Shown here: piece after piece, positions 1-64,000 of the stretch
How the letters are laid out: every line of letters starts with the position of its first letter
Numbering within the stretch: position 1 is the first letter of the stretch
Assembly (NCBI RefSeq): GCF_022179545.1
Contig: NZ_AP025518.1
Location: 5,022,001-5,086,000, forward strand
From: Mycolicibacterium fortuitum subsp. fortuitum
GTDB taxonomy: Bacteria > Actinomycetota > Actinomycetes > Mycobacteriales > Mycobacteriaceae
Length of the DNA stretch: 64,000 nucleotides
Direction of reading: 5' to 3'
The notes under the pieces: generated by a model
The model's input: only the letters and a program-made list of their open reading frames with translations
Databases searched by the model: none
What the model was told of the DNA's origin: nothing
Translations under genes and position numbers: made by a program

Positions 1-2
1 TG

Positions 3-1070
3 GCCGGGATCGGCTCCGACGTCGCGCTGATGATGCTCAATGGCATCGCAGGCAAGGTCAAGTTCAAGGCGCTGCAGGAACGGGCCCGGGAGAAGATCAC
101 CCAGATCGCTGACGAACGGGGCCTCACGACAGCCGAACTGGAAGACCGCCTTGCGCCCGACCTGGGCTTGGAACCCGACGGCACCATGCTGCTGGATTTC
201 GGCCCACGGCAGTTCCGGGTCGGCTTCGACGAAGCCCTCAAACCGTTTGTGCGCGATAGCGATGGCGCTCGGCTGAAAGACCTCCCGAAGGCCCGTCGTG
301 ACGACGATGCCGAGCTGGCCACCGCCGCCACGGCCCGGTGGAGGGCACTCAAGAAGGACGCCCGCACGGTTTCCGGTCAGCAGGTGTTGCGCCTGGAGCT
401 GGCGATGTGTGCACGGCGCCGCTGGAGTCTGCCGGTGTTCGAGCAGTTCTTGGCCGGCCATCCGTTGGTGCGCCACCTGGTGCAGCGTTTGGTGTGGGCC
501 ACCTACACCGACGCCGGAGACCTCGACCGGTGCTTCCGCGTCGCCGAAGACGGTCAGTACACCGACGCCGACGACGAGCCGATCACGCTGGCCGATGATG
601 CCGTCATCGGCCTGCCGCACGCGCTGGAACTCCCCGAGGCCGAATCCGCGGGCTTCGGTCAGCTGTTCACCGATTACGAACTGCTGCAACCCTTTACCCA
701 ACTCGGCCGGGACACCTACCGGCTCACCGAGGCCGAGAAATCCAGCACCGAACTCACCCGGTGGAGCGATCTCGTCGTCCCCACCGGCAAAGTCCTCGGC
801 CTGACCAACCGCGGCTGGGACCGCGGCATGCCCCAGGACGCCGGCGTCATCCACGACATGGAGAAGCCGCTGCCGGGAGGCTGGCGGGCGGTCGCCGACC
901 TCTCGGAAGGCCTCGCCGTCGGGGCGCTCGACTACTTCCCCGAACAAAGCATCACCCGGGTGATCGTCGGTACTCCCGGGAAATGGACGGTCGACGCGAA
1001 GACCTTCGGTGAGCTCGACGAGATCACCGCAAGCGAACTCATCCGCGACCTGGAGGGTCTCCGTGGCTGA
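3..1070 (+). CDS. DUF4132 domain-containing protein, C-terminal part (YehI-like)
   Basis: The reading frame is open from the first bases of the window, so the gene starts upstream and only about 355 C-terminal residues are visible. The sequence has the character of the DUF4132 C-terminal region, with a stretch of the type GSDVALMMLNGIAGK followed by KFKALQERA and a 'LDFGPRQF' strand. DUF4132 is found in E. coli YehI; its biochemical role is unknown. The stop codon overlaps the GTG of the MoxR gene (GTGGCTGA), so the two are probably translationally coupled and it belongs to the five-gene cluster ending at 7484. No catalytic residues can be assigned from this fragment. Confidence 0.8.
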   Translation, partial: AGIGSDVALMMLNGIAGKVKFKALQERAREKITQIADERGLTTAELEDRLAPDLGLEPDGTMLLDFGPRQFRVGFDEALKPFVRDSDGARLKDLPKARRDDDAELATAATARWRALKKDARTVSGQQVLRLELAMCARRRWSLPVFEQFLAGHPLVRHLVQRLVWATYTDAGDLDRCFRVAEDGQYTDADDEPITLADDAVIGLPHALELPEAESAGFGQLFTDYELLQPFTQLGRDTYRLTEAEKSSTELTRWSDLVVPTGKVLGLTNRGWDRGMPQDAGVIHDMEKPLPGGWRAVADLSEGLAVGALDYFPEQSITRVIVGTPGKWTVDAKTFGELDEITASELIRDLEGLRG

Positions 1071-2139
1071 GCAGAACCTCCAGCGCGCCCCGGCCGAGAT
1101 CGATTACGCCGATGAGCTGGCGAAGCTCACCGCGGACACCTCCGAACCCCGGCCGCCGGGATGGAGCATGGGGCTGCGGTCTGCCCGCGCCTTCGTCCTG
1201 GGCGAGCGTGCCCGTGGCATCACCCCGAAGGTCGTCGTGCCGAACGCGGCCGTCGAACGCATGCTGGTCACCCTGGCCACCGGACGCGGCCTGATGCTGG
1301 TCGGCGCGCCGGGCACGGCCAAGTCGCTGTTGTCCGAGCTGCTGGCCACTGCGATCAGCGGGTGCTCCACGTTGACCATCCAAGGCGGGGCGTCGGTCAC
1401 TGAGGATCAGATCAAGTACTCGTGGAACTATGCGTTGCTGATCAACGAGGGCCCCAGTCTGAATGCTCTTGTCCCCGCCCCGCTCTACACGGGTATGCGC
1501 GACGGCAAAGTGGTGCGGTTCGAGGAGATCACCCGCACGCCGCTGGAAGTGCAGGACAGCCTGCTGAGCATGCTCAGCGACCGGGTCATGGCGGTGCCCG
1601 AGCTCGCCGGTGAGCACGGCATGCTCTATGCCCGTGAAGGTTTCAACGTCATCGGCACCGCGAACACCAAAGACCGCGGCGTCAACGAGATGAGCGCGGC
1701 GCTCAAACGCCGGTTCGACTTCGAAACCGTCTTCCCCATCCTCGATTTCGACGTCGAGATGGACCTGGTGGCGCGCGCGTCGCAGACCCTGCTGGCCCGC
1801 AGTGGGGTCCCGGTGACCGTGCCCGAACCCGTCCTGGAACTGTTGGTGCGCACGTTCCGCGATCTGCGTGACGACGGCGGCACCGCGATGGACCGGCTGA
1901 GCGCGGTGATGTCGACCGCCGAAGCCGTCAACGTCGCACATGCCGTCGGCGTGAGGGCATGGTATCTGGGTCAACGCCAGGGCAATCCGGCCGATCTGGC
2001 AGAGAGCATCGGCGGCACGGTGGTCAAAGACGATGTCGACGACCGGGCAAAGCTGCGGCGCTACTTCGAACAGAAGGTCGCCGGACGCCGCGGGCGGCAC
2101 TGGCAGGAGTTCTATGCCGCGCGCGACCTGCTGCCCTGA
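1063..2139 (+). CDS. MoxR-family AAA+ ATPase (YehL-like)
   Basis: AAA+ ATPase of 358 residues. Visible motifs are Walker A GAPGTAKS (81-88), a Walker B-like VVRFEEI (150-156), sensor-1 region GTANTKDRG (198-206) and an arginine-rich ALKRRFDF segment (213-220). MoxR ATPases act as chaperone-like machines that usually work with a von Willebrand factor A (VWA) protein; one is encoded two genes downstream. The GTG start is preferred over a longer frame opening at 1009 because GGAGGG lies 5 bases upstream and the GTG overlaps the previous stop. The gene is 2 bp from the DUF5682 start. Family assignment is firm; the client is unknown. Confidence 0.93.
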   Translation: MAEQNLQRAPAEIDYADELAKLTADTSEPRPPGWSMGLRSARAFVLGERARGITPKVVVPNAAVERMLVTLATGRGLMLVGAPGTAKSLLSELLATAISGCSTLTIQGGASVTEDQIKYSWNYALLINEGPSLNALVPAPLYTGMRDGKVVRFEEITRTPLEVQDSLLSMLSDRVMAVPELAGEHGMLYAREGFNVIGTANTKDRGVNEMSAALKRRFDFETVFPILDFDVEMDLVARASQTLLARSGVPVTVPEPVLELLVRTFRDLRDDGGTAMDRLSAVMSTAEAVNVAHAVGVRAWYLGQRQGNPADLAESIGGTVVKDDVDDRAKLRRYFEQKVAGRRGRHWQEFYAARDLLP

Positions 2140-2141
2140 TC

Positions 2142-4439
2142 ATGACGGACCTCGATGAGCCCAGAATCATTGGAGTACGGCATCACTCGCCGTCGTGTGC
2201 CCGCGTGGTGGTCGCCGAGATCGAGCGGCTGCGCCCGGCGCACGTGCTCATCGAGGGACCATGCGATTTCAACGGCCGCATCGATGAACTCGACGCCGGG
2301 CACCGGCTGCCGATAGCGATCTACAGCTACCTGTCCGCACCGGGAGTGCATCGCGGCTCCTGGTCGCCGCTGGCCGAACACTCGCCGGAATGGCAGGCGC
2401 TGCGAGCAGGCCGGCGCGTCGGCGCGCAGCTCCGGTTCATCGACCTGCCCGCGTGGCACGACGCCTTCGCCGAATTCACCAATCGATACGCCGATGACCC
2501 CGACGAGGCGTCCGAACACCGTGCGGCGGACTACACCGCATCGGTGGCCCGCGAGTTGGGCATCGACAGTCGAGACGCGTTGTGGGACCACCTGTTCGAA
2601 TCTGAAGTCGACCCCGCGGTGGCAGCACAGCGGTTGTCGGCATGGTTCACCGGACTGCGCGGCGAGGATCCAGGTTCGACAGGCAATGCCGCCCGCGAAG
2701 ACCTCATGGCACGCTGGATCGCGTGGGCGGTCCGCAGGGACGAGGGTCCGGTTGTGGTCGTCTGCGGTGGCTATCACGCGCCCGCGCTGGCCAAGCTGTG
2801 GGCCCGGCTACCTCCGACCGACACACCGCCGGCAGTTCCCGTCCCCAGCACGGATTCCCGCCACGGCTCGTATCTGGTGCCGTTCAGCTTCCGCCAACTC
2901 GATGCATTCACCGGGTACGCCTCGGGAATGCCGTCACCCTCGTACTACCAGTGGATCTGGGAGGACGGAATAGCGGCGGCGGGGCGGCAACTTCTGCACC
3001 GGACGCGGGATCGGCTGCGGAACAGAAAATTACCGGTGTCCACTGCGTCACTGCAGAACGTGTACACACACGCACACGGCTTGGCCCGGTTGCGCGGGCA
3101 TGAGGTTCCGCTGCGCTGCGACTGGCTCGATTCGGTTGCGGCCTGCTGGGTCACCGATGCGCTCGAGGCGCCGTTGCCGTGGAGCTACCCCGGTCCGCTG
3201 GCCCCCGGCACGGATCCGGTGCTGGTCGAGGTGATGGACGTGCTCTCAGGCGACCAGGTCGGCGCTCTCGCGGCGGGCACCCCGCAGCCGCCGTTGGTGG
3301 CGGCAGTCGCCACCGAACTGACCGCCCACGATCTGCCGGAAACGGGAGAAGTCTCTCTGGATCTGTTGTCCGACAATGACCGTCGGCGCAGCCGGGTGCT
3401 ACACCGTCTGGCGCTGCTGGGCATCCCTGGAACCCAGCGCCGCGCAGGCCCACGGTGGGCACTCGATGCCGGGCGTAACCCCGGCGAGCAGTGGTATCTC
3501 AGCGATCCGCCCGCACGCCTGGCCGCCCTCATCGAAGCCGGTGCCTGGGGCGCCACCCTGCTCGACGCCGCCCGCAACAAGTGGGGCTCCACCATCAGCG
3601 GTCCCGATATCGGCGTCGCCGAACTCGCCGCAGCCGTAGACGCTGCAGCCGCGGCCGGGCTCGGTTCCGTGCAGGCCGACGTGATCGGCCGACTCCGCGC
3701 GACCGTGGCCGCCGAGACCGACCTCGGTGCCCTGGGCGCGGCGCTGCGGGCGCTACTGCCGTTGGCCCGCACTCCGCACTTGCTCGGCCTCGACGACGTC
3801 CCCGGCTGCCTCGACGCGGTCGAGGCGATCGCCGACCGCGCGGTGTGGTTGCTCGAGCCGCCTGCCGCACTGGCACCCGCACAGATCGACGGGCATCTAC
3901 GGTTGATGATCGGATTGCGGGATCTGGTGCGCGCGCAGTTGTTCGCCACCATGGACGATCGGATCGTGGCGGTGCTGCACCGCAAAGCGGCGTCGCACTG
4001 TTCGGACCCGGCGAGCCGGGGTGCAGCGCTCGGCGCCGTGATCAGCCTCGGTTCTGCGGCCGACGCCGATCCACTGGCCATTCTGGGCTCGGTATCGGTG
4101 ACCCGGCTCGGCGATGCGCTGGCAGGGTTACTCGCGCTGGCCCGCGAGGAGTTGATCTCGGATGCCGGCTTCGTGGCCGGTCTTGATGGATTGATCAGCG
4201 GATTGCCCGGTGACGATTTCGTCGGCGCTCTCCCGGCCCTGCGCGCCGCGTTCGCGTGGTTGCCGCCCCGGGAGCGCGGCGACGTGGCCGATGCGGTGCT
4301 GGAGCTTCACGGCGCCACCGACGTGTCGCGGCGCGTGCTGTTGCGGCGTCTCGACGTAGATCCGCAGGCCGTGGCCGAAGCTGCGGCGGACGAACGCCGC
4401 GCCGTCGAGCGGCTGCAGTCGTGGGGGGTGTGGCCGTGA
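2142..4439 (+). CDS. DUF5682 family protein (YehM-like)
   Basis: Protein of 765 residues with no membrane segment or signal peptide. The N-terminal third carries GVRHHSPSC, LIEGPCDF and further on VVCGGYHAPAL. This spacing of a GxxH, an E-G-P and a second GxxH-like motif recalls the TraB/Tiki esterase-protease fold; that is an inference from motif pattern only. The C-terminal half is Ala/Leu-rich and probably helical. ATG at 2142 follows the MoxR stop by 2 bp, and the stop overlaps the VWA start (GTGA). DUF5682 is the regular partner of MoxR and VWA genes in this cluster type; function unknown. Confidence 0.82.
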   Translation: MTDLDEPRIIGVRHHSPSCARVVVAEIERLRPAHVLIEGPCDFNGRIDELDAGHRLPIAIYSYLSAPGVHRGSWSPLAEHSPEWQALRAGRRVGAQLRFIDLPAWHDAFAEFTNRYADDPDEASEHRAADYTASVARELGIDSRDALWDHLFESEVDPAVAAQRLSAWFTGLRGEDPGSTGNAAREDLMARWIAWAVRRDEGPVVVVCGGYHAPALAKLWARLPPTDTPPAVPVPSTDSRHGSYLVPFSFRQLDAFTGYASGMPSPSYYQWIWEDGIAAAGRQLLHRTRDRLRNRKLPVSTASLQNVYTHAHGLARLRGHEVPLRCDWLDSVAACWVTDALEAPLPWSYPGPLAPGTDPVLVEVMDVLSGDQVGALAAGTPQPPLVAAVATELTAHDLPETGEVSLDLLSDNDRRRSRVLHRLALLGIPGTQRRAGPRWALDAGRNPGEQWYLSDPPARLAALIEAGAWGATLLDAARNKWGSTISGPDIGVAELAAAVDAAAAAGLGSVQADVIGRLRATVAAETDLGALGAALRALLPLARTPHLLGLDDVPGCLDAVEAIADRAVWLLEPPAALAPAQIDGHLRLMIGLRDLVRAQLFATMDDRIVAVLHRKAASHCSDPASRGAALGAVISLGSAADADPLAILGSVSVTRLGDALAGLLALAREELISDAGFVAGLDGLISGLPGDDFVGALPALRAAFAWLPPRERGDVADAVLELHGATDVSRRVLLRRLDVDPQAVAEAAADERRAVERLQSWGVWP

Positions 4440-5557
4440 TCGACGTCCCAGAACCCTTGCAGCGGTGGCGATTGCTGTTGGGTGCAGCTGCTGATGGCGC
4501 GCTCGGCACCCCCGCCGGGGAGCTCGGGGCGGCCGATGCCGCATTGGAGTGGCTCTACGGCCGCGACCCGGACCGCGCCGAACGCGGGGAGCGGGCAGGC
4601 GGTCAGGGCGAATCGACGCTGAGCGTGCCGGACTGGATCGACGCCGTGCACACGCTGTTTCCTCATGAGGTGATCGAGCGGGTCGAACGCGACGCGGTCG
4701 AGCGGTTCGGGATCACCGAAGTGGTGACGCGGCTGGATGTGCTCGAACGCATCGAACCTTCCGAATCGCTGCTCAGAGCCGTCATGCAGACCAAGCACCT
4801 GATGAATCCCGAGGTGCTGGCCGCGGCACGGCGAATGATCGCCGAGGTGGTGCGCCGGCTGTTGGCCGAACTGGACACCGAAGTGCGCCGAGCTTTCACC
4901 GGCACACTCGACCGCCGCCGACGCTCGCCCGTCCCGATCGCCCGCAACTTCGATTTCCGCGGCACCGTCAAAGCCAACCTGGACCGCTGGGACCCGCAGC
5001 GGCAGCGGCTGTATCTTCAGCGACCACTGTTCTCCAGCCGTACGCAGCGGCACACCGAACGGTGGCGGATCGTGCTGCTGGTGGATCAGAGTGGCTCCAT
5101 GGTGGATTCGGTGATCCATTCAGCGGTGCTCGCCAGTTGCCTGTGGCAACTCCCCGGGATGGACACCAGCCTCGCGGCGTTCGACACCCAGGTGGTGGAT
5201 CTGACCGACGAGCTGACCGATCCCGTCGAGCTGCTGATGAAAGTCCAGTTGGGCGGTGGCACCGACATCGCCGCTGCCGTGGGGTGGGCAGCCGGACAGG
5301 TCAACAGTCCGCATCGTTCGGTGGTCGTGGTCATTTCGGACTTCTATGAAGGCGGTTCAGCACAGTTGCTGGTCCGCCGGGTGCGCGATCTGGTCGCAGG
5401 CGGGACGACGGTGCTGGGACTGGCTGCGCTCGACCGCCACGCCAACCCCGCCTACAACCACGAGCTGGCAGGGGAACTGGTCGCGGCCGGCGCGGAGGTG
5501 GCTGCGATGACTCCGGGCGAGTTGGCGGTATGGCTCGCCGAGAAGGTTCGGCGATGA
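4436..5557 (+). CDS. VWA domain protein of a MoxR system (YehP-like)
   Basis: Cytosolic protein of 373 residues: an N-terminal helical region (about 1-200), then a von Willebrand factor A domain with an intact metal-ion-dependent adhesion site. The MIDAS residues are DQSGS at 217-221, the threonine in GGGTD (T276) and the aspartate of SDF (D302). VWA proteins with MIDAS sites pair with MoxR ATPases, here encoded two genes upstream. The GTG start at 4436 overlaps the DUF5682 stop. A longer in-frame reading opens at 4256 inside DUF5682 and is rejected because it would overlap 180 bp. Confidence 0.9.
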   Translation: MIDVPEPLQRWRLLLGAAADGALGTPAGELGAADAALEWLYGRDPDRAERGERAGGQGESTLSVPDWIDAVHTLFPHEVIERVERDAVERFGITEVVTRLDVLERIEPSESLLRAVMQTKHLMNPEVLAAARRMIAEVVRRLLAELDTEVRRAFTGTLDRRRRSPVPIARNFDFRGTVKANLDRWDPQRQRLYLQRPLFSSRTQRHTERWRIVLLVDQSGSMVDSVIHSAVLASCLWQLPGMDTSLAAFDTQVVDLTDELTDPVELLMKVQLGGGTDIAAAVGWAAGQVNSPHRSVVVVISDFYEGGSAQLLVRRVRDLVAGGTTVLGLAALDRHANPAYNHELAGELVAAGAEVAAMTPGELAVWLAEKVRR

Positions 5558-5585
5558 GCGCCGGCGCGAAGAAGAGACCAACACA

Positions 5586-7484
5586 GTGAGCGCGCGTGCC
5601 GACCTGCTCGACCTGACCACCGATGCGCTCACCGCGCTGGCCAACCCCGGCTTCGTCAAGCGGGCGCGGAAGGAGCTCGATGCCGGGCGCGGTCCCGCCC
5701 TCGAGATCGGTGACGACGGCACGGTCACCGCCCGCTTCGATGACGGCGTAATCACCACGCTGCCGGTGGGAACGGCCGTACGCGACGCCACGTGCAGTTG
5801 TCCGGCCAACGGATGGTGCCGGCACCGGGTGATGCTGGTCCTGGCCTACCAGGACGGGTACCGCAACACCCCGGTGGAAACCAAAGAGCGTTGGAGCCCA
5901 GCAGAATTCACTGACGACATCCTGATGCGGACACTGGCTCCGGCGACCCTGGCCGCGGCGCGGCGCATGGCGCGCGGGACCGTGCGCCTGTCGGCACCCG
6001 ACGGTGTCCCCACGGCCCGACTGCCGCTGAACACCGTGCAGTTCTTCTCGCCGTCCGCGTTGGCCCATGCCCGTTGCGACTGCCGCGACGTCAGCGGATG
6101 CGCCCACCTGGCCGTGGCGGTGTGGGCGTTTCGGGCGGCCGGTGACGCCGACTCGGCGATGGTCCGCGAAATGGTGGTCGCCCTCGACAGCGGCACGGAT
6201 CACCGGCCCGACGTCGAGGGGTTCGCCGCTGACCTCGACGCGCTGACACTCGCGCTCTGGTCGGACGGGACCGCCTCCGAGGACGCCGGTCTCGACGCCC
6301 GACTGGGTGCCTTGACCGAGCAGGCCCGCCGCCTCGGATGGAGCTGGGTGGCCGCCGACCTCGAGGAACTGAGCAGGCAGCGCGAGGCGCTGCACCAGCG
6401 TCGCAGCGACGCAGACCCGGAGGCGCTGCTCACGCTGGTGGCCGAGGCCCCGGCCCGGCTGCGCGCCGCCGCGGCCGCCGGCGAACTCGCTGCACCACAA
6501 CGCACCGCAGGTGAGATCCTCGGCGTCGGGGTGCCTGGCGAAACCGAGCTGGCCCACCTGCGGTTGATCTCGCTGGGCGCCGAGACCTGGCGCGACGAAC
6601 AGGGCGTCGGCGCCCGGGTGTATCTCGCCGATCCCGACACCGGTTCGGTGTCCGTGCTGGAACGGCGGTGGTCCGGCCCACAGGCGGCCGCCGGGCGTCG
6701 GATCCTGGGCACGAGGCTGGAGCGGGTGGCTCAGGGGCAGGTGGTCACCACCGGAGCACGACGGCGAGCTCTGGGCCTCATCGAGATCAGTGCCGAGCGC
6801 GGGCGCACGTCGCTGCACGATCTGAGCCCTGCAGCCTGGGACACCGCGACACTGCCGCACGGTATCGCCCGCGAATCGTGGCCCGCGTTCGTGAGTCCAC
6901 GCCGACTTGGCGACGGTATCCGGATACTGACCGTGGACACCGTGCACGACTGGGGCTTTGACGCCGCGACGCAACAATTGGTGGCTGACGTGACCGGTCC
7001 GCATGGCGATACCCGCTTGACGCTGGCGCATTCGGCTGCGGCTGCGGGTGCGGTCGATGCAGTTGCCGATGCCCTGGAAACGGCGAACCTGCACCGGGTC
7101 AGTGTCCGGGTGCACCGGCGGGCCGGACGGCTGATCTGTGAACCGCTGGCGGTGCTGACGCACGACCGCGCCCTGGTGCCGGCGACGGCCACAGCCACAG
7201 GCCGCGAGCTGCCGCCGGCGCCTCCCGACGCGCCGGCCGGGCCGGTGGAACGCGCCCGTGTCGAACTCGCCGGCTGGTTGCGCCGGGGGCTGCGCACCCA
7301 GGGGCGGGCCGCGCGGGAACGGTTGGCCGGACTCTCGGAAGGACTCAGCTCCGCGGGAATGACCATCGCCGGTGCCGAATTGGCGGTAGCCGCTGCCGCT
7401 ATCGGTGAGGACACACAGGCTGCGGTCCACTCGCTACAACGAGTCGTACTGCTCCTCAGCGAAATGTCGGCTGCTACGGATTGA
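5586..7484 (+). CDS. SWIM zinc-finger family protein with two SWIM-type motifs (YehQ-like)
   Basis: Protein of 632 residues. A canonical SWIM signature CxCx6CxH is visible at 70-80 (CSCPANGWCRH), and a second C-x-C-x5-C-x-H set lies at C164, C166, C172 and H174. SWIM modules bind zinc and are thought to mediate nucleic-acid or protein contacts. The rest shows no recognisable enzyme motif. GTG at 5586 is 28 bp after the VWA stop; there is also an ATG at 5553 in another frame. This is the last gene of the cluster and is followed by a hairpin at 7487-7505. Confidence 0.87.
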   Translation: MSARADLLDLTTDALTALANPGFVKRARKELDAGRGPALEIGDDGTVTARFDDGVITTLPVGTAVRDATCSCPANGWCRHRVMLVLAYQDGYRNTPVETKERWSPAEFTDDILMRTLAPATLAAARRMARGTVRLSAPDGVPTARLPLNTVQFFSPSALAHARCDCRDVSGCAHLAVAVWAFRAAGDADSAMVREMVVALDSGTDHRPDVEGFAADLDALTLALWSDGTASEDAGLDARLGALTEQARRLGWSWVAADLEELSRQREALHQRRSDADPEALLTLVAEAPARLRAAAAAGELAAPQRTAGEILGVGVPGETELAHLRLISLGAETWRDEQGVGARVYLADPDTGSVSVLERRWSGPQAAAGRRILGTRLERVAQGQVVTTGARRRALGLIEISAERGRTSLHDLSPAAWDTATLPHGIARESWPAFVSPRRLGDGIRILTVDTVHDWGFDAATQQLVADVTGPHGDTRLTLAHSAAAAGAVDAVADALETANLHRVSVRVHRRAGRLICEPLAVLTHDRALVPATATATGRELPPAPPDAPAGPVERARVELAGWLRRGLRTQGRAARERLAGLSEGLSSAGMTIAGAELAVAAAAIGEDTQAAVHSLQRVVLLLSEMSAATD

Positions 7485-7486
7485 CC

Positions 7487-7505
7487 GACGCGAGTGGTTC
7501 GCGTC
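7487..7505 (+). terminator. hairpin after the SWIM gene
   Basis: Seven-base perfect stem GACGCGA/TCGCGTC with a 5-base loop, two bases beyond the stop of the five-gene cluster. There is no T-tract, as is usual for mycobacterial I-shaped terminators. It may end transcription of the cluster; a second hairpin follows at 7540-7562. Confidence 0.45.
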
Positions 7506-7539
7506 AGGATCCGCCCAGGCAGCATCAAGGAAACGTCAA

Positions 7540-7562
7540 GGCCGGTGACGGCGGCACCGGCC
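7540..7562 (+). terminator. GC-rich hairpin before the LysA paralogue
   Basis: Perfect 8-base stem GGCCGGTG/CACCGGCC with a 7-base loop, ending 17 bases before the ATG of the decarboxylase. It could be a second terminator for the upstream cluster or a leader structure covering the ribosome binding region of the next gene; the sequence alone does not decide. Confidence 0.35.
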
Positions 7563-7579
7563 AGAGCGATCGTTGACCC

Positions 7580-8920
7580 ATGACCCTGCTGGACATCCTG
7601 CCTTCACTTCGCGACACGACCCGCCCGCGGCTCGATCCGACAATCTGGCCGCTGACGACCGGCGTCGACGGATTGGGCCGGATCACCGTCGGCCGGGTGG
7701 CAATGACCGATATCGCCGACGAATACCGCACCCCGGCCTATGTTCTCGACGAAACCGATTTTCGTACCCGGGCGCGGCGATACCGAGGTGCGCTCGGTCA
7801 GACCGAGGTGGTCTATGCCGGCAAGTCACTGTTGACCACCAGCGTCGCCCGGTGGGCCGCCGAGGAAGGTCTCGGTGTGGACGTCTGCTCCGCGGCGGAG
7901 CTCGCGACGGCCCTGGCCGGAGGGGTCGATCCGGCACGCATCGTGCTGCACGGCAACGCGAAGTCCTGTGATGAGTTGCGGGACGCGGTCGACGTCGGGG
8001 TGGGCCGCATCGTGATCGACTCCCCGATGGAGATCACCTATCTGGCGGGGCTGGTGCGACGACCGCAGCCGGTATTGATCCGGGTCACTCCCGATATCGA
8101 CATCCACGGGCATCGCGCCGTCACCACCGGTGTGACCGACCAGAAGTTCGGTTTCGCGCTGGCCGACCGCCGGGCCGCGCGCGCAGCCGCCCGAATTCTG
8201 GCCACCCCCAACCTCGATCTGATCGGGCTACACTGCCACATCGGCTCGCAGATCACCGATCCCGCGCCGTACGGCGAGGCGGTGCACCGGCTGATCGGCG
8301 CGATGGCCGACATCCGTGCCGAACACGGCGTGCTGCTGACCGAGCTCAACATCGGTGGCGGACATGGGGTTCCGTATGTCCGTGGAGACGCGTCGCTCGA
8401 CACCGCAGCGTTCGGCGCCGTCGTCGACGATGCCCTGACCACGGCGTGTGCGGCCGAGCGGTTTCCCCGCCCGCGTCTGGTCGTCGAACCCGGACGGGCC
8501 ATCAGTGCCCGGGCGGGCGTGACGCTGTACCGGGTGCACGGGGTGAAGTCCCAACCCGACGGACGCACATTCGTCGCGGTGGACGGCGGCATGAGCGACA
8601 ACCCACGGGTCGCCCTATACGGGGCGAAATACACTGTGGCCTTGGCCAATCGGCATCCGCTAGGACCAACCATGGTGGCCACGGTGGTCGGCAGGCACTG
8701 CGAGGCCGGTGACGAGATCGTGCGCGATGCAGAACTGCCCGCCGATATCCACGCAGGCGATCTGCTGGCCGTCGCCTGTACCGGCGCCTACCAACACAGC
8801 ATGGCCTCGACGTACAACATGGTCGGTCGCCCGCCGGTGGTGGCGGTACGCGACGGCGCCTCCCGGGTGCTGGTGCGCCGGGAGACCACGACGGATCTGC
8901 TGTCGCGGGATCTGGGCTGA
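7580..8920 (+). CDS. diaminopimelate decarboxylase family protein (LysA paralogue)
   Basis: PLP-dependent fold-III decarboxylase of 446 residues. The predicted PLP lysine is K82 in VVYAGKSL. Other family features are LHGNAKS, HCHIGSQI, the glycine loop LNIGGGHG and HCEAGDEI near 374, which supplies the active-site cysteine from the neighbouring subunit. LysA converts meso-diaminopimelate to lysine, but mycobacteria carry a main lysA next to thrA elsewhere, so this copy is probably a paralogue acting on DAP or a related diamino acid. It stands alone between the SWIM cluster and a convergent ArsR gene. Substrate is inferred from family only. Confidence 0.83.
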   Translation: MTLLDILPSLRDTTRPRLDPTIWPLTTGVDGLGRITVGRVAMTDIADEYRTPAYVLDETDFRTRARRYRGALGQTEVVYAGKSLLTTSVARWAAEEGLGVDVCSAAELATALAGGVDPARIVLHGNAKSCDELRDAVDVGVGRIVIDSPMEITYLAGLVRRPQPVLIRVTPDIDIHGHRAVTTGVTDQKFGFALADRRAARAAARILATPNLDLIGLHCHIGSQITDPAPYGEAVHRLIGAMADIRAEHGVLLTELNIGGGHGVPYVRGDASLDTAAFGAVVDDALTTACAAERFPRPRLVVEPGRAISARAGVTLYRVHGVKSQPDGRTFVAVDGGMSDNPRVALYGAKYTVALANRHPLGPTMVATVVGRHCEAGDEIVRDAELPADIHAGDLLAVACTGAYQHSMASTYNMVGRPPVVAVRDGASRVLVRRETTTDLLSRDLG

Positions 8921-8927
8921 CGAACCG

Positions 8928-9251
8928 TCAGACTTCCCGCTCGGCAGCGTCCTTGATCCTGGCCAGGCGGCGATCCCAACCAGCGGCGATACCGTCGAGC
9001 CGTCGGGCCACCTCGCTCAGCCGAGCCCCCACCGCCTCGTACTTGACCTCGCGCCCCACCCTGCCGGCCGATACCAGGCCGACATCGGTGAGCACTTTCA
9101 GATGTTTCGCGATGGCCTGGCGGCTGATCGGAAGTTCCTCGGCCAGCGCCGAGGCCGACGCCGGCCGGCGCCCGAGCGCCACCAGAACCTGCCATCGACT
9201 GTCGTCGGCAAGCGCAGCGAAAATCTGTACAGGCGAGGCATTCTCATGCAT
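8928..9251 (-). CDS. ArsR-family winged-helix transcriptional regulator
   Basis: DNA-binding protein of 107 residues with the ArsR winged helix: a helix-turn-helix of the form ASALAEELPISRQAIAKHL (about 32-50) followed by a wing GRVGREVKY. No metal-binding cysteine pair is present, so it is not a canonical arsenic sensor; it resembles the ArsR members that pair with SRPBCC (Aha1-type) proteins. Its ATG overlaps the stop of the upstream SRPBCC gene by 8 bp (ATGCATGA), so they form an operon. Two matching palindromes upstream of the operon are likely its operators. Confidence 0.9.
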   Translation of the reverse strand: MHENASPVQIFAALADDSRWQVLVALGRRPASASALAEELPISRQAIAKHLKVLTDVGLVSAGRVGREVKYEAVGARLSEVARRLDGIAAGWDRRLARIKDAAEREV

Positions 9252-9693
9252 CGGCGGCGGCTCCGACCAGGTACTTGCGGGCGAGGCCGAGCTCCAGCGA
9301 CCAACCGCCACTGTGATCGTCGAACCGGGAGCGACGGTTGACCTCGGGCTCGTCGAGTGCGGCGAAACCGCTCTCGACAACACGCAGCACCACGCCGGAT
9401 TGCGCTGGGGTGATCCAGAATTCGACGAGGGTGGAGGAGCTTTCGAGGTCGTCGGCGTCGATATGCCACCGGAAGGCCGCGTACCGCGGCTCATCGAGCT
9501 CGACGGTCCGCAACGCGAACTTCCCGTGGGTGGGATCGGTGACGATGGCGATGTCGCCGTCACGATCGATCTGATGTTCGGTGATCTGCTCGTCGTTGAT
9601 GTACCAACCTGGTTCGCTCACCAGGTCCCAGACGCGTTGTGCCGGTGCGTCGATGACGATCTCACGCTCGATGCGGTCGTAGTCGGTGGTCAT
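9244..9693 (-). CDS. SRPBCC domain protein (Aha1/START-like)
   Basis: Protein of 149 residues with the SRPBCC pattern: an N-terminal strand REIVIDAPAQRVWDLV, central beta-sheet, and a C-terminal helix ending in SLELGLARKYLVG. These proteins form a hydrophobic cup that binds small lipophilic ligands. ATG at 9693 is preferred because GGGAGGAA lies just upstream; a frame extended to 9738 would start inside the operator. First gene of a two-gene operon with the ArsR regulator, an arrangement common in actinobacteria. The ligand is unknown. Confidence 0.87.
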   Translation of the reverse strand: MTTDYDRIEREIVIDAPAQRVWDLVSEPGWYINDEQITEHQIDRDGDIAIVTDPTHGKFALRTVELDEPRYAAFRWHIDADDLESSSTLVEFWITPAQSGVVLRVVESGFAALDEPEVNRRSRFDDHSGGWSLELGLARKYLVGAAADA

Positions 9694-9720
9694 GTCGGGT
9701 TCCTCCCTGGCCGGATTACT

Positions 9721-9770
9721 GCAACCCCAGGGTTGCACATGAGGCCCCTTTGTTGCAACCCATGGGTTGC
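9721..9770. promoter_or_regulatory. two near-identical 16-bp palindromes, probable ArsR operators
   Basis: Two copies of GCAACCCNNGGGTTGC lie at 9721-9736 and 9755-9770, each with perfect 7-base arms and a 2-base centre (CA and AT). Their starts are 34 bp apart, a little over three helical turns. They sit 28-77 bp upstream of the SRPBCC start, between it and the end of the TetR gene. The best candidate binder is the co-transcribed ArsR protein, giving autoregulation. Confidence 0.75.
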
Positions 9771-9796
9771 AGTTGATGCGGACGGGCGCCGCAGCC

Positions 9797-10432
9797 CTAC
9801 TCCTCGTGCAGGATCGGGTCCGACTCCAGATGCGTCAGCCCGTTCCAGGCCAGATTGACCACGTGCGCGGCCACCACTTCCTTCTTGGGTTCGCGCACGT
9901 CGAGCCACCACTGCGCGGTCATCGACACCGATCCGACCAGCGCCTGGGCGTACAGCGGCGCGAGGTCCGGGTCGAGCCCGCGGCGGGAGAAGTCCCCGGC
10001 CAGGATCGAGGACACCTGATTGACGGCGTCGTTGAGCAGTGTGGCGTAAGTCCCCGAGGTGATGGCCGCCGGCGAGTCGCGGATCAGGATGCGGAAGCCG
10101 TCGGTGTGTTCCTCGACGTAAGTCAGCAGCGCCAGCGCCACCCGCTCGACCCGCACGCGGGATCGGTTGTTGGTCAGCGACGAGGTGATCCCGTCCAGCA
10201 GTGCCGACATCTCCCGGTCGACAACGACGGCGTACAGACCTTCCTTGCCGCCGAAATGCTCGTAGACCACTGGTTTCGAGACGTTGGCGCGTTGGGCGAT
10301 CTCTTCGATCGAGGTGCCCTCGTAGCCCCGTTCGGCGAACAACGACTTGGCGATCTCGATGAGCTGTTGTCGCCGTTCGTTGCCGGTCATCCGGGCCCGA
10401 GGGGCCCGGACTTCCTTCTCGGGTGCTGCCAC
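9797..10432 (-). CDS. TetR-family regulator (Rv1019 orthologue by position)
   Basis: Protein of 211 residues with an N-terminal TetR helix-turn-helix: the helical region covers about 20-65, including GYEGTSIEEIAQRANVSKP and the conserved VYEHFGGKEGLY. The C-terminal domain binds an unknown ligand. It is divergent from tRNA-Gln/glmU, exactly as Rv1019 is in M. tuberculosis. There Rv1019 has been reported as an autorepressor transcribed with mfd; here mfd is not the next gene. The GTG start at 10432 gives a basic N-terminal tail; an ATG 14 codons later is an alternative. Confidence 0.88.
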   Translation of the reverse strand: MAAPEKEVRAPRARMTGNERRQQLIEIAKSLFAERGYEGTSIEEIAQRANVSKPVVYEHFGGKEGLYAVVVDREMSALLDGITSSLTNNRSRVRVERVALALLTYVEEHTDGFRILIRDSPAAITSGTYATLLNDAVNQVSSILAGDFSRRGLDPDLAPLYAQALVGSVSMTAQWWLDVREPKKEVVAAHVVNLAWNGLTHLESDPILHEE

Positions 10433-10475
10433 GCATTACAGGCTAGACCGTTCGACTAGAGTCTCTCCCGGACAT

Positions 10476-10547
10476 TCCGTCGTGGTGTAATCGGCAGCAC
10501 CTCTGATTTTGGTTCAGATAGTTCAGGTTCGAGTCCTGGCGACGGAG
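10476..10547 (+). tRNA. tRNA-Gln (anticodon TTG)
   Basis: A cloverleaf can be drawn: acceptor TCCGTCG/CGACGGA, anticodon stem TCTGA/TCAGA around loop TTTTGGT with anticodon TTG, and T-arm TCAGG-TTCGAGT-CCTGG. The discriminator base is G and CCA is not encoded. The gene sits about 90 bp upstream of glmU on the same strand, as in other mycobacteria. It reads CAA codons for glutamine. Confidence 0.95.
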
Positions 10548-10637
10548 CAACTGAGTACGGCGAGCGTGCGCAGAATGCACGGTTGCCACGGCATGTCGCA
10601 AACAGACGTGCACGTGCGCGGAGAGAGGGGATTCCCT

Positions 10638-12074
10638 GTGTCGACCGAGGCCGCAGTCGTCGTACTGGCAGCAGGTGCCGGGACCCGAATGCGCTCGGAT
10701 ACCCCGAAGGTGCTGCACACGCTGGCCGGGCGCAGCATGCTCAGCCACGCGGTACACACCGTGGCCAATGCCGCCGCCGAGCATCTGGTGGTCGTTCTCG
10801 GCCACGACCGGGAGCGCATCGCACCTGCGGTCGCCGAGCTGGCCGACAAGCTGGGGCGCACCATCGACGTCGCGATCCAGGACCAGCAGCTGGGCACCGG
10901 CCACGCCGTGGCCTGCGGCCTGAGCTCACTGCCCGAAGAATTCGTCGGCACGGTCGTGGTGACCTCCGGTGACGTACCGCTGCTCGATGCCGGCACCCTG
11001 GCCGCCCTGATCGAAACCCACAGCACCGCGACGGCGGCAGCCACCGTGGTGACCACCACCGTGCCCGACCCCACCGGCTACGGCCGCATCCTGCGCACGC
11101 AGGACAACGAGGTCATCGGCATCGTCGAGCAGGCCGACGCCACCGACTCACAGCGGGCCATCCGCGAAGTCAATGCCGGGGTGTATGCCTTCGACATCGC
11201 TGAACTGCGCTCGGCACTGAGCCGGTTGCGCTCCGACAACGCGCAGCAGGAGCTGTACCTCACCGACGTCATCGCGATCGTGCGCCAGGACGGCCGGACC
11301 GTGCGGGCCATGCACGTCGACGACAGCGCCCTGGTCGCCGGGGTCAACGACCGGGTTCAGCTCGCCGACCTCGGCGCCGAATTGAACCGCCGGATCGTGG
11401 CCCGCCACCAACGCGCGGGGGTGACGATCATCGACCCGGCCACCACCTGGATCGACGTCGACGTCACCATCGGCCGCGACACCGTCGTGCGCCCCGGCAC
11501 CCAACTCCTGGGTACGACCGAGATCGGCGCCGGCTGCGAGATCGGGCCGGACTCCACCCTGACCGACGTCGAGGTGGGTGACGGCGCATCGGTGGTGCGC
11601 ACGCACGGCCAGCTCGCCGTGATCGGCGCCGGCGCCACCGTCGGCCCGTTCTCCTATCTGCGGCCGGGCACCATCCTCGGGGCCGAGGCCAAGCTCGGCG
11701 CATTCGTCGAGACCAAGAACTCCACCATCGGCACCGGAACCAAGGTGCCCCACCTGACCTACGTCGGTGATGCCGACATCGGCGAACACAGCAACATCGG
11801 TGCCTCCAGCGTGTTCGTCAACTACGACGGCGAGAACAAACACCGGACCACTATCGGCTCTCATGTGCGCACCGGCTCCGACACGATGTTCATCGCCCCG
11901 GTTTCCGTCGGCGACGGCGCCTACACCGGTGCGGGCACCGTGCTGCGCGACGACGTCCCGCCCGGTGCGCTGGCAGTCTCGGACAACGCCCAGCGCACCA
12001 TCGAGGGCTGGGTGGAACGCAAACGCCCAGGTTCGGCGGCTGCGGAAGCTGCGCGCAAGGCCCGCGACGAGTAG
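10638..12074 (+). CDS. glmU: bifunctional N-acetylglucosamine-1-phosphate uridyltransferase / glucosamine-1-phosphate acetyltransferase
   Basis: Makes UDP-GlcNAc for peptidoglycan and arabinogalactan linker in the cytosol. The N-terminal nucleotidyltransferase shows LAAGAGTRM (10-18) and the basic DTPKVLH. The C-terminal half is a left-handed beta-helix of hexapeptide repeats with [26 protein letters not shown] and NYDGENK, which form the acetyltransferase site. At 478 residues it lacks most of the disordered tail of the 495-residue M. tuberculosis enzyme. GTG at 10638 is chosen because GAGAGAGGGG lies 7 bases upstream; an in-frame ATG at 10593 has no comparable site. Confidence 0.97.
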
Positions 12075-12270
12075 ATCGGCCCCCGCCCGGCACGACCGTG
12101 ACGCTGGTGCACGGATTTCGTGGCAAACGCCTGCGGGAGCGTCACAGTCGGCGCCGCTGCGGCGCATAGACCGACGTTTCGTGTTGGCAATCTGGTAACC
12201 CGGCTACGAACTACCAGAAACGCTACGTACGATTGCTCCGTATCGATCCCCAACCGCGAAGGCAGCCATA
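12075..12270. other. glmU-prs intergenic region
   Basis: Non-coding stretch of 196 bp. It holds an inverted repeat GTGACGCT (12098-12105)/AGCGTCAC (12138-12145) and a compact GC hairpin GCGCCGC-T-GCGGCGC (12151-12165), either of which could end glmU transcription. The prs ribosome site GAAGG lies near 12259. No convincing sigma-A promoter could be fixed by eye. Confidence 0.4.
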
Positions 12271-13251
12271 GTGGCCACGGACTGGACCGACAATCGAAAA
12301 AACCTGATGCTGTTCTCGGGGCGCGCGCACCCGGAGCTCGCAGAACAAGTGGCCAAGGAACTAGGTATCGAAGTCACGGCGCAGACCGCCCGTGACTTTG
12401 CCAACGGCGAGATCTTCGTCCGGTTCGACGAGTCCGTGCGCGGCTGCGACGCGTTCGTGCTGCAGAGCCATCCCGCGCCGCTGAACCAGTGGCTCATGGA
12501 ACAGCTCATCATGATCGACGCGCTCAAGCGCGGCAGCGCCAAACGGATCACCGCGATCCTGCCGTTTTACCCCTACGCGCGGCAGGACAAGAAGCACCGC
12601 GGCCGCGAGCCCATCTCGGCCCGCCTGGTCGCCGACCTGCTCAAGACCGCCGGCGCCGACCGCATCGTCTCGGTCGACCTGCACACCGACCAGATCCAGG
12701 GCTTCTTCGACGGCCCCGTCGACCACATGCGCGCCCAGTCGCTGCTGTGCGGCTACATCGGCGAGAACTATGCCGGCTCGGACATGGTGGTCGTCTCCCC
12801 CGACTCGGGCCGCGTGCGCGTCGCCGAGAAGTGGGCCGACTCCCTGGGCGGCGTCCCGCTGGCCTTCATCCACAAGACCCGCGACCCGCTGGTGCCCAAC
12901 CAGGTGGTGTCCAACCGGGTGGTCGGCGACGTCAAGGGCAAGACCTGCATCCTGACCGACGACATGATCGACACCGGCGGCACCATCGCCGGCGCGGTCA
13001 AACTGCTCAAGCAGGACGGCGCCAAGGACGTGGTGATCGCCGCCACCCACGGTGTGCTGTCCGATCCGGCCGCCCAGCGCCTGGCCGACTCAGGTGCCCG
13101 CGAGGTGATCGTCACCAACACGCTGCCGATCACCGACGACAAGAAGTTCCCGCAGCTGACCGTCCTGTCCATCGCGCCGCTGCTGGCCAGCACCATCCGC
13201 GCGGTGTTCGAGAACGGTTCGGTGACCGGACTGTTCGACGGGTCCGCCTAG
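12271..13251 (+). CDS. prs: ribose-phosphate pyrophosphokinase (PRPP synthetase)
   Basis: Makes 5-phosphoribosyl-1-pyrophosphate from ribose-5-phosphate and ATP, feeding purine, pyrimidine, histidine, tryptophan and, in mycobacteria, decaprenyl-phospho-arabinose synthesis. Family motifs present: FPYARQDKKHRGREPISARL, VVVSPDSGRVRVAEKW and the PRPP loop CILTDDMIDTGGTI. At 326 residues it has the usual class I length. GTG start at 12271. The stop (TAG) is directly followed by the ATG of arsC, so prs, arsC and lpqT read as one operon downstream of glmU. Confidence 0.97.
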   Translation: MATDWTDNRKNLMLFSGRAHPELAEQVAKELGIEVTAQTARDFANGEIFVRFDESVRGCDAFVLQSHPAPLNQWLMEQLIMIDALKRGSAKRITAILPFYPYARQDKKHRGREPISARLVADLLKTAGADRIVSVDLHTDQIQGFFDGPVDHMRAQSLLCGYIGENYAGSDMVVVSPDSGRVRVAEKWADSLGGVPLAFIHKTRDPLVPNQVVSNRVVGDVKGKTCILTDDMIDTGGTIAGAVKLLKQDGAKDVVIAATHGVLSDPAAQRLADSGAREVIVTNTLPITDDKKFPQLTVLSIAPLLASTIRAVFENGSVTGLFDGSA

Positions 13252-13614
13252 ATGGCTGAATCCGAAGGCCGACCCGCGGCCGTCATCTACCACAACCCCA
13301 AATGCTCGACCTCCCGGAAGACCCTGGATCTGTTGCGGGAGAACGGGATCGAGCCCGAGGTGGTGCAGTACCTCAAGACTCCGCCGACGCGCGCGGAGTT
13401 GGAGAAGATGATCTCCGACGCGGGTATCGACGTGCGCACCGCAGTGCGCAAGCGTGAATCCCTGTACACCGAGCTGGGTTTGGCCGACGCGTCCGACGAC
13501 GAGCTGCTTGACGCGATGGCCGAGCACCCGATCCTGATCGAGCGCCCGTTCGTCGTCACCGACAACGGCACCCGGTTGGCCCGGCCGATCGATTCGGTGC
13601 GCGAGATTCTGTGA
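13252..13614 (+). CDS. arsC: ArsC-family arsenate reductase-like protein
   Basis: Protein of 120 residues with the glutaredoxin-like ArsC fold. The catalytic cysteine is C18 in YHNPKCSTSRK, and the arginine-bearing segment ERPFVVTDNGTRLARP near the end supplies anion-binding arginines. Classical ArsC reduces arsenate with glutaredoxin. Here it sits in the prs-lpqT operon without arsB or an arsenic regulator, so it may be a housekeeping relative such as the ArsC/Spx-like YfgD group. It abuts prs with zero spacing and overlaps lpqT by 4 bp (GTGA). Confidence 0.88.
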   Translation: MAESEGRPAAVIYHNPKCSTSRKTLDLLRENGIEPEVVQYLKTPPTRAELEKMISDAGIDVRTAVRKRESLYTELGLADASDDELLDAMAEHPILIERPFVVTDNGTRLARPIDSVREIL

Positions 13615-14255
13615 AGCGGTTGCTCGCCACGGCGGGCGCGCTGGCGGTGCTGGTCACCGGTTGCGGCGCCGAAACGCCTGACTACAAGTCGATCTGGACC
13701 ACCAGCTCGACGACTCCGAGTGCCGACCCCGAGAATCAGCCTGTACCGCTGTGGCAGTACCTCGAGGATGCCGGTGTCGTCGGCGAGCCCATCGCGCCCG
13801 AGAAGATTCCCCACCTGACGGTCACCATGCCGAGCCCGCCGGAATGGCATCCCTACAACAATCCGAATCTGGCACCGGGCACGCGGATGATCGCCAAGGG
13901 CGACACCTACCCGACCGCGATGCTGCTGGCCTTCAGCCTGCACGGTGATTTCGACGTGTCCAAGGCGCTCAAGGAACACGGCAACGACGATGCCAAGCTG
14001 GCGGAGAACTTCAAGCAGCTCAACGCATCCGACGCCGACTGGAAGGGCTTCCCGTCCTCGATGATCGAGGGCAGCTACGACCTCAACGGCAAGCGCATGC
14101 AGACCTACAACCGTGTCGTGATCGCGAACGACGGGCTGCAGCCGCCGCAGCGTTACCTCGTGCAGCTGACCGTGACGACCTACGCCGACGAGGCTGCGGC
14201 ACAGGGACCGGACATCGAGTCGATCATCGCAGGCTTCAACATCGCCAAGAAGTGA
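13611..14255 (+). CDS. lpqT: LpqN/LpqT-family lipoprotein
   Basis: Secreted lipoprotein of 214 residues: basic start MKRLL, hydrophobic stretch and lipobox LVTGC with the acylated cysteine at C18. The mature part has the LpqN/LpqT core (HLTVTMPSPPEW, GSYDLNGKRM, and a closing ITxxF-like IIAGFNIAKK). Its place after prs matches lpqT (Rv1016c) of M. tuberculosis, a TLR2-active lipoprotein of unknown biochemical role. Start codon GTG overlaps the arsC stop. Confidence 0.9.
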   Translation: MKRLLATAGALAVLVTGCGAETPDYKSIWTTSSTTPSADPENQPVPLWQYLEDAGVVGEPIAPEKIPHLTVTMPSPPEWHPYNNPNLAPGTRMIAKGDTYPTAMLLAFSLHGDFDVSKALKEHGNDDAKLAENFKQLNASDADWKGFPSSMIEGSYDLNGKRMQTYNRVVIANDGLQPPQRYLVQLTVTTYADEAAAQGPDIESIIAGFNIAKK

Positions 14256-14271
14256 CCGTAGGGTGGTCGGC

Positions 14272-15144
14272 ATGAGTGGATGGACCAGCGCCGACCTGCC
14301 CTCGTTCACCGGCCGCAGGGTGATCGTCACCGGGGCCAACAGCGGGCTGGGTCTTGTCACCGCCCGTGAACTCGCCCGTGTCGGCGCCAAGGTCACCGTC
14401 GCGGTGCGCAACCTGGAGAAGGGTACGGCAGCCGCCGAGACCATGACGGGCGGGCAGGTCGAGGTACGCAAACTCGACCTGCAGGACCTGGCTTCGGTGC
14501 ACGAGTTCGCCGACACCGTCGAGAGCGTCGACGTGCTGGTGAACAACGCCGGCATCATGGCCGTTCCGCTGAGCCGCACCGCCGACGGTTTCGAGAGTCA
14601 GATCGGCACCAACCATCTCGGCCATTTCGCGCTGACCAACCTGCTGCTGCCCAAGATCACCGACCGCGTGGTCACGGTGTCGTCGTTGATGCACTGGATC
14701 GGGAAGATCAGCCTGCGCGACCTCAACTGGAAGTCGCGGCCGTATTCGGCGTGGCTGGCCTACGGGCAGTCCAAGCTGGCCAACCTCATGTTCACCTCGG
14801 AGCTGCAGCGACGCCTCGATGCCTCGGGTTCTCAAGTCCGCGCCGTGGCCGCCCACCCCGGCTATTCGGCCACCAACCTGCAGGGCCAGACCGGCACCCA
14901 GCTCGGCGCCCGCATGATGGCCACCGCCAACCGCGTGTTTGCCAGCGATGCGTCGTTCGGCGCACGTCAGACGCTGTTCGCGGTGTCCCAAGACGTCCCC
15001 GGTGACAGCTTCATCGGTCCGCGGTTCGGCCAGTTCGGTCCCAGCCAGCCGGTCGGGCGTAGCCCGCTGGCCCGGCGGGTCGACACCCAGAAGGCGCTGT
15101 GGGAGCTGTCCGAGCAGCTCACCAAGACCACCTATCCGCTGTAG
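14272..15144 (+). CDS. short-chain dehydrogenase/reductase
   Basis: NAD(P)-dependent oxidoreductase of 290 residues. The cofactor glycine motif TGANSGLG is at 20-27, followed by LVNNAG and the catalytic tyrosine-lysine pair in YGQSK; serine is supplied by VVTVSSLMHW. The overall pattern (NHLGHFALTNLLLP, HPGYSATNLQ) matches the retinol dehydrogenase-like SDRs common in mycobacteria. It follows lpqT by 16 bp and is probably in the same transcript. ATG at 14272 gives the natural start; an upstream GTG adds only three residues. Substrate unknown. Confidence 0.9.
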   Translation: MSGWTSADLPSFTGRRVIVTGANSGLGLVTARELARVGAKVTVAVRNLEKGTAAAETMTGGQVEVRKLDLQDLASVHEFADTVESVDVLVNNAGIMAVPLSRTADGFESQIGTNHLGHFALTNLLLPKITDRVVTVSSLMHWIGKISLRDLNWKSRPYSAWLAYGQSKLANLMFTSELQRRLDASGSQVRAVAAHPGYSATNLQGQTGTQLGARMMATANRVFASDASFGARQTLFAVSQDVPGDSFIGPRFGQFGPSQPVGRSPLARRVDTQKALWELSEQLTKTTYPL

Positions 15145-15161
15145 CGGCCCGGCTTCGATTT

Positions 15162-15189
15162 TTGGTGGCGGCGTGCTCTTTGCTACCCT
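15162..15189 (+). promoter_or_regulatory. rplY: candidate sigma-A promoter of rplY
   Basis: A -35-like TTGGTG (15162-15167) and a -10-like TACCCT (15184-15189) are separated by 16 bp, about 125 bp before the rplY start. Found by eye and not tested; the long 5' leader that it implies contains the hairpin listed at 15209-15227. Confidence 0.4.
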
Positions 15190-15208
15190 GACCTGGCGTC
15201 ACGGCGAG

Positions 15209-15227
15209 GGTGGACCGTTGGTCCACC
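15209..15227 (+). promoter_or_regulatory. hairpin in the rplY leader
   Basis: Perfect 8-base stem GGTGGACC/GGTCCACC closed by a 3-base loop, 20 bp downstream of the candidate -10 and 87 bp before the rplY start. It could be a leader structure (autoregulation by L25 or an attenuator). A terminator of the upstream SDR gene is the plain alternative. Confidence 0.45.
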
Positions 15228-15313
15228 GTTATCGGCGGGAACTTCTGTAAATGTTGCGACCCTTGCCGTGCTGACGATCTGACCGCAGTACCGCAATTCA
15301 GAGGAGCAACATC

Positions 15314-15967
15314 ATGGCCAAGGCCGCAGCCAAGAACGTCCCCAACAAGCTGACCGCTACCGTGCGTACCCGCACCGGCAAGGGCGCGTCGCGCCAGGCC
15401 CGTCGCGACGGCAACGTGCCCACCGTGCTGTACGGCCACGGCACCGACCCCCAGCACCTGGAGATCAACGCCCGCGAGTTCGCCGCCGTGCTGCGCCACT
15501 CGGGCACCAACGCCGTGCTGACCCTCGACATCGAGGGCAAGGAGCAGCTGGCGCTGACCAAGGCTCTCGACATCCACCCGATCCGCCGCAACATCCAGCA
15601 CGCCGACCTGCTCGTCGTGCGCCGCGGCGAGAAGGTCACCGTCGAGGTCACCGTCACCGTCGAGGGCGACGCCGCTCCGGGCACCCTGGTCACCCAGGAC
15701 GCCAACACCATCGAGATCGAGGCCGAGGCCCTGTCGATCCCCGAGCACCTGACCGTGTCGGTCGAGGGCGTCGAGGCCGGCACCCAGGTTCTGGCCAGCC
15801 AGATCGAGCTGCCCGCCGGCGTTTCGCTGGTGTCGGATCCCGAGCTGCTCGTGGTCAACGTCGTCGAGGCCCCGAGTGCCGAGGAGCTGGAGTCCGAGGG
15901 TGCCGGCGAGGCTGCCGCTGCCCCGGCCGAGGAGCCGGCCGCCGAGGCTGCCGAAGCCTCCGAGTAA
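15314..15967 (+). CDS. rplY: 50S ribosomal protein L25/general stress protein Ctc
   Basis: 5S rRNA-binding ribosomal protein of 217 residues, the long Ctc/TL5 form. The N-terminal L25 domain (about 8-100) has [21 protein letters not shown] and is followed by the TL5 beta-domain. The last 25 residues are an Ala/Glu-rich acidic tail typical of actinobacteria. ATG at 15314 has GAGGAG eight bases upstream. It is followed by pth after 12 bp, the conserved rplY-pth pair of mycobacteria (Rv1015c-Rv1014c). Confidence 0.97.
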
Positions 15968-15979
15968 GTACGCCTTTCG

Positions 15980-16555
15980 ATGGCCGAGCCGCTGCTGGTG
16001 GTGGGCCTGGGTAATCCCGGGCCCGCCTACGCCAAAACCCGGCACAATGTCGGGTTCATGGTGGCCGACATTCTGGCCGCCCGCATCGGCTCGGCCTTCA
16101 AGGTGCACAAGAAGTCCGGCGCCGAGGTGATCACCGGCCGGCTCGCAGGAGCCCCGGTTGTGCTGGCCAAACCTCGGTGCTACATGAACGAGTCCGGCCG
16201 CCAGGTCGGACCGTTGGCCAAGTTCTATTCGGTGCCGCCGGGCCGGATCGTGGTCATCCACGACGAGCTCGACATCGACTTCGGCCGAATCCGGCTCAAG
16301 GTCGGCGGTGGCGAGGGCGGCCACAACGGGTTGCGTTCCGTGGCATCAGCTCTGGGCAGCAAGGACTTTCAACGCGTCCGTATCGGTGTGGGCCGCCCGC
16401 CGGGCCGTAAGGATCCGGCGGCGTTCGTGTTGGAGGCCTTCACCGCCGCCGAACGCACCGAACTGCCGACCATCTGCGAGCAGGCTGCCGACGCCACGGA
16501 GCTGTTGATCGCCCAGGGCCTGGAGCCCGCGCAGAACACCGTGCACGCATGGTGA
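15980..16555 (+). CDS. pth: peptidyl-tRNA hydrolase
   Basis: Cleaves the ester link of peptidyl-tRNAs that drop off the ribosome, recycling tRNA. Pth family motifs are intact: [18 protein letters not shown] with N12 and catalytic H22, [26 protein letters not shown] and [11 protein letters not shown]. Length of 191 residues is normal. It lies 12 bp after rplY and converges on the metallophosphoesterase gene with only 3 bp between stops. Confidence 0.97.
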
Positions 16556-16558
16556 CGG

Positions 16559-17644
16559 TCACCAGCTGAAGGGCCGGTCGAGGCTCAGCGTGCGTTCGGC
16601 CGGCGCATACCAGCCCTGCGGCGCGTACTGACCGGTGTGCAGATAGCACTGCACCCGCACCTGCGAACTGTTGGGACGAAAGGTCAGCAGCCGGCTGATC
16701 GGCAGGGTCGTGATCGGCATGTGATGGCGGCTCAACGACGCGACATTCATGAAATATGTTCCGCCCCATGCCTGCTCGATGTGAGTCTTACCGCCGTGGG
16801 AGTCGTCGGGGTGGGTGTGGGTATGACCGGCCAGCCACAACGCCACCGCTCCCGGATGCTCGGTGAGATAGCGCTCGAAGGCTCCGGAATCAGGCTTCCC
16901 GCCGACCCAATACAGGTAGGACGCGGCCTGCGGCGTCCCTTCCGGGAAGGGCCGGTGGTAGTGCTCGTGCAGCGTCCCGTCCGGGTCCCGGCGGACGCCC
17001 TCCCACTCCCCTGAGGCCACGGTGGTGTCTTTCAGCACATAGTGATGCACCGTGATGATGATCGAATCACGGTTGTGCTCAACCATGTTCGCCCACCACT
17101 CGAACGTCTCGGCGGTCACCACCCCACCGGGGTTGCCGCCGAGCGTCCCCCGGCCGACCGTCTGCGACGGCTCGTTGCGGTCACTGAGCATCAGGAAGAG
17201 CAGGTTTCCCACCTGGAAGGAGTACCGCTCCCAGGTCCCGCTGATCGGATAGCGCCGGGCCCCGGCATCGACGCCCGAGTGCTCGGGGTGCACCCCCAGC
17301 GGATCGACCCACTTCTGCCACCACCAGGCGTCGGGCTCGGAAAGCCCACTGCGGTCATGATTTCCACACACCGAGTACACGTCTTCGCGCCGGTGTTTGC
17401 GCATTGCCGCGAGCTGCCTGCGCACTTCACGTCCCTCGGCGTCGTCGGGAAGACTGTGGTGCGCGCCGGACATGTCGCCGACGTCGACGGCGATGTCCCA
17501 GTCGAACTGCGGGCCGCCGTCGGCGCCACCGAATTCAGACTGTCGGATGGCCTCGGCGAGGCTCTCCCGGCCGAACTTCTTGTCGGTCCCGACATGGGCA
17601 TCACCAAATGCCCACAGCCGAAAGTCACCCTGCTGTGTCGCCAT
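16559..17644 (-). CDS. calcineurin-like metallophosphoesterase
   Basis: Protein of 361 residues with the full metallophosphoesterase signature: D15 and H17 (FGDAHVG), G55-D56 (DVGDMSG), GNHD (93-96), VHHY, and GHTHTHPDD near 273. These coordinate two metal ions and hydrolyse phosphoesters. No signal peptide is visible, so it is probably cytosolic. It is transcribed toward pth and has about 70 bp of upstream space before the end of the 4Fe-4S gene. The substrate (nucleotide, phospholipid or protein) cannot be told. Confidence 0.9.
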   Translation of the reverse strand: MATQQGDFRLWAFGDAHVGTDKKFGRESLAEAIRQSEFGGADGGPQFDWDIAVDVGDMSGAHHSLPDDAEGREVRRQLAAMRKHRREDVYSVCGNHDRSGLSEPDAWWWQKWVDPLGVHPEHSGVDAGARRYPISGTWERYSFQVGNLLFLMLSDRNEPSQTVGRGTLGGNPGGVVTAETFEWWANMVEHNRDSIIITVHHYVLKDTTVASGEWEGVRRDPDGTLHEHYHRPFPEGTPQAASYLYWVGGKPDSGAFERYLTEHPGAVALWLAGHTHTHPDDSHGGKTHIEQAWGGTYFMNVASLSRHHMPITTLPISRLLTFRPNSSQVRVQCYLHTGQYAPQGWYAPAERTLSLDRPFSW

Positions 17645-17713
17645 CGTCGCGCCACGTTAGCGGTCGGGGCAGGACCGGTCGGGCGTTGCACTCACGGTGA
17701 TTCCAACGGCCGG

Positions 17714-18748
17714 TCAAACGCCGCGGATGCCGCTGTCGACCACCTTCACTGTCTTGTGCGGATAACGCTTCTCGGCGTGCGCCTTGGCCGCCGAGTTGGG
17801 AAGCACGTACAGCGTTTCCCTTTTGTCCTGCAGCGGTTTGAGCACCCGGTCCATGAACTCCTTGCGGTCGTCGAGGTAGGGCTCGATGACGTCCTCCCCC
17901 GCCGGGCACACCGCCAGGCAGTAGGCCGCCTTGTAATTGGCCTTGAACGACAGGCTCTGCCACATCGAGGCATTCTCCGAATCGCTCACCCGGGAACGGA
18001 AGTCGGCGGCATCGTCGCTATCGGCGATGGTCTGAACCCAGTCGGTGAATCCGCCCATGAACTCGCGGTAGTTGTGCACCGAGCAGGCGAGGAAATCGAA
18101 TTCACCGTTCTTTCCGATCGCGCCGACCGGACAGGCTGCCACACACAATTTGCATTCCAGGCATGGCGAATAGTCCAGCGGCTCACCGTAGCTGCTTATC
18201 GGCGTCCCCACCAAGATGGTGGCCAACAGGATGAAGTTGCCGAACCGCGGGTGGATCACGTTGCGATGGATCCCCATCACCCCCAGCCCCGCCGCCACCG
18301 CGACGGGTTTGTGTGCCACCACCCAGATCCGCCCCGGATACCTGTCCATCTCCATCGGGAAGGTCGCCGACGGATTCACCGCGCGGTGACCGATTTCCTC
18401 CAACGCCCGGGTGATGCGGTGGGCGGCCTCGTTGATGATCTCCCCGCTGCGGTGGAACTCCTGGTTGGCGACACTGCGGGTAGAAGAACGCACATTGTCG
18501 CGGTTCATCTTCACCACCAGCGAGATGTAGCTGCGCACCCCTGGCAGCGCCGACTCGACATGTTGACGCTCCGAGGCCAGCGCAGGATCGTCCGCACTGG
18601 CGAAGGCGACATCGTCAGCCCCGGCATCCAGACACAGCCGCCGCAGCCAGTCCGCGTCGATCACGTCGGGAACCTGCGCATCGGCACGAGCACGGACCGC
18701 CCGCACAGTCGGGTGATCGGCCAGGCGGGGCGAAAGCTTCGGTTTCAT
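17714..18748 (-). CDS. 4Fe-4S ferredoxin-type protein (reductive dehalogenase/QueG-like fold)
   Basis: Protein of 344 residues. A ferredoxin motif CLECKLCVAACP places one 4Fe-4S cluster at C196, C199, C202 and C206; a second set with C277 and C281-P (CLAVCPAGE) suggests a further cluster or an incomplete one. The layout, an alpha/beta N-terminal half followed by a bacterial ferredoxin module, resembles epoxyqueuosine reductase and reductive dehalogenases, though the cobalamin-binding features could not be verified. A palindrome ends 9 bp upstream of the ATG, suggesting repression at the start site. Reaction unknown. Confidence 0.8.
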   Translation of the reverse strand: MKPKLSPRLADHPTVRAVRARADAQVPDVIDADWLRRLCLDAGADDVAFASADDPALASERQHVESALPGVRSYISLVVKMNRDNVRSSTRSVANQEFHRSGEIINEAAHRITRALEEIGHRAVNPSATFPMEMDRYPGRIWVVAHKPVAVAAGLGVMGIHRNVIHPRFGNFILLATILVGTPISSYGEPLDYSPCLECKLCVAACPVGAIGKNGEFDFLACSVHNYREFMGGFTDWVQTIADSDDAADFRSRVSDSENASMWQSLSFKANYKAAYCLAVCPAGEDVIEPYLDDRKEFMDRVLKPLQDKRETLYVLPNSAAKAHAEKRYPHKTVKVVDSGIRGV

Positions 18749-18756
18749 CCATCTGA

Positions 18757-18772
18757 GTATAGAGAACTATAC
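18757..18772 (-). promoter_or_regulatory. palindrome at the start of the 4Fe-4S gene, probable operator
   Basis: GTATAG-AGAA-CTATAC: perfect 6-base arms around a 4-base centre, lying 9-24 bp upstream of the start codon, where a leaderless or short-leader transcript would begin. The T/A-rich arms stand out in this GC-rich DNA. No regulator gene is adjacent, so the binder is unknown. Confidence 0.6.
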
Positions 18773-18857
18773 CCAGGGTGCAAGAATCTCTTCAGTTGCC
18801 CGTAAAGAAAGCGTTCAGGCCGAGGACCTGTGCGCGCACAGCGGGTACACCCGAGAT

Positions 18858-19385
18858 ATGGACGGCATCCGGTTACTGACCCCACTGCTCGACGGCTCCC
18901 GGCCGTGGGGCTGCGTACAGGTCCGGCCGGGCCGCTTCGGCATCACCTACTACCGGCTGGTGGTCTATCCACCGGGCCTCAGCACAGCCGAGCACCGGCT
19001 GGTGCGACTGGCTCGAGGCTGGCCGCTGTGGGGAATGCTCGTGTGGTTGCTGTGTCAGCTCTGGCTGGGCGGTCAGATGGCGCCCTGGCCGGCCTTGGGC
19101 GTGTCGACCGCGGCGTACGTCGCCACCGGCGCCGCCGCACTCGGCCTGTCCGGCAGTGCCTTCCACCGGGTGCGGACACTGTGTGCGACGACCATGGCCG
19201 GCTGCGACGATCCGGCGTCTCATGCGGCCCGTGACCGCTTGGCCGTGCTGGCCGCGACGCTCCTGCAGGCCGATGAACGCCGCGACCGGGGTGACCTCAG
19301 CGCCGTGGATCACGAACTGGTCTGGTGGCAGGTCTACAACCGGATGGGCACCGGTGACGACGCGAACACCAAGCTGGCCAGCTGA
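18858..19385 (+). CDS. DUF6611 family membrane protein
   Basis: Protein of 175 residues with two adjacent hydrophobic segments (about 55-71 and 77-99), a short cytoplasmic N-terminal beta-rich part (GCVQVRPGRFGITYYRLVVYPPG) and a C-terminal helical tail ending in HELVWWQVYNRMG. The pattern fits the mycobacterial DUF6611 family, function unknown. The ATG at 18858 has only a weak ribosome site (CCCGAG). It is divergent from the 4Fe-4S gene and followed by a bidirectional hairpin. Confidence 0.7.
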   Translation: MDGIRLLTPLLDGSRPWGCVQVRPGRFGITYYRLVVYPPGLSTAEHRLVRLARGWPLWGMLVWLLCQLWLGGQMAPWPALGVSTAAYVATGAAALGLSGSAFHRVRTLCATTMAGCDDPASHAARDRLAVLAATLLQADERRDRGDLSAVDHELVWWQVYNRMGTGDDANTKLAS

Positions 19386-19472
19386 TATCGGGCACGTTGG
19401 AAGCAGCTGGCCAGTTGCCTTGCGCGGCTGGATAATTCGTCAACTCTTCCCGCCATCGACGGCCTGAAACCG

Positions 19473-19512
19473 CCGCGAGCGGGCGTGCCGGTCAAGACAC
19501 GCCCGCTCGCGG
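19473..19512. terminator. bidirectional hairpin terminator
   Basis: Perfect 15-base stem (19473-19487 with 19498-19512) around a 10-base loop, core GCGAGCGGGCGTG. It lies between two convergent genes and can serve both. Confidence 0.8.
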
Positions 19513-19533
19513 GTACGAAAGCTACGAGGTCGC

Positions 19534-19761
19534 CTAGCGGCGTGCCCCCGGCATTCCCAACCACGGGAACACCGGGATGTTGGCGGGTGGCGCCGTCGTT
19601 CCTGGTCTCGCCTTGATCGAAGTGCTGCCGTTGGTCGTACAGATGGTCTTGGTAGCAGTGTCCTGGCAGGTCGGCCGAGCTGACGCCACCGGCGCCGAAA
19701 TCACCGATGCTGCAGCCAAACCCGCCATCACGAAGGCAAATTTGCCGCGACCTGTCATCAT
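19534..19761 (-). CDS. small exported hypothetical protein
   Basis: Reading frame of 75 residues starting with two methionines. It begins MMTGRGKFAF, has a hydrophobic Ala-rich stretch and a plausible signal peptidase site after SAPVASA, leaving a mature peptide of about 47 residues with two cysteines and a Pro-rich end (IPVFPWLG). An AAGGGGAAGG ribosome site precedes the start. A longer in-frame reading (to 20049) would run over the next gene and is rejected. Function unknown; convergent with the DUF6611 gene. Confidence 0.65.
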   Translation of the reverse strand: MMTGRGKFAFVMAGLAAASVISAPVASARPTCQDTATKTICTTNGSTSIKARPGTTAPPANIPVFPWLGMPGARR

Positions 19762-19835
19762 GTCCTTCCCCTTCCGGGCTACGACCGCGATACCAGAATG
19801 GTCATGCGCTGAGTGCGCTCGCATGCGCTCGCTCA

Positions 19836-20267
19836 TCAGGGGCAGGCCGATACGACGACGGGGGAATCCGCATCTAGCGGAGTGTTGTTCGCCGCCGCCC
19901 GGTTGAACGCATCCTGGCGGGCAGCCTCCACCGTCGCCCCGGCTCCGCCGGCCACCGCGTGGTTGCTCGGGCTGGCGACGGACACGATGCAGAGCTTGTC
20001 GTTGGTGACCTCGTCGGCAGTGCACTCCACACCGCCGGCGCTCTGGCACGCCGCGATCACTGCCGAGGAGGCTTCTTCGGCAGTGTCACCGGTTGCAGTG
20101 AAACCGGCCAAGGTATCGATGAATTCGCCGGTGCCCACCGCCGCAAACATGTCTTCGGGGTCCTCGACGTAACCCCCCGGGCCACCCGCCCATGCGGTGC
20201 CCGCGGTAATCCCGGCAGCGATAACGCCCGCACCGAGGATCGCCGAAACCCATCTGGATTTGACCAT
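19836..20267 (-). CDS. exported DUF4189 domain protein
   Basis: Protein of 143 residues with an N-terminal signal peptide (MVKSRWVSAILGAGVIAAGI, cleavage after TAWA). The mature part shows the DUF4189 pattern of alternating strands and Ala-rich helices, with ATGDTAEEASSAVIAAC and ATVEAARQDAFNRA repeats and two cysteine pairs that probably form disulphides. Secreted proteins of this family occur in several copies in mycobacteria, function unknown. It is upstream of the small exported protein on the same strand. Confidence 0.78.
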   Translation of the reverse strand: MVKSRWVSAILGAGVIAAGITAGTAWAGGPGGYVEDPEDMFAAVGTGEFIDTLAGFTATGDTAEEASSAVIAACQSAGGVECTADEVTNDKLCIVSVASPSNHAVAGGAGATVEAARQDAFNRAAANNTPLDADSPVVVSACP

Positions 20268-20397
20268 GCCGGTCCTCTCGTCAAATTAGTTTCGGCGTCA
20301 GAATACACAGGTCACACCCAGTTCACCTGCCGTCCAACCAAATGAATTCGTGTCTTTGTAGCCCGAACGGCAGATGTACGCGTCACGTTGCGGCAGA

Positions 20398-20438
20398 ACA
20401 CAAACCGCCCCGTTTCGATGAAACGGGGCGGTTTGTGT
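20398..20438. terminator. strong hairpin terminator after pks16
   Basis: Perfect 18-base stem (20398-20415 with 20421-20438) around loop CGATG, core CAAACCGCCCCGTTT. It sits 32 bp beyond the pks16 stop, in a region where transcription from the left would otherwise run on into DUF4189. Confidence 0.88.
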
Positions 20439-20469
20439 GCGATCCGCTGTCGTTGAGCGGCGCGGAAGA

Positions 20470-22107
20470 CTAGCCGGTGACGAGCGAGACCGAGTTGGCG
20501 CGACGCAGCTTGCCCGACGGGGTTTTCGGGATGCTGCCGGGCCCGAGCACCACGACGTTGCGCGGGCGCATGTCGACCTCGGCCACCACCTCGTGAGCCA
20601 CCTGATGCTCGATGCGGCGCACCTCAGCCGGGTCCTGCCAGGCGTTGGATTCCACAGCGACGGCGAAAGTTTCGCGCGAATGCCCGGCGTCGAGTCGCAC
20701 CGCGACGGCACAGCCGGGGCGCACGCCCTCGACGCGACCGGCCGCACGCTCGATGTCAGTCGGGTAGATGTTGCGTCCGGCCATGATGATCACGTCCTTG
20801 ACCCGACCGCACACGACGATGTTGCCCTCTTCGGTGATGTAGCCGAGGTCGCCGGTGTCATACCAGCCGTGTTCATCCTGGGCCGGCAGGAAGCCGCCCA
20901 TGGTGATGTAGCCGGGGGTCAATGATTCGCCGCGCAGCTCGATGACGCCGACGCCGCGGGCGGGCATCACGTCGCCGTGCTCGTCGACGACACGGGCCTC
21001 GAGGTCCTTCAGCAGCGGGCCCAGTGAGGCCAGCCGCTTGGTGTTGCCCTTGGTGGCGGGCACGGCCCGGCGCAGGGCGGCCAGCAGATCGGCGTCGACC
21101 TCGTCGACCACCAGGCCGGCATTGCACGGGGAGAATGACACCGCCAGGCAGGTCTCGGCCATGCCGTAGGCCGGGAGGATGGCCGACTCCGGCAGGCCGA
21201 ACGGCTTACCGGCATCCAGCAGGTCCTCGACATCGGCCGGCTCCACGGGCTCGGCACCCGAGAGCGCGAACCGCAGGGTGGACAGGTCGTACTCGCCGGG
21301 CTTGGCCTGACGGCGCAACCGCTTGGCGAACAACGCGTAGGCGAAGTTGGGCGCCGCGGTCATGGTGCCCTTGTACTTGGTGATGAGCTTGGCCCACAGC
21401 AGGGTGTCACGCAGGAAGTCCATCGGCGTGACCTTGACGAGCTCGGCGCCGAAATACATCGGGATGGTCAGGAAGCCGACCATGCCCATGTCGTGGAAGC
21501 AGGGCAGCCAGCTCACCATGACGTCCTTGTCGACGTCGTACTCCGCACCGATGAACATCGCCTCGGCGTTGGAGTGGATGTTGCGGTGCGTGATCTGCAC
21601 GGCTTTAGGAGAACCAGTCGAGCCGGACGTCAATTGCATCAGGGCCAGATCGTCCTCGCCGGTCTCCACCGGGTCGATCGGGTCGGCGGCCAGCAGGTCG
21701 GCCACCTTGAGCACCTTGATGCCCTTCTCCTCCAGCACCGGGATGGCGACCAGGAAGGGCTCGGAGACGATGACGGCGTCGGCCTCGATCATGCCGATCA
21801 CGTTCATGGTGTCCTCTGCCCAGACCGCCAGGTCGGTGCGCGGGGTCGGCTGGTGCAGCATGGTCAGGCTGGCGCCGCGCATCCACACGCCCTGCGCGGT
21901 GGGCGCGATCTCCACCGGGAACCCGGCGAGCACGCCGACGGCGTCACCGTGGCCGATACCGGCGGCGGCCAGGCCGCCCGCGATGCGCCGGGCCCGCTCG
22001 TGAACCTCACCCCAGGTGTGGCGCACCGGCTCATGCGGTTCGCCGGTCACCATGCCGCGCTTGCTCTCACGAGCGTTGCGGAACATCTTCTCGGTGAATC
22101 TGCTCAC
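20470..22107 (-). CDS. pks16: fatty-acyl-AMP/acyl-CoA ligase family protein (Pks16)
   Basis: ANL-superfamily adenylating enzyme of 545 residues. The P-loop [16 protein letters not shown], the core motif [13 protein letters not shown] and the hinge segment [27 protein letters not shown] are all present, with the C-terminal lysine motif [12 protein letters not shown]. Position next to ispE matches Rv1013 (named pks16 although it is not a polyketide synthase). It likely activates a fatty acid as the acyl-adenylate for lipid assembly; whether the acceptor is CoA or a carrier protein is not visible. Confidence 0.9.
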
Positions 22108-22542
22108 GACGACCTCCTTGGCTTCCGCGGCCCCGACACCAGCGACAGTGCGCCACGTGCAGTTGCCCGGTTATCCATGCTCCGCCCGCTGCACACTGCT
22201 TTTGGGTAGGCGCGCGCACACGATTGGGGAGCAGTTATGTCTCGAAACGGTGATGCCTCAGAACCGCGCATACGCCGGGGCGACCGCCCACCGCTGTGAG
22301 CGGCGGGCGCACAAGTCGCATCCGATGCAAGATCGCTAGCATTCACCGCCGCTCATCTTAAGAGACCCTTAAGTAACTGCCAAACCCTCGCATTAATTGA
22401 GGTCTGCGTCACACTCTCGGGCCGAGGGTGCCCACCCATCGCGCCGTTATCTACCCAAGGGTTGTTCTGCCGCAGAGTTCGCTGCCCTGGCGTCGAAAAC
22501 AGCGAACAAAACGGGCAAACCAGCCGCCCTGCTGTCAGGCTC
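22108..22542. other. 435-bp intergenic region between ispE and pks16
   Basis: No convincing gene was seen: short frames here lack ribosome sites and have no recognisable composition. It must hold the pks16 promoter and leader. The only clear structure is a pair of CTTAAG hexamers at 22357-22362 and 22368-22373, forming an inverted repeat with a 5-base centre about 250 bp upstream of the pks16 start. Confidence 0.5.
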
Positions 22543-23517
22543 TCAGGCCGACGTCGAGGGCTCCGGAACGACGCGGGCACCGCTCACCGGACCGCTGGCC
22601 ACGCGCACCGTCCGGCATACCCCGGCCCCCGCCAACTGCGCGCCCACATCCACCGCCGATGTCGACGAGGGGCAGAGAAACGCACACGTGGGGCCCGAAC
22701 CGGACACGATGCCGGCCAGCGCACCGGCCTCCACACCGGCGCGCAGCGTCCGGCGCAGATCCGGGTAGAGGCTCAGGGCTGCCGGTTGCAGATCGTTGCC
22801 CAGCAGAGCGGCCAGCTCCGCCGGATCACCGGAAGCCAGCGCGGCCAGGACAGGCTCAGGCTCCTCCGCGCGCGGCGGCCCTCCGGTCGAGGTGTCCGCA
22901 CGCAGCCGGTCCAGCTCGCCGAAAACCTTCGGGGTGGACAGACCCTTGTGCGCGAACGCCAGCACCCAGTGGAAGGAATTCCGGGCCAACACCGTGGCCA
23001 GCTCCTCACCCCGGCCGGTACCCAGCGCAGTGCCGCCGTGCAGCACGAACGGGACGTCGCTGCCCAGCCGGGCCGCCAGGGCGTGCAGATCGCGCCTTGG
23101 CACCCCGAGCTCCCACAACGTGTTCATGGCCACCAGCACCGCGGCCGCGTCGGCGCTGCCGCCTGCCATCCCGCCGGCCACCGGGATGGACTTATCGATA
23201 CTGATCGCCACATCCGGCGACCGGCCCACGTGTTCGGCCAGCAGTTCGGCAGCGCGCCAGGCCAGGTTGCGCTCGTCGGTGGGCACCGACTCCACACCCT
23301 CGCCCTCGACCGTCAGCGACAACATGTCGGCGTTGCGCACGGTCACCTCGTCCAGCAGCGACACGGCATGGAACACCGTGGTGAGGTCGTGATAGCCGTC
23401 GTCACGCACATCACCGACCGCCAGATACAGGTTCACCTTGCCGGGGACACGCACGGTCACCGAACCGGTGGGGACCCACTCGGACGCGGTACTGCCGTCG
23501 GATGCTGACACGGCCAC
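22543..23517 (-). CDS. ispE: 4-diphosphocytidyl-2-C-methyl-D-erythritol kinase
   Basis: GHMP kinase of the non-mevalonate isoprenoid pathway, phosphorylating CDP-methylerythritol. Visible motifs: substrate strand [14 protein letters not shown], the GHMP ATP loop [15 protein letters not shown], and the C-terminal [10 protein letters not shown]. Length 324 is normal. The GTG start at 23517 leaves an 18-residue N-terminal tail; a GTG two codons downstream is an alternative. In M. tuberculosis it is directly downstream of ksgA; here an opposite-strand kinase gene intervenes. Confidence 0.95.
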
Positions 23518-23566
23518 GACACTATCGCCGCCGACCCCGTGTTGTCGGTGAACTTAGGCTGAGACG

Positions 23567-24433
23567 GTGCCCTCACCCGAGCTGGAGATCGCGGGATACA
23601 CCGCGTTGAAGGTCATTGGGAACGGCGGCTCGGCAATCGTCTACCGGGCATCCGACCCCGACGGGGCCACCGTCGCACTGAAGATTCTCGATGATCGGCA
23701 CCGCGGACCGGCACAACTGGCCCGGCTGCAACGCGAGTTCGACTTCGCGCGCCAGCTCACACATCCGAACATCGTGACGGTGTACGCGGCAGGGCCGGGC
23801 TGGCTGACCATGGAGCTTCTCGACGGCGGCACGGTGGACACGCTGTCCGCCGTCGCCGACCGGCTCACCGGATTGACCCAGATCGCGGGGGCCCTTGATC
23901 ACGCTCACCGATGCGGAATCGTGCACTGTGACGTCAAGCCCGCCAATATCCTTGTGGATCAACCATTTTCAAGAGCTGTGCTGATCGACTTCGGAGTGGC
24001 CCATTCGATGGCCGCGGACGTGGCCGCCAAGCTGGCCCAGGATCGGCACGGCCGCATGAGCCTGGACCCGGCCCGGCGCATCACCCGCCAAGCGCTGCAA
24101 CCACAGCTGGCTGTCCAAGCGTCGCTGCCGTATTCGGCGCCGGAGCTGCTCAGCGGGCGGACGCCCTCGCCGCCGACAGACCAATACGCACTGGCTTGCA
24201 CGACAGTGGAGCTTCTGACCGGATCGCCACCGTTCTCCGCGGACACCGCGATGGCCCTGATCGATCACCAGCTCTACAGCCAGCCACCACGAATATCGCA
24301 GCGGTGCAACTGGATTCCGCCTGCGGCGGACTCGATCATGGCCAGGGCGATGGCGAAGGATCCCGAACGGCGCCATGACTCGTGTTCGGAGTTCCTCAGC
24401 CAGATCACCGAAGTTCTCGAACCGCCGATGTGA
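23567..24433 (+). CDS. soluble Ser/Thr protein kinase, non-RD type
   Basis: Compact eukaryotic-type kinase domain of 288 residues with no membrane segment or extracellular sensor. Glycine loop GNGGSA (18-23), catalytic lysine K39 in VALKI, catalytic loop HCDVKPANIL from 120, DFG at 141-143 and SAPELL are present. The HRD arginine is replaced by cysteine (HCD), so it is a non-RD kinase that should not depend on activation-loop phosphorylation in the usual way; PknB has HRD. It is inserted on the opposite strand between ispE and ksgA. GTG start. Substrate unknown. Confidence 0.88.
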   Translation: MPSPELEIAGYTALKVIGNGGSAIVYRASDPDGATVALKILDDRHRGPAQLARLQREFDFARQLTHPNIVTVYAAGPGWLTMELLDGGTVDTLSAVADRLTGLTQIAGALDHAHRCGIVHCDVKPANILVDQPFSRAVLIDFGVAHSMAADVAAKLAQDRHGRMSLDPARRITRQALQPQLAVQASLPYSAPELLSGRTPSPPTDQYALACTTVELLTGSPPFSADTAMALIDHQLYSQPPRISQRCNWIPPAADSIMARAMAKDPERRHDSCSEFLSQITEVLEPPM

Positions 24434-24476
24434 AGAAGATCACGAGATTGACGAGCAATCTCGCGATCTTCTTCAC
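24430..24476. terminator. bidirectional hairpin terminator between kinase and ksgA
   Basis: Twenty base pairs with one mismatch (24430-24450 with 24456-24476), loop ACGAG, core GAAGAAGATC and CGAGATTG. The kinase stop codon lies inside the left arm. It separates two convergent genes. Confidence 0.88.
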
Positions 24477-24488
24477 ATTCGACGGAGG

Positions 24489-25352
24489 TTAGTGCTGCGC
24501 GGCCTCGATCGCCGCTGCGGCCTCACCTTCGGCTTCCTTGGCCCGCCGCAGAAGCCGGACGAAGTCGGCGATGCCGAGCGTCTCACCACGGCGCGACGGG
24601 TCGATGCTGGCGGCGAGCAGCCGTTCGGCCGACTCGTTGCCCGAACCCGCCCAGTCCGCGAATGCGTTGCGAGACGTCTTGCGCCGCTGCGCGAATCCGA
24701 TGTCGATGAGCTGGAACACCTCATCACGGAACTCGGCGTCGGTCGGCCACGGTGATGTCTCGTACCGGTCGATGCGGACCAGCCCGGAGTACACCCGCGG
24801 GATCGGCCAGAACACCGTCGGCGACACCATGCCGTGCCTGCGCACATTTCCGTAGAAACGCACCTTGGCACTGGGTACGCCGTAGTCCTTGCCGCCGGGT
24901 TCAGCCGCGAGGCGTTCAGCCACCTCGGCCTGCACCATGACCATCACCGTCCGGATCGACGGGAACTCGGCCAACAGGTGTAGCAGTGCGGGCACCGCCA
25001 CGTTGTACGGCAGGTTCGCCACCAGAGCGGTCGGCTGCTCGGTCAGATCAGACGGCATGAGCGTCAGGATGTCCTGGTTGATCACCGTGAGCCGGTTGAT
25101 CTCGCTGTGCGAGTGATCGGCGATGGTGGCCGGCAGTTGCTTGGCCAGCACCGGGTCGATCTCCACAGCGGTCACCCTGGCACCACGGTCCAACAGGGGC
25201 AGAGTCAGAGACCCGAGACCGGGTCCCACTTCGAGCACATGGTCGTTCCGGTGGATCCCGGAAGCCGACACGATGCGCCGAACGGTATTGGCATCGTGAA
25301 CAAAGTTCTGGCCAAAGGCCTTGCGTGGACGAAAGTCGATTTCTTTCGCCAA
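24489..25352 (-). CDS. ksgA: 16S rRNA dimethyladenosine transferase
   Basis: Dimethylates two adjacent adenines in the 3' hairpin of 16S rRNA. KsgA motifs: [11 protein letters not shown] site [21 protein letters not shown] and catalytic NLPYNVA. The annotated start here is TTG at 25352 (287 residues). The frame stays open 60 bp further upstream and encodes [18 protein letters not shown], which agrees with the N-terminus I recall for the M. tuberculosis protein, so the true start may be an upstream CTG. The rpfB stop is 35 bp before the TTG, so the two genes are probably coupled. Confidence 0.94.
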
Positions 25353-25387
25353 GCGTCGTATCTCGGTCCGCCCGAGCAGTCGAATAG

Positions 25388-26551
<1,164 letters not shown>

Positions 26552-26598
26552 TCACCGCCGGCGGTTGAGCTTTGATCACAAGACGGTAACGAAAAGGC

Positions 26599-27453
26599 CT
26601 ACACCGGGCAACTCCCGTTAAGTCCGTACACCCGCGCCGCAGTGGCTGCGGTCTCGGACGCGACCTCTTCGGCAGGCCGGTCCAGCAACTCTGCGAGTGC
26701 CCGCACAGTGTATGGCAGGCAATACGGCTCATTCGGCGCTCCGCGGAACGGATGCGGCGTCAGAAACGGCGCATCGGTCTCCACCAGCAGCTGGCCCGGC
26801 GGGATCAGCCGGGCGGCCTCGCGCAGCTCAGCAGCGTTGCGGAAACTCACCGTCCCGGACAGGCTTAGCACCCAGCCTGCCTCCACGCAGGTGTGAGCCA
26901 TCTCCGGTCCAGAGGAAAAACAGTGGAAGATCACTGTCTCGGGCGCCCCTTCGGCGCGCAGTACGTCGAGTACCTCGGCGTCGGCGTCCCGGTTGTGGAT
27001 CATCAGCGGCTTGCCGGTGCGCTTGGCCAGGTCGATGTGCCAGGCGAAACCCTCCCGCTGCTCGGCCGGCGTCGCGCAGCCGTCCAGGCGACCCGGCCAG
27101 TACAGGTCCATGCCGGTCTCCCCGACCGCCACCACGCGCGGATGGGCGGCCAGCCGCTCCAGCTCCGCCCTGGCCGCGTCGTCGAGCACATTGGCCCGGG
27201 TAGGGTGCAGCGCCACCGCGCCGTACACCCGGTCATCGGCCTCGACGGCGGTGGTCACCCAACGGGCCGAGTCCAGGTCATCAGCGATGGTGACCGCCTG
27301 GCCCACTCCGACAGCAGCCGCCCGATCCATGATCGCGCGGACATCTTCAGCGGTCTGCGCACCGCACGCGTCGAGGTGCGTGTGCGCGTCGACCAGCGGA
27401 GCCAACGGCTCCGGAGCCGGCGGCTTGTCCCTGGCTGAGCGTTTGGAACCCAC
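26599..27453 (-). CDS. tatD: TatD-family metal-dependent deoxyribonuclease
   Basis: TIM-barrel metallohydrolase of 284 residues. Metal ligands are visible: DAHTHLD (H24, H26), the glutamate of [25 protein letters not shown] and [12 protein letters not shown]. TatD enzymes degrade DNA 3' ends and hydrolyse D-amino-acyl bonds in some species. GTG at 27453 is chosen because a longer reading frame would run through metG on the other strand. Only 24 bp separate its start codon from that of divergent metG. Confidence 0.93.
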
Positions 27454-27477
27454 CGCAACACAATAAGGTGGGACCAA
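27454..27477. promoter_or_regulatory. 24-bp divergent gap between tatD and metG
   Basis: The start codons of two divergent genes are 24 bp apart, which is too short for two separate promoters with leaders. At least one promoter must lie inside the opposite gene. GGTGGGA just before metG can serve as its ribosome site. Confidence 0.5.
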
Positions 27478-30376
<2,899 letters not shown>

Positions 30377-30386
30377 CACCCCCTCT

Positions 30387-30409
30387 GGGTGATGTGGCTC
30401 ACATCACCC
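30387..30409 (+). terminator. hairpin after gdhA
   Basis: Perfect 10-base stem GGGTGATGTG/CACATCACCC with a 3-base loop, beginning 11 bases after the gdhA stop and ending 7 bases before the candidate ECF41 promoter. Likely terminator; an operator role cannot be excluded. Confidence 0.65.
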
Positions 30410-30416
30410 GGAGAGC

Positions 30417-30443
30417 TGTCACAAAACCGCGTCGCACGGTGTC
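30417..30443 (+). promoter_or_regulatory. candidate ECF41-type sigma promoter
   Basis: TGTCACA at 30417-30423, then 16 bases, then TGTC at 30440-30443. The published ECF41 target consensus is TGTCACA-N16-CGTC, so only the first base of the -10 differs. It lies about 40 bp upstream of the oxidoreductase that is co-transcribed with the ECF41 gene, indicating autoregulation. Confidence 0.75.
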
Positions 30444-30481
30444 TTGAGGGCACAAGCCTTTTGAGAACAGGAGACGCTCCC

Positions 30482-31702
30482 ATGACCGAGAGAACCGCGC
30501 AGAACACCCGAGTGGCCGTGATCGGCGGAGGTTACGCCGGGGTGTTGGCAGCCAACCGACTGCAGGGCACACCGGGAGTGGTTGTCACACTGGTCAATCC
30601 ACGACCCGAGTTCGTCGAGCGGATCCGGCTGCACCAGTTGGCCGCCGGCAACCATGACGCCACCGCGGCCTACGACACGCTGCTGGGCCCCGGGGTGCGG
30701 CTGCTGGTCGACGGCGCCGAGTACATCGACGCCGACATCCGTCAGGTGCAGCTCACTTCAGGTGACGTCCTCGACTACGACTATCTGGTCTACGCCGTCG
30801 GCAGCACCAGCGGCGTGCCCGCCTCGGTGCCCGGCGCCGCTGAATTCGCTTACCCGCTTTCGGAATTGGAGCAGGCACAGCGCTTGCGCGCCCGGCTGCA
30901 GGACGTACCCATGTCGGCGCCGGTGGTCGTGGTCGGTGGTGGGCTGACCGGGATCGAGGCCGCTGCCGAGCTGGCCGAGGCGGGCCGCAAGGTCACCCTG
31001 GTCACCGATGTGGTCGGCGCCTCGGTGGGCGCCGGTGCGCGTCGATCGATCGTCAAGGCACTCACCAAGCTGGGCGTCGCGATCGTGGACGGACCGGAGA
31101 TCCTGGTGACCGGTGTCGAACCCGACGCCATCACACTGGCTGACGGCAATCGGTTGCCGAGTGCGGTGACGGTGTGGACCACCGGATTCGGGGTTCCCGG
31201 CCTGGCCGCAGCCAGCGGACTGCGCACCGATGAGCTGGGTCGCCTGCTCACCGACGAGACGCTGACCAGCGTCGACAATGCACGCATCGTGGCGGCCGGT
31301 GACGCCGCCTCGCCGTCAGGGGTTCCGCTGCGGATGAGCTGCCAGTCGGCGGGCCCGCTCGGCGTGCAGGCGGCCAACACCGTGCTGGCCCGCATCGAGG
31401 GCGCCGAGCCCGAGGTGATCAACCAGGCCTTCGCCGGACAGTGTGTGAGTGTGGGCCGGCACGCCGGAACGGTGCAGCTGTGCCACTCGGACGACAGCCC
31501 GCGCCGCGTCTACATCGGCGGGCGCACGGGTGCCTTCTTCAAGGAGCAGGTCTGCCGCGCGACACTGACGTTCCTGCGCAAGGAAGGTGTGAAGCCAGGC
31601 TCGTACTTCTGGTTCAAGGGCGACAACCGGGCCCGGCAGTTGGCCGAGGCAGGGCAGGAGACGCTGGTCGGCGCGGACGCGAGGAGCAAGGACGACCGAT
31701 GA
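30482..31702 (+). CDS. NAD(P)/FAD-dependent oxidoreductase (NDH-2-like), partner of an ECF41 sigma factor
   Basis: Flavoprotein of 406 residues with two Rossmann dinucleotide folds: VAVIGGGYAGVLAAN (GGGYAG at 15-20) for FAD and VVVVGGGLTGIEAAAELA near 149 for NAD(P)H, plus the FAD segment RIVAAGDAASPSG. It resembles type II NADH dehydrogenases and related disulphide oxidoreductases. ATG at 30482 has AGGAG upstream. The stop overlaps the sigma factor start (ATGA). ECF41 sigma genes are typically linked to a carboxymuconolactone decarboxylase, oxidoreductase or epimerase; this is the oxidoreductase type. Confidence 0.9.
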   Translation: MTERTAQNTRVAVIGGGYAGVLAANRLQGTPGVVVTLVNPRPEFVERIRLHQLAAGNHDATAAYDTLLGPGVRLLVDGAEYIDADIRQVQLTSGDVLDYDYLVYAVGSTSGVPASVPGAAEFAYPLSELEQAQRLRARLQDVPMSAPVVVVGGGLTGIEAAAELAEAGRKVTLVTDVVGASVGAGARRSIVKALTKLGVAIVDGPEILVTGVEPDAITLADGNRLPSAVTVWTTGFGVPGLAAASGLRTDELGRLLTDETLTSVDNARIVAAGDAASPSGVPLRMSCQSAGPLGVQAANTVLARIEGAEPEVINQAFAGQCVSVGRHAGTVQLCHSDDSPRRVYIGGRTGAFFKEQVCRATLTFLRKEGVKPGSYFWFKGDNRARQLAEAGQETLVGADARSKDDR

Positions 31703-32634
31703 ACACCCCCGGCGCAGGTAACTCGACCTCGTACTCGAACGAACATGCCGAACGGTTCACCGTGTTACGACCGTTGTTGTTCACCATCGCCTACGAGATC
31801 CTCGGGACGGCAACGGAATCCGATGACGTGCTGCAGGAGAGTTACCTGCGCTGGGCCGAGGTGGATCTGGACACAGTCCGCGACACCAAGGCATTTCTGG
31901 CCCAGCTCGTCACCCGCCAATCGCTCAATGCCCTTCGGGCCCAGTCCCGGCGCCGCGAGGAGTACGTGGGTCCGTGGTTGCCCGAGCCGCTGCTGTTGAC
32001 GGCCGGGGCCGCAGGGGATGCCTCAGCCGATGTGGTTCTGGCCGAGTCTGTTTCGATGGCCATGCTGGTGGTCCTGGAGACACTGACCCCGGACGAGCGG
32101 GCCGTTTTCGTCCTGCGTGAGGTGTTCGGGTTCAGCCACGACGAGATCGCCACCGCGATCGGCAAGTCTTCGAGTGCGGTGCGCCAGATGGCACACCGGG
32201 CCCGCGAGCACGTGCAGTCACGGCGCAAGCGTTTCGAGCCGGTCGACCTCGAAGAGTCCAACCGGGTCACCGAGGAGTTCCTGGCGGCGGCTGCCACCGG
32301 CGACATGGACGGGCTCTTGGCGCTCTTGGCACCCGATGCGGTGTACACCGCCGACAGCGGGGGCAAGGCCAGTGCGGCCCGGCGGCCCGTCGTGGGTGCG
32401 CAGAAGGTCGCGGCCATGCTGGTCGGCCTGTTCCGTGCGGGCGAGCGGGTTCCTGGGCTCACGTTCGAGCGCATCATGTGCAACGGCGAACCCGCGGTGA
32501 TGATCCGCAGCGACGCGGGTATGGAGGGCGTCTTCACCATCGAGGTCATCGACGGCAAGATCACCCACTTCTACGCGATGCGCAATCCGGACAAGCTGAC
32601 CGGCATCGAGATCCCGCGGGTGATCAGCCGGTAG
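31699..32634 (+). CDS. ECF41-group RNA polymerase sigma factor (SigJ-like) with SnoaL-like C-terminal domain
   Basis: Sigma factor of 311 residues: region 2 (about 20-85) and region 4 (about 125-175, GFSHDEIATAIGKSSSAVRQ) are followed by a fused SnoaL-like domain. Three ECF41 hallmarks are visible: WLPEP in the linker (93-97), DSGGK (219-223; usually DGGGK) and NPDKL close to the C-terminus (296-300). In ECF41 the extension regulates activity in place of an anti-sigma factor. It overlaps the oxidoreductase by 4 bp and a fitting promoter precedes the operon. Relation to SigI or SigJ is not settled by sequence alone. Confidence 0.93.
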   Translation: MNTPGAGNSTSYSNEHAERFTVLRPLLFTIAYEILGTATESDDVLQESYLRWAEVDLDTVRDTKAFLAQLVTRQSLNALRAQSRRREEYVGPWLPEPLLLTAGAAGDASADVVLAESVSMAMLVVLETLTPDERAVFVLREVFGFSHDEIATAIGKSSSAVRQMAHRAREHVQSRRKRFEPVDLEESNRVTEEFLAAAATGDMDGLLALLAPDAVYTADSGGKASAARRPVVGAQKVAAMLVGLFRAGERVPGLTFERIMCNGEPAVMIRSDAGMEGVFTIEVIDGKITHFYAMRNPDKLTGIEIPRVISR

Positions 32635-32655
32635 CTTCTCCCCGCGAGCGAACAG

Positions 32656-32691
32656 AAAACTGCCCACTTTCACGCGAAAGTGGGCAGTTTT
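32656..32691. terminator. hairpin terminator after the ECF41 gene
   Basis: Perfect 16-base stem (32656-32671 with 32676-32691), core AAAACTGCCCACTTTC, loop ACGC. The right arm ends in TTTT, so it also satisfies the classical intrinsic terminator pattern. It separates the sigma operon from pabB. Confidence 0.9.
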
Positions 32692-32724
32692 GCGTCTGCT
32701 CGCGGAAGGAAGCAAGCTAGCTGC

Positions 32725-33981
32725 ATGCGGATCGAGCGGCTCGGCGCGCTGGGCGACGCCCCGGCGGTGCTGCGCGGTGTCGCCGCGGCTGCCCGGGCTG
32801 CGGGCCTGGCGCCGCCGGCCGCGGTGATCGGCGACTGGTTCGGCTCGCGTGCGGTGATCGCGCCGTCGGTATCAGTGGTCCCGGTGGCTCCGGACTCCTG
32901 CTTCGAGGTCCCCCAGAATGCCCCCGGTCCTGCGGGCAGTGTGGGTGGCGGCTGGTTCGGTTACCTCTGTTACCCGGACCCGGGCGCCGACGGCGCTCCT
33001 CCGCGCATCCCGGTGGCCGCGGGCGGCTGGTCGGACTGCGTGCTGCGCCAAGACGCCGATGGGCTCTGGTGGTTCGAAAGTCTCAGTGGCGCGGAACTTC
33101 CCACCTGGCTTCACACCGTGCGGGCGGCTGAGCCACGCCGCTACGCCCTGACCTGGGTGGCCCCTGATCGCGATGATCACCGCCGTGGCGTGCTGGCCTG
33201 CTTGGAGGCCATCGCCGCCGGAGAGGTGTACCAGGCGTGTGTGTGCACCAGATTCACCGGCCACATCGACGGCGACCCGATCGACTTCTTCACCGAGGCA
33301 GTGGCCCGGACCGCTCCGTCGCGGGCCGCGTATGTGGCCGGAGATTGGGGTGCGGTGGCCTCGCTGTCACCGGAGCTGTTCTTACGCCGGACGGGCACCG
33401 CGGTCGCCTCCAGTCCGATCAAGGGCACGCTGCCTTCCTCGGCCGACCCTGCCGCACTGCTGGCCTCGGTCAAAGACGTCGCCGAGAACATCATGATCGT
33501 CGACCTGGTGCGCAATGACCTGGGGCGCGTCGCGGCCACCGGCAGCGTGACGGTGCCCGAACTGCTCGCCGTGCACCCGGCGCCCGGTGTCTGGCATCTG
33601 GTCTCGACGGTGACCGCCGAGGTGCCCGTGCACGTACCGACGAGCGCGCTGCTCGACGCCACCTTCCCGCCGGCGTCGGTGACGGGAACTCCGAAACGGC
33701 GAGCCCGCCAGCTGCTGCGGCAGTGGGAACCTGCGCGACGTGGAATTTATTGCGGCACTGTCGGTTTGGCCTCACCGATGGCCGGTTGCGAGCTCAACGT
33801 CGCCATCCGCACGGTGGAGTTCAGCCCCGACGGGACGGCGATTCTCGGCGTCGGTGGCGGCATCACCGCCGATTCCGATGTCGACGCGGAGTGGAATGAA
33901 TGCCTGCACAAGTCAGCGTCGATCGTCGAATTTTCCGTTCGGAGCCAACAGCTTTCGTCAGGGGGCCGAGTCGGGCTGTAG
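32725..33981 (+). CDS. pabB: aminodeoxychorismate synthase component I (PabB-like)
   Basis: Chorismate-utilising enzyme of 418 residues that converts chorismate, with ammonia from a PabA-type glutaminase, to aminodeoxychorismate for folate synthesis. Family motifs: PIKGTLPSS, DVAENIMIVDLVRNDLGRV, LDATFPPASVTGTPKRRA and GIYCGTVGLASP. Position next to rsmI and pmt matches Rv1005c. ATG at 32725 is selected; the upstream 15 codons of open frame overlap the terminator. Its last 24 bp overlap the convergent small gene. Confidence 0.92.
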   Translation: MRIERLGALGDAPAVLRGVAAAARAAGLAPPAAVIGDWFGSRAVIAPSVSVVPVAPDSCFEVPQNAPGPAGSVGGGWFGYLCYPDPGADGAPPRIPVAAGGWSDCVLRQDADGLWWFESLSGAELPTWLHTVRAAEPRRYALTWVAPDRDDHRRGVLACLEAIAAGEVYQACVCTRFTGHIDGDPIDFFTEAVARTAPSRAAYVAGDWGAVASLSPELFLRRTGTAVASSPIKGTLPSSADPAALLASVKDVAENIMIVDLVRNDLGRVAATGSVTVPELLAVHPAPGVWHLVSTVTAEVPVHVPTSALLDATFPPASVTGTPKRRARQLLRQWEPARRGIYCGTVGLASPMAGCELNVAIRTVEFSPDGTAILGVGGGITADSDVDAEWNECLHKSASIVEFSVRSQQLSSGGRVGL

Positions 33982-34323
33982 TGCCGATCCCCACATCGCG
34001 ACCCTCGCGTTGAAGGCGCCGGTGTCCGGGGACTCCGGGTGCCAGGCCGAGATGTCGACGGCGATTGGTACGAAGCTGTTGCCCTCATAGATGGGTACCG
34101 CCGAGTACATCTGAACCTTCCCCTCTCGGATGAGGGAGGCGACGATGTTGAGATCGACATCCTCCTTCGCCGCCGCGGAGCCGACCGGGCAGTACACCAC
34201 GTTCTGTAGGTGATCCGGCCCGCCGAACTCGGCCGGCGTGAGATACACGCGCTCCAATTGTCCCTGTGCACAAAGCTGTTCGGCCTTTTCCGCGGAATCG
34301 ACCATCGAGAAGTCCGGACCCAT
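33958..34323 (-). CDS. hypothetical protein, 121 residues
   Basis: Not recognised. The frame has normal mycobacterial composition and an ATG start, no signal peptide and no membrane segment. Readable features are a charged N-terminal helix (MVDSAEKAEQLCAQGQLERV), a segment YLTPAEFGGPDHLQNVVYCPVG and a C-terminal strand-rich part (NSFVPIAVDISAWHPE). The alternation suggests a small globular cytosolic protein. It overlaps the pabB 3' end by 24 bp and is 64 bp upstream of the rsmI stop on the same strand. Confidence 0.55.
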   Translation of the reverse strand: MGPDFSMVDSAEKAEQLCAQGQLERVYLTPAEFGGPDHLQNVVYCPVGSAAAKEDVDLNIVASLIREGKVQMYSAVPIYEGNSFVPIAVDISAWHPESPDTGAFNARVAMWGSALQPDSAP

Positions 34324-34387
34324 ATCGCCACCCTAACCGCCGTCTCCGACCGTCAGATGCACCAAATCTGCGGCCGAAGGCCGGGGA

Positions 34388-35224
34388 TCAGTCCCGGGCG
34401 CGCAGCACCGCGTCGTAGAGTTCGCGCCGCGACGGCGCCCCCGGATTCGCGGCGATCACCTCGGCACAGGCGTCCTTGACCCGGATCCCGTCAGCCACCA
34501 GTTCCTCGACCTCGGCCACGAGGGCCGACAGTTCCACGGTCGGCGTGCCTCCGGCCAGCACCACGGTGATCTCCCCCAGCACGCCGTCGAGCGCCCACTC
34601 CGCGAGCGCGGCCAGGCTGCCGCGGCGGATCTCCTCGTGTGTCTTGGTCAGTTCACGGCACACCACAGCACGCCGCTGCGGCCCCAGCACCTCGACGGCG
34701 TCACGCAGCGTCTCGGCCAACCGCCGCGGGGATTCGAAGAACACGACGGTGCGCGGCTCGGCAGCCAGAGTGTGCAGCCAGGACAACCGGGCGGCGTGTT
34801 TACGCGGTGCGAAGCCCTCGAAGCAGAACCGGTCGGAGGCCAGCCCGGACACCGCCAGTGCCGTCGTCACCGCGGAGGGCCCCGGCAGGCAGGTGATCGG
34901 CAGATCGGCCTCGGCGCAGGCCGCCACCAGACGATAGCCGGGGTCGTTGATCAGCGGCATTCCTGCGTCGCTCACCACCAGCACCGTCGCACCCGCCTCG
35001 ATCTCCGCGACCAACCCGGGCACCCTGCCGGCCTCGTTCTGATCGAAGAAGCTCAGGATTCGGCCGGACGGTTGCACGCCCAGCGACTGGGCCAGGGCAC
35101 GCACCCGCCGAGTGTCCTCGGCCGCCACGATGTCGGCCGTCGACAACGCCTCGACCAGCCGTGTCGAGGCGTCGTCGGGCCGGCCCAGCGGCGTGGCGCC
35201 GATCAGTAGTTTGCCGGGTGTCAC
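34388..35224 (-). CDS. rsmI: 16S rRNA (cytidine(1402)-2'-O)-methyltransferase
   Basis: SAM-dependent tetrapyrrole-methylase-fold enzyme of 278 residues that 2'-O-methylates C1402 in the ribosomal P site. Motifs: LLIGATPLGRPDDASTR (family has NxGD where this has RPDD), AAEDTRRVRAL, VVSDAGMPLINDPGYRLV, CLPGPSAVTTALAVSG and FFESPRRLAETL. GTG at 35224 is chosen because the open frame upstream overlaps pmt. The start codon is 24 bp from the divergent pmt start, as for Rv1003/Rv1002c. Confidence 0.95.
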   Translation of the reverse strand: MTPGKLLIGATPLGRPDDASTRLVEALSTADIVAAEDTRRVRALAQSLGVQPSGRILSFFDQNEAGRVPGLVAEIEAGATVLVVSDAGMPLINDPGYRLVAACAEADLPITCLPGPSAVTTALAVSGLASDRFCFEGFAPRKHAARLSWLHTLAAEPRTVVFFESPRRLAETLRDAVEVLGPQRRAVVCRELTKTHEEIRRGSLAALAEWALDGVLGEITVVLAGGTPTVELSALVAEVEELVADGIRVKDACAEVIAANPGAPSRRELYDAVLRARD

Positions 35225-35248
35225 GCCAGACAGCCTACGATCGCTTGC

Positions 35249-36799
35249 GTGACCGCCACCGCCACCGAATCGCCGACGGCCGGTCGCTCGGTCCCTCTGA
35301 TCAGCCCCGCGCCGCTGATCCCGGCTGCCGATTTCGGACCGACGGACCGGCTGCAGGGCTGGTTGATGACGGCCGTCATCACCGGACTGGCCGCGATCAG
35401 CCGGTTCCTGAACCTGGGCTCGCCGACCGATGCGGGCACCCCGGTGTTCGACGAGAAGCACTACGCGCCACAGGCCTGGCAGATGCTCTACAACCACGGG
35501 GTCGAGGACAATCCCGGCTACGGGCTCGTCGTGCACCCGCCCGTCGGCAAGCAGCTCATCTCGATCGGCGAGGCGCTGTTCGGCTACAACGGTCTGGGCT
35601 GGCGGTTCTCCGGCGCCGTGTGCGGTGTGCTGATCGTGATGCTGGTCGTGCGGATCGCTCGTCGGCTCAGCCGCTCCACCCTTGTCGGCGGCATCGCCGG
35701 GCTGCTGCTGATCGCCGACGGCGTCAGCTTCGTCTCGGCCCGCACGGCGCTGCTGGACGTGTTCCTGGTGATGTTCGTGGTGGCAGCGTTCTCGTGTCTG
35801 ATGGTGGACCGCGACGACGTCCGCCAACGCATGCACAACGTATTCATGGAAGGCCGGATCGCCGAGACCCCCTGGGGGCCGCGTCTGGGCGTGCGGTGGT
35901 GGAGGTTCGGCGCCGGGGTGCTGCTCGGCCTGGCGTGCGCGACCAAGTGGTCCGGGCTCTACTTCGTGGCGTTCTTCGGCGTGATGACGCTGGTGCTCGA
36001 CGCGATAGCCCGCAAGCAGTACCACGTGCCGCACCCGTGGCGGGGCACATTGCGCCGCGACCTCGGCCCGGCCGCATACGTGTTCGGTTTCATCCCGTTC
36101 GCGGTGTACCTGGCGTCGTACGGGCCGTGGTTCGCCTCAGAGACCGGCGTCGACCGCTACGAGGCCGGCCAGTCGATCGGCGAGAACAGCATCATCCCGC
36201 TGCCCGACGCGCTGCGCTCGCTATGGCATTACACCTACGCGGCCTACCATTTCCACGCCGGGCTGACCAACGCCGACGGCAACCACCACCCGTGGGAATC
36301 CAAGCCGTGGACTTGGCCGATGTCGTTGCGGCCCGTGCTCTATGCGATCGACAACCACGACGTGGCCGGCTGCGGCGCCCAGTCCTGCGTGAAGGCCGTG
36401 ATGCTGGTGGGCACTCCGGCGATGTGGTTCATCGCCGTCCCGGTGCTCGGCTGGGCCGCGTGGCGGGCCGTGGTGCGACGGGACTGGCGTTACGCGGTGG
36501 TTCTGGTCGGTTACTTCGCCGGTTTCCTGCCGTGGTTCTTCGACATCGACCGCCAGATGTACTTCTTCTACGCCACCGTCATGGCACCGTTCCTGATCCT
36601 GGCGATCGCGCTGATCCTCGGCGACATCCTCTATCAGCCAAGGCAGAACCCCGAGCGCCGGACGCTGGGCCTGCTGGTGGTGTGCTTCTATGTGGCGCTG
36701 GTGATCGCTAACTTCGCGTGGCTGTACCCGATCCTGACGGGCATCCCGATCTCGCAGTCGACCTGGAATCTGGAGATCTGGTTGCCGAGTTGGCGCTAG
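35249..36799 (+). CDS. pmt: polyprenyl-phosphate-mannose--protein mannosyltransferase (PMT family)
   Basis: GT39 membrane glycosyltransferase of 516 residues that O-mannosylates proteins during Sec export, using polyprenyl-phosphate mannose. The catalytic Asp-Glu pair is in PVFDEKHYAPQ (D68, E69) in the first extracytoplasmic loop. About ten hydrophobic segments follow, including a final cluster from 415 to 505. Size and position match Rv1002c. GTG start at 35249. An IS30-type element lies just downstream but does not interrupt the gene. Confidence 0.95.
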   Translation: MTATATESPTAGRSVPLISPAPLIPAADFGPTDRLQGWLMTAVITGLAAISRFLNLGSPTDAGTPVFDEKHYAPQAWQMLYNHGVEDNPGYGLVVHPPVGKQLISIGEALFGYNGLGWRFSGAVCGVLIVMLVVRIARRLSRSTLVGGIAGLLLIADGVSFVSARTALLDVFLVMFVVAAFSCLMVDRDDVRQRMHNVFMEGRIAETPWGPRLGVRWWRFGAGVLLGLACATKWSGLYFVAFFGVMTLVLDAIARKQYHVPHPWRGTLRRDLGPAAYVFGFIPFAVYLASYGPWFASETGVDRYEAGQSIGENSIIPLPDALRSLWHYTYAAYHFHAGLTNADGNHHPWESKPWTWPMSLRPVLYAIDNHDVAGCGAQSCVKAVMLVGTPAMWFIAVPVLGWAAWRAVVRRDWRYAVVLVGYFAGFLPWFFDIDRQMYFFYATVMAPFLILAIALILGDILYQPRQNPERRTLGLLVVCFYVALVIANFAWLYPILTGIPISQSTWNLEIWLPSWR

Positions 36800-36886
36800 G
36801 TGTGCGCTGGATCGCTGCCGAAGTGCCCACCCCTGCGCCGGGAGGGGCCCTTCGCGGATTTCTACCGCAGGGCTGCAAAACCCGGG

Positions 36887-38138
36887 CGGATTCATACGGT
36901 CACTGCAACATCCACTGGTTTGGGAGGTTGCGGTGTTTGATCGTTCGATGCGTCGGGTGTTGTTTGACCTGGTGTGTGACGGTGTCGCGATGCGTGATGC
37001 CGAGCGTCGGGTCGGTGTGTCCAACGGTGCTGGACGGTACTGGTGGTATCAGGCTGGCGGCATGACTCTGCTCAAAGGAAGCAAGGGCACTCGCGGTATC
37101 GCCTGCCCGGGAGAGCGGACCCGCGAGGGCGGCCCGGGCCACCGGATCAGCTACGACGAACGCGTGACGATTATGCGGGGCCTGGATCGTGGCCTCAGCC
37201 ACGCCCAGATCGGGCAGCAATTGGGCCGCGACCGCACCGTCATCTGGCGCGAAGTGCAACGTAACCGCAACGCCGACGGGGACTACCACGCCGGGATGGC
37301 CCATGCCCGAGCCTGTCAGAAAGCCAAGCGGCCCAAAGCGTTCAAGCTCAACAACACCGGATTGTGCGCGGCCATCGAAGGGTGGATGGACGATGGGTGG
37401 AGCCCGAAGCTGATCGCTGACATGTTGGCCCGCGCTCACCCTGATGACAGGCTGGGCAGGGTGAGCCACGAAACCATCTACAAGTGCCTCTACGTGCAAG
37501 GCCGTGGCCAGCTGCGCGCCGATCTGAACAAGTGCCTGTCGACCAAACGCACCGCCCGTAAACCCCGTGGCAGCGAGCGCCGCGGCAGATTCAGCGACGT
37601 GATCACCATCAGCCAGCGCCCCGCCACGGTTGAGGACCGTGCCGTGCCCGGGCACTGGGAGGGAGATCTGATCGTGGGCACCGCCTCTGGTAGCGCGATC
37701 GGGACCCTGGTCGAGCGCAGCACCCGATTCACCATCTTGTTGCACCTGCCCAACGATCACACCGCGGATTCGGTGGCCAAGGCGATGATCGCGGCGATGA
37801 ATGAGTTACCAGCGCATCTGCGGCGCAGCCTCACCTGGGATCGCGGCTCGGAGATGGCCGGCTGGTGTGACATCAGCATGGCCCTGCAGGCTCCGGTCTA
37901 CTTCTGCGATCCGCATTCACCCTGGCAGCGGGGCAGCAACGAGAACACCAACAGGCTGCTGCGGTTCTGGTTCGAAAAAGGCACCGACCTCAGCCGCTAC
38001 ACCAAGGCCGACCTCAAATCCGTCCAGGACAAGCTCAACACCCGACCCCGGCCCACCCTGGACTACGACACCCCCGCCCAACGCCTCGCCGCCCTCATCA
38101 ACCAAGCCGCATAGCCGATGTTGCGCTAACCACTTGAC
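36887..38138 (+). mobile_element. IS30-family insertion sequence
   Basis: A single transposase gene is flanked by an imperfect inverted repeat. The shared core is GCAACATC at 36905-36912 on the left and its complement GATGTTGC at 38117-38124 on the right, with partial matches for about 14 bases further out. Exact ends and target duplication were not determined; the limits given are approximate. The element lies in the gap between pmt and convergent arcA and disrupts neither. Confidence 0.7.
36933..38114 (+). CDS. IS30-family transposase
   Basis: Full-length DDE transposase of 393 residues. The N-terminal part has two helix-turn-helix regions (around 15-30 and ISYDERVTIMRGLDRGLS with IGQQLGRDRTVIWREVQRN). 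The catalytic triad can be placed in HWEGDLIVG (Asp), TWDRGSEM (Asp) and the glutamate of SNENTNRLLRFWF, as in IS30. The frame is intact, so the copy may be active. Confidence 0.93.
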   Translation: MFDRSMRRVLFDLVCDGVAMRDAERRVGVSNGAGRYWWYQAGGMTLLKGSKGTRGIACPGERTREGGPGHRISYDERVTIMRGLDRGLSHAQIGQQLGRDRTVIWREVQRNRNADGDYHAGMAHARACQKAKRPKAFKLNNTGLCAAIEGWMDDGWSPKLIADMLARAHPDDRLGRVSHETIYKCLYVQGRGQLRADLNKCLSTKRTARKPRGSERRGRFSDVITISQRPATVEDRAVPGHWEGDLIVGTASGSAIGTLVERSTRFTILLHLPNDHTADSVAKAMIAAMNELPAHLRRSLTWDRGSEMAGWCDISMALQAPVYFCDPHSPWQRGSNENTNRLLRFWFEKGTDLSRYTKADLKSVQDKLNTRPRPTLDYDTPAQRLAALINQAA

Positions 38139-38258
38139 TTTGAGCCGCGCACAGCGACCCCCACGTCGAAAACGACGAGCAAGGTCGGCCTGGCCGCGAC
38201 CGTGGCGTAGAAAACCGGTGTAGAAAGCGGCGCGCCAGAAGCCAGCACGCGCCAGAAG
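38115..38258. other. IS30 right end to arcA stop
   Basis: Non-coding 144 bp. It contains the right end of the insertion element and, near 38233-38261, a short direct repeat GCGCCAGAAGC that occurs twice 17 bp apart. No gene or strong terminator was seen. Confidence 0.4.
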
Positions 38259-39467
38259 CTAGAGCAGCTCCCGCGCCGCCGGGCAGGACATACAGCGTGG
38301 CCCACCTCGGCCCGTGCCGAGCTCCGAAGCCTCGATGGGCAGCACTTCGATACCCGAATCGGCCAGCCGGGCATTGGTTTCGGAGTTTCGCTCGTAGGCC
38401 ACCACCACGCCGGGCGCCAGCGCCAGCGTGTTGTTGCCGTCGTCCCACTGCTCGCGTTCGGCGGTGACGGGATCGAGCCCGGTATCGATCACGCGCAACT
38501 GTTCGATGCCCATCGCCGCCGCGGCCGCCTGCACGAACGGAGCCTCGTCGTCAATCCGGATTCCGGTCTCGACGCGGTGAATGGTGAACGCCGACAACGA
38601 GTCCACGATGTTCGGGTACATCACCACCGCGTCGACGTCGACCATGGTGCACACGGTGTCCAGGTGCATCTGGGCGCGTTCCTGCCGGATCGGCACCGCG
38701 AGCACGGTATGCGCCAGGTCGTCATCGAACAGGCTGCGCGCCAACGCTTCGGCACCCGCCGGGGTGGTCCGCTCCCCCACACCGACCGCCACCACGCCGG
38801 GCCCCAGCAGTAGTACGTCACCGCCCTCGACGGGTGCCGAACGCGACTCGTAGGCCCGCCGGACGCCGAGGAATCGAGGATGGTGAGCGTAGATCAGATC
38901 GGTCAGCGACGTTTCGCGCACCCGGGCAGGCAGGGCCAGCGAGGTGATGGCGACCCGTGGGCCGATCCAGAACGACGAATCCCGGGTGAACAGCAGATTG
39001 GGCAGCGGCTCGATGACGAAGTCACCACCGTGGTGCATGAGCCGCACCAGTGACAGTTCGGCACCGTGGAACGGCACCTCGTTGAAGGTCATGCCTGCCA
39101 TCAGGATGTGCGCCAGGTCGGCCGGCGCCAGGCCACGAAGGTAGGCCGAAAGTTCCTGAGCCAGCGGGACTCCCAGCCGTCGCGCATCGACGGCGGCCGA
39201 GATGCCGTGCATCCGGGCCGCCCCGCTGTGCGCCAGCGCCTCGGTCAGCAGGTCGGCCAGCAGCAGCACCTCGACGCCGCGGGAGCGCAATACACCGGCA
39301 AAGGCGTCGTGCTCCCGTTGCGCTTTGGCCACCCACGGCAGTCCGTCGAACAGCAGGGCGTCGTTGTTGCGCGGTGTCAGCCGCTGTAGCTCCGGGCCGG
39401 GCCGGTGCAGGATCACGGCACGCAGGGTGCCGACCTCAGAATTGGAACCGAACACCGCAGTTTCCAC
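38259..39467 (-). CDS. arcA: arginine deiminase
   Basis: Converts arginine to citrulline and ammonia. The 402-residue protein has the arginine deiminase fold with substrate-binding [15 protein letters not shown], the catalytic histidine segment [11 protein letters not shown] and the nucleophile in [10 protein letters not shown] (C392) near the C-terminus. Position next to pmt matches Rv1001. No arcB, arcC or arcD is adjacent, so a complete ATP-yielding pathway is not encoded here. The GTG start is 14 bp from a SoxR-type box shared with divergent soxR. Confidence 0.94.
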
Positions 39468-39479
39468 ACCATGACGTTA

Positions 39480-39497
39480 ACTCAACTATGGTTGAGG
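39480..39497. promoter_or_regulatory. SoxR box between arcA and soxR
   Basis: ACTCAA-CTATGG-TTGAGG. The enterobacterial SoxR box is CCTCAA-N6-TTGAGG, so 11 of the 12 arm bases agree. It lies 3 bp before the soxR ATG and 12 bp from the arcA GTG, and could regulate both. The spacing and the adjacent SoxR gene support the call. Confidence 0.8.
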
Positions 39498-39500
39498 TGT

Positions 39501-39932
39501 ATGGAGACGCACGAGTTAACTCCTGGCGAGATGTCGCAGCGCAGCGGCGTGGCGGTGTCCGCGCTCCACTTCTATGAGCGCGAGGGCTTGATCACCAGCC
39601 GCCGCACCTCTGGCAACCAGCGGCGCTACGCACGCGAGACGTTACGCCGCGTGGCCTTCATCCGGATGTCGCAGCGCCTCGGGATTCCCCTGGCCCGCAT
39701 TCGCGAGGCGCTGGCCGCGCTGCCCGCCGACCGGGTTCCGACCAGCAAGGACTGGGCCAAGCTCTCGGCCGGCTGGCGCCAGGACCTCGATGACCGCATC
39801 CTGCATCTACAACGGTTGCGCGACAATCTGACCGGCTGCATCGGCTGCGGCTGCCTGAGCCTCAAGACCTGCATGCTGACCAACCCCGGCGACGTCCTCG
39901 CCGAACGCGGTCCCGGAGCCTCCCGCCTCTAA
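39501..39932 (+). CDS. soxR: redox-sensing MerR-family activator SoxR
   Basis: Protein of 143 residues: MerR-type winged helix (about 7-75, [16 protein letters not shown]), dimerisation helix, then the [2Fe-2S] motif [12 protein letters not shown] with cysteines at 113, 116, 118 and 124 (CxxCxCx5C), diagnostic of SoxR. Outside enterobacteria SoxR responds to redox-active compounds such as phenazines and usually controls nearby genes directly. ATG at 39501 follows the SoxR box closely, implying autoregulation with a very short leader. arcA is divergent. Confidence 0.95.
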
Positions 39933-39966
39933 CGCCATCGAACGTCTGTGCGATACACTCGCGCGC

Positions 39967-40563
39967 ATGGAGCTGGCGCTGCAAGGCTCACTGTTCGAGC
40001 ACGCTGAACGTCGTCGACTCGGCAACGGCGCCTGGGTCGAGCTGCGCTCGGGCTGGTTGCCCGATGCCGACTCACTGTTCGAGGAGTTGATGGACGGGAT
40101 TCCTTGGCGATCCGAGGAACGCGAGATATACGACCGGGTGGTCGCGGTACCGCGGCTGGTGAGCTTCCACCATCTACTCGACGAACCGGTGCCGCATCCC
40201 CGGCTCAAGCAGATCCGGCGCAGGCTCAACGACACCTTCGGCGGTGAGCTCGGTGAACCGTTCACCACCGCCGGCCTGTGCCTGTACCGCGACGGCAATG
40301 ACAGCGTCGCCTGGCACGGCGACACCATCGGCCGCAGCCGCACCCAGGACACCATGGTGGCCATCGTGGGGCTAGGCGCAACAAGGGTTTTCGCGCTACG
40401 GCCGCGCGGCGGCGGTCATGCCCTCCGCCTGCAGCACCGCCACGGCGACCTGCTGGTGATGGGCGGCTCCTGCCAGCGCACCTGGGAGCATTCGATCCCG
40501 AAGACCACCAGCCTGGTCGGGCCGCGCATCAGCATCCAATTCCGCCCGCAGGACGTGCGCTGA
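39967..40563 (+). CDS. alkB: AlkB-family alpha-ketoglutarate-dependent dioxygenase
   Basis: Fe(II)/2-oxoglutarate oxygenase of 198 residues. Iron ligands are in WHGDTIG (H117, D119) with the distal histidine in SCQRTWEHSIPK, and the 2-oxoglutarate arginine in GPRISIQFR. AlkB enzymes reverse methylation damage in DNA or RNA. Position matches Rv1000c. It starts 34 bp after soxR on the same strand and may be in the same transcript, though no common regulator is proven. It converges with the DUF5642 gene with abutting ends. Confidence 0.92.
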   Translation: MELALQGSLFEHAERRRLGNGAWVELRSGWLPDADSLFEELMDGIPWRSEEREIYDRVVAVPRLVSFHHLLDEPVPHPRLKQIRRRLNDTFGGELGEPFTTAGLCLYRDGNDSVAWHGDTIGRSRTQDTMVAIVGLGATRVFALRPRGGGHALRLQHRHGDLLVMGGSCQRTWEHSIPKTTSLVGPRISIQFRPQDVR

Positions 40564-41238
40564 CTAACCGCGGACGGCGGCGACCGCGGCGGTGAGCAGG
40601 TCGCGGGCCCGCTTGTCATCCACCTTCGCCACCGGCTTGCCGGGCACGACCAGCGGGTTGGCAGTGACGATCACCATGAAGGTGTCGAAACTGGCGACGT
40701 AGTTGTACAACTCTCCGGTGCGCGGCTGCCCGCCCACGACGGTCTGGACGATTCGATGTGTCCCGGTGGTACGCGCGCCGTCGATCTGCGGGGACTCGAC
40801 CACGTCCACCTGCCCACGCATGGCCGGGCCAAGGAACTTCACCTGTTTGCAGGCGTCACCCGGCTCATTGAGCGGGATCATCTCGGAGGTCTCCAAGGCC
40901 ATCACGATGAACCGGTTGCCCGCGCCTTCGGCTGTGGTGGCGGCCATGTTGCCTTTCAGCCCCTCCGGCAGTGACTGTCCCTCGGCGAACTTCGCACAGT
41001 CGGCGGGCTCCACCTTGACTCCGGGCGGCATTTTCTGCGGCGCCAGCATTTTCGGGTCGATGCCGGCCGGGGCGACATCGGTGACCTTGAACTCCGGGCC
41101 GAAGCTGGAGCGCACCTGGGCGACATTGGCGATGTTCGCGTTGGCGGAGGTCGGCTGATCCGATTGACCGCAGGCGACCAATCCGGTGGCGCAGGCAAGT
41201 ACGCCCGCGGCGGCGAGTAAGACGTTGCGGTTCGACAT
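40564..41238 (-). CDS. DUF5642 family lipoprotein
   Basis: Exported lipoprotein of 224 residues. Signal peptide MSNRNVLLAAAGVLACATGL ends in lipobox LVAC (acylated C23). The mature part has the mycobacterial DUF5642 pattern with FKVTDVAPAGIDP, a cysteine pair (one in the PADCAKF segment, one in GDACKQV) and a closing LTAAVAAVRG. Position agrees with Rv0999. Function unknown. It is followed upstream by a paralogue of the same family, so the pair arose by duplication. Confidence 0.8.
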   Translation of the reverse strand: MSNRNVLLAAAGVLACATGLVACGQSDQPTSANANIANVAQVRSSFGPEFKVTDVAPAGIDPKMLAPQKMPPGVKVEPADCAKFAEGQSLPEGLKGNMAATTAEGAGNRFIVMALETSEMIPLNEPGDACKQVKFLGPAMRGQVDVVESPQIDGARTTGTHRIVQTVVGGQPRTGELYNYVASFDTFMVIVTANPLVVPGKPVAKVDDKRARDLLTAAVAAVRG

Positions 41239-41267
41239 CGCTGGTTAACATACCCGGCACCGGTGAC

Positions 41268-42011
41268 TCAGCCGCGCAACGCCGAAACCGTTTTCACCAG
41301 CAGGTCGGAGGCGAACGCGGCGTCGAGAGCGGGTTCGGGAGATCCGGGATCGGTGACGACCGTGATGAACAGGTGGTAGCCGGTGCCCTCCGAATCCAGA
41401 TCGGCAGTGAATGTGTCGGCGTGAGATCTGGTTTCGGTGCCGCCTTCGACGACGGTGGTGACGGCGGTGGACATGCCAACGGTCACCGCACCCTCGATCG
41501 CCGGAGCGGGGACCGCAGCGACGGTCCCGGTGGAATGCCCGCCCGACACCGTCCACTCTCCGCACGGCGCGTCGGGCTCAGATTGGTCCATCCCCTTCAC
41601 CTTCGCCACGGCGGCATAGACGATGCCGCCGGGCCCCGACGCCGACCAACCTCTGCCTGGCTCCGTGTCGGGCGCGGCCGGGGCAGCGCAGTGCGCCGGG
41701 TCGGCCGTCCAATCCGGTCCGAAACCCCACAGCGACACCGGAGTCGCCAGGGGGTCCAAGGCCACCACCTCGTAGCCGGCGGGCAGGTCCCGGCGTACCC
41801 GGTAGATGCGAACCGGATTCACGGTCGCCGAGTCTGCTGCGGGCTGCGGCCCTGACGATGTCGGCGCCGGTTGCGGTGCGGGCCGCGGTCCGCACGCCAC
41901 CCCGGCCAGGGTGCACACCAGGAGAGCCGTCGCGGCGGCGAAAAGGCGCACGCGGCGTTGATACCACAGCCGGGGTTTGCTGTCGAGGACGGTCGCAGCG
42001 CTCGTTGTCAA
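41268..42011 (-). CDS. DUF5642-like lipoprotein, paralogue of the next gene
   Basis: Up to 247 residues from a TTG at 42011; a GTG at 41951 would give a tighter signal peptide (RLFAAATALLVCTLAGVAC) and may be the true start. Lipobox LAGVAC. After a Pro/Ser-rich linker the mature domain shares with its neighbour the strand RVRRDLPAGYEVV, the two-cysteine spacing and the final LLVKTVSALRG. It precedes the 40564-41238 gene by 29 bp on the same strand. Function unknown. Confidence 0.72.
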   Translation of the reverse strand: MTTSAATVLDSKPRLWYQRRVRLFAAATALLVCTLAGVACGPRPAPQPAPTSSGPQPAADSATVNPVRIYRVRRDLPAGYEVVALDPLATPVSLWGFGPDWTADPAHCAAPAAPDTEPGRGWSASGPGGIVYAAVAKVKGMDQSEPDAPCGEWTVSGGHSTGTVAAVPAPAIEGAVTVGMSTAVTTVVEGGTETRSHADTFTADLDSEGTGYHLFITVVTDPGSPEPALDAAFASDLLVKTVSALRG

Positions 42012-42121
42012 CTGATTTTTGATGGATCACCACGCGACAAGTGTTGCGATACAGCGGAATTTAATCGTGACGCAGCGGGTTGCCACCACTAGGACATCCA
42101 CGACCGTGAGGGGCAGAACAG

Positions 42122-42373
42122 GTGTACGGACTGACTGGAGCTGTGCTGGCAGGCGGCGCGCTGTCAGCACTGGCCCTCGGCTTTCCCGCCACGACCCTGG
42201 CATCGCCGTCGGGGGTCGGGTCGGCGCAGGACACTGCCGACGAACTCGAACGCCAGGGATTCGACGTGATCATCTATCGGTCGGGCACGGCTTCGCTCGA
42301 CCGCTGCACCGTCTCATCGGTCCGGCCGGCGCAGATTCTGCGGCAGACGGTGTACCTGTCGGCGAACTGCTGA
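42122..42373 (+). CDS. small exported mycobacterial protein
   Basis: Protein of 83 residues starting with GTG. The first 28 residues form a signal peptide (GAVLAGGALSALALGF, cleavage after TTLA or ASP). The mature domain has the pattern DTADELERQGFDVIIYRSG followed by a two-cysteine region (DRCTV ... SANC), seen in many small secreted mycobacterial proteins. Function unknown. It is divergent from the DUF5642 lipoprotein gene. Confidence 0.7.
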   Translation: MYGLTGAVLAGGALSALALGFPATTLASPSGVGSAQDTADELERQGFDVIIYRSGTASLDRCTVSSVRPAQILRQTVYLSANC

Positions 42374-42518
42374 GCAGGACTCCGGCAACGTCATCGAACA
42401 TTTCACTGCGCAAAAGACTGCACCGCAGGAGTGGGACTTCTGCCAGCTAATGCCCAGGAAAGCGTTTATCGTGCAAATCAGTTGCGCCTCGCCGGGGCGT
42501 CCAACCGATTGGAGACCG

Positions 42519-43229
42519 ATGACCACCGCAACGAGGGCCGGCGGAATCGCCGTCACTGTCGTCGTGCTCGGGGTCGCACTCGCCGGCTGCGGCAGCAAGA
42601 CGGTGTCCGGCACCGCAACCGAAGCGACCGGGACCGACGGCACCAGCGAGACCAGCAGCGCACCGACCAAGACCAAGGCCGAGGGCACGGGCACTCCCAC
42701 AGCCGGGCACCAGTACACCATCGTCGACTACATCCGCGACAACAACATCACCGAGACTCCGGTGCACCGGGGCGATCCGGGCACACCCACACTGGATCTC
42801 CCGATCCCGGAAGGATGGACGGACGCGACCTCGTCGGCTCCCGAATGGGCCTGGGGCGCAATCGTATCCACCGATCCGGCATTCGAGGCCGATCCGCCTT
42901 CGATCATCGCGCTGATGTCCAAGCTGACCGGTGATGTCGACCCGGCCAAGATCTTGGAGTACGCGCCGAACGAGATCAGGAACCTGCCGGGCTATGAGAA
43001 CCAGGGTGACGGCTCGGCGGGACAGCTGAGCGGATTCGACGCGTACCAGATCGGCGGCACCTACGTGAAGGACGGCGCCACCCGACTCATCGCCCAGAAG
43101 ACCGTCGTGATTCCAGGCTCCGACGGCCTGTTTGTGTTGCAGTTCAACGCCGACGGCACCGAGGACCAGATGGGCCCGTTGATGGATGCCACCTCGGCCA
43201 TAGACGATCAGACGGTCATCACGCCGTAG
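42519..43229 (+). CDS. LpqN/LpqT-family lipoprotein
   Basis: Exported lipoprotein of 236 residues: signal peptide with lipobox ALAGC (acylated C24), a Thr/Ser/Glu-rich linker that could be O-mannosylated, and the LpqN/LpqT domain with YTIVDYIRDNNITETPV, DLPIPEGW and a closing TSAIDDQTVITP. It is a second member of this family in the window, besides lpqT. ATG at 42519 is chosen over a frame open from 42450 because it starts directly at the signal peptide. Converges with and overlaps the AroE-like gene by 11 bp. Confidence 0.85.
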   Translation: MTTATRAGGIAVTVVVLGVALAGCGSKTVSGTATEATGTDGTSETSSAPTKTKAEGTGTPTAGHQYTIVDYIRDNNITETPVHRGDPGTPTLDLPIPEGWTDATSSAPEWAWGAIVSTDPAFEADPPSIIALMSKLTGDVDPAKILEYAPNEIRNLPGYENQGDGSAGQLSGFDAYQIGGTYVKDGATRLIAQKTVVIPGSDGLFVLQFNADGTEDQMGPLMDATSAIDDQTVITP

Positions 43230-44085
43230 GCGACTGTCGAGAGAAGGCCGACGCCGCAGCGACCTGCTCGGGCGTTGGCCGTACCCCGGTGTAGCGCTCG
43301 AATTGCTCGGCGGCCTGCAGGGCGATCACCTCAGCGCCGGTGATGACTTGCATGCCTGCCGATCGGGCTGAGGTGATCAGCGGGGTTTCGGAAGGCATGG
43401 CCACCACGTCGACGACGGCGCGGGCCGCTGCGACGGTGGCCGGCTCGAATGGGCTGCGGTGTTCGTCGGGTCCGCCGGCCATCCCGATCGGGGTGACGTT
43501 GACCAGGATGGGTGCGGTGAGGCTGCCGACCTCGGGCGCATAGCCGTAGCCCAGCGCATCGGCCAGCGCAGGCCCGGTTTCGGTATTGCGCGACACCACT
43601 GTGCCTTTGCGAAAGCCTTTGTCCCGCAATGCTGCCCCCACAGCCTTGGCCATGCCACCACTGCCCTGGAGCAGCACCGCGTCGTCCGGGTCCAACCGCT
43701 CGACGAGCTGTTGCACCGCCAGGTAGTCGGTGTTGGAGGCCACCAGACGGCCGCCGGGCACCGACACGTCGTTTACGATCGTGTTGACCGCGCCGATGGC
43801 CAGGGCCGAAGGCTCGATCTCGTCGACGAGGGCCATGACATCCTTCTTGAACGGCATCGAGACTGAACAGCCCCGGATGCCCAACGCCCGCACACCGCCG
43901 ATGGCCGCCGCGATATCGGTTGCGGTGAAAGCCTTGTACAGGTAGTCGAGGCCGAGTTCGTCGTAAAGGTAGTTGTGGAACCGCGTACCGATGTTGCTCG
44001 GCCGGGCCGCCAGCGAGATGCACACACGCGTGTCTTTGTTCAGTGGTGGCCTCCGGCCACCGGCGGCCAACGGCGACTGACTCAC
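43219..44085 (-). CDS. shikimate 5-dehydrogenase-like protein (AroE family)
   Basis: Protein of 288 residues with the AroE two-domain plan. The catalytic lysine lies in SVSMPFKKDVM, NTDYLAV carries the conserved substrate aspartate, and LLQGSGGMAKAVGAAL is the cofactor loop. The N-terminal shikimate-binding S-x-S element is not canonical (CISLAARPSNIGTRFHN), so the substrate may be another carboxylated ring acid. Its start overlaps the stop of the acetyltransferase by 4 bp (ATGA), an unusual pairing that suggests joint expression. A housekeeping aroE is expected elsewhere. Confidence 0.83.
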   Translation of the reverse strand: MSQSPLAAGGRRPPLNKDTRVCISLAARPSNIGTRFHNYLYDELGLDYLYKAFTATDIAAAIGGVRALGIRGCSVSMPFKKDVMALVDEIEPSALAIGAVNTIVNDVSVPGGRLVASNTDYLAVQQLVERLDPDDAVLLQGSGGMAKAVGAALRDKGFRKGTVVSRNTETGPALADALGYGYAPEVGSLTAPILVNVTPIGMAGGPDEHRSPFEPATVAAARAVVDVVAMPSETPLITSARSAGMQVITGAEVIALQAAEQFERYTGVRPTPEQVAAASAFSRQSPTA

Positions 44086-45083
44086 TGGCTCACCGCCCGG
44101 ATCACCTGCCGCGTCACATCCCTGATCTTCGCCGCCAGCTCGGGGTCCAGGTTCAGGGTGTCGACGGCGGGCACGGCCACGTCGGTGAGCACCACGCCGA
44201 GGTCCTCACGTTCCCATACCGCGCCGAGCCGGTCCAAGATGCGCCGCATCGCGTAATTGTCACTCAACACGCGTGCGGTAAACCGTTGAATTCCAAGGTA
44301 ATCCGCGGACACCACGAGAGCATCCATCAGAAAGGTGCCGATGCCGCGGCCCTGATAGTCGTCGCCGACGGTGAATGCCACCTCGGCCGTCGCGGCATCG
44401 TGCCCTTCGCGGACCACGCGGGCGTCGGCGACGACAGGCCCCAACGCCCCCTCGGTCATCACCCAGACGAAATGATCGGCGTAGTCGACCTCGAACAGAT
44501 ACTCCAACAGCGCTTTGGTGGGTTTACGCACCGATTGAAAACGCCGGTACAGCGTTTCGCTGGAGAACTCGACGGGCCCGTTCATGGTGCGCTCGACGTC
44601 GCCGGGCAGCACCGGACGTAGGTAGAACCAGTCGCCGTTGCGCATCTGCACCGGGATCGGCGTGATGAATGCAGCCAGCCGCTGGCGCGCGATGCGCACC
44701 ATGCGGTCGAACATCCCGGGCAGGTGCAGGATCACTTCGAACGCGTCGCGGTCGCCCACCCAGCCGGTGACCGGTTCCAGAGCGGTCACCGTGGCGGTGC
44801 GCGACGCGTCGCGCAGCAGCGCGATCTCCCCGATGATCAGACCTGGGTCCAGATCGGCGACGACGGCCTGACCGTCGGGGCCGTCGTGGACCACCTGTGT
44901 CCGCCCTGAGGCGATCAGCATGAATGTCAGGGCCGGATCCCCCTGCCGGATCAGCACCTGGCCCGGCACTGCCGACAGCGGCCGCAGCAGGGCGGTCAAC
45001 GGCACCAGTACGGACGGCCGGCATCCGGCGAAGAATTCCAGCGCCGCCAGATCGTCGGCACTGATCTCGGTCAGATCGGCCAC
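44082..45083 (-). CDS. cAMP-regulated protein lysine acetyltransferase (Rv0998/KATms type)
   Basis: Two-domain enzyme of 333 residues: an N-terminal cyclic-nucleotide-binding domain with phosphate cassette GEIALLRDASRTA (85-97) and a C-terminal GNAT acetyltransferase with CoA motif YQGRGIGT (243-250). The catalytic glutamate is E234 in AEVAF. In mycobacteria this protein is activated by cAMP and acetylates lysines of acyl-CoA synthetases and other proteins, controlling propionate and fatty-acid use. It lies between modA and the AroE-like gene, all on the minus strand. Confidence 0.95.
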   Translation of the reverse strand: MADLTEISADDLAALEFFAGCRPSVLVPLTALLRPLSAVPGQVLIRQGDPALTFMLIASGRTQVVHDGPDGQAVVADLDPGLIIGEIALLRDASRTATVTALEPVTGWVGDRDAFEVILHLPGMFDRMVRIARQRLAAFITPIPVQMRNGDWFYLRPVLPGDVERTMNGPVEFSSETLYRRFQSVRKPTKALLEYLFEVDYADHFVWVMTEGALGPVVADARVVREGHDAATAEVAFTVGDDYQGRGIGTFLMDALVVSADYLGIQRFTARVLSDNYAMRRILDRLGAVWEREDLGVVLTDVAVPAVDTLNLDPELAAKIRDVTRQVIRAVSQ

Positions 45084-45115
45084 GTCCCCAGGCTACGACG
45101 CTGCCGCGAGCTGGG

Positions 45116-45904
45116 TCAGGGCTTGGCGAATCCGGCCTTGGCTAGCGCGGATCGGCCGGCCTCACCGGTTACGAGGTCGACGAAGCGGTGCGCCAGGTCG
45201 GCGTGCTTGGACTGTTTGAGCACAGCGATCGGGTAGGTGTTGACCGCCTGGGCGGCCTCGGGAAAAGCCACGGCAGTCACCTTGTCGCCGGCGCCGGCCG
45301 CGTCGGTCACATAGACCAGGCCGGCATCGGCCTGCCCGCTGGTGACCTTGCCGAGCACGTCGGTGACGGAGGTTTCCTCACTCACCGGCGACAGCGTGAC
45401 CCCGGCGGCCTTCTCGACCTTTTCGGTGGCGCCGCCGCACGGCACGGGCGGGGCGCACACCACCACGCTGGTTCCAGGCTTGGTCAGATCGGCGAAAGTC
45501 TTGATGCCCTTCGGATTTCCCGGGGCGACGGCGATGGTCAGGGTATTGGTCGCGAAGTTGACCGGACCCCCCTCGACGAGGTCCGCGCCCACCGCCTTGT
45601 CCATGTTCCGGGTGTCGGCCGAGGCGAACACGTCGGCGTCGGCCCCCTGGGTGAGCTGAGTGACCAGGTCCGAGGATCCGGCGAACGAGAACTCCACAGA
45701 ACTCCCCGGGTTGTCGGTTTTGAACTGCTCGCCGATTTCGGTGAACGCGGATTTCAGCGACGCGGCGGCGAACACGGTGATCGAACCGCTCCCGGCGCCA
45801 GACGGGGAAGCCGGGGCCGATTCCGTGGCCGAACTGCAGCCACCGATCAGGGCCGTTGCTGCCACCCCGGTAAGTGCCAGGGCGAACATCCGGGCTCGGG
45901 TCAT
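45116..45904 (-). CDS. modA: molybdate ABC transporter substrate-binding lipoprotein
   Basis: Extracytoplasmic molybdate/tungstate binder of 262 residues. Lipobox IGGC with C23, then ITVFAAASLKSAFTEIG and FSFAGSSDLVTQL, which bear the oxyanion-binding serines, and ADVFASAD. ModA hands substrate to ModB/ModC, but the genes downstream are the acetyltransferase and AroE-like protein, so modBC are missing from this locus. Its start overlaps the stop of the TOBE-domain gene by 4 bp, giving a TOBE-modA operon. Confidence 0.93.
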   Translation of the reverse strand: MTRARMFALALTGVAATALIGGCSSATESAPASPSGAGSGSITVFAAASLKSAFTEIGEQFKTDNPGSSVEFSFAGSSDLVTQLTQGADADVFASADTRNMDKAVGADLVEGGPVNFATNTLTIAVAPGNPKGIKTFADLTKPGTSVVVCAPPVPCGGATEKVEKAAGVTLSPVSEETSVTDVLGKVTSGQADAGLVYVTDAAGAGDKVTAVAFPEAAQAVNTYPIAVLKQSKHADLAHRFVDLVTGEAGRSALAKAGFAKP

Positions 45905-46308
45905 GACTTTCCTTTCGGGGTTTCCACGATCACGGTCGTGGCCTTGACCACGGCGACGGCGACACTGCCGGGGGCCAACTCGAGTTCACGCACCGACTGG
46001 CTGCTCATCAGCGACACCACGGTGAACGGTCCGCACTGCATCTCGACCTGGGCCATCACCTCGTCGGCGACGACGTTGGTGACCAGCCCGGTGAAGCGGT
46101 TGCGCGCCGAGCTGCCGATGCCGAGCGGATCCTTTGGCGCCGCAGCGGCGTTGGCCCGCGCGAACGCCGCCAAAGCCGCCCCGTCGATCACCTTGCGGCC
46201 GGAGCCGTCGAGGTGGGACGGCAGGGATCCGTCGTCGATCCAGCGTCGCACCGTGTCGTCACTGACCCCGAGCAGTTCGGCGGCCTCACGCACCCGGATC
46301 TCTGGCAT
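45901..46308 (-). CDS. helix-turn-helix/TOBE (Mop) molybdate-responsive protein
   Basis: Protein of 135 residues. The first 45 form a MerR/excisionase-type helix-turn-helix (VREAAELLGVSDDTVRRWIDDGSLP). After a short linker a single TOBE/Mop domain (about 67-132) has ARNRFTGLVTNVVADEVMAQVEM and SVAVAVVKATTVIVE, the molybdate-binding fold. It is probably a molybdate sensor or storage protein that controls the operon with modA. ATG at 46308 is used because the HTH starts there; an upstream reading to 46434 crosses the divergent promoter region. Confidence 0.88.
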   Translation of the reverse strand: MPEIRVREAAELLGVSDDTVRRWIDDGSLPSHLDGSGRKVIDGAALAAFARANAAAAPKDPLGIGSSARNRFTGLVTNVVADEVMAQVEMQCGPFTVVSLMSSQSVRELELAPGSVAVAVVKATTVIVETPKGKS

Positions 46309-46406
46309 CGCGTCAGCGTATCGACACCTCGTGCCTCCAACAACCGCAAACACCGCGCAATCACGCCACTGGATCCGCAGGTGCGGGTCTTGACCGCCAC
46401 ATCCTC

Positions 46407-46432
46407 GAATGCTAAGCAAGTGCTCAGCATTC
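46407..46432. promoter_or_regulatory. imperfect palindrome upstream of the aldehyde dehydrogenase
   Basis: GAATGCTAAGCA and AGTGCTCAGCATTC form an inverted repeat of 26 bp with few mismatches, ending 28 bp before the aldehyde dehydrogenase ATG. Its size suits a TetR-type dimer. No regulator is adjacent on the same side, so the binder is unknown. Confidence 0.5.
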
Positions 46433-46460
46433 ATGGGCAGTTGAGACGAAGGGGAACCAC

Positions 46461-47918
46461 ATGGCGCTGCAGACAGTTCTGGACGACCTCCGCGACCGAC
46501 CGGGTACCGGGGAGACGATTCCGGTCATCGACCCGGCGACCGAGGAGCAGATCACCGAGTTCCGGGACTGCGGGCCAGAAGCGGTCAACGAGGCCGTCGC
46601 CGCTGCGAAATCGGCCTACCAGTCCGGTGTTTGGACCGACATTCCGGCCCGCCGGCGCGCCAAGGTGCTGTGGCAGCTGGGCGATCTGATCGACGAGCAC
46701 GCCAAGGAATTCGCCGAGCTGGAATCGCTGGACGCCGGCATGCCGCCGATGCAGGCCGAGATGATCGTCTCCACCTGCGCCGAGTTCTTCCGCTACTACG
46801 CGGGCTGGTGCACCAAGCTCAACGGCAGCAGCTACCAGGTGCAGATGGAGGGTGGCGTCAACAGCAATTACTCAAACCTGCACGCGTACACCACCAAGGA
46901 GCCGTACGGCGTGGTGGGCCTGATCTATCCGTGGAACGGCCCGCTGTTCAACGCCTGCGCCAAGATCGCCCCGGCTCTCGCCGCCGGCTGCTCCAGCGTC
47001 GTCAAGCCGGCCGAGGAGACCCCGTTGTCGGCGGTCTTGCTGGAGCGGCTGATCGGCGAGGCCGGCGTCCCCGATGGGGTGGCCAACTTCGTGATCGGTT
47101 ACGGCGCCACCGCGGGTGCTGCGATCACCGCGCACCCCGATGTCGAGAAGGTCGCCTTCACCGGCTCCACCGAGGTCGGCAAGCAGATCATGCGGGACTC
47201 GGCGGACAACTTGAAGAAGGTCACCCTGGAGCTGGGCGGAAAGTCACCGGTGCTGATCTACGAGGACGCCGACCTCGACATGGCGATCATGATGGCCTCG
47301 ATGGGCATCTTCGTGCATTCCGGGCAGGGCTGTGTGTGCGGATCACGAATCTTCGTGCAGCGCAGTGTGTATGAGCGTGTTGTTCAAGGCATCTCGATGA
47401 TCGGCGAGAACCTCGTCCTGGGCGGCCCCAAGGACGAGGGCGCCATGATCAGCCCACTGATCAGCCAGAAGCAGCTCGACCGGGTGCTGGGCTATATCGA
47501 CCAGGGCAAGCGCGACGGCGTCGAGATCGTTTCCGGCGGTTACCGACTCGACCGCAAGGGTTACTTCGTCAAACCCACGGTACTGACCAACGTCGACCCG
47601 GCCACCAGCCGCCTGTACAAGGAAGAGATCTTCGGACCGGTCGTCACGATCCTTCCGTTCGACGATGACGACGAAGCCATCGCGATGGCCAACGACACCG
47701 ACTACGGCCTGGCGGCCACCGTATGGACCACCAACCTGGCCCGTGCACACAGCTTGGGTAGGCGCCTGCAGGCCGGCATGGTGGGGCTGAACTGTCAGCT
47801 GACGTTCGACCACAACGTGCCGTTCGGCGGTTTCAAGCAGTCCGGAGTCGGCAAGGAGTTCGGCTACGAGGGTATCGAGGGCTACCTCAAGACCAAGTCG
47901 ATCTGGGCGCAGCTGTAG
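46461..47918 (+). CDS. NAD(P)-dependent aldehyde dehydrogenase
   Basis: Cytosolic ALDH-superfamily enzyme of 485 residues oxidising an aldehyde to its acid. The catalytic cysteine is C291 in SGQGCVCGSR and the general base E257 in LELGGKSP; the cofactor loop FTGSTEVGKQI and YPWNGPLFNACAKI are intact. The closest families are broad aldehyde dehydrogenases of degradation pathways. It is divergent from the TOBE gene, preceded by a palindrome, and marks the start of a catabolic-looking block. Substrate unknown. Confidence 0.92.
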   Translation: MALQTVLDDLRDRPGTGETIPVIDPATEEQITEFRDCGPEAVNEAVAAAKSAYQSGVWTDIPARRRAKVLWQLGDLIDEHAKEFAELESLDAGMPPMQAEMIVSTCAEFFRYYAGWCTKLNGSSYQVQMEGGVNSNYSNLHAYTTKEPYGVVGLIYPWNGPLFNACAKIAPALAAGCSSVVKPAEETPLSAVLLERLIGEAGVPDGVANFVIGYGATAGAAITAHPDVEKVAFTGSTEVGKQIMRDSADNLKKVTLELGGKSPVLIYEDADLDMAIMMASMGIFVHSGQGCVCGSRIFVQRSVYERVVQGISMIGENLVLGGPKDEGAMISPLISQKQLDRVLGYIDQGKRDGVEIVSGGYRLDRKGYFVKPTVLTNVDPATSRLYKEEIFGPVVTILPFDDDDEAIAMANDTDYGLAATVWTTNLARAHSLGRRLQAGMVGLNCQLTFDHNVPFGGFKQSGVGKEFGYEGIEGYLKTKSIWAQL

Positions 47919-47933
47919 CGGGCGAGCGTTCGG

Positions 47934-48488
47934 TCACACCGAGAACTGGACGGCGGCGAGCTCGAGGGCCTTGCCCTCGAGCCGCTGCCCCAGGTAGATC
48001 TCGGCCTGCATGAGCCGCTCGCAGTACCACCGGATGTCCTCGGCGTGCTCTCGCGATGCGGTGTACCGCGTGGCCATGGTGGCCACGTCGATGCGCCTCG
48101 TGTCGCGCACCTTCAGATCCTCCGACACCTGGAAACCGTCGTCCTCGGCGGCGGCGATGGCGTCGAGTACCTGCCCTACGGCCAGGCGGATGTCGCGGCA
48201 GCCGTTCTCGGCGATCTCGGAGGCTTCCCGCTGAATGTCGCCCTGTCTGCGGACCACGACTGCGTCCGCGCTGACGCGCTCGCTCGCGGCTTCGCCGGCG
48301 TCACCGGACCACTCCGCACCACCGGGTGCGCAGACATTCTGCCGATGCCACTCGAACAGCGTTTCGGATTCGGCCGCCAGCTGCCGCCAGCGGGCTGCAG
48401 CTTCCGCCAGATACGTTGTGTCCCAAGCCTCTAGCTGAGAACGAGTCAGTTCTACACCAGATGGGCCGGTGCCGGAGGAATCATTCAC
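47934..48488 (-). CDS. WXG-containing protein of a type VII secretion-like pair
   Basis: Helical protein of 184 residues without signal peptide. A W-S-G motif at 60-62 (AEWSGDAGEAA) sits between two long predicted helices, the hairpin arrangement of WXG100-type secreted proteins, though the protein is longer than a true WXG100. The C-terminal part (HAEDIRWYCERLMQAEIYLGQRLEGKALE) is also helical. The start overlaps the stop of the small upstream partner gene by 4 bp. Role in secretion is inferred from motif and partner. Confidence 0.6.
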   Translation of the reverse strand: MNDSSGTGPSGVELTRSQLEAWDTTYLAEAAARWRQLAAESETLFEWHRQNVCAPGGAEWSGDAGEAASERVSADAVVVRRQGDIQREASEIAENGCRDIRLAVGQVLDAIAAAEDDGFQVSEDLKVRDTRRIDVATMATRYTASREHAEDIRWYCERLMQAEIYLGQRLEGKALELAAVQFSV

Positions 48489-48760
48489 ATCAACTCCGCC
48501 AGGCCGCCGGCGTTTTGCTCGTCGACTGCGGAGTATCGCTGCGCGGCGGCAGACAGGTCCCCGGCCTGCGCGCTCACCCGACTCGCCTGGGAAGCCCGTG
48601 CAGTGACCACCGCGCCGTCCATCGCGATGACGCCGGTACTGCTCGGGTAATGACCGGCATCTGGACTCGCCGGGGCGTTCCCCAATTCGGCAGCGATCAT
48701 CTCGCTGCTAGTGGCCCCCGCCCGAAGCGCCCCCGGGTCCACTCTCAGATCGTTTGCCAT
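48485..48760 (-). CDS. EspC/DUF2580-like small type VII secretion candidate
   Basis: Protein of 91 residues, helix-turn-helix hairpin in character, with no Sec signal. The C-terminal helix ends with Y76-S-A-V-D80, matching the general type VII export signal YxxxD/E. The N-terminal MANDLRVDPGALRAGA resembles mycobacterial excreted EspC-type proteins. ATG at 48760 is used; a longer frame to 48889 has no ribosome site. It is co-transcribed with the WSG-containing downstream gene. No eccC or other ESX machinery is in the window. Confidence 0.65.
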   Translation of the reverse strand: MANDLRVDPGALRAGATSSEMIAAELGNAPASPDAGHYPSSTGVIAMDGAVVTARASQASRVSAQAGDLSAAAQRYSAVDEQNAGGLAELM

Positions 48761-48880
48761 AGCAATCCCCCAACTGGCCAATCTGCTCCCCGAGGCTAAC
48801 CGAATCGGCTGGGTTGAGCCCAGGGGCTGAGCAAGTATGCCATTGCAGACTGGCGTCGACCAAGAGCGGGTTCGACGTCT

Positions 48881-48897
48881 GCCGTCCACCGGACGGC
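48881..48897 (-). terminator. hairpin after the SDR gene
   Basis: GCCGTCC-ACC-GGACGGC, a perfect 7-base stem with a 3-base loop, starting 3 bases past the SDR stop codon on the minus strand. Confidence 0.6.
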
Positions 48898-48899
48898 CA

Positions 48900-49637
48900 T
48901 CAACCGGCCATCGTCAAGCCTCCACTGACACTGAGGACTTGGCCAGTGATGAAGCTGGCATCGTCGGAGGCGAAGAACGCCACCGCCTTGGCGACTTCCT
49001 CAGGTTTGGCGATCCGGCGGAACGGGATCGCCCTGACGAGCCCATCGCGCACCTTGTCGGGAAGCGAATGGAACAGCGGGGTGTCGGTCGGTCCAGGGCA
49101 AACACAGTTGACGTTGATCTGGTGGCGGGCCATCTCTCGCGCCAACGACTTGGTGAAGGCAATCACCCCACCCTTGGTGCCGGCGTAGACGGTCTCCCCG
49201 AGACTGCCCACGCGCCCTGCATCGCTGGCAATGTTGACGATCTTTGCCGAATTTCCCTCGGCGAGGATCACTTCGAGGAAGGAATGAGTGAGCCGGACCG
49301 GCCCGAGAAAATTCACGGCGACCAAGGACCGCCACAGCTCGTCATCGTTGGACATGAACGGTTCGACCCGGTCGAACCCGGCGGCGTTGACGATGATGTC
49401 GGGGATACCGTGCGCGGCGACCACCTCGTCGCGCAGTGTGCTCACCGCTTCCGCATCAGCCAGATCGACCACATGGGACGTGGCGCCGGCACAGCTCTGC
49501 CCGGTGCGGCTCAGTCCCGATCGGTCGCGGTCGACTGCCGCGACGGTGGCTCCAGCATCCGCAAGCTCGATCGCGATGGCGCGGCCGATACCCGAGGCTG
49601 CACCAGTCACAACGGCGACTTTGTCTTCGAATCGCAC
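48900..49637 (-). CDS. SDR-family dehydrogenase (hydroxyacyl-CoA type)
   Basis: NAD(P)-dependent dehydrogenase of 245 residues. TGAASGIG at 11-18 binds the cofactor, VNAAG follows, and the active site is YAGTKGGVIAFTK with serine in IVNIASDAGR. CPGPTDTPL and the closing TGQVLSVSGGLTMAG are typical of classical SDRs such as 3-ketoacyl and cyclic hydroxyacyl-CoA dehydrogenases. GTG start with GGAGGT upstream. It is divergent from an enoyl-CoA hydratase, so both probably act in one degradation route controlled by the TetR gene at 50582. Confidence 0.9.
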   Translation of the reverse strand: MRFEDKVAVVTGAASGIGRAIAIELADAGATVAAVDRDRSGLSRTGQSCAGATSHVVDLADAEAVSTLRDEVVAAHGIPDIIVNAAGFDRVEPFMSNDDELWRSLVAVNFLGPVRLTHSFLEVILAEGNSAKIVNIASDAGRVGSLGETVYAGTKGGVIAFTKSLAREMARHQINVNCVCPGPTDTPLFHSLPDKVRDGLVRAIPFRRIAKPEEVAKAVAFFASDDASFITGQVLSVSGGLTMAG

Positions 49638-49712
49638 AATCTGACCTCCGGATCTGCGGTGATGTGGACGCTGGACTCACTATCGGCCGCCTCAAAGAAG
49701 AAATCAACTGCA

Positions 49713-49739
49713 CGGTCGATAATTGACTTGAATGGTCGA
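49713..49739. promoter_or_regulatory. candidate TetR half-sites between SDR and enoyl-CoA hydratase
   Basis: CGGTCGA at 49713-49719 and TGGTCGA at 49733-49739 repeat the left arm of the palindrome found in front of the TetR gene at 51216-51235. They may mark the target of that regulator in the divergent promoter region, but the second arms are degenerate. Confidence 0.35.
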
Positions 49740-49790
49740 AAGTTCGTAAGTTTGGTTGGTTGCCGTGTCCGTACAGGAAGGACGCTTCCC

Positions 49791-50588
49791 ATGGATTTCT
49801 CTGATTACCAGCAGCTGACGCTGACCCGCCGGGACAACGGCGTCCTGTTGATCACGCTGAACCGGCCCGAGAAGTACAACGCCGCCGACGAAGGCATGCA
49901 CACAGAGCTGGCCAACATCTGGAAGGACGTGGCCGCGGACCCACAGACCCGGGTCGCGGTGATCACCGGCGCAGGCAAGGCCTTCAGCGCCGGTGGCGAC
50001 CTGGCCATGGTTGAGCGCATGGCCGGAGACTACGACCGGGTCTCCCACATGCTCGGCGAAATGAGCGACCTGGTCTACAACATGATCAACTGCGACAAGC
50101 CGATCGTGTCCGCCATCAACGGCGTCGCCGTCGGTGCCGGCGCGGTGGCCGCCTTGCTCGCCGACGTCGCGATCATCGCCGAGGACGCCCGGATCGGCGA
50201 CGGCCACGTCAAACTCGGGGTCGCCGCGGGCGACCATGCCGCGATCATCTGGCCGCTGCTGGCCGGGACCGCGAAGGCGAAGTACTACCTGATGACCGGC
50301 GAGATGATCGACGGAATCGAAGCGGAGCGGATCGGCATGGTCGCCAAAGCGCTTCCGCGCGAGGAGGTTCTGGATGAGGCCCTGCGGATCGCCGACAACC
50401 TGGCCTCCGGCGCCCAGCAGGCGATCCGGCTGACCAAACGCGCGCTCAACAACTGGTTGCGCAACGCGGGACCGATCTTCGACCAGTCCGCTGCTTACGA
50501 GATGCTGACCTTCCTCGGCCCCGATGTCGTGGAGGGCTACACGGCGCTGCGCGAAAAGCGTTCGCCCCGTTTCCCTTCTGCTCAGTAG
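49791..50588 (+). CDS. enoyl-CoA hydratase/isomerase family protein
   Basis: Crotonase-fold enzyme of 265 residues. The first oxyanion-hole segment is [15 protein letters not shown] and the second is [20 protein letters not shown]. Whether it hydrates, isomerises or hydrolyses an acyl-CoA cannot be decided. ATG at 49791 is chosen since the frame upstream overlaps the divergent SDR gene; GGAAGGA lies 7-9 bases before it. The 3' end overlaps the convergent TetR gene by 7 bp. Confidence 0.92.
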
Positions 50589-51196
50589 AACAGGCACAGG
50601 GCACGGTCGACGATCGCGGCGCGCAATTCGGTGCGGTTGTCGTCGTGTATCCCCGGCCCGATCCAGACCGACGACTGGTTGAGCACACCGTGCAGGCACT
50701 GCAATGCGACATTGACGTCGGGACAGGTGAACTCACCCGCTGCCACACCCCGTTCCACCACCCGGCGGAACACCGCGTCGTGACGCCGGCGCATGTCCTT
50801 CATCGGCTCGTCGAAGACCTCGGGCCAGCCCCGCGGCCAAGAAAAAACGGCGGCCACCTCGGGTGCGGTCTCGGTGAGTATGCGGATCTGTTCATCGATC
50901 AACGCCGCCAGATGTTCTCGGGCGCCCACGTCGCCGACCGCCTCTTCACGGGCCGCCAGCCGCTGCAGGACTTCCTGGGTGAGCGTCTCCAGCGCGGCGG
51001 CCACGAGCGCATCTTTCGATGAGAAGTAATGGTAGAGCGTAGCTTTGGCGATATCGGTCTGTTCGGCGACCTCTTCGAGGCTCATGCCCTGGTAGCCGGA
51101 CTCGGTGAGGATTCGGGTGGCGGTCTTGACGATCTCGGCCTTGCGCCGGTCACGGCGTCGCGCCACCCGGCTGGAACCCGCGGGCTGATCCTCCAC
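50582..51196 (-). CDS. TetR-family regulator (of the SDR/enoyl-CoA hydratase genes, inferred)
   Basis: Protein of 204 residues with the TetR N-terminus: ILTESGYQGMSLEEVAEQTDIAKATLYHYFSSKDALV. The C-terminal domain is helical and not informative. It converges on the enoyl-CoA hydratase gene. A 20-bp palindrome 20 bp upstream of its GTG start is a probable autoregulatory operator, and matching half-sites sit in the SDR/hydratase promoter region. Confidence 0.9.
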   Translation of the reverse strand: MEDQPAGSSRVARRRDRRKAEIVKTATRILTESGYQGMSLEEVAEQTDIAKATLYHYFSSKDALVAAALETLTQEVLQRLAAREEAVGDVGAREHLAALIDEQIRILTETAPEVAAVFSWPRGWPEVFDEPMKDMRRRHDAVFRRVVERGVAAGEFTCPDVNVALQCLHGVLNQSSVWIGPGIHDDNRTELRAAIVDRALCLFY

Positions 51197-51215
51197 GGGC
51201 CCATCCTAACCACGG

Positions 51216-51235
51216 TCGGTCGACTACTCGACCGA
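51216..51235. promoter_or_regulatory. 20-bp palindrome upstream of TetR, probable operator
   Basis: T-CGGTCGA-CTAC-TCGACCG-A: perfect 8-base arms with a 4-base centre, 20-39 bp upstream of the TetR start codon. This is the usual size and position for TetR autoregulation. Confidence 0.7.
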
Positions 51236-51342
51236 GCGGACGAATCACATCGAACGCGCAGCGTTGGGCTCCGTGACAACCATCCCGGGCCCGGTGGCGA
51301 ATGTTGAACAGCTACACGCTCGGCACGGGGTCCAGGACGGAC

Positions 51343-51999
51343 CTATGCCCGAGGAATCCGGGCCCGCGCCACCTGTGCCGCACCATTGCCGGTGATCAAC
51401 CAGAGGGTGGCGAGTTGGGCGATGAAATCGTCGAGGGACAGATCGACTCCCCCGTTGACGAATTCGAGGATGGCGTCGGCCGTGCCGCCGACGATGAACG
51501 CCGGCGCCACCTTGGCCAATGGATCCTTCTCCAACTCGACGCCGTGCACGCTGCGCCCATGGTCGATCAGGACATCGGTCAGCCGGTGCATGACGGTGGT
51601 GCGATGAGCATCGAGCTCAGGTAGAGCGGCAACACCCCCAAGCAGGACCCGTGCGCGACGGGGGTCGTCGACGAGTGCCCGCACGGCGGCCGCCACACTC
51701 GCCATGGCCTGGACTTCCAGGGGCTCCTGCGCGGCAGCGTCCGCTGCCGCCACCGTCGCACTGCGTACTCCGTCGGCTATGTCATCGACGACGGCGGCGG
51801 CCAGGCCATCGAGATCGGTGAAGCTCTCGTAGAAGTAGCGCTTGTTGAGATTGGCTGCCGTACAGAGCTTCTCTACAGTCGCACTTCGCCATTCGTTGCG
51901 TGTCATCACGTCCATGGCGGCATCCACGAGACGCTCACGCCGTTGCCGACGCCGAGCATCGGCAGATTGGCCCCCGTAAACGCGATTGGCCGTTGACAC
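51343..51999 (-). CDS. TetR-family regulator divergent from the P450 operon
   Basis: Protein of 218 residues. The helix-turn-helix is RERLVDAAMDVMTRNEWRSATVEKLCTAANLNKRYFYESFTDLDGL, an AcrR/TetR-type N-terminus. GTG at 51999 (or 52002) is chosen, because the further upstream in-frame ATG codons fall inside a tandem repeat that looks like the operator. It is divergent from an operon of a hypothetical gene, an SDR and a P450, and is the natural candidate to repress it. Confidence 0.87.
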   Translation of the reverse strand: MSTANRVYGGQSADARRRQRRERLVDAAMDVMTRNEWRSATVEKLCTAANLNKRYFYESFTDLDGLAAAVVDDIADGVRSATVAAADAAAQEPLEVQAMASVAAAVRALVDDPRRARVLLGGVAALPELDAHRTTVMHRLTDVLIDHGRSVHGVELEKDPLAKVAPAFIVGGTADAILEFVNGGVDLSLDDFIAQLATLWLITGNGAAQVARARIPRA

Positions 52000-52013
52000 C
52001 ACCCCGACATTCT

Positions 52014-52061
52014 GGCACGGTTCCGTACCAGACATTAGGCACGATTCCGTACCAGATATTC
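52014..52061. promoter_or_regulatory. two tandem 24-bp repeats, probable TetR operator
   Basis: Copies at 52014-52037 and 52038-52061 agree at 21 of 24 positions (core GGCACGGTTCCGTACCAGA). Each holds an inverted repeat; the first, extended by one base, reads TGGCACGG-TT-CCGTACCA with a single mismatched pair. They fill the gap between the divergent TetR and hypothetical genes. Confidence 0.75.
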
Positions 52062-52074
52062 GAGAGAGGTGCCC

Positions 52075-52755
52075 ATGACTACCGCAGACACCCAGGCGCA
52101 CGGCGCCAGCCGCGCACCAGAACCGGCCAAGATGTCGGCGCTGGACGACTTGCGCGAGTTATCGCTCACCTCGCCCGTACTGGCGCGCCACCAGGGCTGG
52201 GACTACCTGCAGCGCCTCGGCAAGTCCGGACGCCGCGACCAACTGGCCGCCCTGTTCGAACGCGGTCAGGCGCCCGATGGACCACACGGCGCCCTGGAGG
52301 GGCTAATCGTCGGCAACCTGTTCGGCATCCCTGAGGCACATCTGGCCAATCCGCTGTTGAAGATCGATCCGACCTGGCGCGGAAAGACATTCGACACCCA
52401 CACTGGCTTCAACCGCCTCTCCTTGTTGGCCAAGTACGCGATGCGCGTCATCGCACCCCTCTACCGCGGCCTGCACCGGGCCGGATCCGAGATGGTGGGA
52501 TTCCAGTTCACTCATTGCATCGACACGGCGGCCATCCCGCCCTACATCAAAGTGCGGGCCCTCGACTACAGCCCGGATGGGTACCGCAACCCGAGCGTGC
52601 GCACGTTCCCGATCAAGCGGACCCGCGACGAAGTCGTGGAGCTGCTGCCAGGGCTCTATCTCGGGCGTGCCTTGCTGAGAATGCACAGCGGCGAGGTTCG
52701 GCTGATCGCGTATTTCGCGTTGCGCGAATTCACCGACGAGAGCGCCGGCCGATGA
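52075..52755 (+). CDS. hypothetical protein, first gene of the P450 operon
   Basis: Not recognised. Protein of 226 residues, ATG start with GAGAGAGG six bases upstream; a GTG two codons earlier is an alternative. It lacks a signal peptide and cofactor motifs. Notable segments are LRELSLTSPVLARHQGWDYLQRLGK near the N-terminus and HRAGSEMVGFQFTHCIDTAAIPPYIKVRAL in the middle. The stop overlaps the SDR start (ATGA), so it is co-translated with SDR and P450 and probably serves the same pathway. Confidence 0.7.
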   Translation: MTTADTQAHGASRAPEPAKMSALDDLRELSLTSPVLARHQGWDYLQRLGKSGRRDQLAALFERGQAPDGPHGALEGLIVGNLFGIPEAHLANPLLKIDPTWRGKTFDTHTGFNRLSLLAKYAMRVIAPLYRGLHRAGSEMVGFQFTHCIDTAAIPPYIKVRALDYSPDGYRNPSVRTFPIKRTRDEVVELLPGLYLGRALLRMHSGEVRLIAYFALREFTDESAGR

Positions 52756-53561
52756 TCGACCTCACCGGAGCCGTCGCCTGCGTCACCGGGGGCGCCCGCG
52801 GCATCGGCCGCGCTACCGCGGTGGCGCTGGTCGAGCGGGGCGCAACGGTGTGGATCGGTGACGTCGACGCCGACGAGGCAGCCCGCACTGCCGGCGAGAT
52901 CGGCGCCAACGCAACACAACTCGATGTCACTGACGAGTCAAGCATGGCGGCATTCCACCGGGCGGCATCTGCCGACGGACCCGTGGCGATGTTGGTGAAC
53001 AACGCAGGCATCCAGCACATGGGCCCGTTCGTCGACCAGAAGCTCGCGGCATACCACCAAGAGATCGCGGTCAATCTGACTGGCGTCGTAAACGGCATGC
53101 ACGAATTCCTTCCCGGCATGCTCGAGCGCAATCACGGCCACATCGTGAATGTCGCTTCGATGGCGGCCAAGGTGACCACGCCAGGGATGTCGGTGTACTG
53201 CGCGACGAAGTACGCGGTGGCGGCCTTGTCGCGGGCTGTTCGCGCCGAAATCGCCCACACCGATGTCACCGTCACTACCGTCATGCCCACGGCAGTCCAC
53301 ACCGACCTGACAGCAGGAGTCACACTCGATCTTCTCCCCACCCGCCAGCCCGACCAGATCGGAACCGTCATCGCCGACAGCGCACGAAGCCCCGGACGCG
53401 AAGTCACCGTCCCGAAATGGTTGTCGCCGTTCGGGTTGCTGGAGGAGGCCACGCCGGAGCCCGTGATGCAACTGCTCAAACGACTGGCCACCCGAAACGA
53501 GCCACCGGGCCATTTCGACCCAGACCGTCGCCGCGACTACCTGAATCGGATCAACCGATGA
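52752..53561 (+). CDS. SDR-family oxidoreductase of the P450 operon
   Basis: Short-chain dehydrogenase of 269 residues. TGGARGIG binds the cofactor, LVNNAGIQHMG follows, and VYCATKYAVAAL is the active site with serine in IVNVASMAAK. The C-terminal extension (LLEEATPEPVMQLLKRLATRNE) is characteristic of the SDR group often encoded with mycobacterial P450s. The stop is overlapped (ATGA) by a short reading frame that starts the P450. It likely oxidises or reduces the P450 product. Confidence 0.9.
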   Translation: MIDLTGAVACVTGGARGIGRATAVALVERGATVWIGDVDADEAARTAGEIGANATQLDVTDESSMAAFHRAASADGPVAMLVNNAGIQHMGPFVDQKLAAYHQEIAVNLTGVVNGMHEFLPGMLERNHGHIVNVASMAAKVTTPGMSVYCATKYAVAALSRAVRAEIAHTDVTVTTVMPTAVHTDLTAGVTLDLLPTRQPDQIGTVIADSARSPGREVTVPKWLSPFGLLEEATPEPVMQLLKRLATRNEPPGHFDPDRRRDYLNRINR

Positions 53562-55004
53562 CGACTCTGGCGACCTTGTCTCGCGTCTCCGTCGAACAAG
53601 CACCGCCTCCAAGCCTTCGGAGCTGCCGTCACCTCGCGGTTTCCCAGCGGTGAGCGCCCTCTGGCGACGCCACGGCCGGGATCGAATCTCAAACCGGTGA
53701 TGGGTGACTATGGCTTTCCGTTCCTCGGCCACGTGCTGAGCTCGCTGGCCGATCCCCTCGCCTTCGCCCGAGACCGCTACGAGCGCTACGGGCCGGTGTC
53801 ATGGGCCGGCGGAGTCGGCTTCCGCGTCGTCGGCCTCATGGGGCCCGAGGCCCTGGAAACCGCATGGGTCAACCGCGACAAGGTATTCTCCAGCACCCGC
53901 GGCTGGGCACCGGTCATCGGCCCGTTCTTTCACCGCGGGATGATGCTGCTGGACTTCGACGAACACCGCGACCACCGCCGCATCATGCAGCAGGCATTCA
54001 CCCGTAGCGCGCTGAACGGCTATCTGGAGCTGATGCGCCCCAGCATCGACCGCACATTACGCAATTGGCCATCGGCACAGGGTTTTCCGTTCTATCCGTC
54101 GATCAAGCACCTGCTGCTCGAGCAGGCGGCCGAGGTGTTTGTGGGCACGCACCTCGGTCCTGAATCCGATCAGCTGTCGGCAGATTTCCACGACACCGTA
54201 AGGGGCGGGCAGGCCCTGCTGCGGGCAGATGTACCCGGCGGGGTCTGGGCCAAGGGGCTGCGAGCACGCGCGCGGCTAGAACGGTACTTCGCCGAGCAGG
54301 TGCCCGATCGTCAGCGCGGCGACGGCACCGACCTGTTCTCGATGTTGTGCCGCAGTGAGGACGAAGACGGCGCCCGATTCACCCCCGCCGACATCGTCAA
54401 CCACATGATCTTCCTGCTGATGGCGGCCCATGACACCACCGCGATCGCGCTGTCCATGCTCACCTACGAGCTGGGCCGCAATCCGCAGTGGCAGGAGGCG
54501 CTGCGCGAGGAAGCGCTCGGTCTACCCAACGACACCCCCACGGTCCTTGACCTGGACAACTACCCGTTGCTGGACGCCGCGTTCAAAGAGATCCTGCGGA
54601 TGTACGCGCCGGCGGGTGCGCTGTTCCGCCAAACCATCCGCGACACCGAGATCCTGGGGCACTTCGTCCCTCGCAAGACCCAGGTGGCCATCAATGTCTA
54701 TGCCTCCATGCGCCTTTCGGACTGGTGGCCCGATCCTGACAGGTTCAATCCCGAGCGGTTCGTGAACAACTCCGCAACCCGCGCCGCGGTGAGCCGTTAT
54801 GCGTTCGCCCCCTTCGGCGGCGGGGCGCACAAGTGCATCGGTCAGCAGTTCGCGGACGTGACAGTCAAGAGCACCATGCATCAGATGCTGCGGCGTTTCG
54901 AGTGGAGCGTGCCGAAGAACTACCGCCTGCAGCTGACCTGGGGAACCGGGCCAATGCCCGCCGATGACCTACCGATCGACATGCGGGCGCGGGCCCAGCG
55001 TTAG
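53558..55004 (+). pseudogene. cytochrome P450 (CYP136-like), +1 frameshift near the N-terminus
   Basis: The main open frame from GTG 53697 gives 435 residues with P450 motifs: AAHDTTA in helix I, EILR of ExxR, and heme loop FGGGAHKCIG (C380). Conserved P450-type sequence continues in frame upstream of that GTG (FPSGERPLATPRPGSNLKP) but has no start codon. An ATG overlapping the SDR stop at 53558 opens a second frame, MTTLATLSRVSVEQAPPP, that fits the missing N-terminus and ends at 53653. Removing one base near 53601-53612 joins them. Either a recent frameshift or a sequencing error. WxPVIGPFFHRG resembles CYP136 as I recall it. Confidence 0.75.
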
Positions 55005-55633
55005 TGCTCGAGCGGGTGGACCGGCAGCGCCTCCCATCGCGGATAGAGGATTGCCGGGCCCAACCAGCGAGCAACGAATCGGCGTAACGCAGCTCCCCTG
55101 CGTGGAAAGCGCCCGGGATCGGTCAGCATGGATTGCACTGTGCGCAAAGTCATCTCGGCAAGTTCATGCAGAGTGTCGTCGTCGAATCCGTGAAGCTTCC
55201 AATCGACATCGAGGCGATGAAAAACGGACAAGCAGAACGCGATTGCCGTGTCAGAAGTCAGGGACACGACCGCTTCGCCGTCGTCGCCCCTAGTCAGTAG
55301 CTTCTCCAGCTGCGGATCACCGGAAAGGTTCTCGATTCCGAAGGAAATGCTTTCGACTACCCCAGTGACCGGGTCCTTCAGGCCGGCGACGTGATCTACC
55401 AGCTGGTCGATGAATCCGTTGACGGCACGCATGGCGCTCGCGATGAGCAGCGCGTCGGCATTGGGAAAGTAGCGGTACACCGTCTGGCGGGTGACTCCGA
55501 GTCTGCGGGCCACGTCGGCGAGGCGTATCCCCGCTCCGTGCTCGGCGATCTCTTCATCTACCGCAGTGAGGATGCGGGAGATGGCTTCGTCATCCGACGC
55601 GGGCGTCGTACCCGCCCAGCCACGACTACGCAT
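55001..55633 (-). CDS. TetR-family regulator paired with the second P450
   Basis: Protein of 210 residues with helix-turn-helix AGIRLADVARRLGVTRQTVYRYFPNADALL. ATG at 55633 overlaps the P450 stop in ATGCGTAG, so it is coupled to the upstream P450 gene; an earlier GTG at 55654 would overlap by 29 bp. Its 3' end overlaps the convergent first P450 by 4 bp. It could regulate its own P450 operon. Confidence 0.88.
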   Translation of the reverse strand: MRSRGWAGTTPASDDEAISRILTAVDEEIAEHGAGIRLADVARRLGVTRQTVYRYFPNADALLIASAMRAVNGFIDQLVDHVAGLKDPVTGVVESISFGIENLSGDPQLEKLLTRGDDGEAVVSLTSDTAIAFCLSVFHRLDVDWKLHGFDDDTLHELAEMTLRTVQSMLTDPGRFPRRGAALRRFVARWLGPAILYPRWEALPVHPLEH

Positions 55634-56885
55634 CCGCCGCCACGAGCCTTTCACTGGTGAATTCGATCGGAAGAGTCGTCGGACCGGTCATTCCCAGTAG
55701 GGATTTCCACGGGGCTCGACCGGCGCGATGCGTGGCCTTGAGGCGGCGAGTCAGGACCGTGAGTGCTTCCGCCAGTTCCCGGCGGGCAAGGTTCGCTCCG
55801 AGGCAGTAATGCGCGCCGCCACCGAAAGTCAGAATCGCCGGAACATCCTTACGCGCGATGTCGAAGCGGTCCGCATCGGTATAGACGGCTGGGTCTCGAT
55901 TGGCCGCAAAGGTGTTCGCAAGGACGAAGGTTCCCGCAGGGAACAGATAGCCACCGAACTCGACATCCTCGACGGCGGCTCGCGGCACGATGCAGGCCGC
56001 GGGTGAGTGCCGCATGCTCTCCTCGACCGCCTGCATGGCGAGTTCGGGATGGTCGCGCAGCTTCGCCCACTGATCCGGATGCTCGCAGAGCACCTGAACC
56101 GAGGCGGCCAACTGGTTACGCGTCGTATCGGTTCCCGCCATCAAGAAGCCGGCCACCAGCATGCGGAGTTCATCGAGATTGAGCCGATCACCGTCGCTTT
56201 CGGCACGGATGAGCTCCGACAGCAGATCATCGGTCAGATTGTCGCGGCGCGTGGCGACCATGCCGTCGACGTACGTGTCAAGCTCGTCCCACGCACGCAT
56301 GATCGCCGACTCGTCGAAGTTGACATCGGGCTGGAAGTTGAGCGCTTTGAAGACCTCCTCCGTCCAGTCGGCGAACAGCTGCCAGTCCTCGCGAGGGGCG
56401 CCGAGCAGGGCACACATGATCGGAGTGGGATAGGGACGGGCGATGTCGGTCACGACATCACATCGCCCCGCGTCCATCACCCCGTCGACCAATTCGTTGA
56501 CCACCTCGTGGATGGTGGCTTGAAGACGCGATGTGGCTCGGGGGGTGAATGCCTTGGAGACCAGTTTGCGCAACCGGACATGTGGTGCACCGTCGAGGCC
56601 CAGCAGGCTGCTCATCATCTTGTCGAACAACGGGCCGGACGTAATGCCCTGCGCCGCCAGAGTGATGCCGGGCGGGAGACGGAACCTGTTGTCGCGCAGT
56701 ATGTCGCGAGCCAGCTCGTAGGACAGGATTTCCGGGCCGAGAGGCCCGATGGCAATAGGCGCGCGGGCTTGCGCCAGCCGGACGTCTTCGAGGACGTCGT
56801 GCGGCGTGGCAGTGAGGCTGTAACTGAGCGTGGGTAGCCCGGCTTCGAACACGTTCGGAGCGCCGCTGTTCACCTTCATCGACAT
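55626..56885 (-). CDS. cytochrome P450
   Basis: Soluble bacterial-type P450 of 419 residues. Helix I motif AGTDTTR, ExxR in EESMRH, and heme-binding FGGGAHYCLG with the thiolate cysteine at 361. It resembles class I bacterial P450s that receive electrons from a ferredoxin; none is encoded next to it. ATG at 56885 is chosen because GGAGAGG lies 7 bases upstream, and the reading beyond has no ribosome site. It forms an operon with the downstream TetR gene. Confidence 0.93.
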   Translation of the reverse strand: MSMKVNSGAPNVFEAGLPTLSYSLTATPHDVLEDVRLAQARAPIAIGPLGPEILSYELARDILRDNRFRLPPGITLAAQGITSGPLFDKMMSSLLGLDGAPHVRLRKLVSKAFTPRATSRLQATIHEVVNELVDGVMDAGRCDVVTDIARPYPTPIMCALLGAPREDWQLFADWTEEVFKALNFQPDVNFDESAIMRAWDELDTYVDGMVATRRDNLTDDLLSELIRAESDGDRLNLDELRMLVAGFLMAGTDTTRNQLAASVQVLCEHPDQWAKLRDHPELAMQAVEESMRHSPAACIVPRAAVEDVEFGGYLFPAGTFVLANTFAANRDPAVYTDADRFDIARKDVPAILTFGGGAHYCLGANLARRELAEALTVLTRRLKATHRAGRAPWKSLLGMTGPTTLPIEFTSERLVAADA

Positions 56886-56901
56886 TCTTGCCTCTCCGTA
56901 A

Positions 56902-56916
56902 GACTGGCGTCCAGAC
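56902..56916. promoter_or_regulatory. near-palindrome upstream of the second P450
   Basis: GACTGG-CGT-CCAGAC, one mismatched pair in six, lying 17-31 bp upstream of the P450 start. A possible site for the TetR protein of the same operon; weak evidence. Confidence 0.3.
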
Positions 56917-57094
56917 GACAGAGCCGACGTATTTATCGAAAGCGTATGACCAGTCCCCTCAAGCGTCAATGTTGTTGCATGAAACCGAGCGCTAGCTGCG
57001 GCGCGGTCATACGCAGCAGCAAAGTATGTCCGTCGGCGGGTTGCAATGGCTATCAGGGGCTGCCACGAGCGGGCTGTACGAGCTCGGATAACAG

Positions 57095-57126
57095 AAATGG
57101 CAGATCAGTTGCCTGATCTGCCATTT
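57095..57126 (-). terminator. hairpin after tRNA-Ala
   Basis: Perfect 14-base stem (57095-57108 with 57113-57126), core AAATGGCAGATCAG, loop of 4, 6 bases beyond the tRNA 3' end on the minus strand, followed by a T-rich run. Confidence 0.85.
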
Positions 57127-57131
57127 GAGAG

Positions 57132-57204
57132 TGGAGCTAAGGGGAATCGAACCCCTGACCTTCTCGATGCGAACGAGACGCGCTACCAACTGCGCTATAG
57201 CCCC
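57132..57204 (-). tRNA. tRNA-Ala (anticodon CGC)
   Basis: Minus strand reads GGGGCTA at the 5' end and TAGCTCC at the 3' end with one G-T pair. The anticodon arm is TCTCG-TTCGCAT-CGAGA with anticodon CGC, the T-arm GGGG-TTCGATT-CCCC. Discriminator A, CCA not encoded. It reads GCG codons. It marks the right edge of the accessory-looking block. Confidence 0.95.
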
Positions 57205-57258
57205 TGATACCGGACGAAAGGCTACCAGCCGTAGGCCCGGAACCGGAAACCGGCCGGC

Positions 57259-58449
57259 CTACTGCCCGGCAGCGCGTGGTAGATCGTATTCGCGGGACAT
57301 CGCCGAATACGACGCGTAGGCCAGATGTTCGAAGATGGGATCCTCGTCGTCGATGTCGAGGACGACCGCGCCGGGGCGACGGAGCCGTGCGGGGACGACA
57401 TCGAGCTTGTGGTCGTCGGTGTTCTCCACGCCGAGCCGGGACCGGGCCATGCGCTGTGCACGCCGACGCCGCAGCTGCTCCTCGATGCGCGTTTGACGGC
57501 GCAGGTAGGCCAGGTACAGCACGGTCAGCGTGGCGGCACCGCCGCACACCCACCAGGCCGACGGCGTGACCAGGAAGGCGGCGCCCGCAGAGAACAACAA
57601 CGTGGCGGCCAACACCGCGAGCACACGCTTGCGGAACTGGAACTTGCGGGCGCTGATCTCCGCAGCCTTCTTGGATTCGACCCTGCGCTGCCGGGTCGCG
57701 TGCAAGGACGCAACGGGCGTCTCAGCCTGGTCTTCCTCGACCGGCTGATCCTCGGCCTCGGGTTCCAGACCCGAGGAGTCGTCGACGTACTCGTACTCGT
57801 CGTCGGCGAGTTCGTCCGGATCCTCGGCCTCCTGGACAGCCTCTCGATTCTCGGACTCGTCGAGATCCACTGCGATCCGCTCGGTTTGGGCCTCCGACTC
57901 GGCAGCCTCGAATTCTTCGACGGGCTCCTCGACCGGTTCCTCGACCGCGACGGGCTCCGGCTCGGCTTCCGCCTCGGGCTGCGTCTCGAATTCCAATTCG
58001 AGTTCGGGCTCGCCAACTTCTTCCGGCTGCGCCTCAGCCGCTTCGGCCATCGCACCGACCGGCAGGGCGCCGGAATCCTCGTCGACGACATCGACATCGA
58101 GATAGTCGGGTTCGGGTGTCTCGACGCTCACCGCGGCCACCACGACGGTGCGCTGCACGGTGGCGTGGACCCGCACTTCGGCAGGCGCCTCGTCCTCCTC
58201 GAAGTCTTCATCGAGCTTCTCGTCGAGGTGGTCGGGTGTGTATTGCCAGTGCGGATCGCTGTGGTGCCCTGCGGCCGGGCCGCGCCGTAAGCGTTGCGCG
58301 TTGCGGCCACTGTTGAGCACTCGTGTCGCCAGGGCGACGTCACTGGTTCGACGCACCGAGTCGCGCTTGCTGATCAACATCGGGACCAAAACGAAAAGCC
58401 AGAGAACGACGAGGGAAATCCACAGCAGTGACTGGGGGATGCTTGGCAT
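57259..58449 (-). CDS. glpR: GlpR/SepX-like membrane protein
   Basis: Membrane protein of 396 residues: one N-terminal hydrophobic segment (about 7-26, LLWISLVVLWLFVLVPMLI), a long acidic low-complexity region (about 80-265, runs of EPEAE and EEPVEE), then a hydrophobic hairpin (about 290-332) and a cytoplasmic C-terminus. The position beside rimJ and glp/moeA matches Rv0996. This is the family named GlpR in Corynebacterium and SepX in Streptomyces, which links the gephyrin-like Glp to FtsZ at division sites. ATG at 58449 is chosen because the first helix starts there. Confidence 0.82.
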   Translation of the reverse strand: MPSIPQSLLWISLVVLWLFVLVPMLISKRDSVRRTSDVALATRVLNSGRNAQRLRRGPAAGHHSDPHWQYTPDHLDEKLDEDFEEDEAPAEVRVHATVQRTVVVAAVSVETPEPDYLDVDVVDEDSGALPVGAMAEAAEAQPEEVGEPELELEFETQPEAEAEPEPVAVEEPVEEPVEEFEAAESEAQTERIAVDLDESENREAVQEAEDPDELADDEYEYVDDSSGLEPEAEDQPVEEDQAETPVASLHATRQRRVESKKAAEISARKFQFRKRVLAVLAATLLFSAGAAFLVTPSAWWVCGGAATLTVLYLAYLRRQTRIEEQLRRRRAQRMARSRLGVENTDDHKLDVVPARLRRPGAVVLDIDDEDPIFEHLAYASYSAMSREYDLPRAAGQ

Positions 58450-58689
58450 GACGCCTGCTCCTTTCCCCTTCAGGCTAGGTCTGTGACCAGCGCATCCATG
58501 GACGGCGCGCCGACCCAATTACACACCTGTAATTCATTCGATACAAGCACCACTAGTCACACGTGTCACATTGGTAACAGGTAAGAAGTTCGATTTCGCT
58601 GAGATTGCTTCCAGGGCTGCAGATCCGGCGAAATCACGGCCACAGGCGCAATTTCGACACGGCGCGCCGCCGCACGAAACCTCGCCGAA
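58450..58689. other. rimJ-glpR intergenic region
   Basis: Non-coding 240 bp upstream of glpR. It is locally AT-richer than its surroundings near 58520-58610 and likely holds the glpR promoter. A short open frame on the plus strand (58571-58807) runs into rimJ and is not considered a gene. Confidence 0.4.
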
Positions 58690-59343
58690 TCAGCACCAAC
58701 TGGCCCGCCCGGCCGAAACCAGGGCCTGGGACGCCGAATGGGTCAGCTCCTCCAGGGTGAGCGCCACCAGCAGGTGGTCACGCCAGGCTCCGTCGACCTC
58801 GAGATAACGGCGCAGCAGCCCTTCCTCGCGGAACCCCACCCGGGCCAGGACAGCACGGCTCGCGGCGTTCTCCGGCCGTACGGTCGCCTCCACCCGGTGC
58901 AACTGCACCCCGGTGAAACAGTGGTCGAGCCCCAGCGCCAGCGCGCCCGTCGCCACCCCGCCGCCGGTCTTGTCACTGGCCACCCAGTAGCCGATCCAGG
59001 CCGACCGCAGCGCACCGTGCGTGACGTTGCCGATCGTGAGCTGCCCGGCGAACTCCCCGTCGAGCTCGATCACATACGGCAGCATGCGGCCGCGCCGAGC
59101 CTCACCCCGCAGGCCAGAGCAGATCGCGGGCCATGACGAAACAGCATGGCGGACACGCCAATCCACACCGCTGACCGGTTCCCAGGGCTCCAGGTGAGCC
59201 TGGTCGGCCAACCGAATCCGGCTCCACACCGCGGCGTCGCGCAGCCGCACCGGCCGTAGCCGCACCACACCCGCCTGCACCCGCAGCGGCCCGATCGGAC
59301 CGGGCCAACCCGGGTGAAAAGCACTGGACCGCAGCAGGCTCAT
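58690..59343 (-). CDS. rimJ: GNAT-family ribosomal-protein-alanine acetyltransferase (RimJ-like)
   Basis: N-acetyltransferase of 217 residues with the RimJ/RimL pattern: LRPVRLRDAAVWSRIRLAD near the start, IGYWVASDKTGGGVATGALALGLDH (acetyl-CoA loop) and VRPENAASRAVLARVGFREEG. E. coli RimJ acetylates the N-terminal alanine of ribosomal protein S5. Position matches Rv0995. It is 46 bp downstream of glp/moeA on the same strand. Confidence 0.9.
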   Translation of the reverse strand: MSLLRSSAFHPGWPGPIGPLRVQAGVVRLRPVRLRDAAVWSRIRLADQAHLEPWEPVSGVDWRVRHAVSSWPAICSGLRGEARRGRMLPYVIELDGEFAGQLTIGNVTHGALRSAWIGYWVASDKTGGGVATGALALGLDHCFTGVQLHRVEATVRPENAASRAVLARVGFREEGLLRRYLEVDGAWRDHLLVALTLEELTHSASQALVSAGRASWC

Positions 59344-59389
59344 CCACGCATTCGTTTCGTCAGACCGTCATTCATCGAATGAAGTCTTA

Positions 59390-60628
59390 TCAGCCGCGCT
59401 GAGCCAGGAATGCCACATCCACGGTTTCACCGGTGCGGACGTCGTCGACCTCGCTCGGAATCACCACGAGGCAGTTCGCCTCGGCGAGCGTGGCCAGCAA
59501 ATGGGTCGATGCCCCCGGCGCCCCGCCCAGCGCCTGCACCAGGTACTCGCCGGTGTCCTGGTCACGCATCAACTGTCCGCGCAGATATCCCGTGCGCCCG
59601 GCGACCGAGCTGATCGGTGCCAGCGTGCGGGCCTGTACGACGCGCCGCATGGGCTGACGCTTGCCCAGCGAGAGCCGGATCAGCGGGCGGACCATCACCT
59701 CGAACACGACGAGCGCGCTGACGGGGTTGGCGGGCAGCAGGAACACCGGGACGCGGTCGCGGCCGAGCTGTCCGAAGCCCTGCACCGAACCGGGGTGCAT
59801 CGCGATGCGCGACACCTCCATCTCGCCGAGCTCGGAGAGCACGGTGCGCACCGACTCGGCCGCGGCCCCGCCCACCGCCCCGGCGATCACCACGATCTCA
59901 TTCCGATTGACTTGGCCCTCAACGGTTTCGCGTAGCTCCCGCGGATCGGTGCTGATGATCCCGACCCGGTTGACCTCCGCGCCCGCGTCGCGGCCCGCGG
60001 CCGCCAGCGCGTAGGAGTTCACGTCGTAGACCTGGCCGGTTCCGGGTGTGCGGGAGACGTCGACGAGCTCGCCGCCCACACACATCACCGACAGCCTCGG
60101 CCGCGGGTGCACCAGCACGCGGTCTCGTCCGACCGCAGCCAGCAGCCCCACCTGGGCCGGACCGATGATGGTGCCGGCCCGGACCGCGACATCTCCGGGT
60201 TGCACGTCGTCTCCGGTACGCCGGACGTAGGCGCCCGAACGCACGCTGCGCAGGATCCGGACCCGGTTCTCGCCACCATCGGTCCACCGCAACGGCAGCA
60301 CCGCGTCGGCCAACGTCGGCATCGGAGCTCCGGTCTGCACGCGGGCCGCTTGCCGGGGCTGTAACCGGCTCGGAGTTCGAGCCCCCGCCTCGATCGAGCC
60401 CATCACCGGCAGGCTGATCTCACCCGCGCCGTCGCCCACGGACAACACATCGACACTGCGCACCGCGTAGCCGTCGATCGCGGCCTGATCGAATCCCGGC
60501 ATGGGCCGTTCGGTCACGACCTCCTCGGCACACATCAGACCCTGTGACTCGGCGATGGCCACTCGCACCGGTCGGGGCGCCACCGCGGCAGCCGCTACCC
60601 GAGCCTGCTGTTCCTCGACCGAACGCAC
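59390..60628 (-). CDS. glp: gephyrin-like Glp/MoeA protein with altered active site
   Basis: MoeA-fold protein of 412 residues in the position of Rv0994 (moeA1). The gephyrin-type N-terminal part (MPGFDQAAIDGYAVR, VQTGAPMP) and the PANPVSALVVFEVMVRP segment are kept. The catalytic stretch that in MoeA reads like TGD-E and GGVSxGxxD is here CVGGEL and AGAVGGAA, so metal-insertion activity is doubtful. Corynebacterial Glp acts in cell division with GlpR, encoded two genes away. GTG start. galU lies upstream; an inverted repeat (60647-60654/60678-60685) separates them. Confidence 0.85.
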   Translation of the reverse strand: MRSVEEQQARVAAAAVAPRPVRVAIAESQGLMCAEEVVTERPMPGFDQAAIDGYAVRSVDVLSVGDGAGEISLPVMGSIEAGARTPSRLQPRQAARVQTGAPMPTLADAVLPLRWTDGGENRVRILRSVRSGAYVRRTGDDVQPGDVAVRAGTIIGPAQVGLLAAVGRDRVLVHPRPRLSVMCVGGELVDVSRTPGTGQVYDVNSYALAAAGRDAGAEVNRVGIISTDPRELRETVEGQVNRNEIVVIAGAVGGAAAESVRTVLSELGEMEVSRIAMHPGSVQGFGQLGRDRVPVFLLPANPVSALVVFEVMVRPLIRLSLGKRQPMRRVVQARTLAPISSVAGRTGYLRGQLMRDQDTGEYLVQALGGAPGASTHLLATLAEANCLVVIPSEVDDVRTGETVDVAFLAQRG

Positions 60629-60693
60629 AACACGCCTTCCTATCTACGGGCCCTGACTACCGGACAACGCGCGGCGTAGGGCCCGACGCGTTG

Positions 60694-61623
60694 CTAGCCC
60701 TCCTGTCCGGACAGACCCAACCGTTCGACCAGCCACCGCCGCAACTCGGGGCCGTAGTCGTCACGTTCCAATGCAAAGTCAACCGCAGCCTTCAGGTACC
60801 CGCCGGGATTTCCCAGGTCGTGTCGGGCCCCGCGGTGCACGACCACATGCACCGGATGGCCCTCTTCGATCAGCAGCGCGATGGCGTCGGTCAGCTGGAT
60901 CTCTCCGCCCACCCCGCGCGAAACACGACGTAGCGCATCGAAGATCGCCCGGTCCAGCAAGTAGCGGCCGGCCGCGGCGTACGGGGACGGCGCGTCCTCG
61001 GCCTTGGGTTTTTCCACCATGCCCTTGACCCGCAGCACGTTCGGATTGGCCGCGTCGGGCACGGTCTCGACGTCGAACACGCCGTAGGCGCTGATCTTGT
61101 CTTCGGGCACCTCGATGGCGCACAGCACGGTGCCCCCGCGCTTGGCACGCACCTTCGACATGGTCTCCAGCACGCCCGTAGGCAGGACCAGATCGTCGGG
61201 CAGCAGCACTGCGATCGCGTCCTCGTCGGGCGACAGCGCGCTCTCGACGCAGCCGATGGCATGCCCGAGGCCGAGAGGCTCGGCCTGCACCACGGATTCG
61301 ACCTTGATCAGCTCGGGTGCGCGGCGCACCTTTTCCAGCATGGTCTTCTTGCCGCGGGCCTCGAGCGTGCCCTCAAGCACGAGGTCCTCGACGAAGTGCG
61401 CGACGACGCCGTCTTTGCCCTCGGAGGTGATGATGATCAGCCGCTCGGCGCCCGCCTCGGCCGCCTCGGCCGCGACCAGCTCGATACCGGGGGTGTCGAC
61501 CACGGGCAGCAGTTCCTTGGGGACCGTCTTGGTCGCCGGCAGGAAGCGCGTACCCAGACCGGCCGCGGGGACCACGGCGGTGTAGGGAATCGGCACTTCA
61601 GGCGCCTTGGGAGAGGTGCTCAT
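60694..61623 (-). CDS. galU: UTP-glucose-1-phosphate uridylyltransferase
   Basis: Makes UDP-glucose from UTP and glucose-1-phosphate for polysaccharide, galactan and trehalose synthesis. Motifs: VVPAAGLGTRFLPATK with the basic KTVPKELLP next to it, GLGHAIGCVE, and LLPDDLVLP. Length 309 is normal. Position matches Rv0993. ATG at 61623; its gene is divergent from the 5-FTHF cyclo-ligase with 27 bp between starts. Confidence 0.96.
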   Translation of the reverse strand: MSTSPKAPEVPIPYTAVVPAAGLGTRFLPATKTVPKELLPVVDTPGIELVAAEAAEAGAERLIIITSEGKDGVVAHFVEDLVLEGTLEARGKKTMLEKVRRAPELIKVESVVQAEPLGLGHAIGCVESALSPDEDAIAVLLPDDLVLPTGVLETMSKVRAKRGGTVLCAIEVPEDKISAYGVFDVETVPDAANPNVLRVKGMVEKPKAEDAPSPYAAAGRYLLDRAIFDALRRVSRGVGGEIQLTDAIALLIEEGHPVHVVVHRGARHDLGNPGGYLKAAVDFALERDDYGPELRRWLVERLGLSGQEG

Positions 61624-61650
61624 CGTTCACACACTAACGTCAGTTCTGAA

Positions 61651-62250
61651 ATGGTGGAGGGCGTGACCCCGCCGACCAAGACCGAGTTGCGAACCGGCGT
61701 TCTACGTGCAAGACGGGCCGTGCTGACGGACCGCCGGGAGCGCGAGGCGCAGGCACTTTGCCACTGGCTGCCCGCGCTTGTCCGCCCCGGGCAGACGGTG
61801 TGTGCCTACGTTCCGGTCGGCTCCGAACCCGGGTCGGAGGCCATGCTGGACAACCTGCTGGAACTCGGTGTGCGCGTACTACTTCCGGTTGCCCGCAACG
61901 ACGCAGACGGGCGCGCACTGCCGATGCAGTGGGGCATCTACGTACCCGGCACGTTGGCGGCCGCCGAGTTCGGCCTGCGTGAGCCTGCGCCACCGTGGTT
62001 GCCCGCCGGATCGGTCGCCGATGCCGAGGTGGTCCTGGTGCCCGCCCTGGCCGTCGACCGCAACGGAAATCGGCTGGGCCGCGGCGCCGGCTTCTACGAC
62101 CGCAGCCTGATCTATGCCGCTCCCCACGCGCGGCTGGTTGCGGTGGTGCGGGACGACGAGTTGGTCGATGCGCTGCCCGCCGATCCACACGATGTCCGGA
62201 TGACGCACGCGCTGACGCCGTCGGGCGGAATCGTCACGTTGCGGGGCTGA
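61651..62250 (+). CDS. 5-formyltetrahydrofolate cyclo-ligase
   Basis: ATP-dependent enzyme of 199 residues converting 5-formyl-THF to 5,10-methenyl-THF (MTHFS family). The conserved C-terminal ATP-binding loop RLGRGAGFYDRSL and VPALAVDRNG are present, with YVPVGSEPGS earlier. Position matches Rv0992c. The start is uncertain: ATG at 61651 has no ribosome site, while GTG at 61663 follows GGAGGG too closely; a leaderless ATG fits best. Confidence 0.92.
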   Translation: MVEGVTPPTKTELRTGVLRARRAVLTDRREREAQALCHWLPALVRPGQTVCAYVPVGSEPGSEAMLDNLLELGVRVLLPVARNDADGRALPMQWGIYVPGTLAAAEFGLREPAPPWLPAGSVADAEVVLVPALAVDRNGNRLGRGAGFYDRSLIYAAPHARLVAVVRDDELVDALPADPHDVRMTHALTPSGGIVTLRG

Positions 62251-62268
62251 GCGGTCCAGAATCCTCAG

Positions 62269-63507
62269 GTGGTCGATCCGGTGAGCGCTGACTTCAGCGT
62301 GCGTATGCAGCTGATCGTCGACGTCCTGGCCCAAACCCTGGATCGGGCGGTGCTCTTCGACGACGAGGAGCTGACCCCGATCACGCACAGTCGTCAGCTC
62401 GGCGAACTCGACGACGTGCGGGTCCACAGCGTGCTGCAACGCGAAACCCGCGCCGAGGTCAAGGCGGCGCTGTTCGAATTCGGGATCGGCTCGGCGGACT
62501 CGGCGCTGTGGATCCCGGCTTTTCCGCAATACAACCTGATGCCGCGGCTCTGTGTGCCGGTGCGATCGGCATCCGAGCGGTTCGGCTATCTGTGGATCAT
62601 CGTTCCCGACGGCTCGCTGTCCGAGCATGGCCGGCAGCTGGCCGAGCGGGCGGGTGCCGACCTGCGGGACGTCCTCGACCGCCGCAACGCGGCACTGCGC
62701 GCCGAAGAGTCGGCGCAGCAAGGCCTTCTGATGCGGCTGATCGCTGCCGAGGAGCCCGGTCAGGCCGCAGCGGTGGTCGCCGAACTGCAGACCAGGGCGA
62801 TGGCCGAGCCGCATGACGTGGTCCAGGTTTTCCGGTTCCGGCCCGGCGCCGCAGCCAAGGTCGATCCGGTCGACCGGAGCCTGGCGCTGCGCCTCCGGCT
62901 GGCGGCGGCCACCGACCGGACGCGCCGGTGGTACACCCTGGCGGGATCGCCCACCACGATCCTCGCGGTGGCGGGTTCCGCCGCCGGGTCTGCGACAACC
63001 GCCGAGACCGTGGCCCAGGGGGTCCGGGCCAGCTACGGCGCACGACCTCCGATCGGCACCTCGGGCGCGCCGTTGCCGATAACGCAAGCAGCGCTTGGGT
63101 TTCGCCAGTCCAGCCTGGCCCTGACGCTGGCAGAGATCGGTGCGGGCAGCACCCAGGTCGCGGACTGGTCAGCACTCGGCTCATGGCGCACCCTGGCGTT
63201 GCTGGGCAAGGCATACGGGCCGGACCGGCTGCACGATCTGGTCCACCCCGGGATCGTCGGCCTGATCGAGCAGCGTCGCGACGACCTCCTCCGCACGCTG
63301 GAGACCTACCTGGCCAACGGTGGCGACGTGCGGCGCACTTCGGAGGAGCTGTTTCTGCACCGCTCCACGCTGTACTACCGGTTGGAGAAACTGACCGAGG
63401 CCGTCGGCGGCGATCTGAACGACGGTGAGACCCGGTTCGAGCTGATGTTGAGCCTGCGGCTGGCCCGGCTGGCCGGCCTGTACCACCCCGATTCGACAGA
63501 TGTCTGA
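62269..63507 (+). CDS. PucR-family helix-turn-helix regulator
   Basis: Protein of 412 residues. The C-terminal PucR-type helix-turn-helix is clear: LETYLANGGDVRRTSEEL and LHRSTLYYRLEKLTEAVG. The N-terminal 150 residues look like a GAF-type sensory domain (RLCVPVRSASERFGYLWII). PucR proteins regulate purine or amino-acid catabolism and transport. It lies 18 bp after the cyclo-ligase and just upstream of an amino-acid permease gene, a likely target. GTG start. Confidence 0.87.
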   Translation: MVDPVSADFSVRMQLIVDVLAQTLDRAVLFDDEELTPITHSRQLGELDDVRVHSVLQRETRAEVKAALFEFGIGSADSALWIPAFPQYNLMPRLCVPVRSASERFGYLWIIVPDGSLSEHGRQLAERAGADLRDVLDRRNAALRAEESAQQGLLMRLIAAEEPGQAAAVVAELQTRAMAEPHDVVQVFRFRPGAAAKVDPVDRSLALRLRLAAATDRTRRWYTLAGSPTTILAVAGSAAGSATTAETVAQGVRASYGARPPIGTSGAPLPITQAALGFRQSSLALTLAEIGAGSTQVADWSALGSWRTLALLGKAYGPDRLHDLVHPGIVGLIEQRRDDLLRTLETYLANGGDVRRTSEELFLHRSTLYYRLEKLTEAVGGDLNDGETRFELMLSLRLARLAGLYHPDSTDV

Positions 63508-63632
63508 ACAGACCGGCTGAGTTTCCTACAGTTTCGGCCGTATTTCGGCTCCATCCAGCGGGCGGCGGGCATAGCGTTTCCTTCTGGCCGCTTGTGACCT
63601 GAGTCACACATCACGGAGGAGTCGGTACGCAG
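63508..63632. other. PucR-permease intergenic region
   Basis: Non-coding 125 bp. GGAGGA at 63615-63620 is the nearest ribosome-site-like run, 12 bases before the permease ATG. Probable location of the permease promoter; TGTGACCTGAGTCACA (63593-63608) is an inverted repeat with TGTGAC/GTCACA arms around CTGA and could be a regulatory site. Confidence 0.4.
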
Positions 63633-64000
63633 ATGGGTGAAGCACCCGCTTTGAAGAAGGCACTCAGTCAGCGGCAGTTGACGATGATCGCCATCGGCGG
63701 CGTGATCGGCGCCGGCCTGTTCGTCGGATCCGGAGTAGTGATCGGCGCCACCGGGCCCGGCTCATTCATCACCTACGCGCTGGCCGGTGTCCTGGTCATC
63801 ATGGTGATGCGGATGCTGGCCGAGATGGCGGTGGCCAATCCGTCGACCGGCTCGTTCGCCGATTACGCCCGCAACTCGCTGGGCAACTGGGCGGGATTCT
63901 CCGTCGGCTGGCTGTACTGGTACTTCTGGGTGATCGTCGTCGGCTTCGAAGCCATTGCGGGCGCGAAGATCATCCAGTTCTGGGTGGACGTGCCGGTCTG
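63633..64000 (+). CDS. amino-acid permease (APC superfamily), N-terminal part
   Basis: Partial gene that runs off the window; 122 residues are visible. The start MGEAPALKKALSQRQLTMIAIGG leads into GGVIGAGLFVGSG, the first-helix signature of the amino acid-polyamine-organocation superfamily, followed by the second and third hydrophobic segments (ITYALAGVLVIMVMRMLAEM, FSVGWLYWYFWVIVVGFEA). It resembles GABA and related permeases. Substrate cannot be told. The PucR-type gene just upstream may regulate it. Confidence 0.88.
   Translation, partial: MGEAPALKKALSQRQLTMIAIGGVIGAGLFVGSGVVIGATGPGSFITYALAGVLVIMVMRMLAEMAVANPSTGSFADYARNSLGNWAGFSVGWLYWYFWVIVVGFEAIAGAKIIQFWVDVPV

Follow-up and report, generated by a model that had tools for sequence, protein, structure and literature searches.

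The chromosome of Mycolicibacterium fortuitum subsp. fortuitum contains an operon of five near-overlapping genes in one direction, encoding a DUF4132 protein, a MoxR ATPase, a DUF5682 protein, a CoxE-type VWA protein, and a twin-SWIM protein. The set is conserved in composition and order, contains fused frames in some loci and residues that do not vary, and has spread as a unit. New here are the TIKI-type domain predicted for DUF5682 and its residue set, the joining of DUF5682 to VWA in one variant, and a second version in which DUF5691 stands in for DUF4132. We see about an even chance that the operon encodes an ATP-driven MoxR-VWA machine acting on DUF5682 as a TIKI-fold hydrolase, with DUF4132 and SWIM serving in sensing or targeting.

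The window analyzed comprises 64,000 nucleotides of contig NZ_AP025518.1 (Table 1). Pfam matches were obtained for all five proteins, confirming that the five families are contiguous at the place and on the strand (3..7484) proposed in an earlier note. The gene order, strand, and gaps (−8, +2, −4, and +28 bp in gene order) also held, but the extent of the first gene did not: the window edge cuts the DUF4132 gene, which starts 2,490 bases upstream of the window (full gene L002:13511-17071, 1,186 aa). The in-window part of this protein matched PF13569 with E=7e-53. Start codons of the five genes were chosen by us, and the DUF5682/VWA junction is a GTGA start/stop overlap. The operon sits in a block flanked by mfd-like and TetR-like genes; the right border of the block, near 9,783-9,799, was placed by blastn of the own chromosome against the relatives L129-L134 and L029, and the PLP decarboxylase in the block was called by Pfam Orn_Arg_deC_N.

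Table 1. Features of the operon and the adjoining part of the block (positions in the window)
Feature	Position	Strand	Basis or content
Last 355 of 1,186 aa of the DUF4132 protein (YehI orthologue)	1..1070	+	Pfam PF13569, full ORF
MoxR AAA+ ATPase, assigned to YehL subfamily, 358 aa	1063..2139	+	AAA_5 2e-33, Walker A/B, sensor 1, Arg pair
DUF5682 protein (YehM orthologue), 765 aa	2142..4439	+	PF18934 4e-99; fold searches with AF2 models
DUF5682 GVRHH, first GX2H motif, residues 11-15	2172..2186	+	row alignments
DUF5682 E38, presumed catalytic Glu, end of second strand	2253..2255	+	row alignments, model
DUF5682 GGYH, second GX2H motif, residues 209-212	2766..2777	+	row alignments
VWA_CoxE-type protein (YehP orthologue), 373 aa, complete MIDAS	4436..5557	+	PF05762 5e-54
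Twin-SWIM zinc-finger protein (YehQ orthologue), 632 aa	5586..7484	+	PF04434 1.4e-6
Rest of block between mfd-like and TetR-like genes	7580..9799		PLP decarboxylase (+), minus-strand gene region

The ATPase carries GAPGTAKS as Walker A, FEE as Walker B, the sensor-1 N, and an Arg pair, and the VWA protein has DQSGS, GGGT, and D, which make up a complete MIDAS. Except for the last Ser of Walker A, these residues recur unchanged in 95% or more of the 93 MoxR and 91 VWA rows aligned. The residue check and the alignment bear out the Walker A and sensor motifs and the intact MIDAS described earlier, and it is plausible to read the set as an ATP-driven machine whose adaptor has a metal site (MIDAS). 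The VWA protein was classified as VWA_CoxE type, since PF05762 scored over the cut-off and the MIDAS pattern DxSxS-T-D is complete. AAA core motifs and closeness to YehL (72.5% identity to this name-giver) place the ATPase in the YehL subfamily, one of seven MoxR subfamilies and named in PMC3893208; no TIKI-like partner is mentioned in the available passages of that paper. The SWIM protein contains two CxCx5CxH motifs, at residues 70-80 and 164-174, in agreement with its description as twin-SWIM; Pfam calls only the first.

All five parts have orthologues in the same order in Escherichia coli. BLASTP against strain K-12 gave, over most of each protein, 72.5% identity for MoxR/YehL, 61.6% for VWA/YehP, 42.5% for DUF5682/YehM, and 34.5% for SWIM/YehQ, and 31.5% over 1,126 aligned columns for DUF4132/YehI. 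The equivalence to yehI-L-M-P-Q proposed previously is therefore upheld by identity (31-73%), order, and strand. The E. coli order is yehI-yehK-yehL-yehM-yehP-yehQ, differing in the sole extra gene yehK between yehI and yehL, with yehF, a WGR gene, and the pseudogene yehH located upstream. Matches to yehL-Q were found in 5,301 of 5,426 E. coli genomes (about 98% of complete genomes).

A DUF5682 query confirmed 309 relatives, of which the best 80 were used for comparison. All five families occurred in 74 of these 80 loci, so that for the YehM-type set, in loci retrieved through DUF5682, the earlier refuting condition of families lying mostly apart did not hold. DUF4132 was present in two to four copies in 30 loci of the same 80. 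DUF4132 also occurs alone: of the 18 DUF4132 places listed, 10 had a DUF5682 place no more than 10 kb away by their coordinates, and 8 had none. No further family accompanied the operon in more than 13 of the best 80 loci, as judged by crude ORF calls, which in high-GC DNA might overlook a small conserved gene; one family present in 13 loci, on both strands, looks promiscuous.

Within the genus, PF18934 scored over the cut-off in 13 of 248 genomes, four of the YehM kind by score, one of these being divergent. In the MoxR, DUF5682, and SWIM trees the mycobacterial copy groups with Proteobacteria, while in the VWA tree its place is weakly supported (supports 35 and 20). Since three of four trees agree on this grouping and the operon lies within a bounded block, this mycobacterium probably acquired it in one piece. 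The label "Actinobacterial" given to the cluster suits the host, but the copy sides with those of Proteobacteria. Among 50,697 phage records a single one contained a relative (1), and among 72,556 plasmid records 30 did, several being as large as chromosomes.

In a second version of the cluster, DUF4132, a large, fast-evolving protein often containing a WGR domain, is replaced by DUF5691. SWIM-DUF5691-MoxR-DUF5682-VWA clusters were found in Mycobacterium, Rhizobium, and Deinococcus, and with variations in Streptomyces-like bacteria and Hymenobacter; in Hymenobacter, Pfam called no SWIM. They have four of five parts in common with the YehI-Q set and keep the core order MoxR-DUF5682-VWA, but SWIM is located upstream (divergently in locus L136), and in L190 and L191 SWIM and DUF5691 form one frame. 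Six loci of one variant have DUF5682 and VWA fused in one reading frame. Together, the two versions were observed in five phyla.

DUF5682 is predicted to consist of a TIKI/TraB/ChaN-like N-domain and a HEAT/ARM-like helical half. The AF2 models had pLDDT of 88.3 and 89.6. Since the full-length model drew mainly helical-repeat proteins in Foldseek, a model of the N-domain was built, and its nine best structural matches were TIKI/TraB/ChaN-like, several of them by inferred identity of the matched structure; a family missing from these lists is not thereby excluded. Residues R13, H14, E38, R185, E186, G209, and H212 are invariant in all 80 rows (57 plus 23 from other architectures). Near the N-terminus, G11, R13, and H14 are present in 57/57 rows and H15 in 55/57, position 12 being V, I, or G in 57/57; R13, H14, and H15 were found in 23/23 and G11 in 21/23 rows of other architectures. 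E38 (57/57 and 23/23) falls in strand 34-40 of the model. In the second motif, G209, G210, and H212 are present in 57/57 rows and G209 and H212 in 23/23. The two GX2H histidines and the Glu would lie at core-strand ends, as judged by chain position alone.

The likeness to the TIKI/TraB/EreA/ChaN superfamily includes the predicted fold, two GX2H motifs, and Glu after the second strand. DUF5682 has R-E-x2-M before the second His, where ChaN rows have 'RD..MA' and one TraB row 'ERN'. Unlike the superfamily, it lacks the Glu that an Ere/RRSP-type 2His/2Glu site has two positions ahead of the first His (57/57 rows), has no significant sequence match, and is joined to a helical-repeat half and a MoxR-VWA system. 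With hhalign, the N-domain aligned to TraB and ChaN sets with Prob 0.3-0.4, within the decoy range of 0.2-0.5, the positive control TraB-ChaN reaching only 4.0. Since PF01963 was absent from 40 genomes of the host's class, the profiles were drawn from the 22 genomes behind named loci, using 24 of the 29 TraB loci tried, out of 30, and 6 of 8 ChaN loci; loci with a stop in the translated match or with no simple cut possible were dropped. Searched as a profile against the sequences in PDB, A2 gave 0 matches, and E. coli YbaP had no significant match in PDB. The predicted hydrolase-like domain supports the earlier suggestion that one of the DUF parts is a processing or effector enzyme.

In the proposed machine, the most constant core would be the MoxR motor ring, the VWA adaptor, and DUF5682. 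Within a physical complex, the VWA protein would plug into the MoxR ring and hold the client by its MIDAS metal. DUF5682, with a TIKI/TraB/EreA/ChaN-like domain and a helical-repeat arm, is the predicted hydrolase, and control would run from the ring, which would most likely remodel it, load its metal, or switch it on, much as NorQ-NorD opens up nitric oxide reductase so that iron can be inserted. Sensing or targeting would fall to DUF4132 and the SWIM zinc-finger protein. A MoxR ring with a VWA protein is also found in NorQ-NorD, CoxD-CoxE, and RavA-ViaA; here the VWA protein is of CoxE type with a full MIDAS. In contrast to these systems, the operon itself encodes the likely client, DUF5682, which in some loci is fused to the VWA protein, and it usually includes two further components, SWIM and either DUF4132 or DUF5691.

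A MoxR and vWA core with a third component also characterizes the ternary conflict systems treated in the available text of PMC7159879, where the third component is VMAP, iSTAND, FtsH, or a beta-propeller, instead of DUF5682. A counter-invader system of this kind, in which VWA holds a DUF5682 effector freed on a DUF4132/SWIM signal, seems unlikely. The patchy occurrence in the genus, the apparent cross-phylum transfer, the host-acting proteases in the fold group of DUF5682, and the fast evolution, frequent multiplication, and exchange of DUF4132 for DUF5691 would agree with it. However, the replacement concerns DUF4132, while the presumed effector site in DUF5682 does not vary, yehL-Q is nearly universal in E. 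coli, relatives on phages and plasmids are rare, and the neighbors of the operon look, on inspection by eye, like eno, mfd, and glmU. Moreover, PADLOC returned 0 families for the five proteins (DUF4132 in part only), and the main text of PMC7159879 on MoxR-vWA conflict systems names none of YehL, DUF4132, DUF5682, and SWIM. Pfam scans, which may lack some models, named no VMAP, iSTAND, FtsH, or beta-propeller, and the bpMoxR profile scored 19.1, below its cut-off of 27. The earlier link to conflict systems has weak support, although the DUF4132/DUF5691 exchange and patchy spread could favor it.

It is also improbable that the operon matures another metalloenzyme encoded elsewhere, as CoxDE and NorQD do, with DUF5682 as a metal carrier or scaffold rather than a hydrolase. 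MoxR-VWA pairs mature metalloenzymes (PMC13036017 and PMC3893208, in the parts available), the VWA protein is of the CoxE family, and ChaN, a fold match of DUF5682, is heme-binding by the title of 2g5g, but no target enzyme was seen traveling with the operon among the best 80 loci, and the invariant residues of DUF5682 agree with the His/Glu pattern that serves catalysis in this fold. Still more doubtful is a dead DUF5682 scaffold with a kept fold in an operon acting as a chaperone for DUF4132 or a SWIM-held nucleic-acid complex: one of four 2His/2Glu residues is missing and a large half is HEAT/ARM-like, but the site does not vary across several architectures, whereas dead enzymes usually lose it.

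DNA-damage control by LexA, or by way of the PafBC motif of mycobacteria, was considered and rejected, since a scan of the 1.5 kb ahead of the first gene, covering the own chromosome and the loci, found no site except a PafBC-like match 125 bases upstream in L100. The search patterns were those we presume for LexA and PafBC. About 20 loci with the first gene at the locus edge were left out, and in minus-strand loci the upstream distance was taken from the wrong end, an exact LexA/PafBC box being found nowhere in them. According to the available part of PMC8533742, the DUF4132 gene DRA0166 of Deinococcus is induced by DNA damage through DdrO/IrrE. DRA0166 is only possibly a member of a set of this kind, and its induction serves as a lead.

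For the machine acting on DUF5682, the wider reading, which we hold tentatively, is a pan-bacterial group of AAA+-operated hydrolases, in which the MoxR ring and VWA would gate a latent TIKI-fold protease or esterase, DUF5682, while SWIM and a swappable sensor (DUF4132 with WGR, or DUF5691) report damaged or foreign nucleic acid. In the literature searched, we found no functional study of the yeh set, judging from titles and the starts of abstracts, which leaves a nearly universal E. coli gene set without an account of its role there, and no paper joining a TIKI-superfamily enzyme with an AAA+ ring. With the predicted fold, the residue set, and the VWA fusions, what were five DUF genes now yield a specific hypothesis that point substitutions can test. 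If it is true, a TIKI-superfamily enzyme would be run by an AAA+ ring; on the wider reading, the two versions of the cluster would amount to a single machine whose sensors can be exchanged, with a logic like that of a gated protease system.

The five operon genes, delimited from the sequence and assigned by Pfam family, follow one another with gaps of -8, +2, -4, and +28 bp. The window clips the DUF4132 gene, whose full product of 1,186 aa was read in the same chromosome around the operon (L002).

Genes of the operon in the window
Gene	Coordinates	Strand	Basis
DUF4132	stop at 1070, start outside window	+	limits from sequence, Pfam family
MoxR	1063-2139	+	limits from sequence, Pfam family
DUF5682	2142-4439	+	limits from sequence, Pfam family
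VWA	4436-5557	+	limits from sequence, Pfam family
SWIM	5586-7484	+	limits from sequence, Pfam family

The earlier note had recognized here the same five genes in the order of the E. coli yeh genes, and this is borne out by Pfam and by the identities to the K-12 proteins (YehL 72.5%, YehP 61.6%, YehM 42.5%, YehQ 34.5%, YehI 31.5%); chance is ruled out as the source of the match. NCBIfam models gave nothing over cut-off and PADLOC no match for the five proteins, DUF4132 being entered in part only. The operon is already known in E. coli, as uncharacterized genes, and YehL gives its name to a MoxR subfamily, according to PMC3893208. In the literature searched, mostly non-subscription, DUF5682 was not mentioned, DUF4132 was mentioned in three papers, no paper combined the SWIM zinc finger with both MoxR and VWA, and none linked TIKI/EreA-ChaN to MoxR. 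Since most subscription papers lay outside the search, these negatives are no proof of novelty.

Scanning named genomes yielded 309 confirmed DUF5682 relatives. The survey of co-occurrence named in the earlier note found all five families together in 74 of the best 80 of these 309 loci, which are not independent (many are from Variovorax, Massilia, and Glycomyces), yet DUF4132 was more than 10 kb apart from DUF5682 in 8 of the 18 DUF4132 places compared. By NCBI labels, the DUF5682 tree nevertheless includes members of Beta- and Gammaproteobacteria, Myxococcota, Actinomycetes, and Acidimicrobiia. The order DUF4132-MoxR-DUF5682-VWA-SWIM was present in 67 of the 74 complete loci, four (Burkholderia) had DUF4132 last, and in three DUF4132 flanked both sides. 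A contig end intervened in the incomplete loci L034, L036, L048, and L065, L088 carried only MoxR and DUF5682, and L100 had no DUF4132 within the 22 kb examined. DUF4132 copies, counted as ORFs above 150 bits in the best 80 of 309 loci, numbered one in 45 loci, two in 14, three in 15, four in 1, and none in 5; no further gene family was shared by more than 13 of these 80. In E. coli, yehL-Q was matched in 5,301 of 5,426 genomes and at least 80% covered in 5,162. A resistance transposon inserted in the DUF4132/yeh region was reported for one E. coli sublineage (PMC9334617).

Functional residues are retained in the aligned MoxR and VWA proteins, in agreement with the MoxR motifs and MIDAS site described in the earlier note. 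Mean pairwise identity, computed on the same 30 rows for all families, was 71% for MoxR, 66% for VWA, 50% for DUF5682, 40% for DUF4132, and 37% for SWIM. Each Cys/His of the first SWIM motif is present in at least 79 of 81 rows and the second motif in 54; the latter is missing in 27, yet the Asp between its first two Cys occurs in all 81. An N-terminal WGR domain was found in 34 of the 63 DUF4132 proteins scanned (picked from 107), as well as in L138 and L195; the Pfam scan found none in the window's protein.

DUF5682 exceeded the cut-off in 13 of 248 genomes of the genus: four, including the window's (G000, G088, G162, G243), at 333-342 bits and nine at about 840-861 bits. In quick trees made without bootstrap, DUF5682 of the window, M. 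frederiksbergense, and Propionibacteriaceae/Aeromicrobium clustered with Proteobacteria (SH-aLRT 99). Other actinobacterial copies, mycobacterial L017 and L018 among them, formed a separate clade (96). The closest named relatives of the window's DUF5682 and SWIM are mycobacterial. MoxR and SWIM trees gave the same placement (100 and 100); the VWA tree left the window unresolved. DUF5682 of G162 (locus L016) is divergent. Judged by these trees, movement of the set across phyla is the simplest reading, and mycobacteria harbor two or more distinct lineages of the set.

All nine mycobacterial loci of the 840-861-bit kind, plus L144, L190, and L191, have the order SWIM-DUF5691-MoxR-DUF5682-VWA; of 118 genomes from the genus, 3 had DUF5691, always next to DUF5682 of this kind. 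L136 has SWIM and DUF5691 in divergent orientation to the remaining three genes, and in L140 DUF5691 was absent at the threshold used. Annotated Deinococcus and Rhizobium plasmid records contain the same set, a Hymenobacter plasmid has DUF5691-MoxR-DUF5682-VWA with SWIM not called by Pfam, and in Deinococcus and Hymenobacter a small extra gene separates MoxR from DUF5682. An Allorhizobium plasmid encodes a permuted DUF4132 set (MoxR, DUF5682, DUF4132, VWA, SWIM). Among distant members, SWIM was not found in L016 and was marginal in L139 (20 bits). DUF5682 and VWA share a single reading frame, downstream of a short DUF4132 gene, in L135 (1,266 aa, PF18934 and PF05762 each over cut-off), L141, and L186-L189; SWIM and DUF5691 do so in L190 and L191. 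Such fusions argue for the fused parts being physical partners. L141 also has a 1,584-aa frame without Pfam match (L141:11755-16509), flanked by the short DUF4132 gene and by MoxR.

The window's genome (6.4 Mb, one contig) has a single DUF5682 match. Its extra DUF4132 genes, G000:C1:6365167-6365712 (L142) and G000:C1:1215419-1215841 (L143), lie at sites without DUF5682, the former near an AhpC-like gene as read by eye. By eye, like flanking genes enclose the DUF4132-MoxR-DUF5682-VWA set in the mycobacterial locus L016 (L016:3936-6529) and the lone DUF4132 paralogue in L142 (L142:3835-8953).

The operon lies, by eye, downstream of eno and mfd and upstream of TetR and glmU; tRNA-Gln is also on the downstream side. 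M. frederiksbergense (L029) carries the operon and the downstream part at the same site, without the small ORF preceding the operon here. The operon was absent between the mfd and TetR matches in each of six relatives compared, chosen among those without a DUF5682 match (L129-L134): the matches are at most about 110 bases apart in L130, L131, and L132, whereas L134 has a gap of about 0.7 kb, L133 one of 1.3 kb, and L129 one of 4.1 kb, of other DNA. Since the site is near-empty or otherwise filled in these relatives, the block of some 13 kb, made up of the small ORF, the operon, the PLP decarboxylase gene, and a minus-strand gene region, occupies a variable spot, and was either gained here or lost elsewhere. 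The spot (window 9783-10548) adjoins tRNA-Gln between mfd-like and TetR-like genes. The PLP-dependent decarboxylase gene (Orn/DAP/Arg type, window 7580-8920) starts 95 bp past the operon inside the block and is also present in L029; the L133 gap, without the operon, contains DNA that matches part of this gene at 67.6% identity.

A link of the operon to stress is weak: in Deinococcus, DUF4132 and WGR proteins are induced by mitomycin, according to PMC8533742, yet no LexA box was found in the 1.5 kb before the first operon gene. We rate the set as belonging among MoxR-VWA machines. Among the systems considered, NorQ-NorD is the best-studied relative; PMC13036017 and PMC9976466 describe a VWA finger entering the ring, a MIDAS presumed to bind the target, and a twist of the VWA protein, powered by ATP, that lets metal into the target. 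By analogy, we propose that YehL/YehP-type proteins would act on DUF5682, while DUF4132 and SWIM may tell it where or when.
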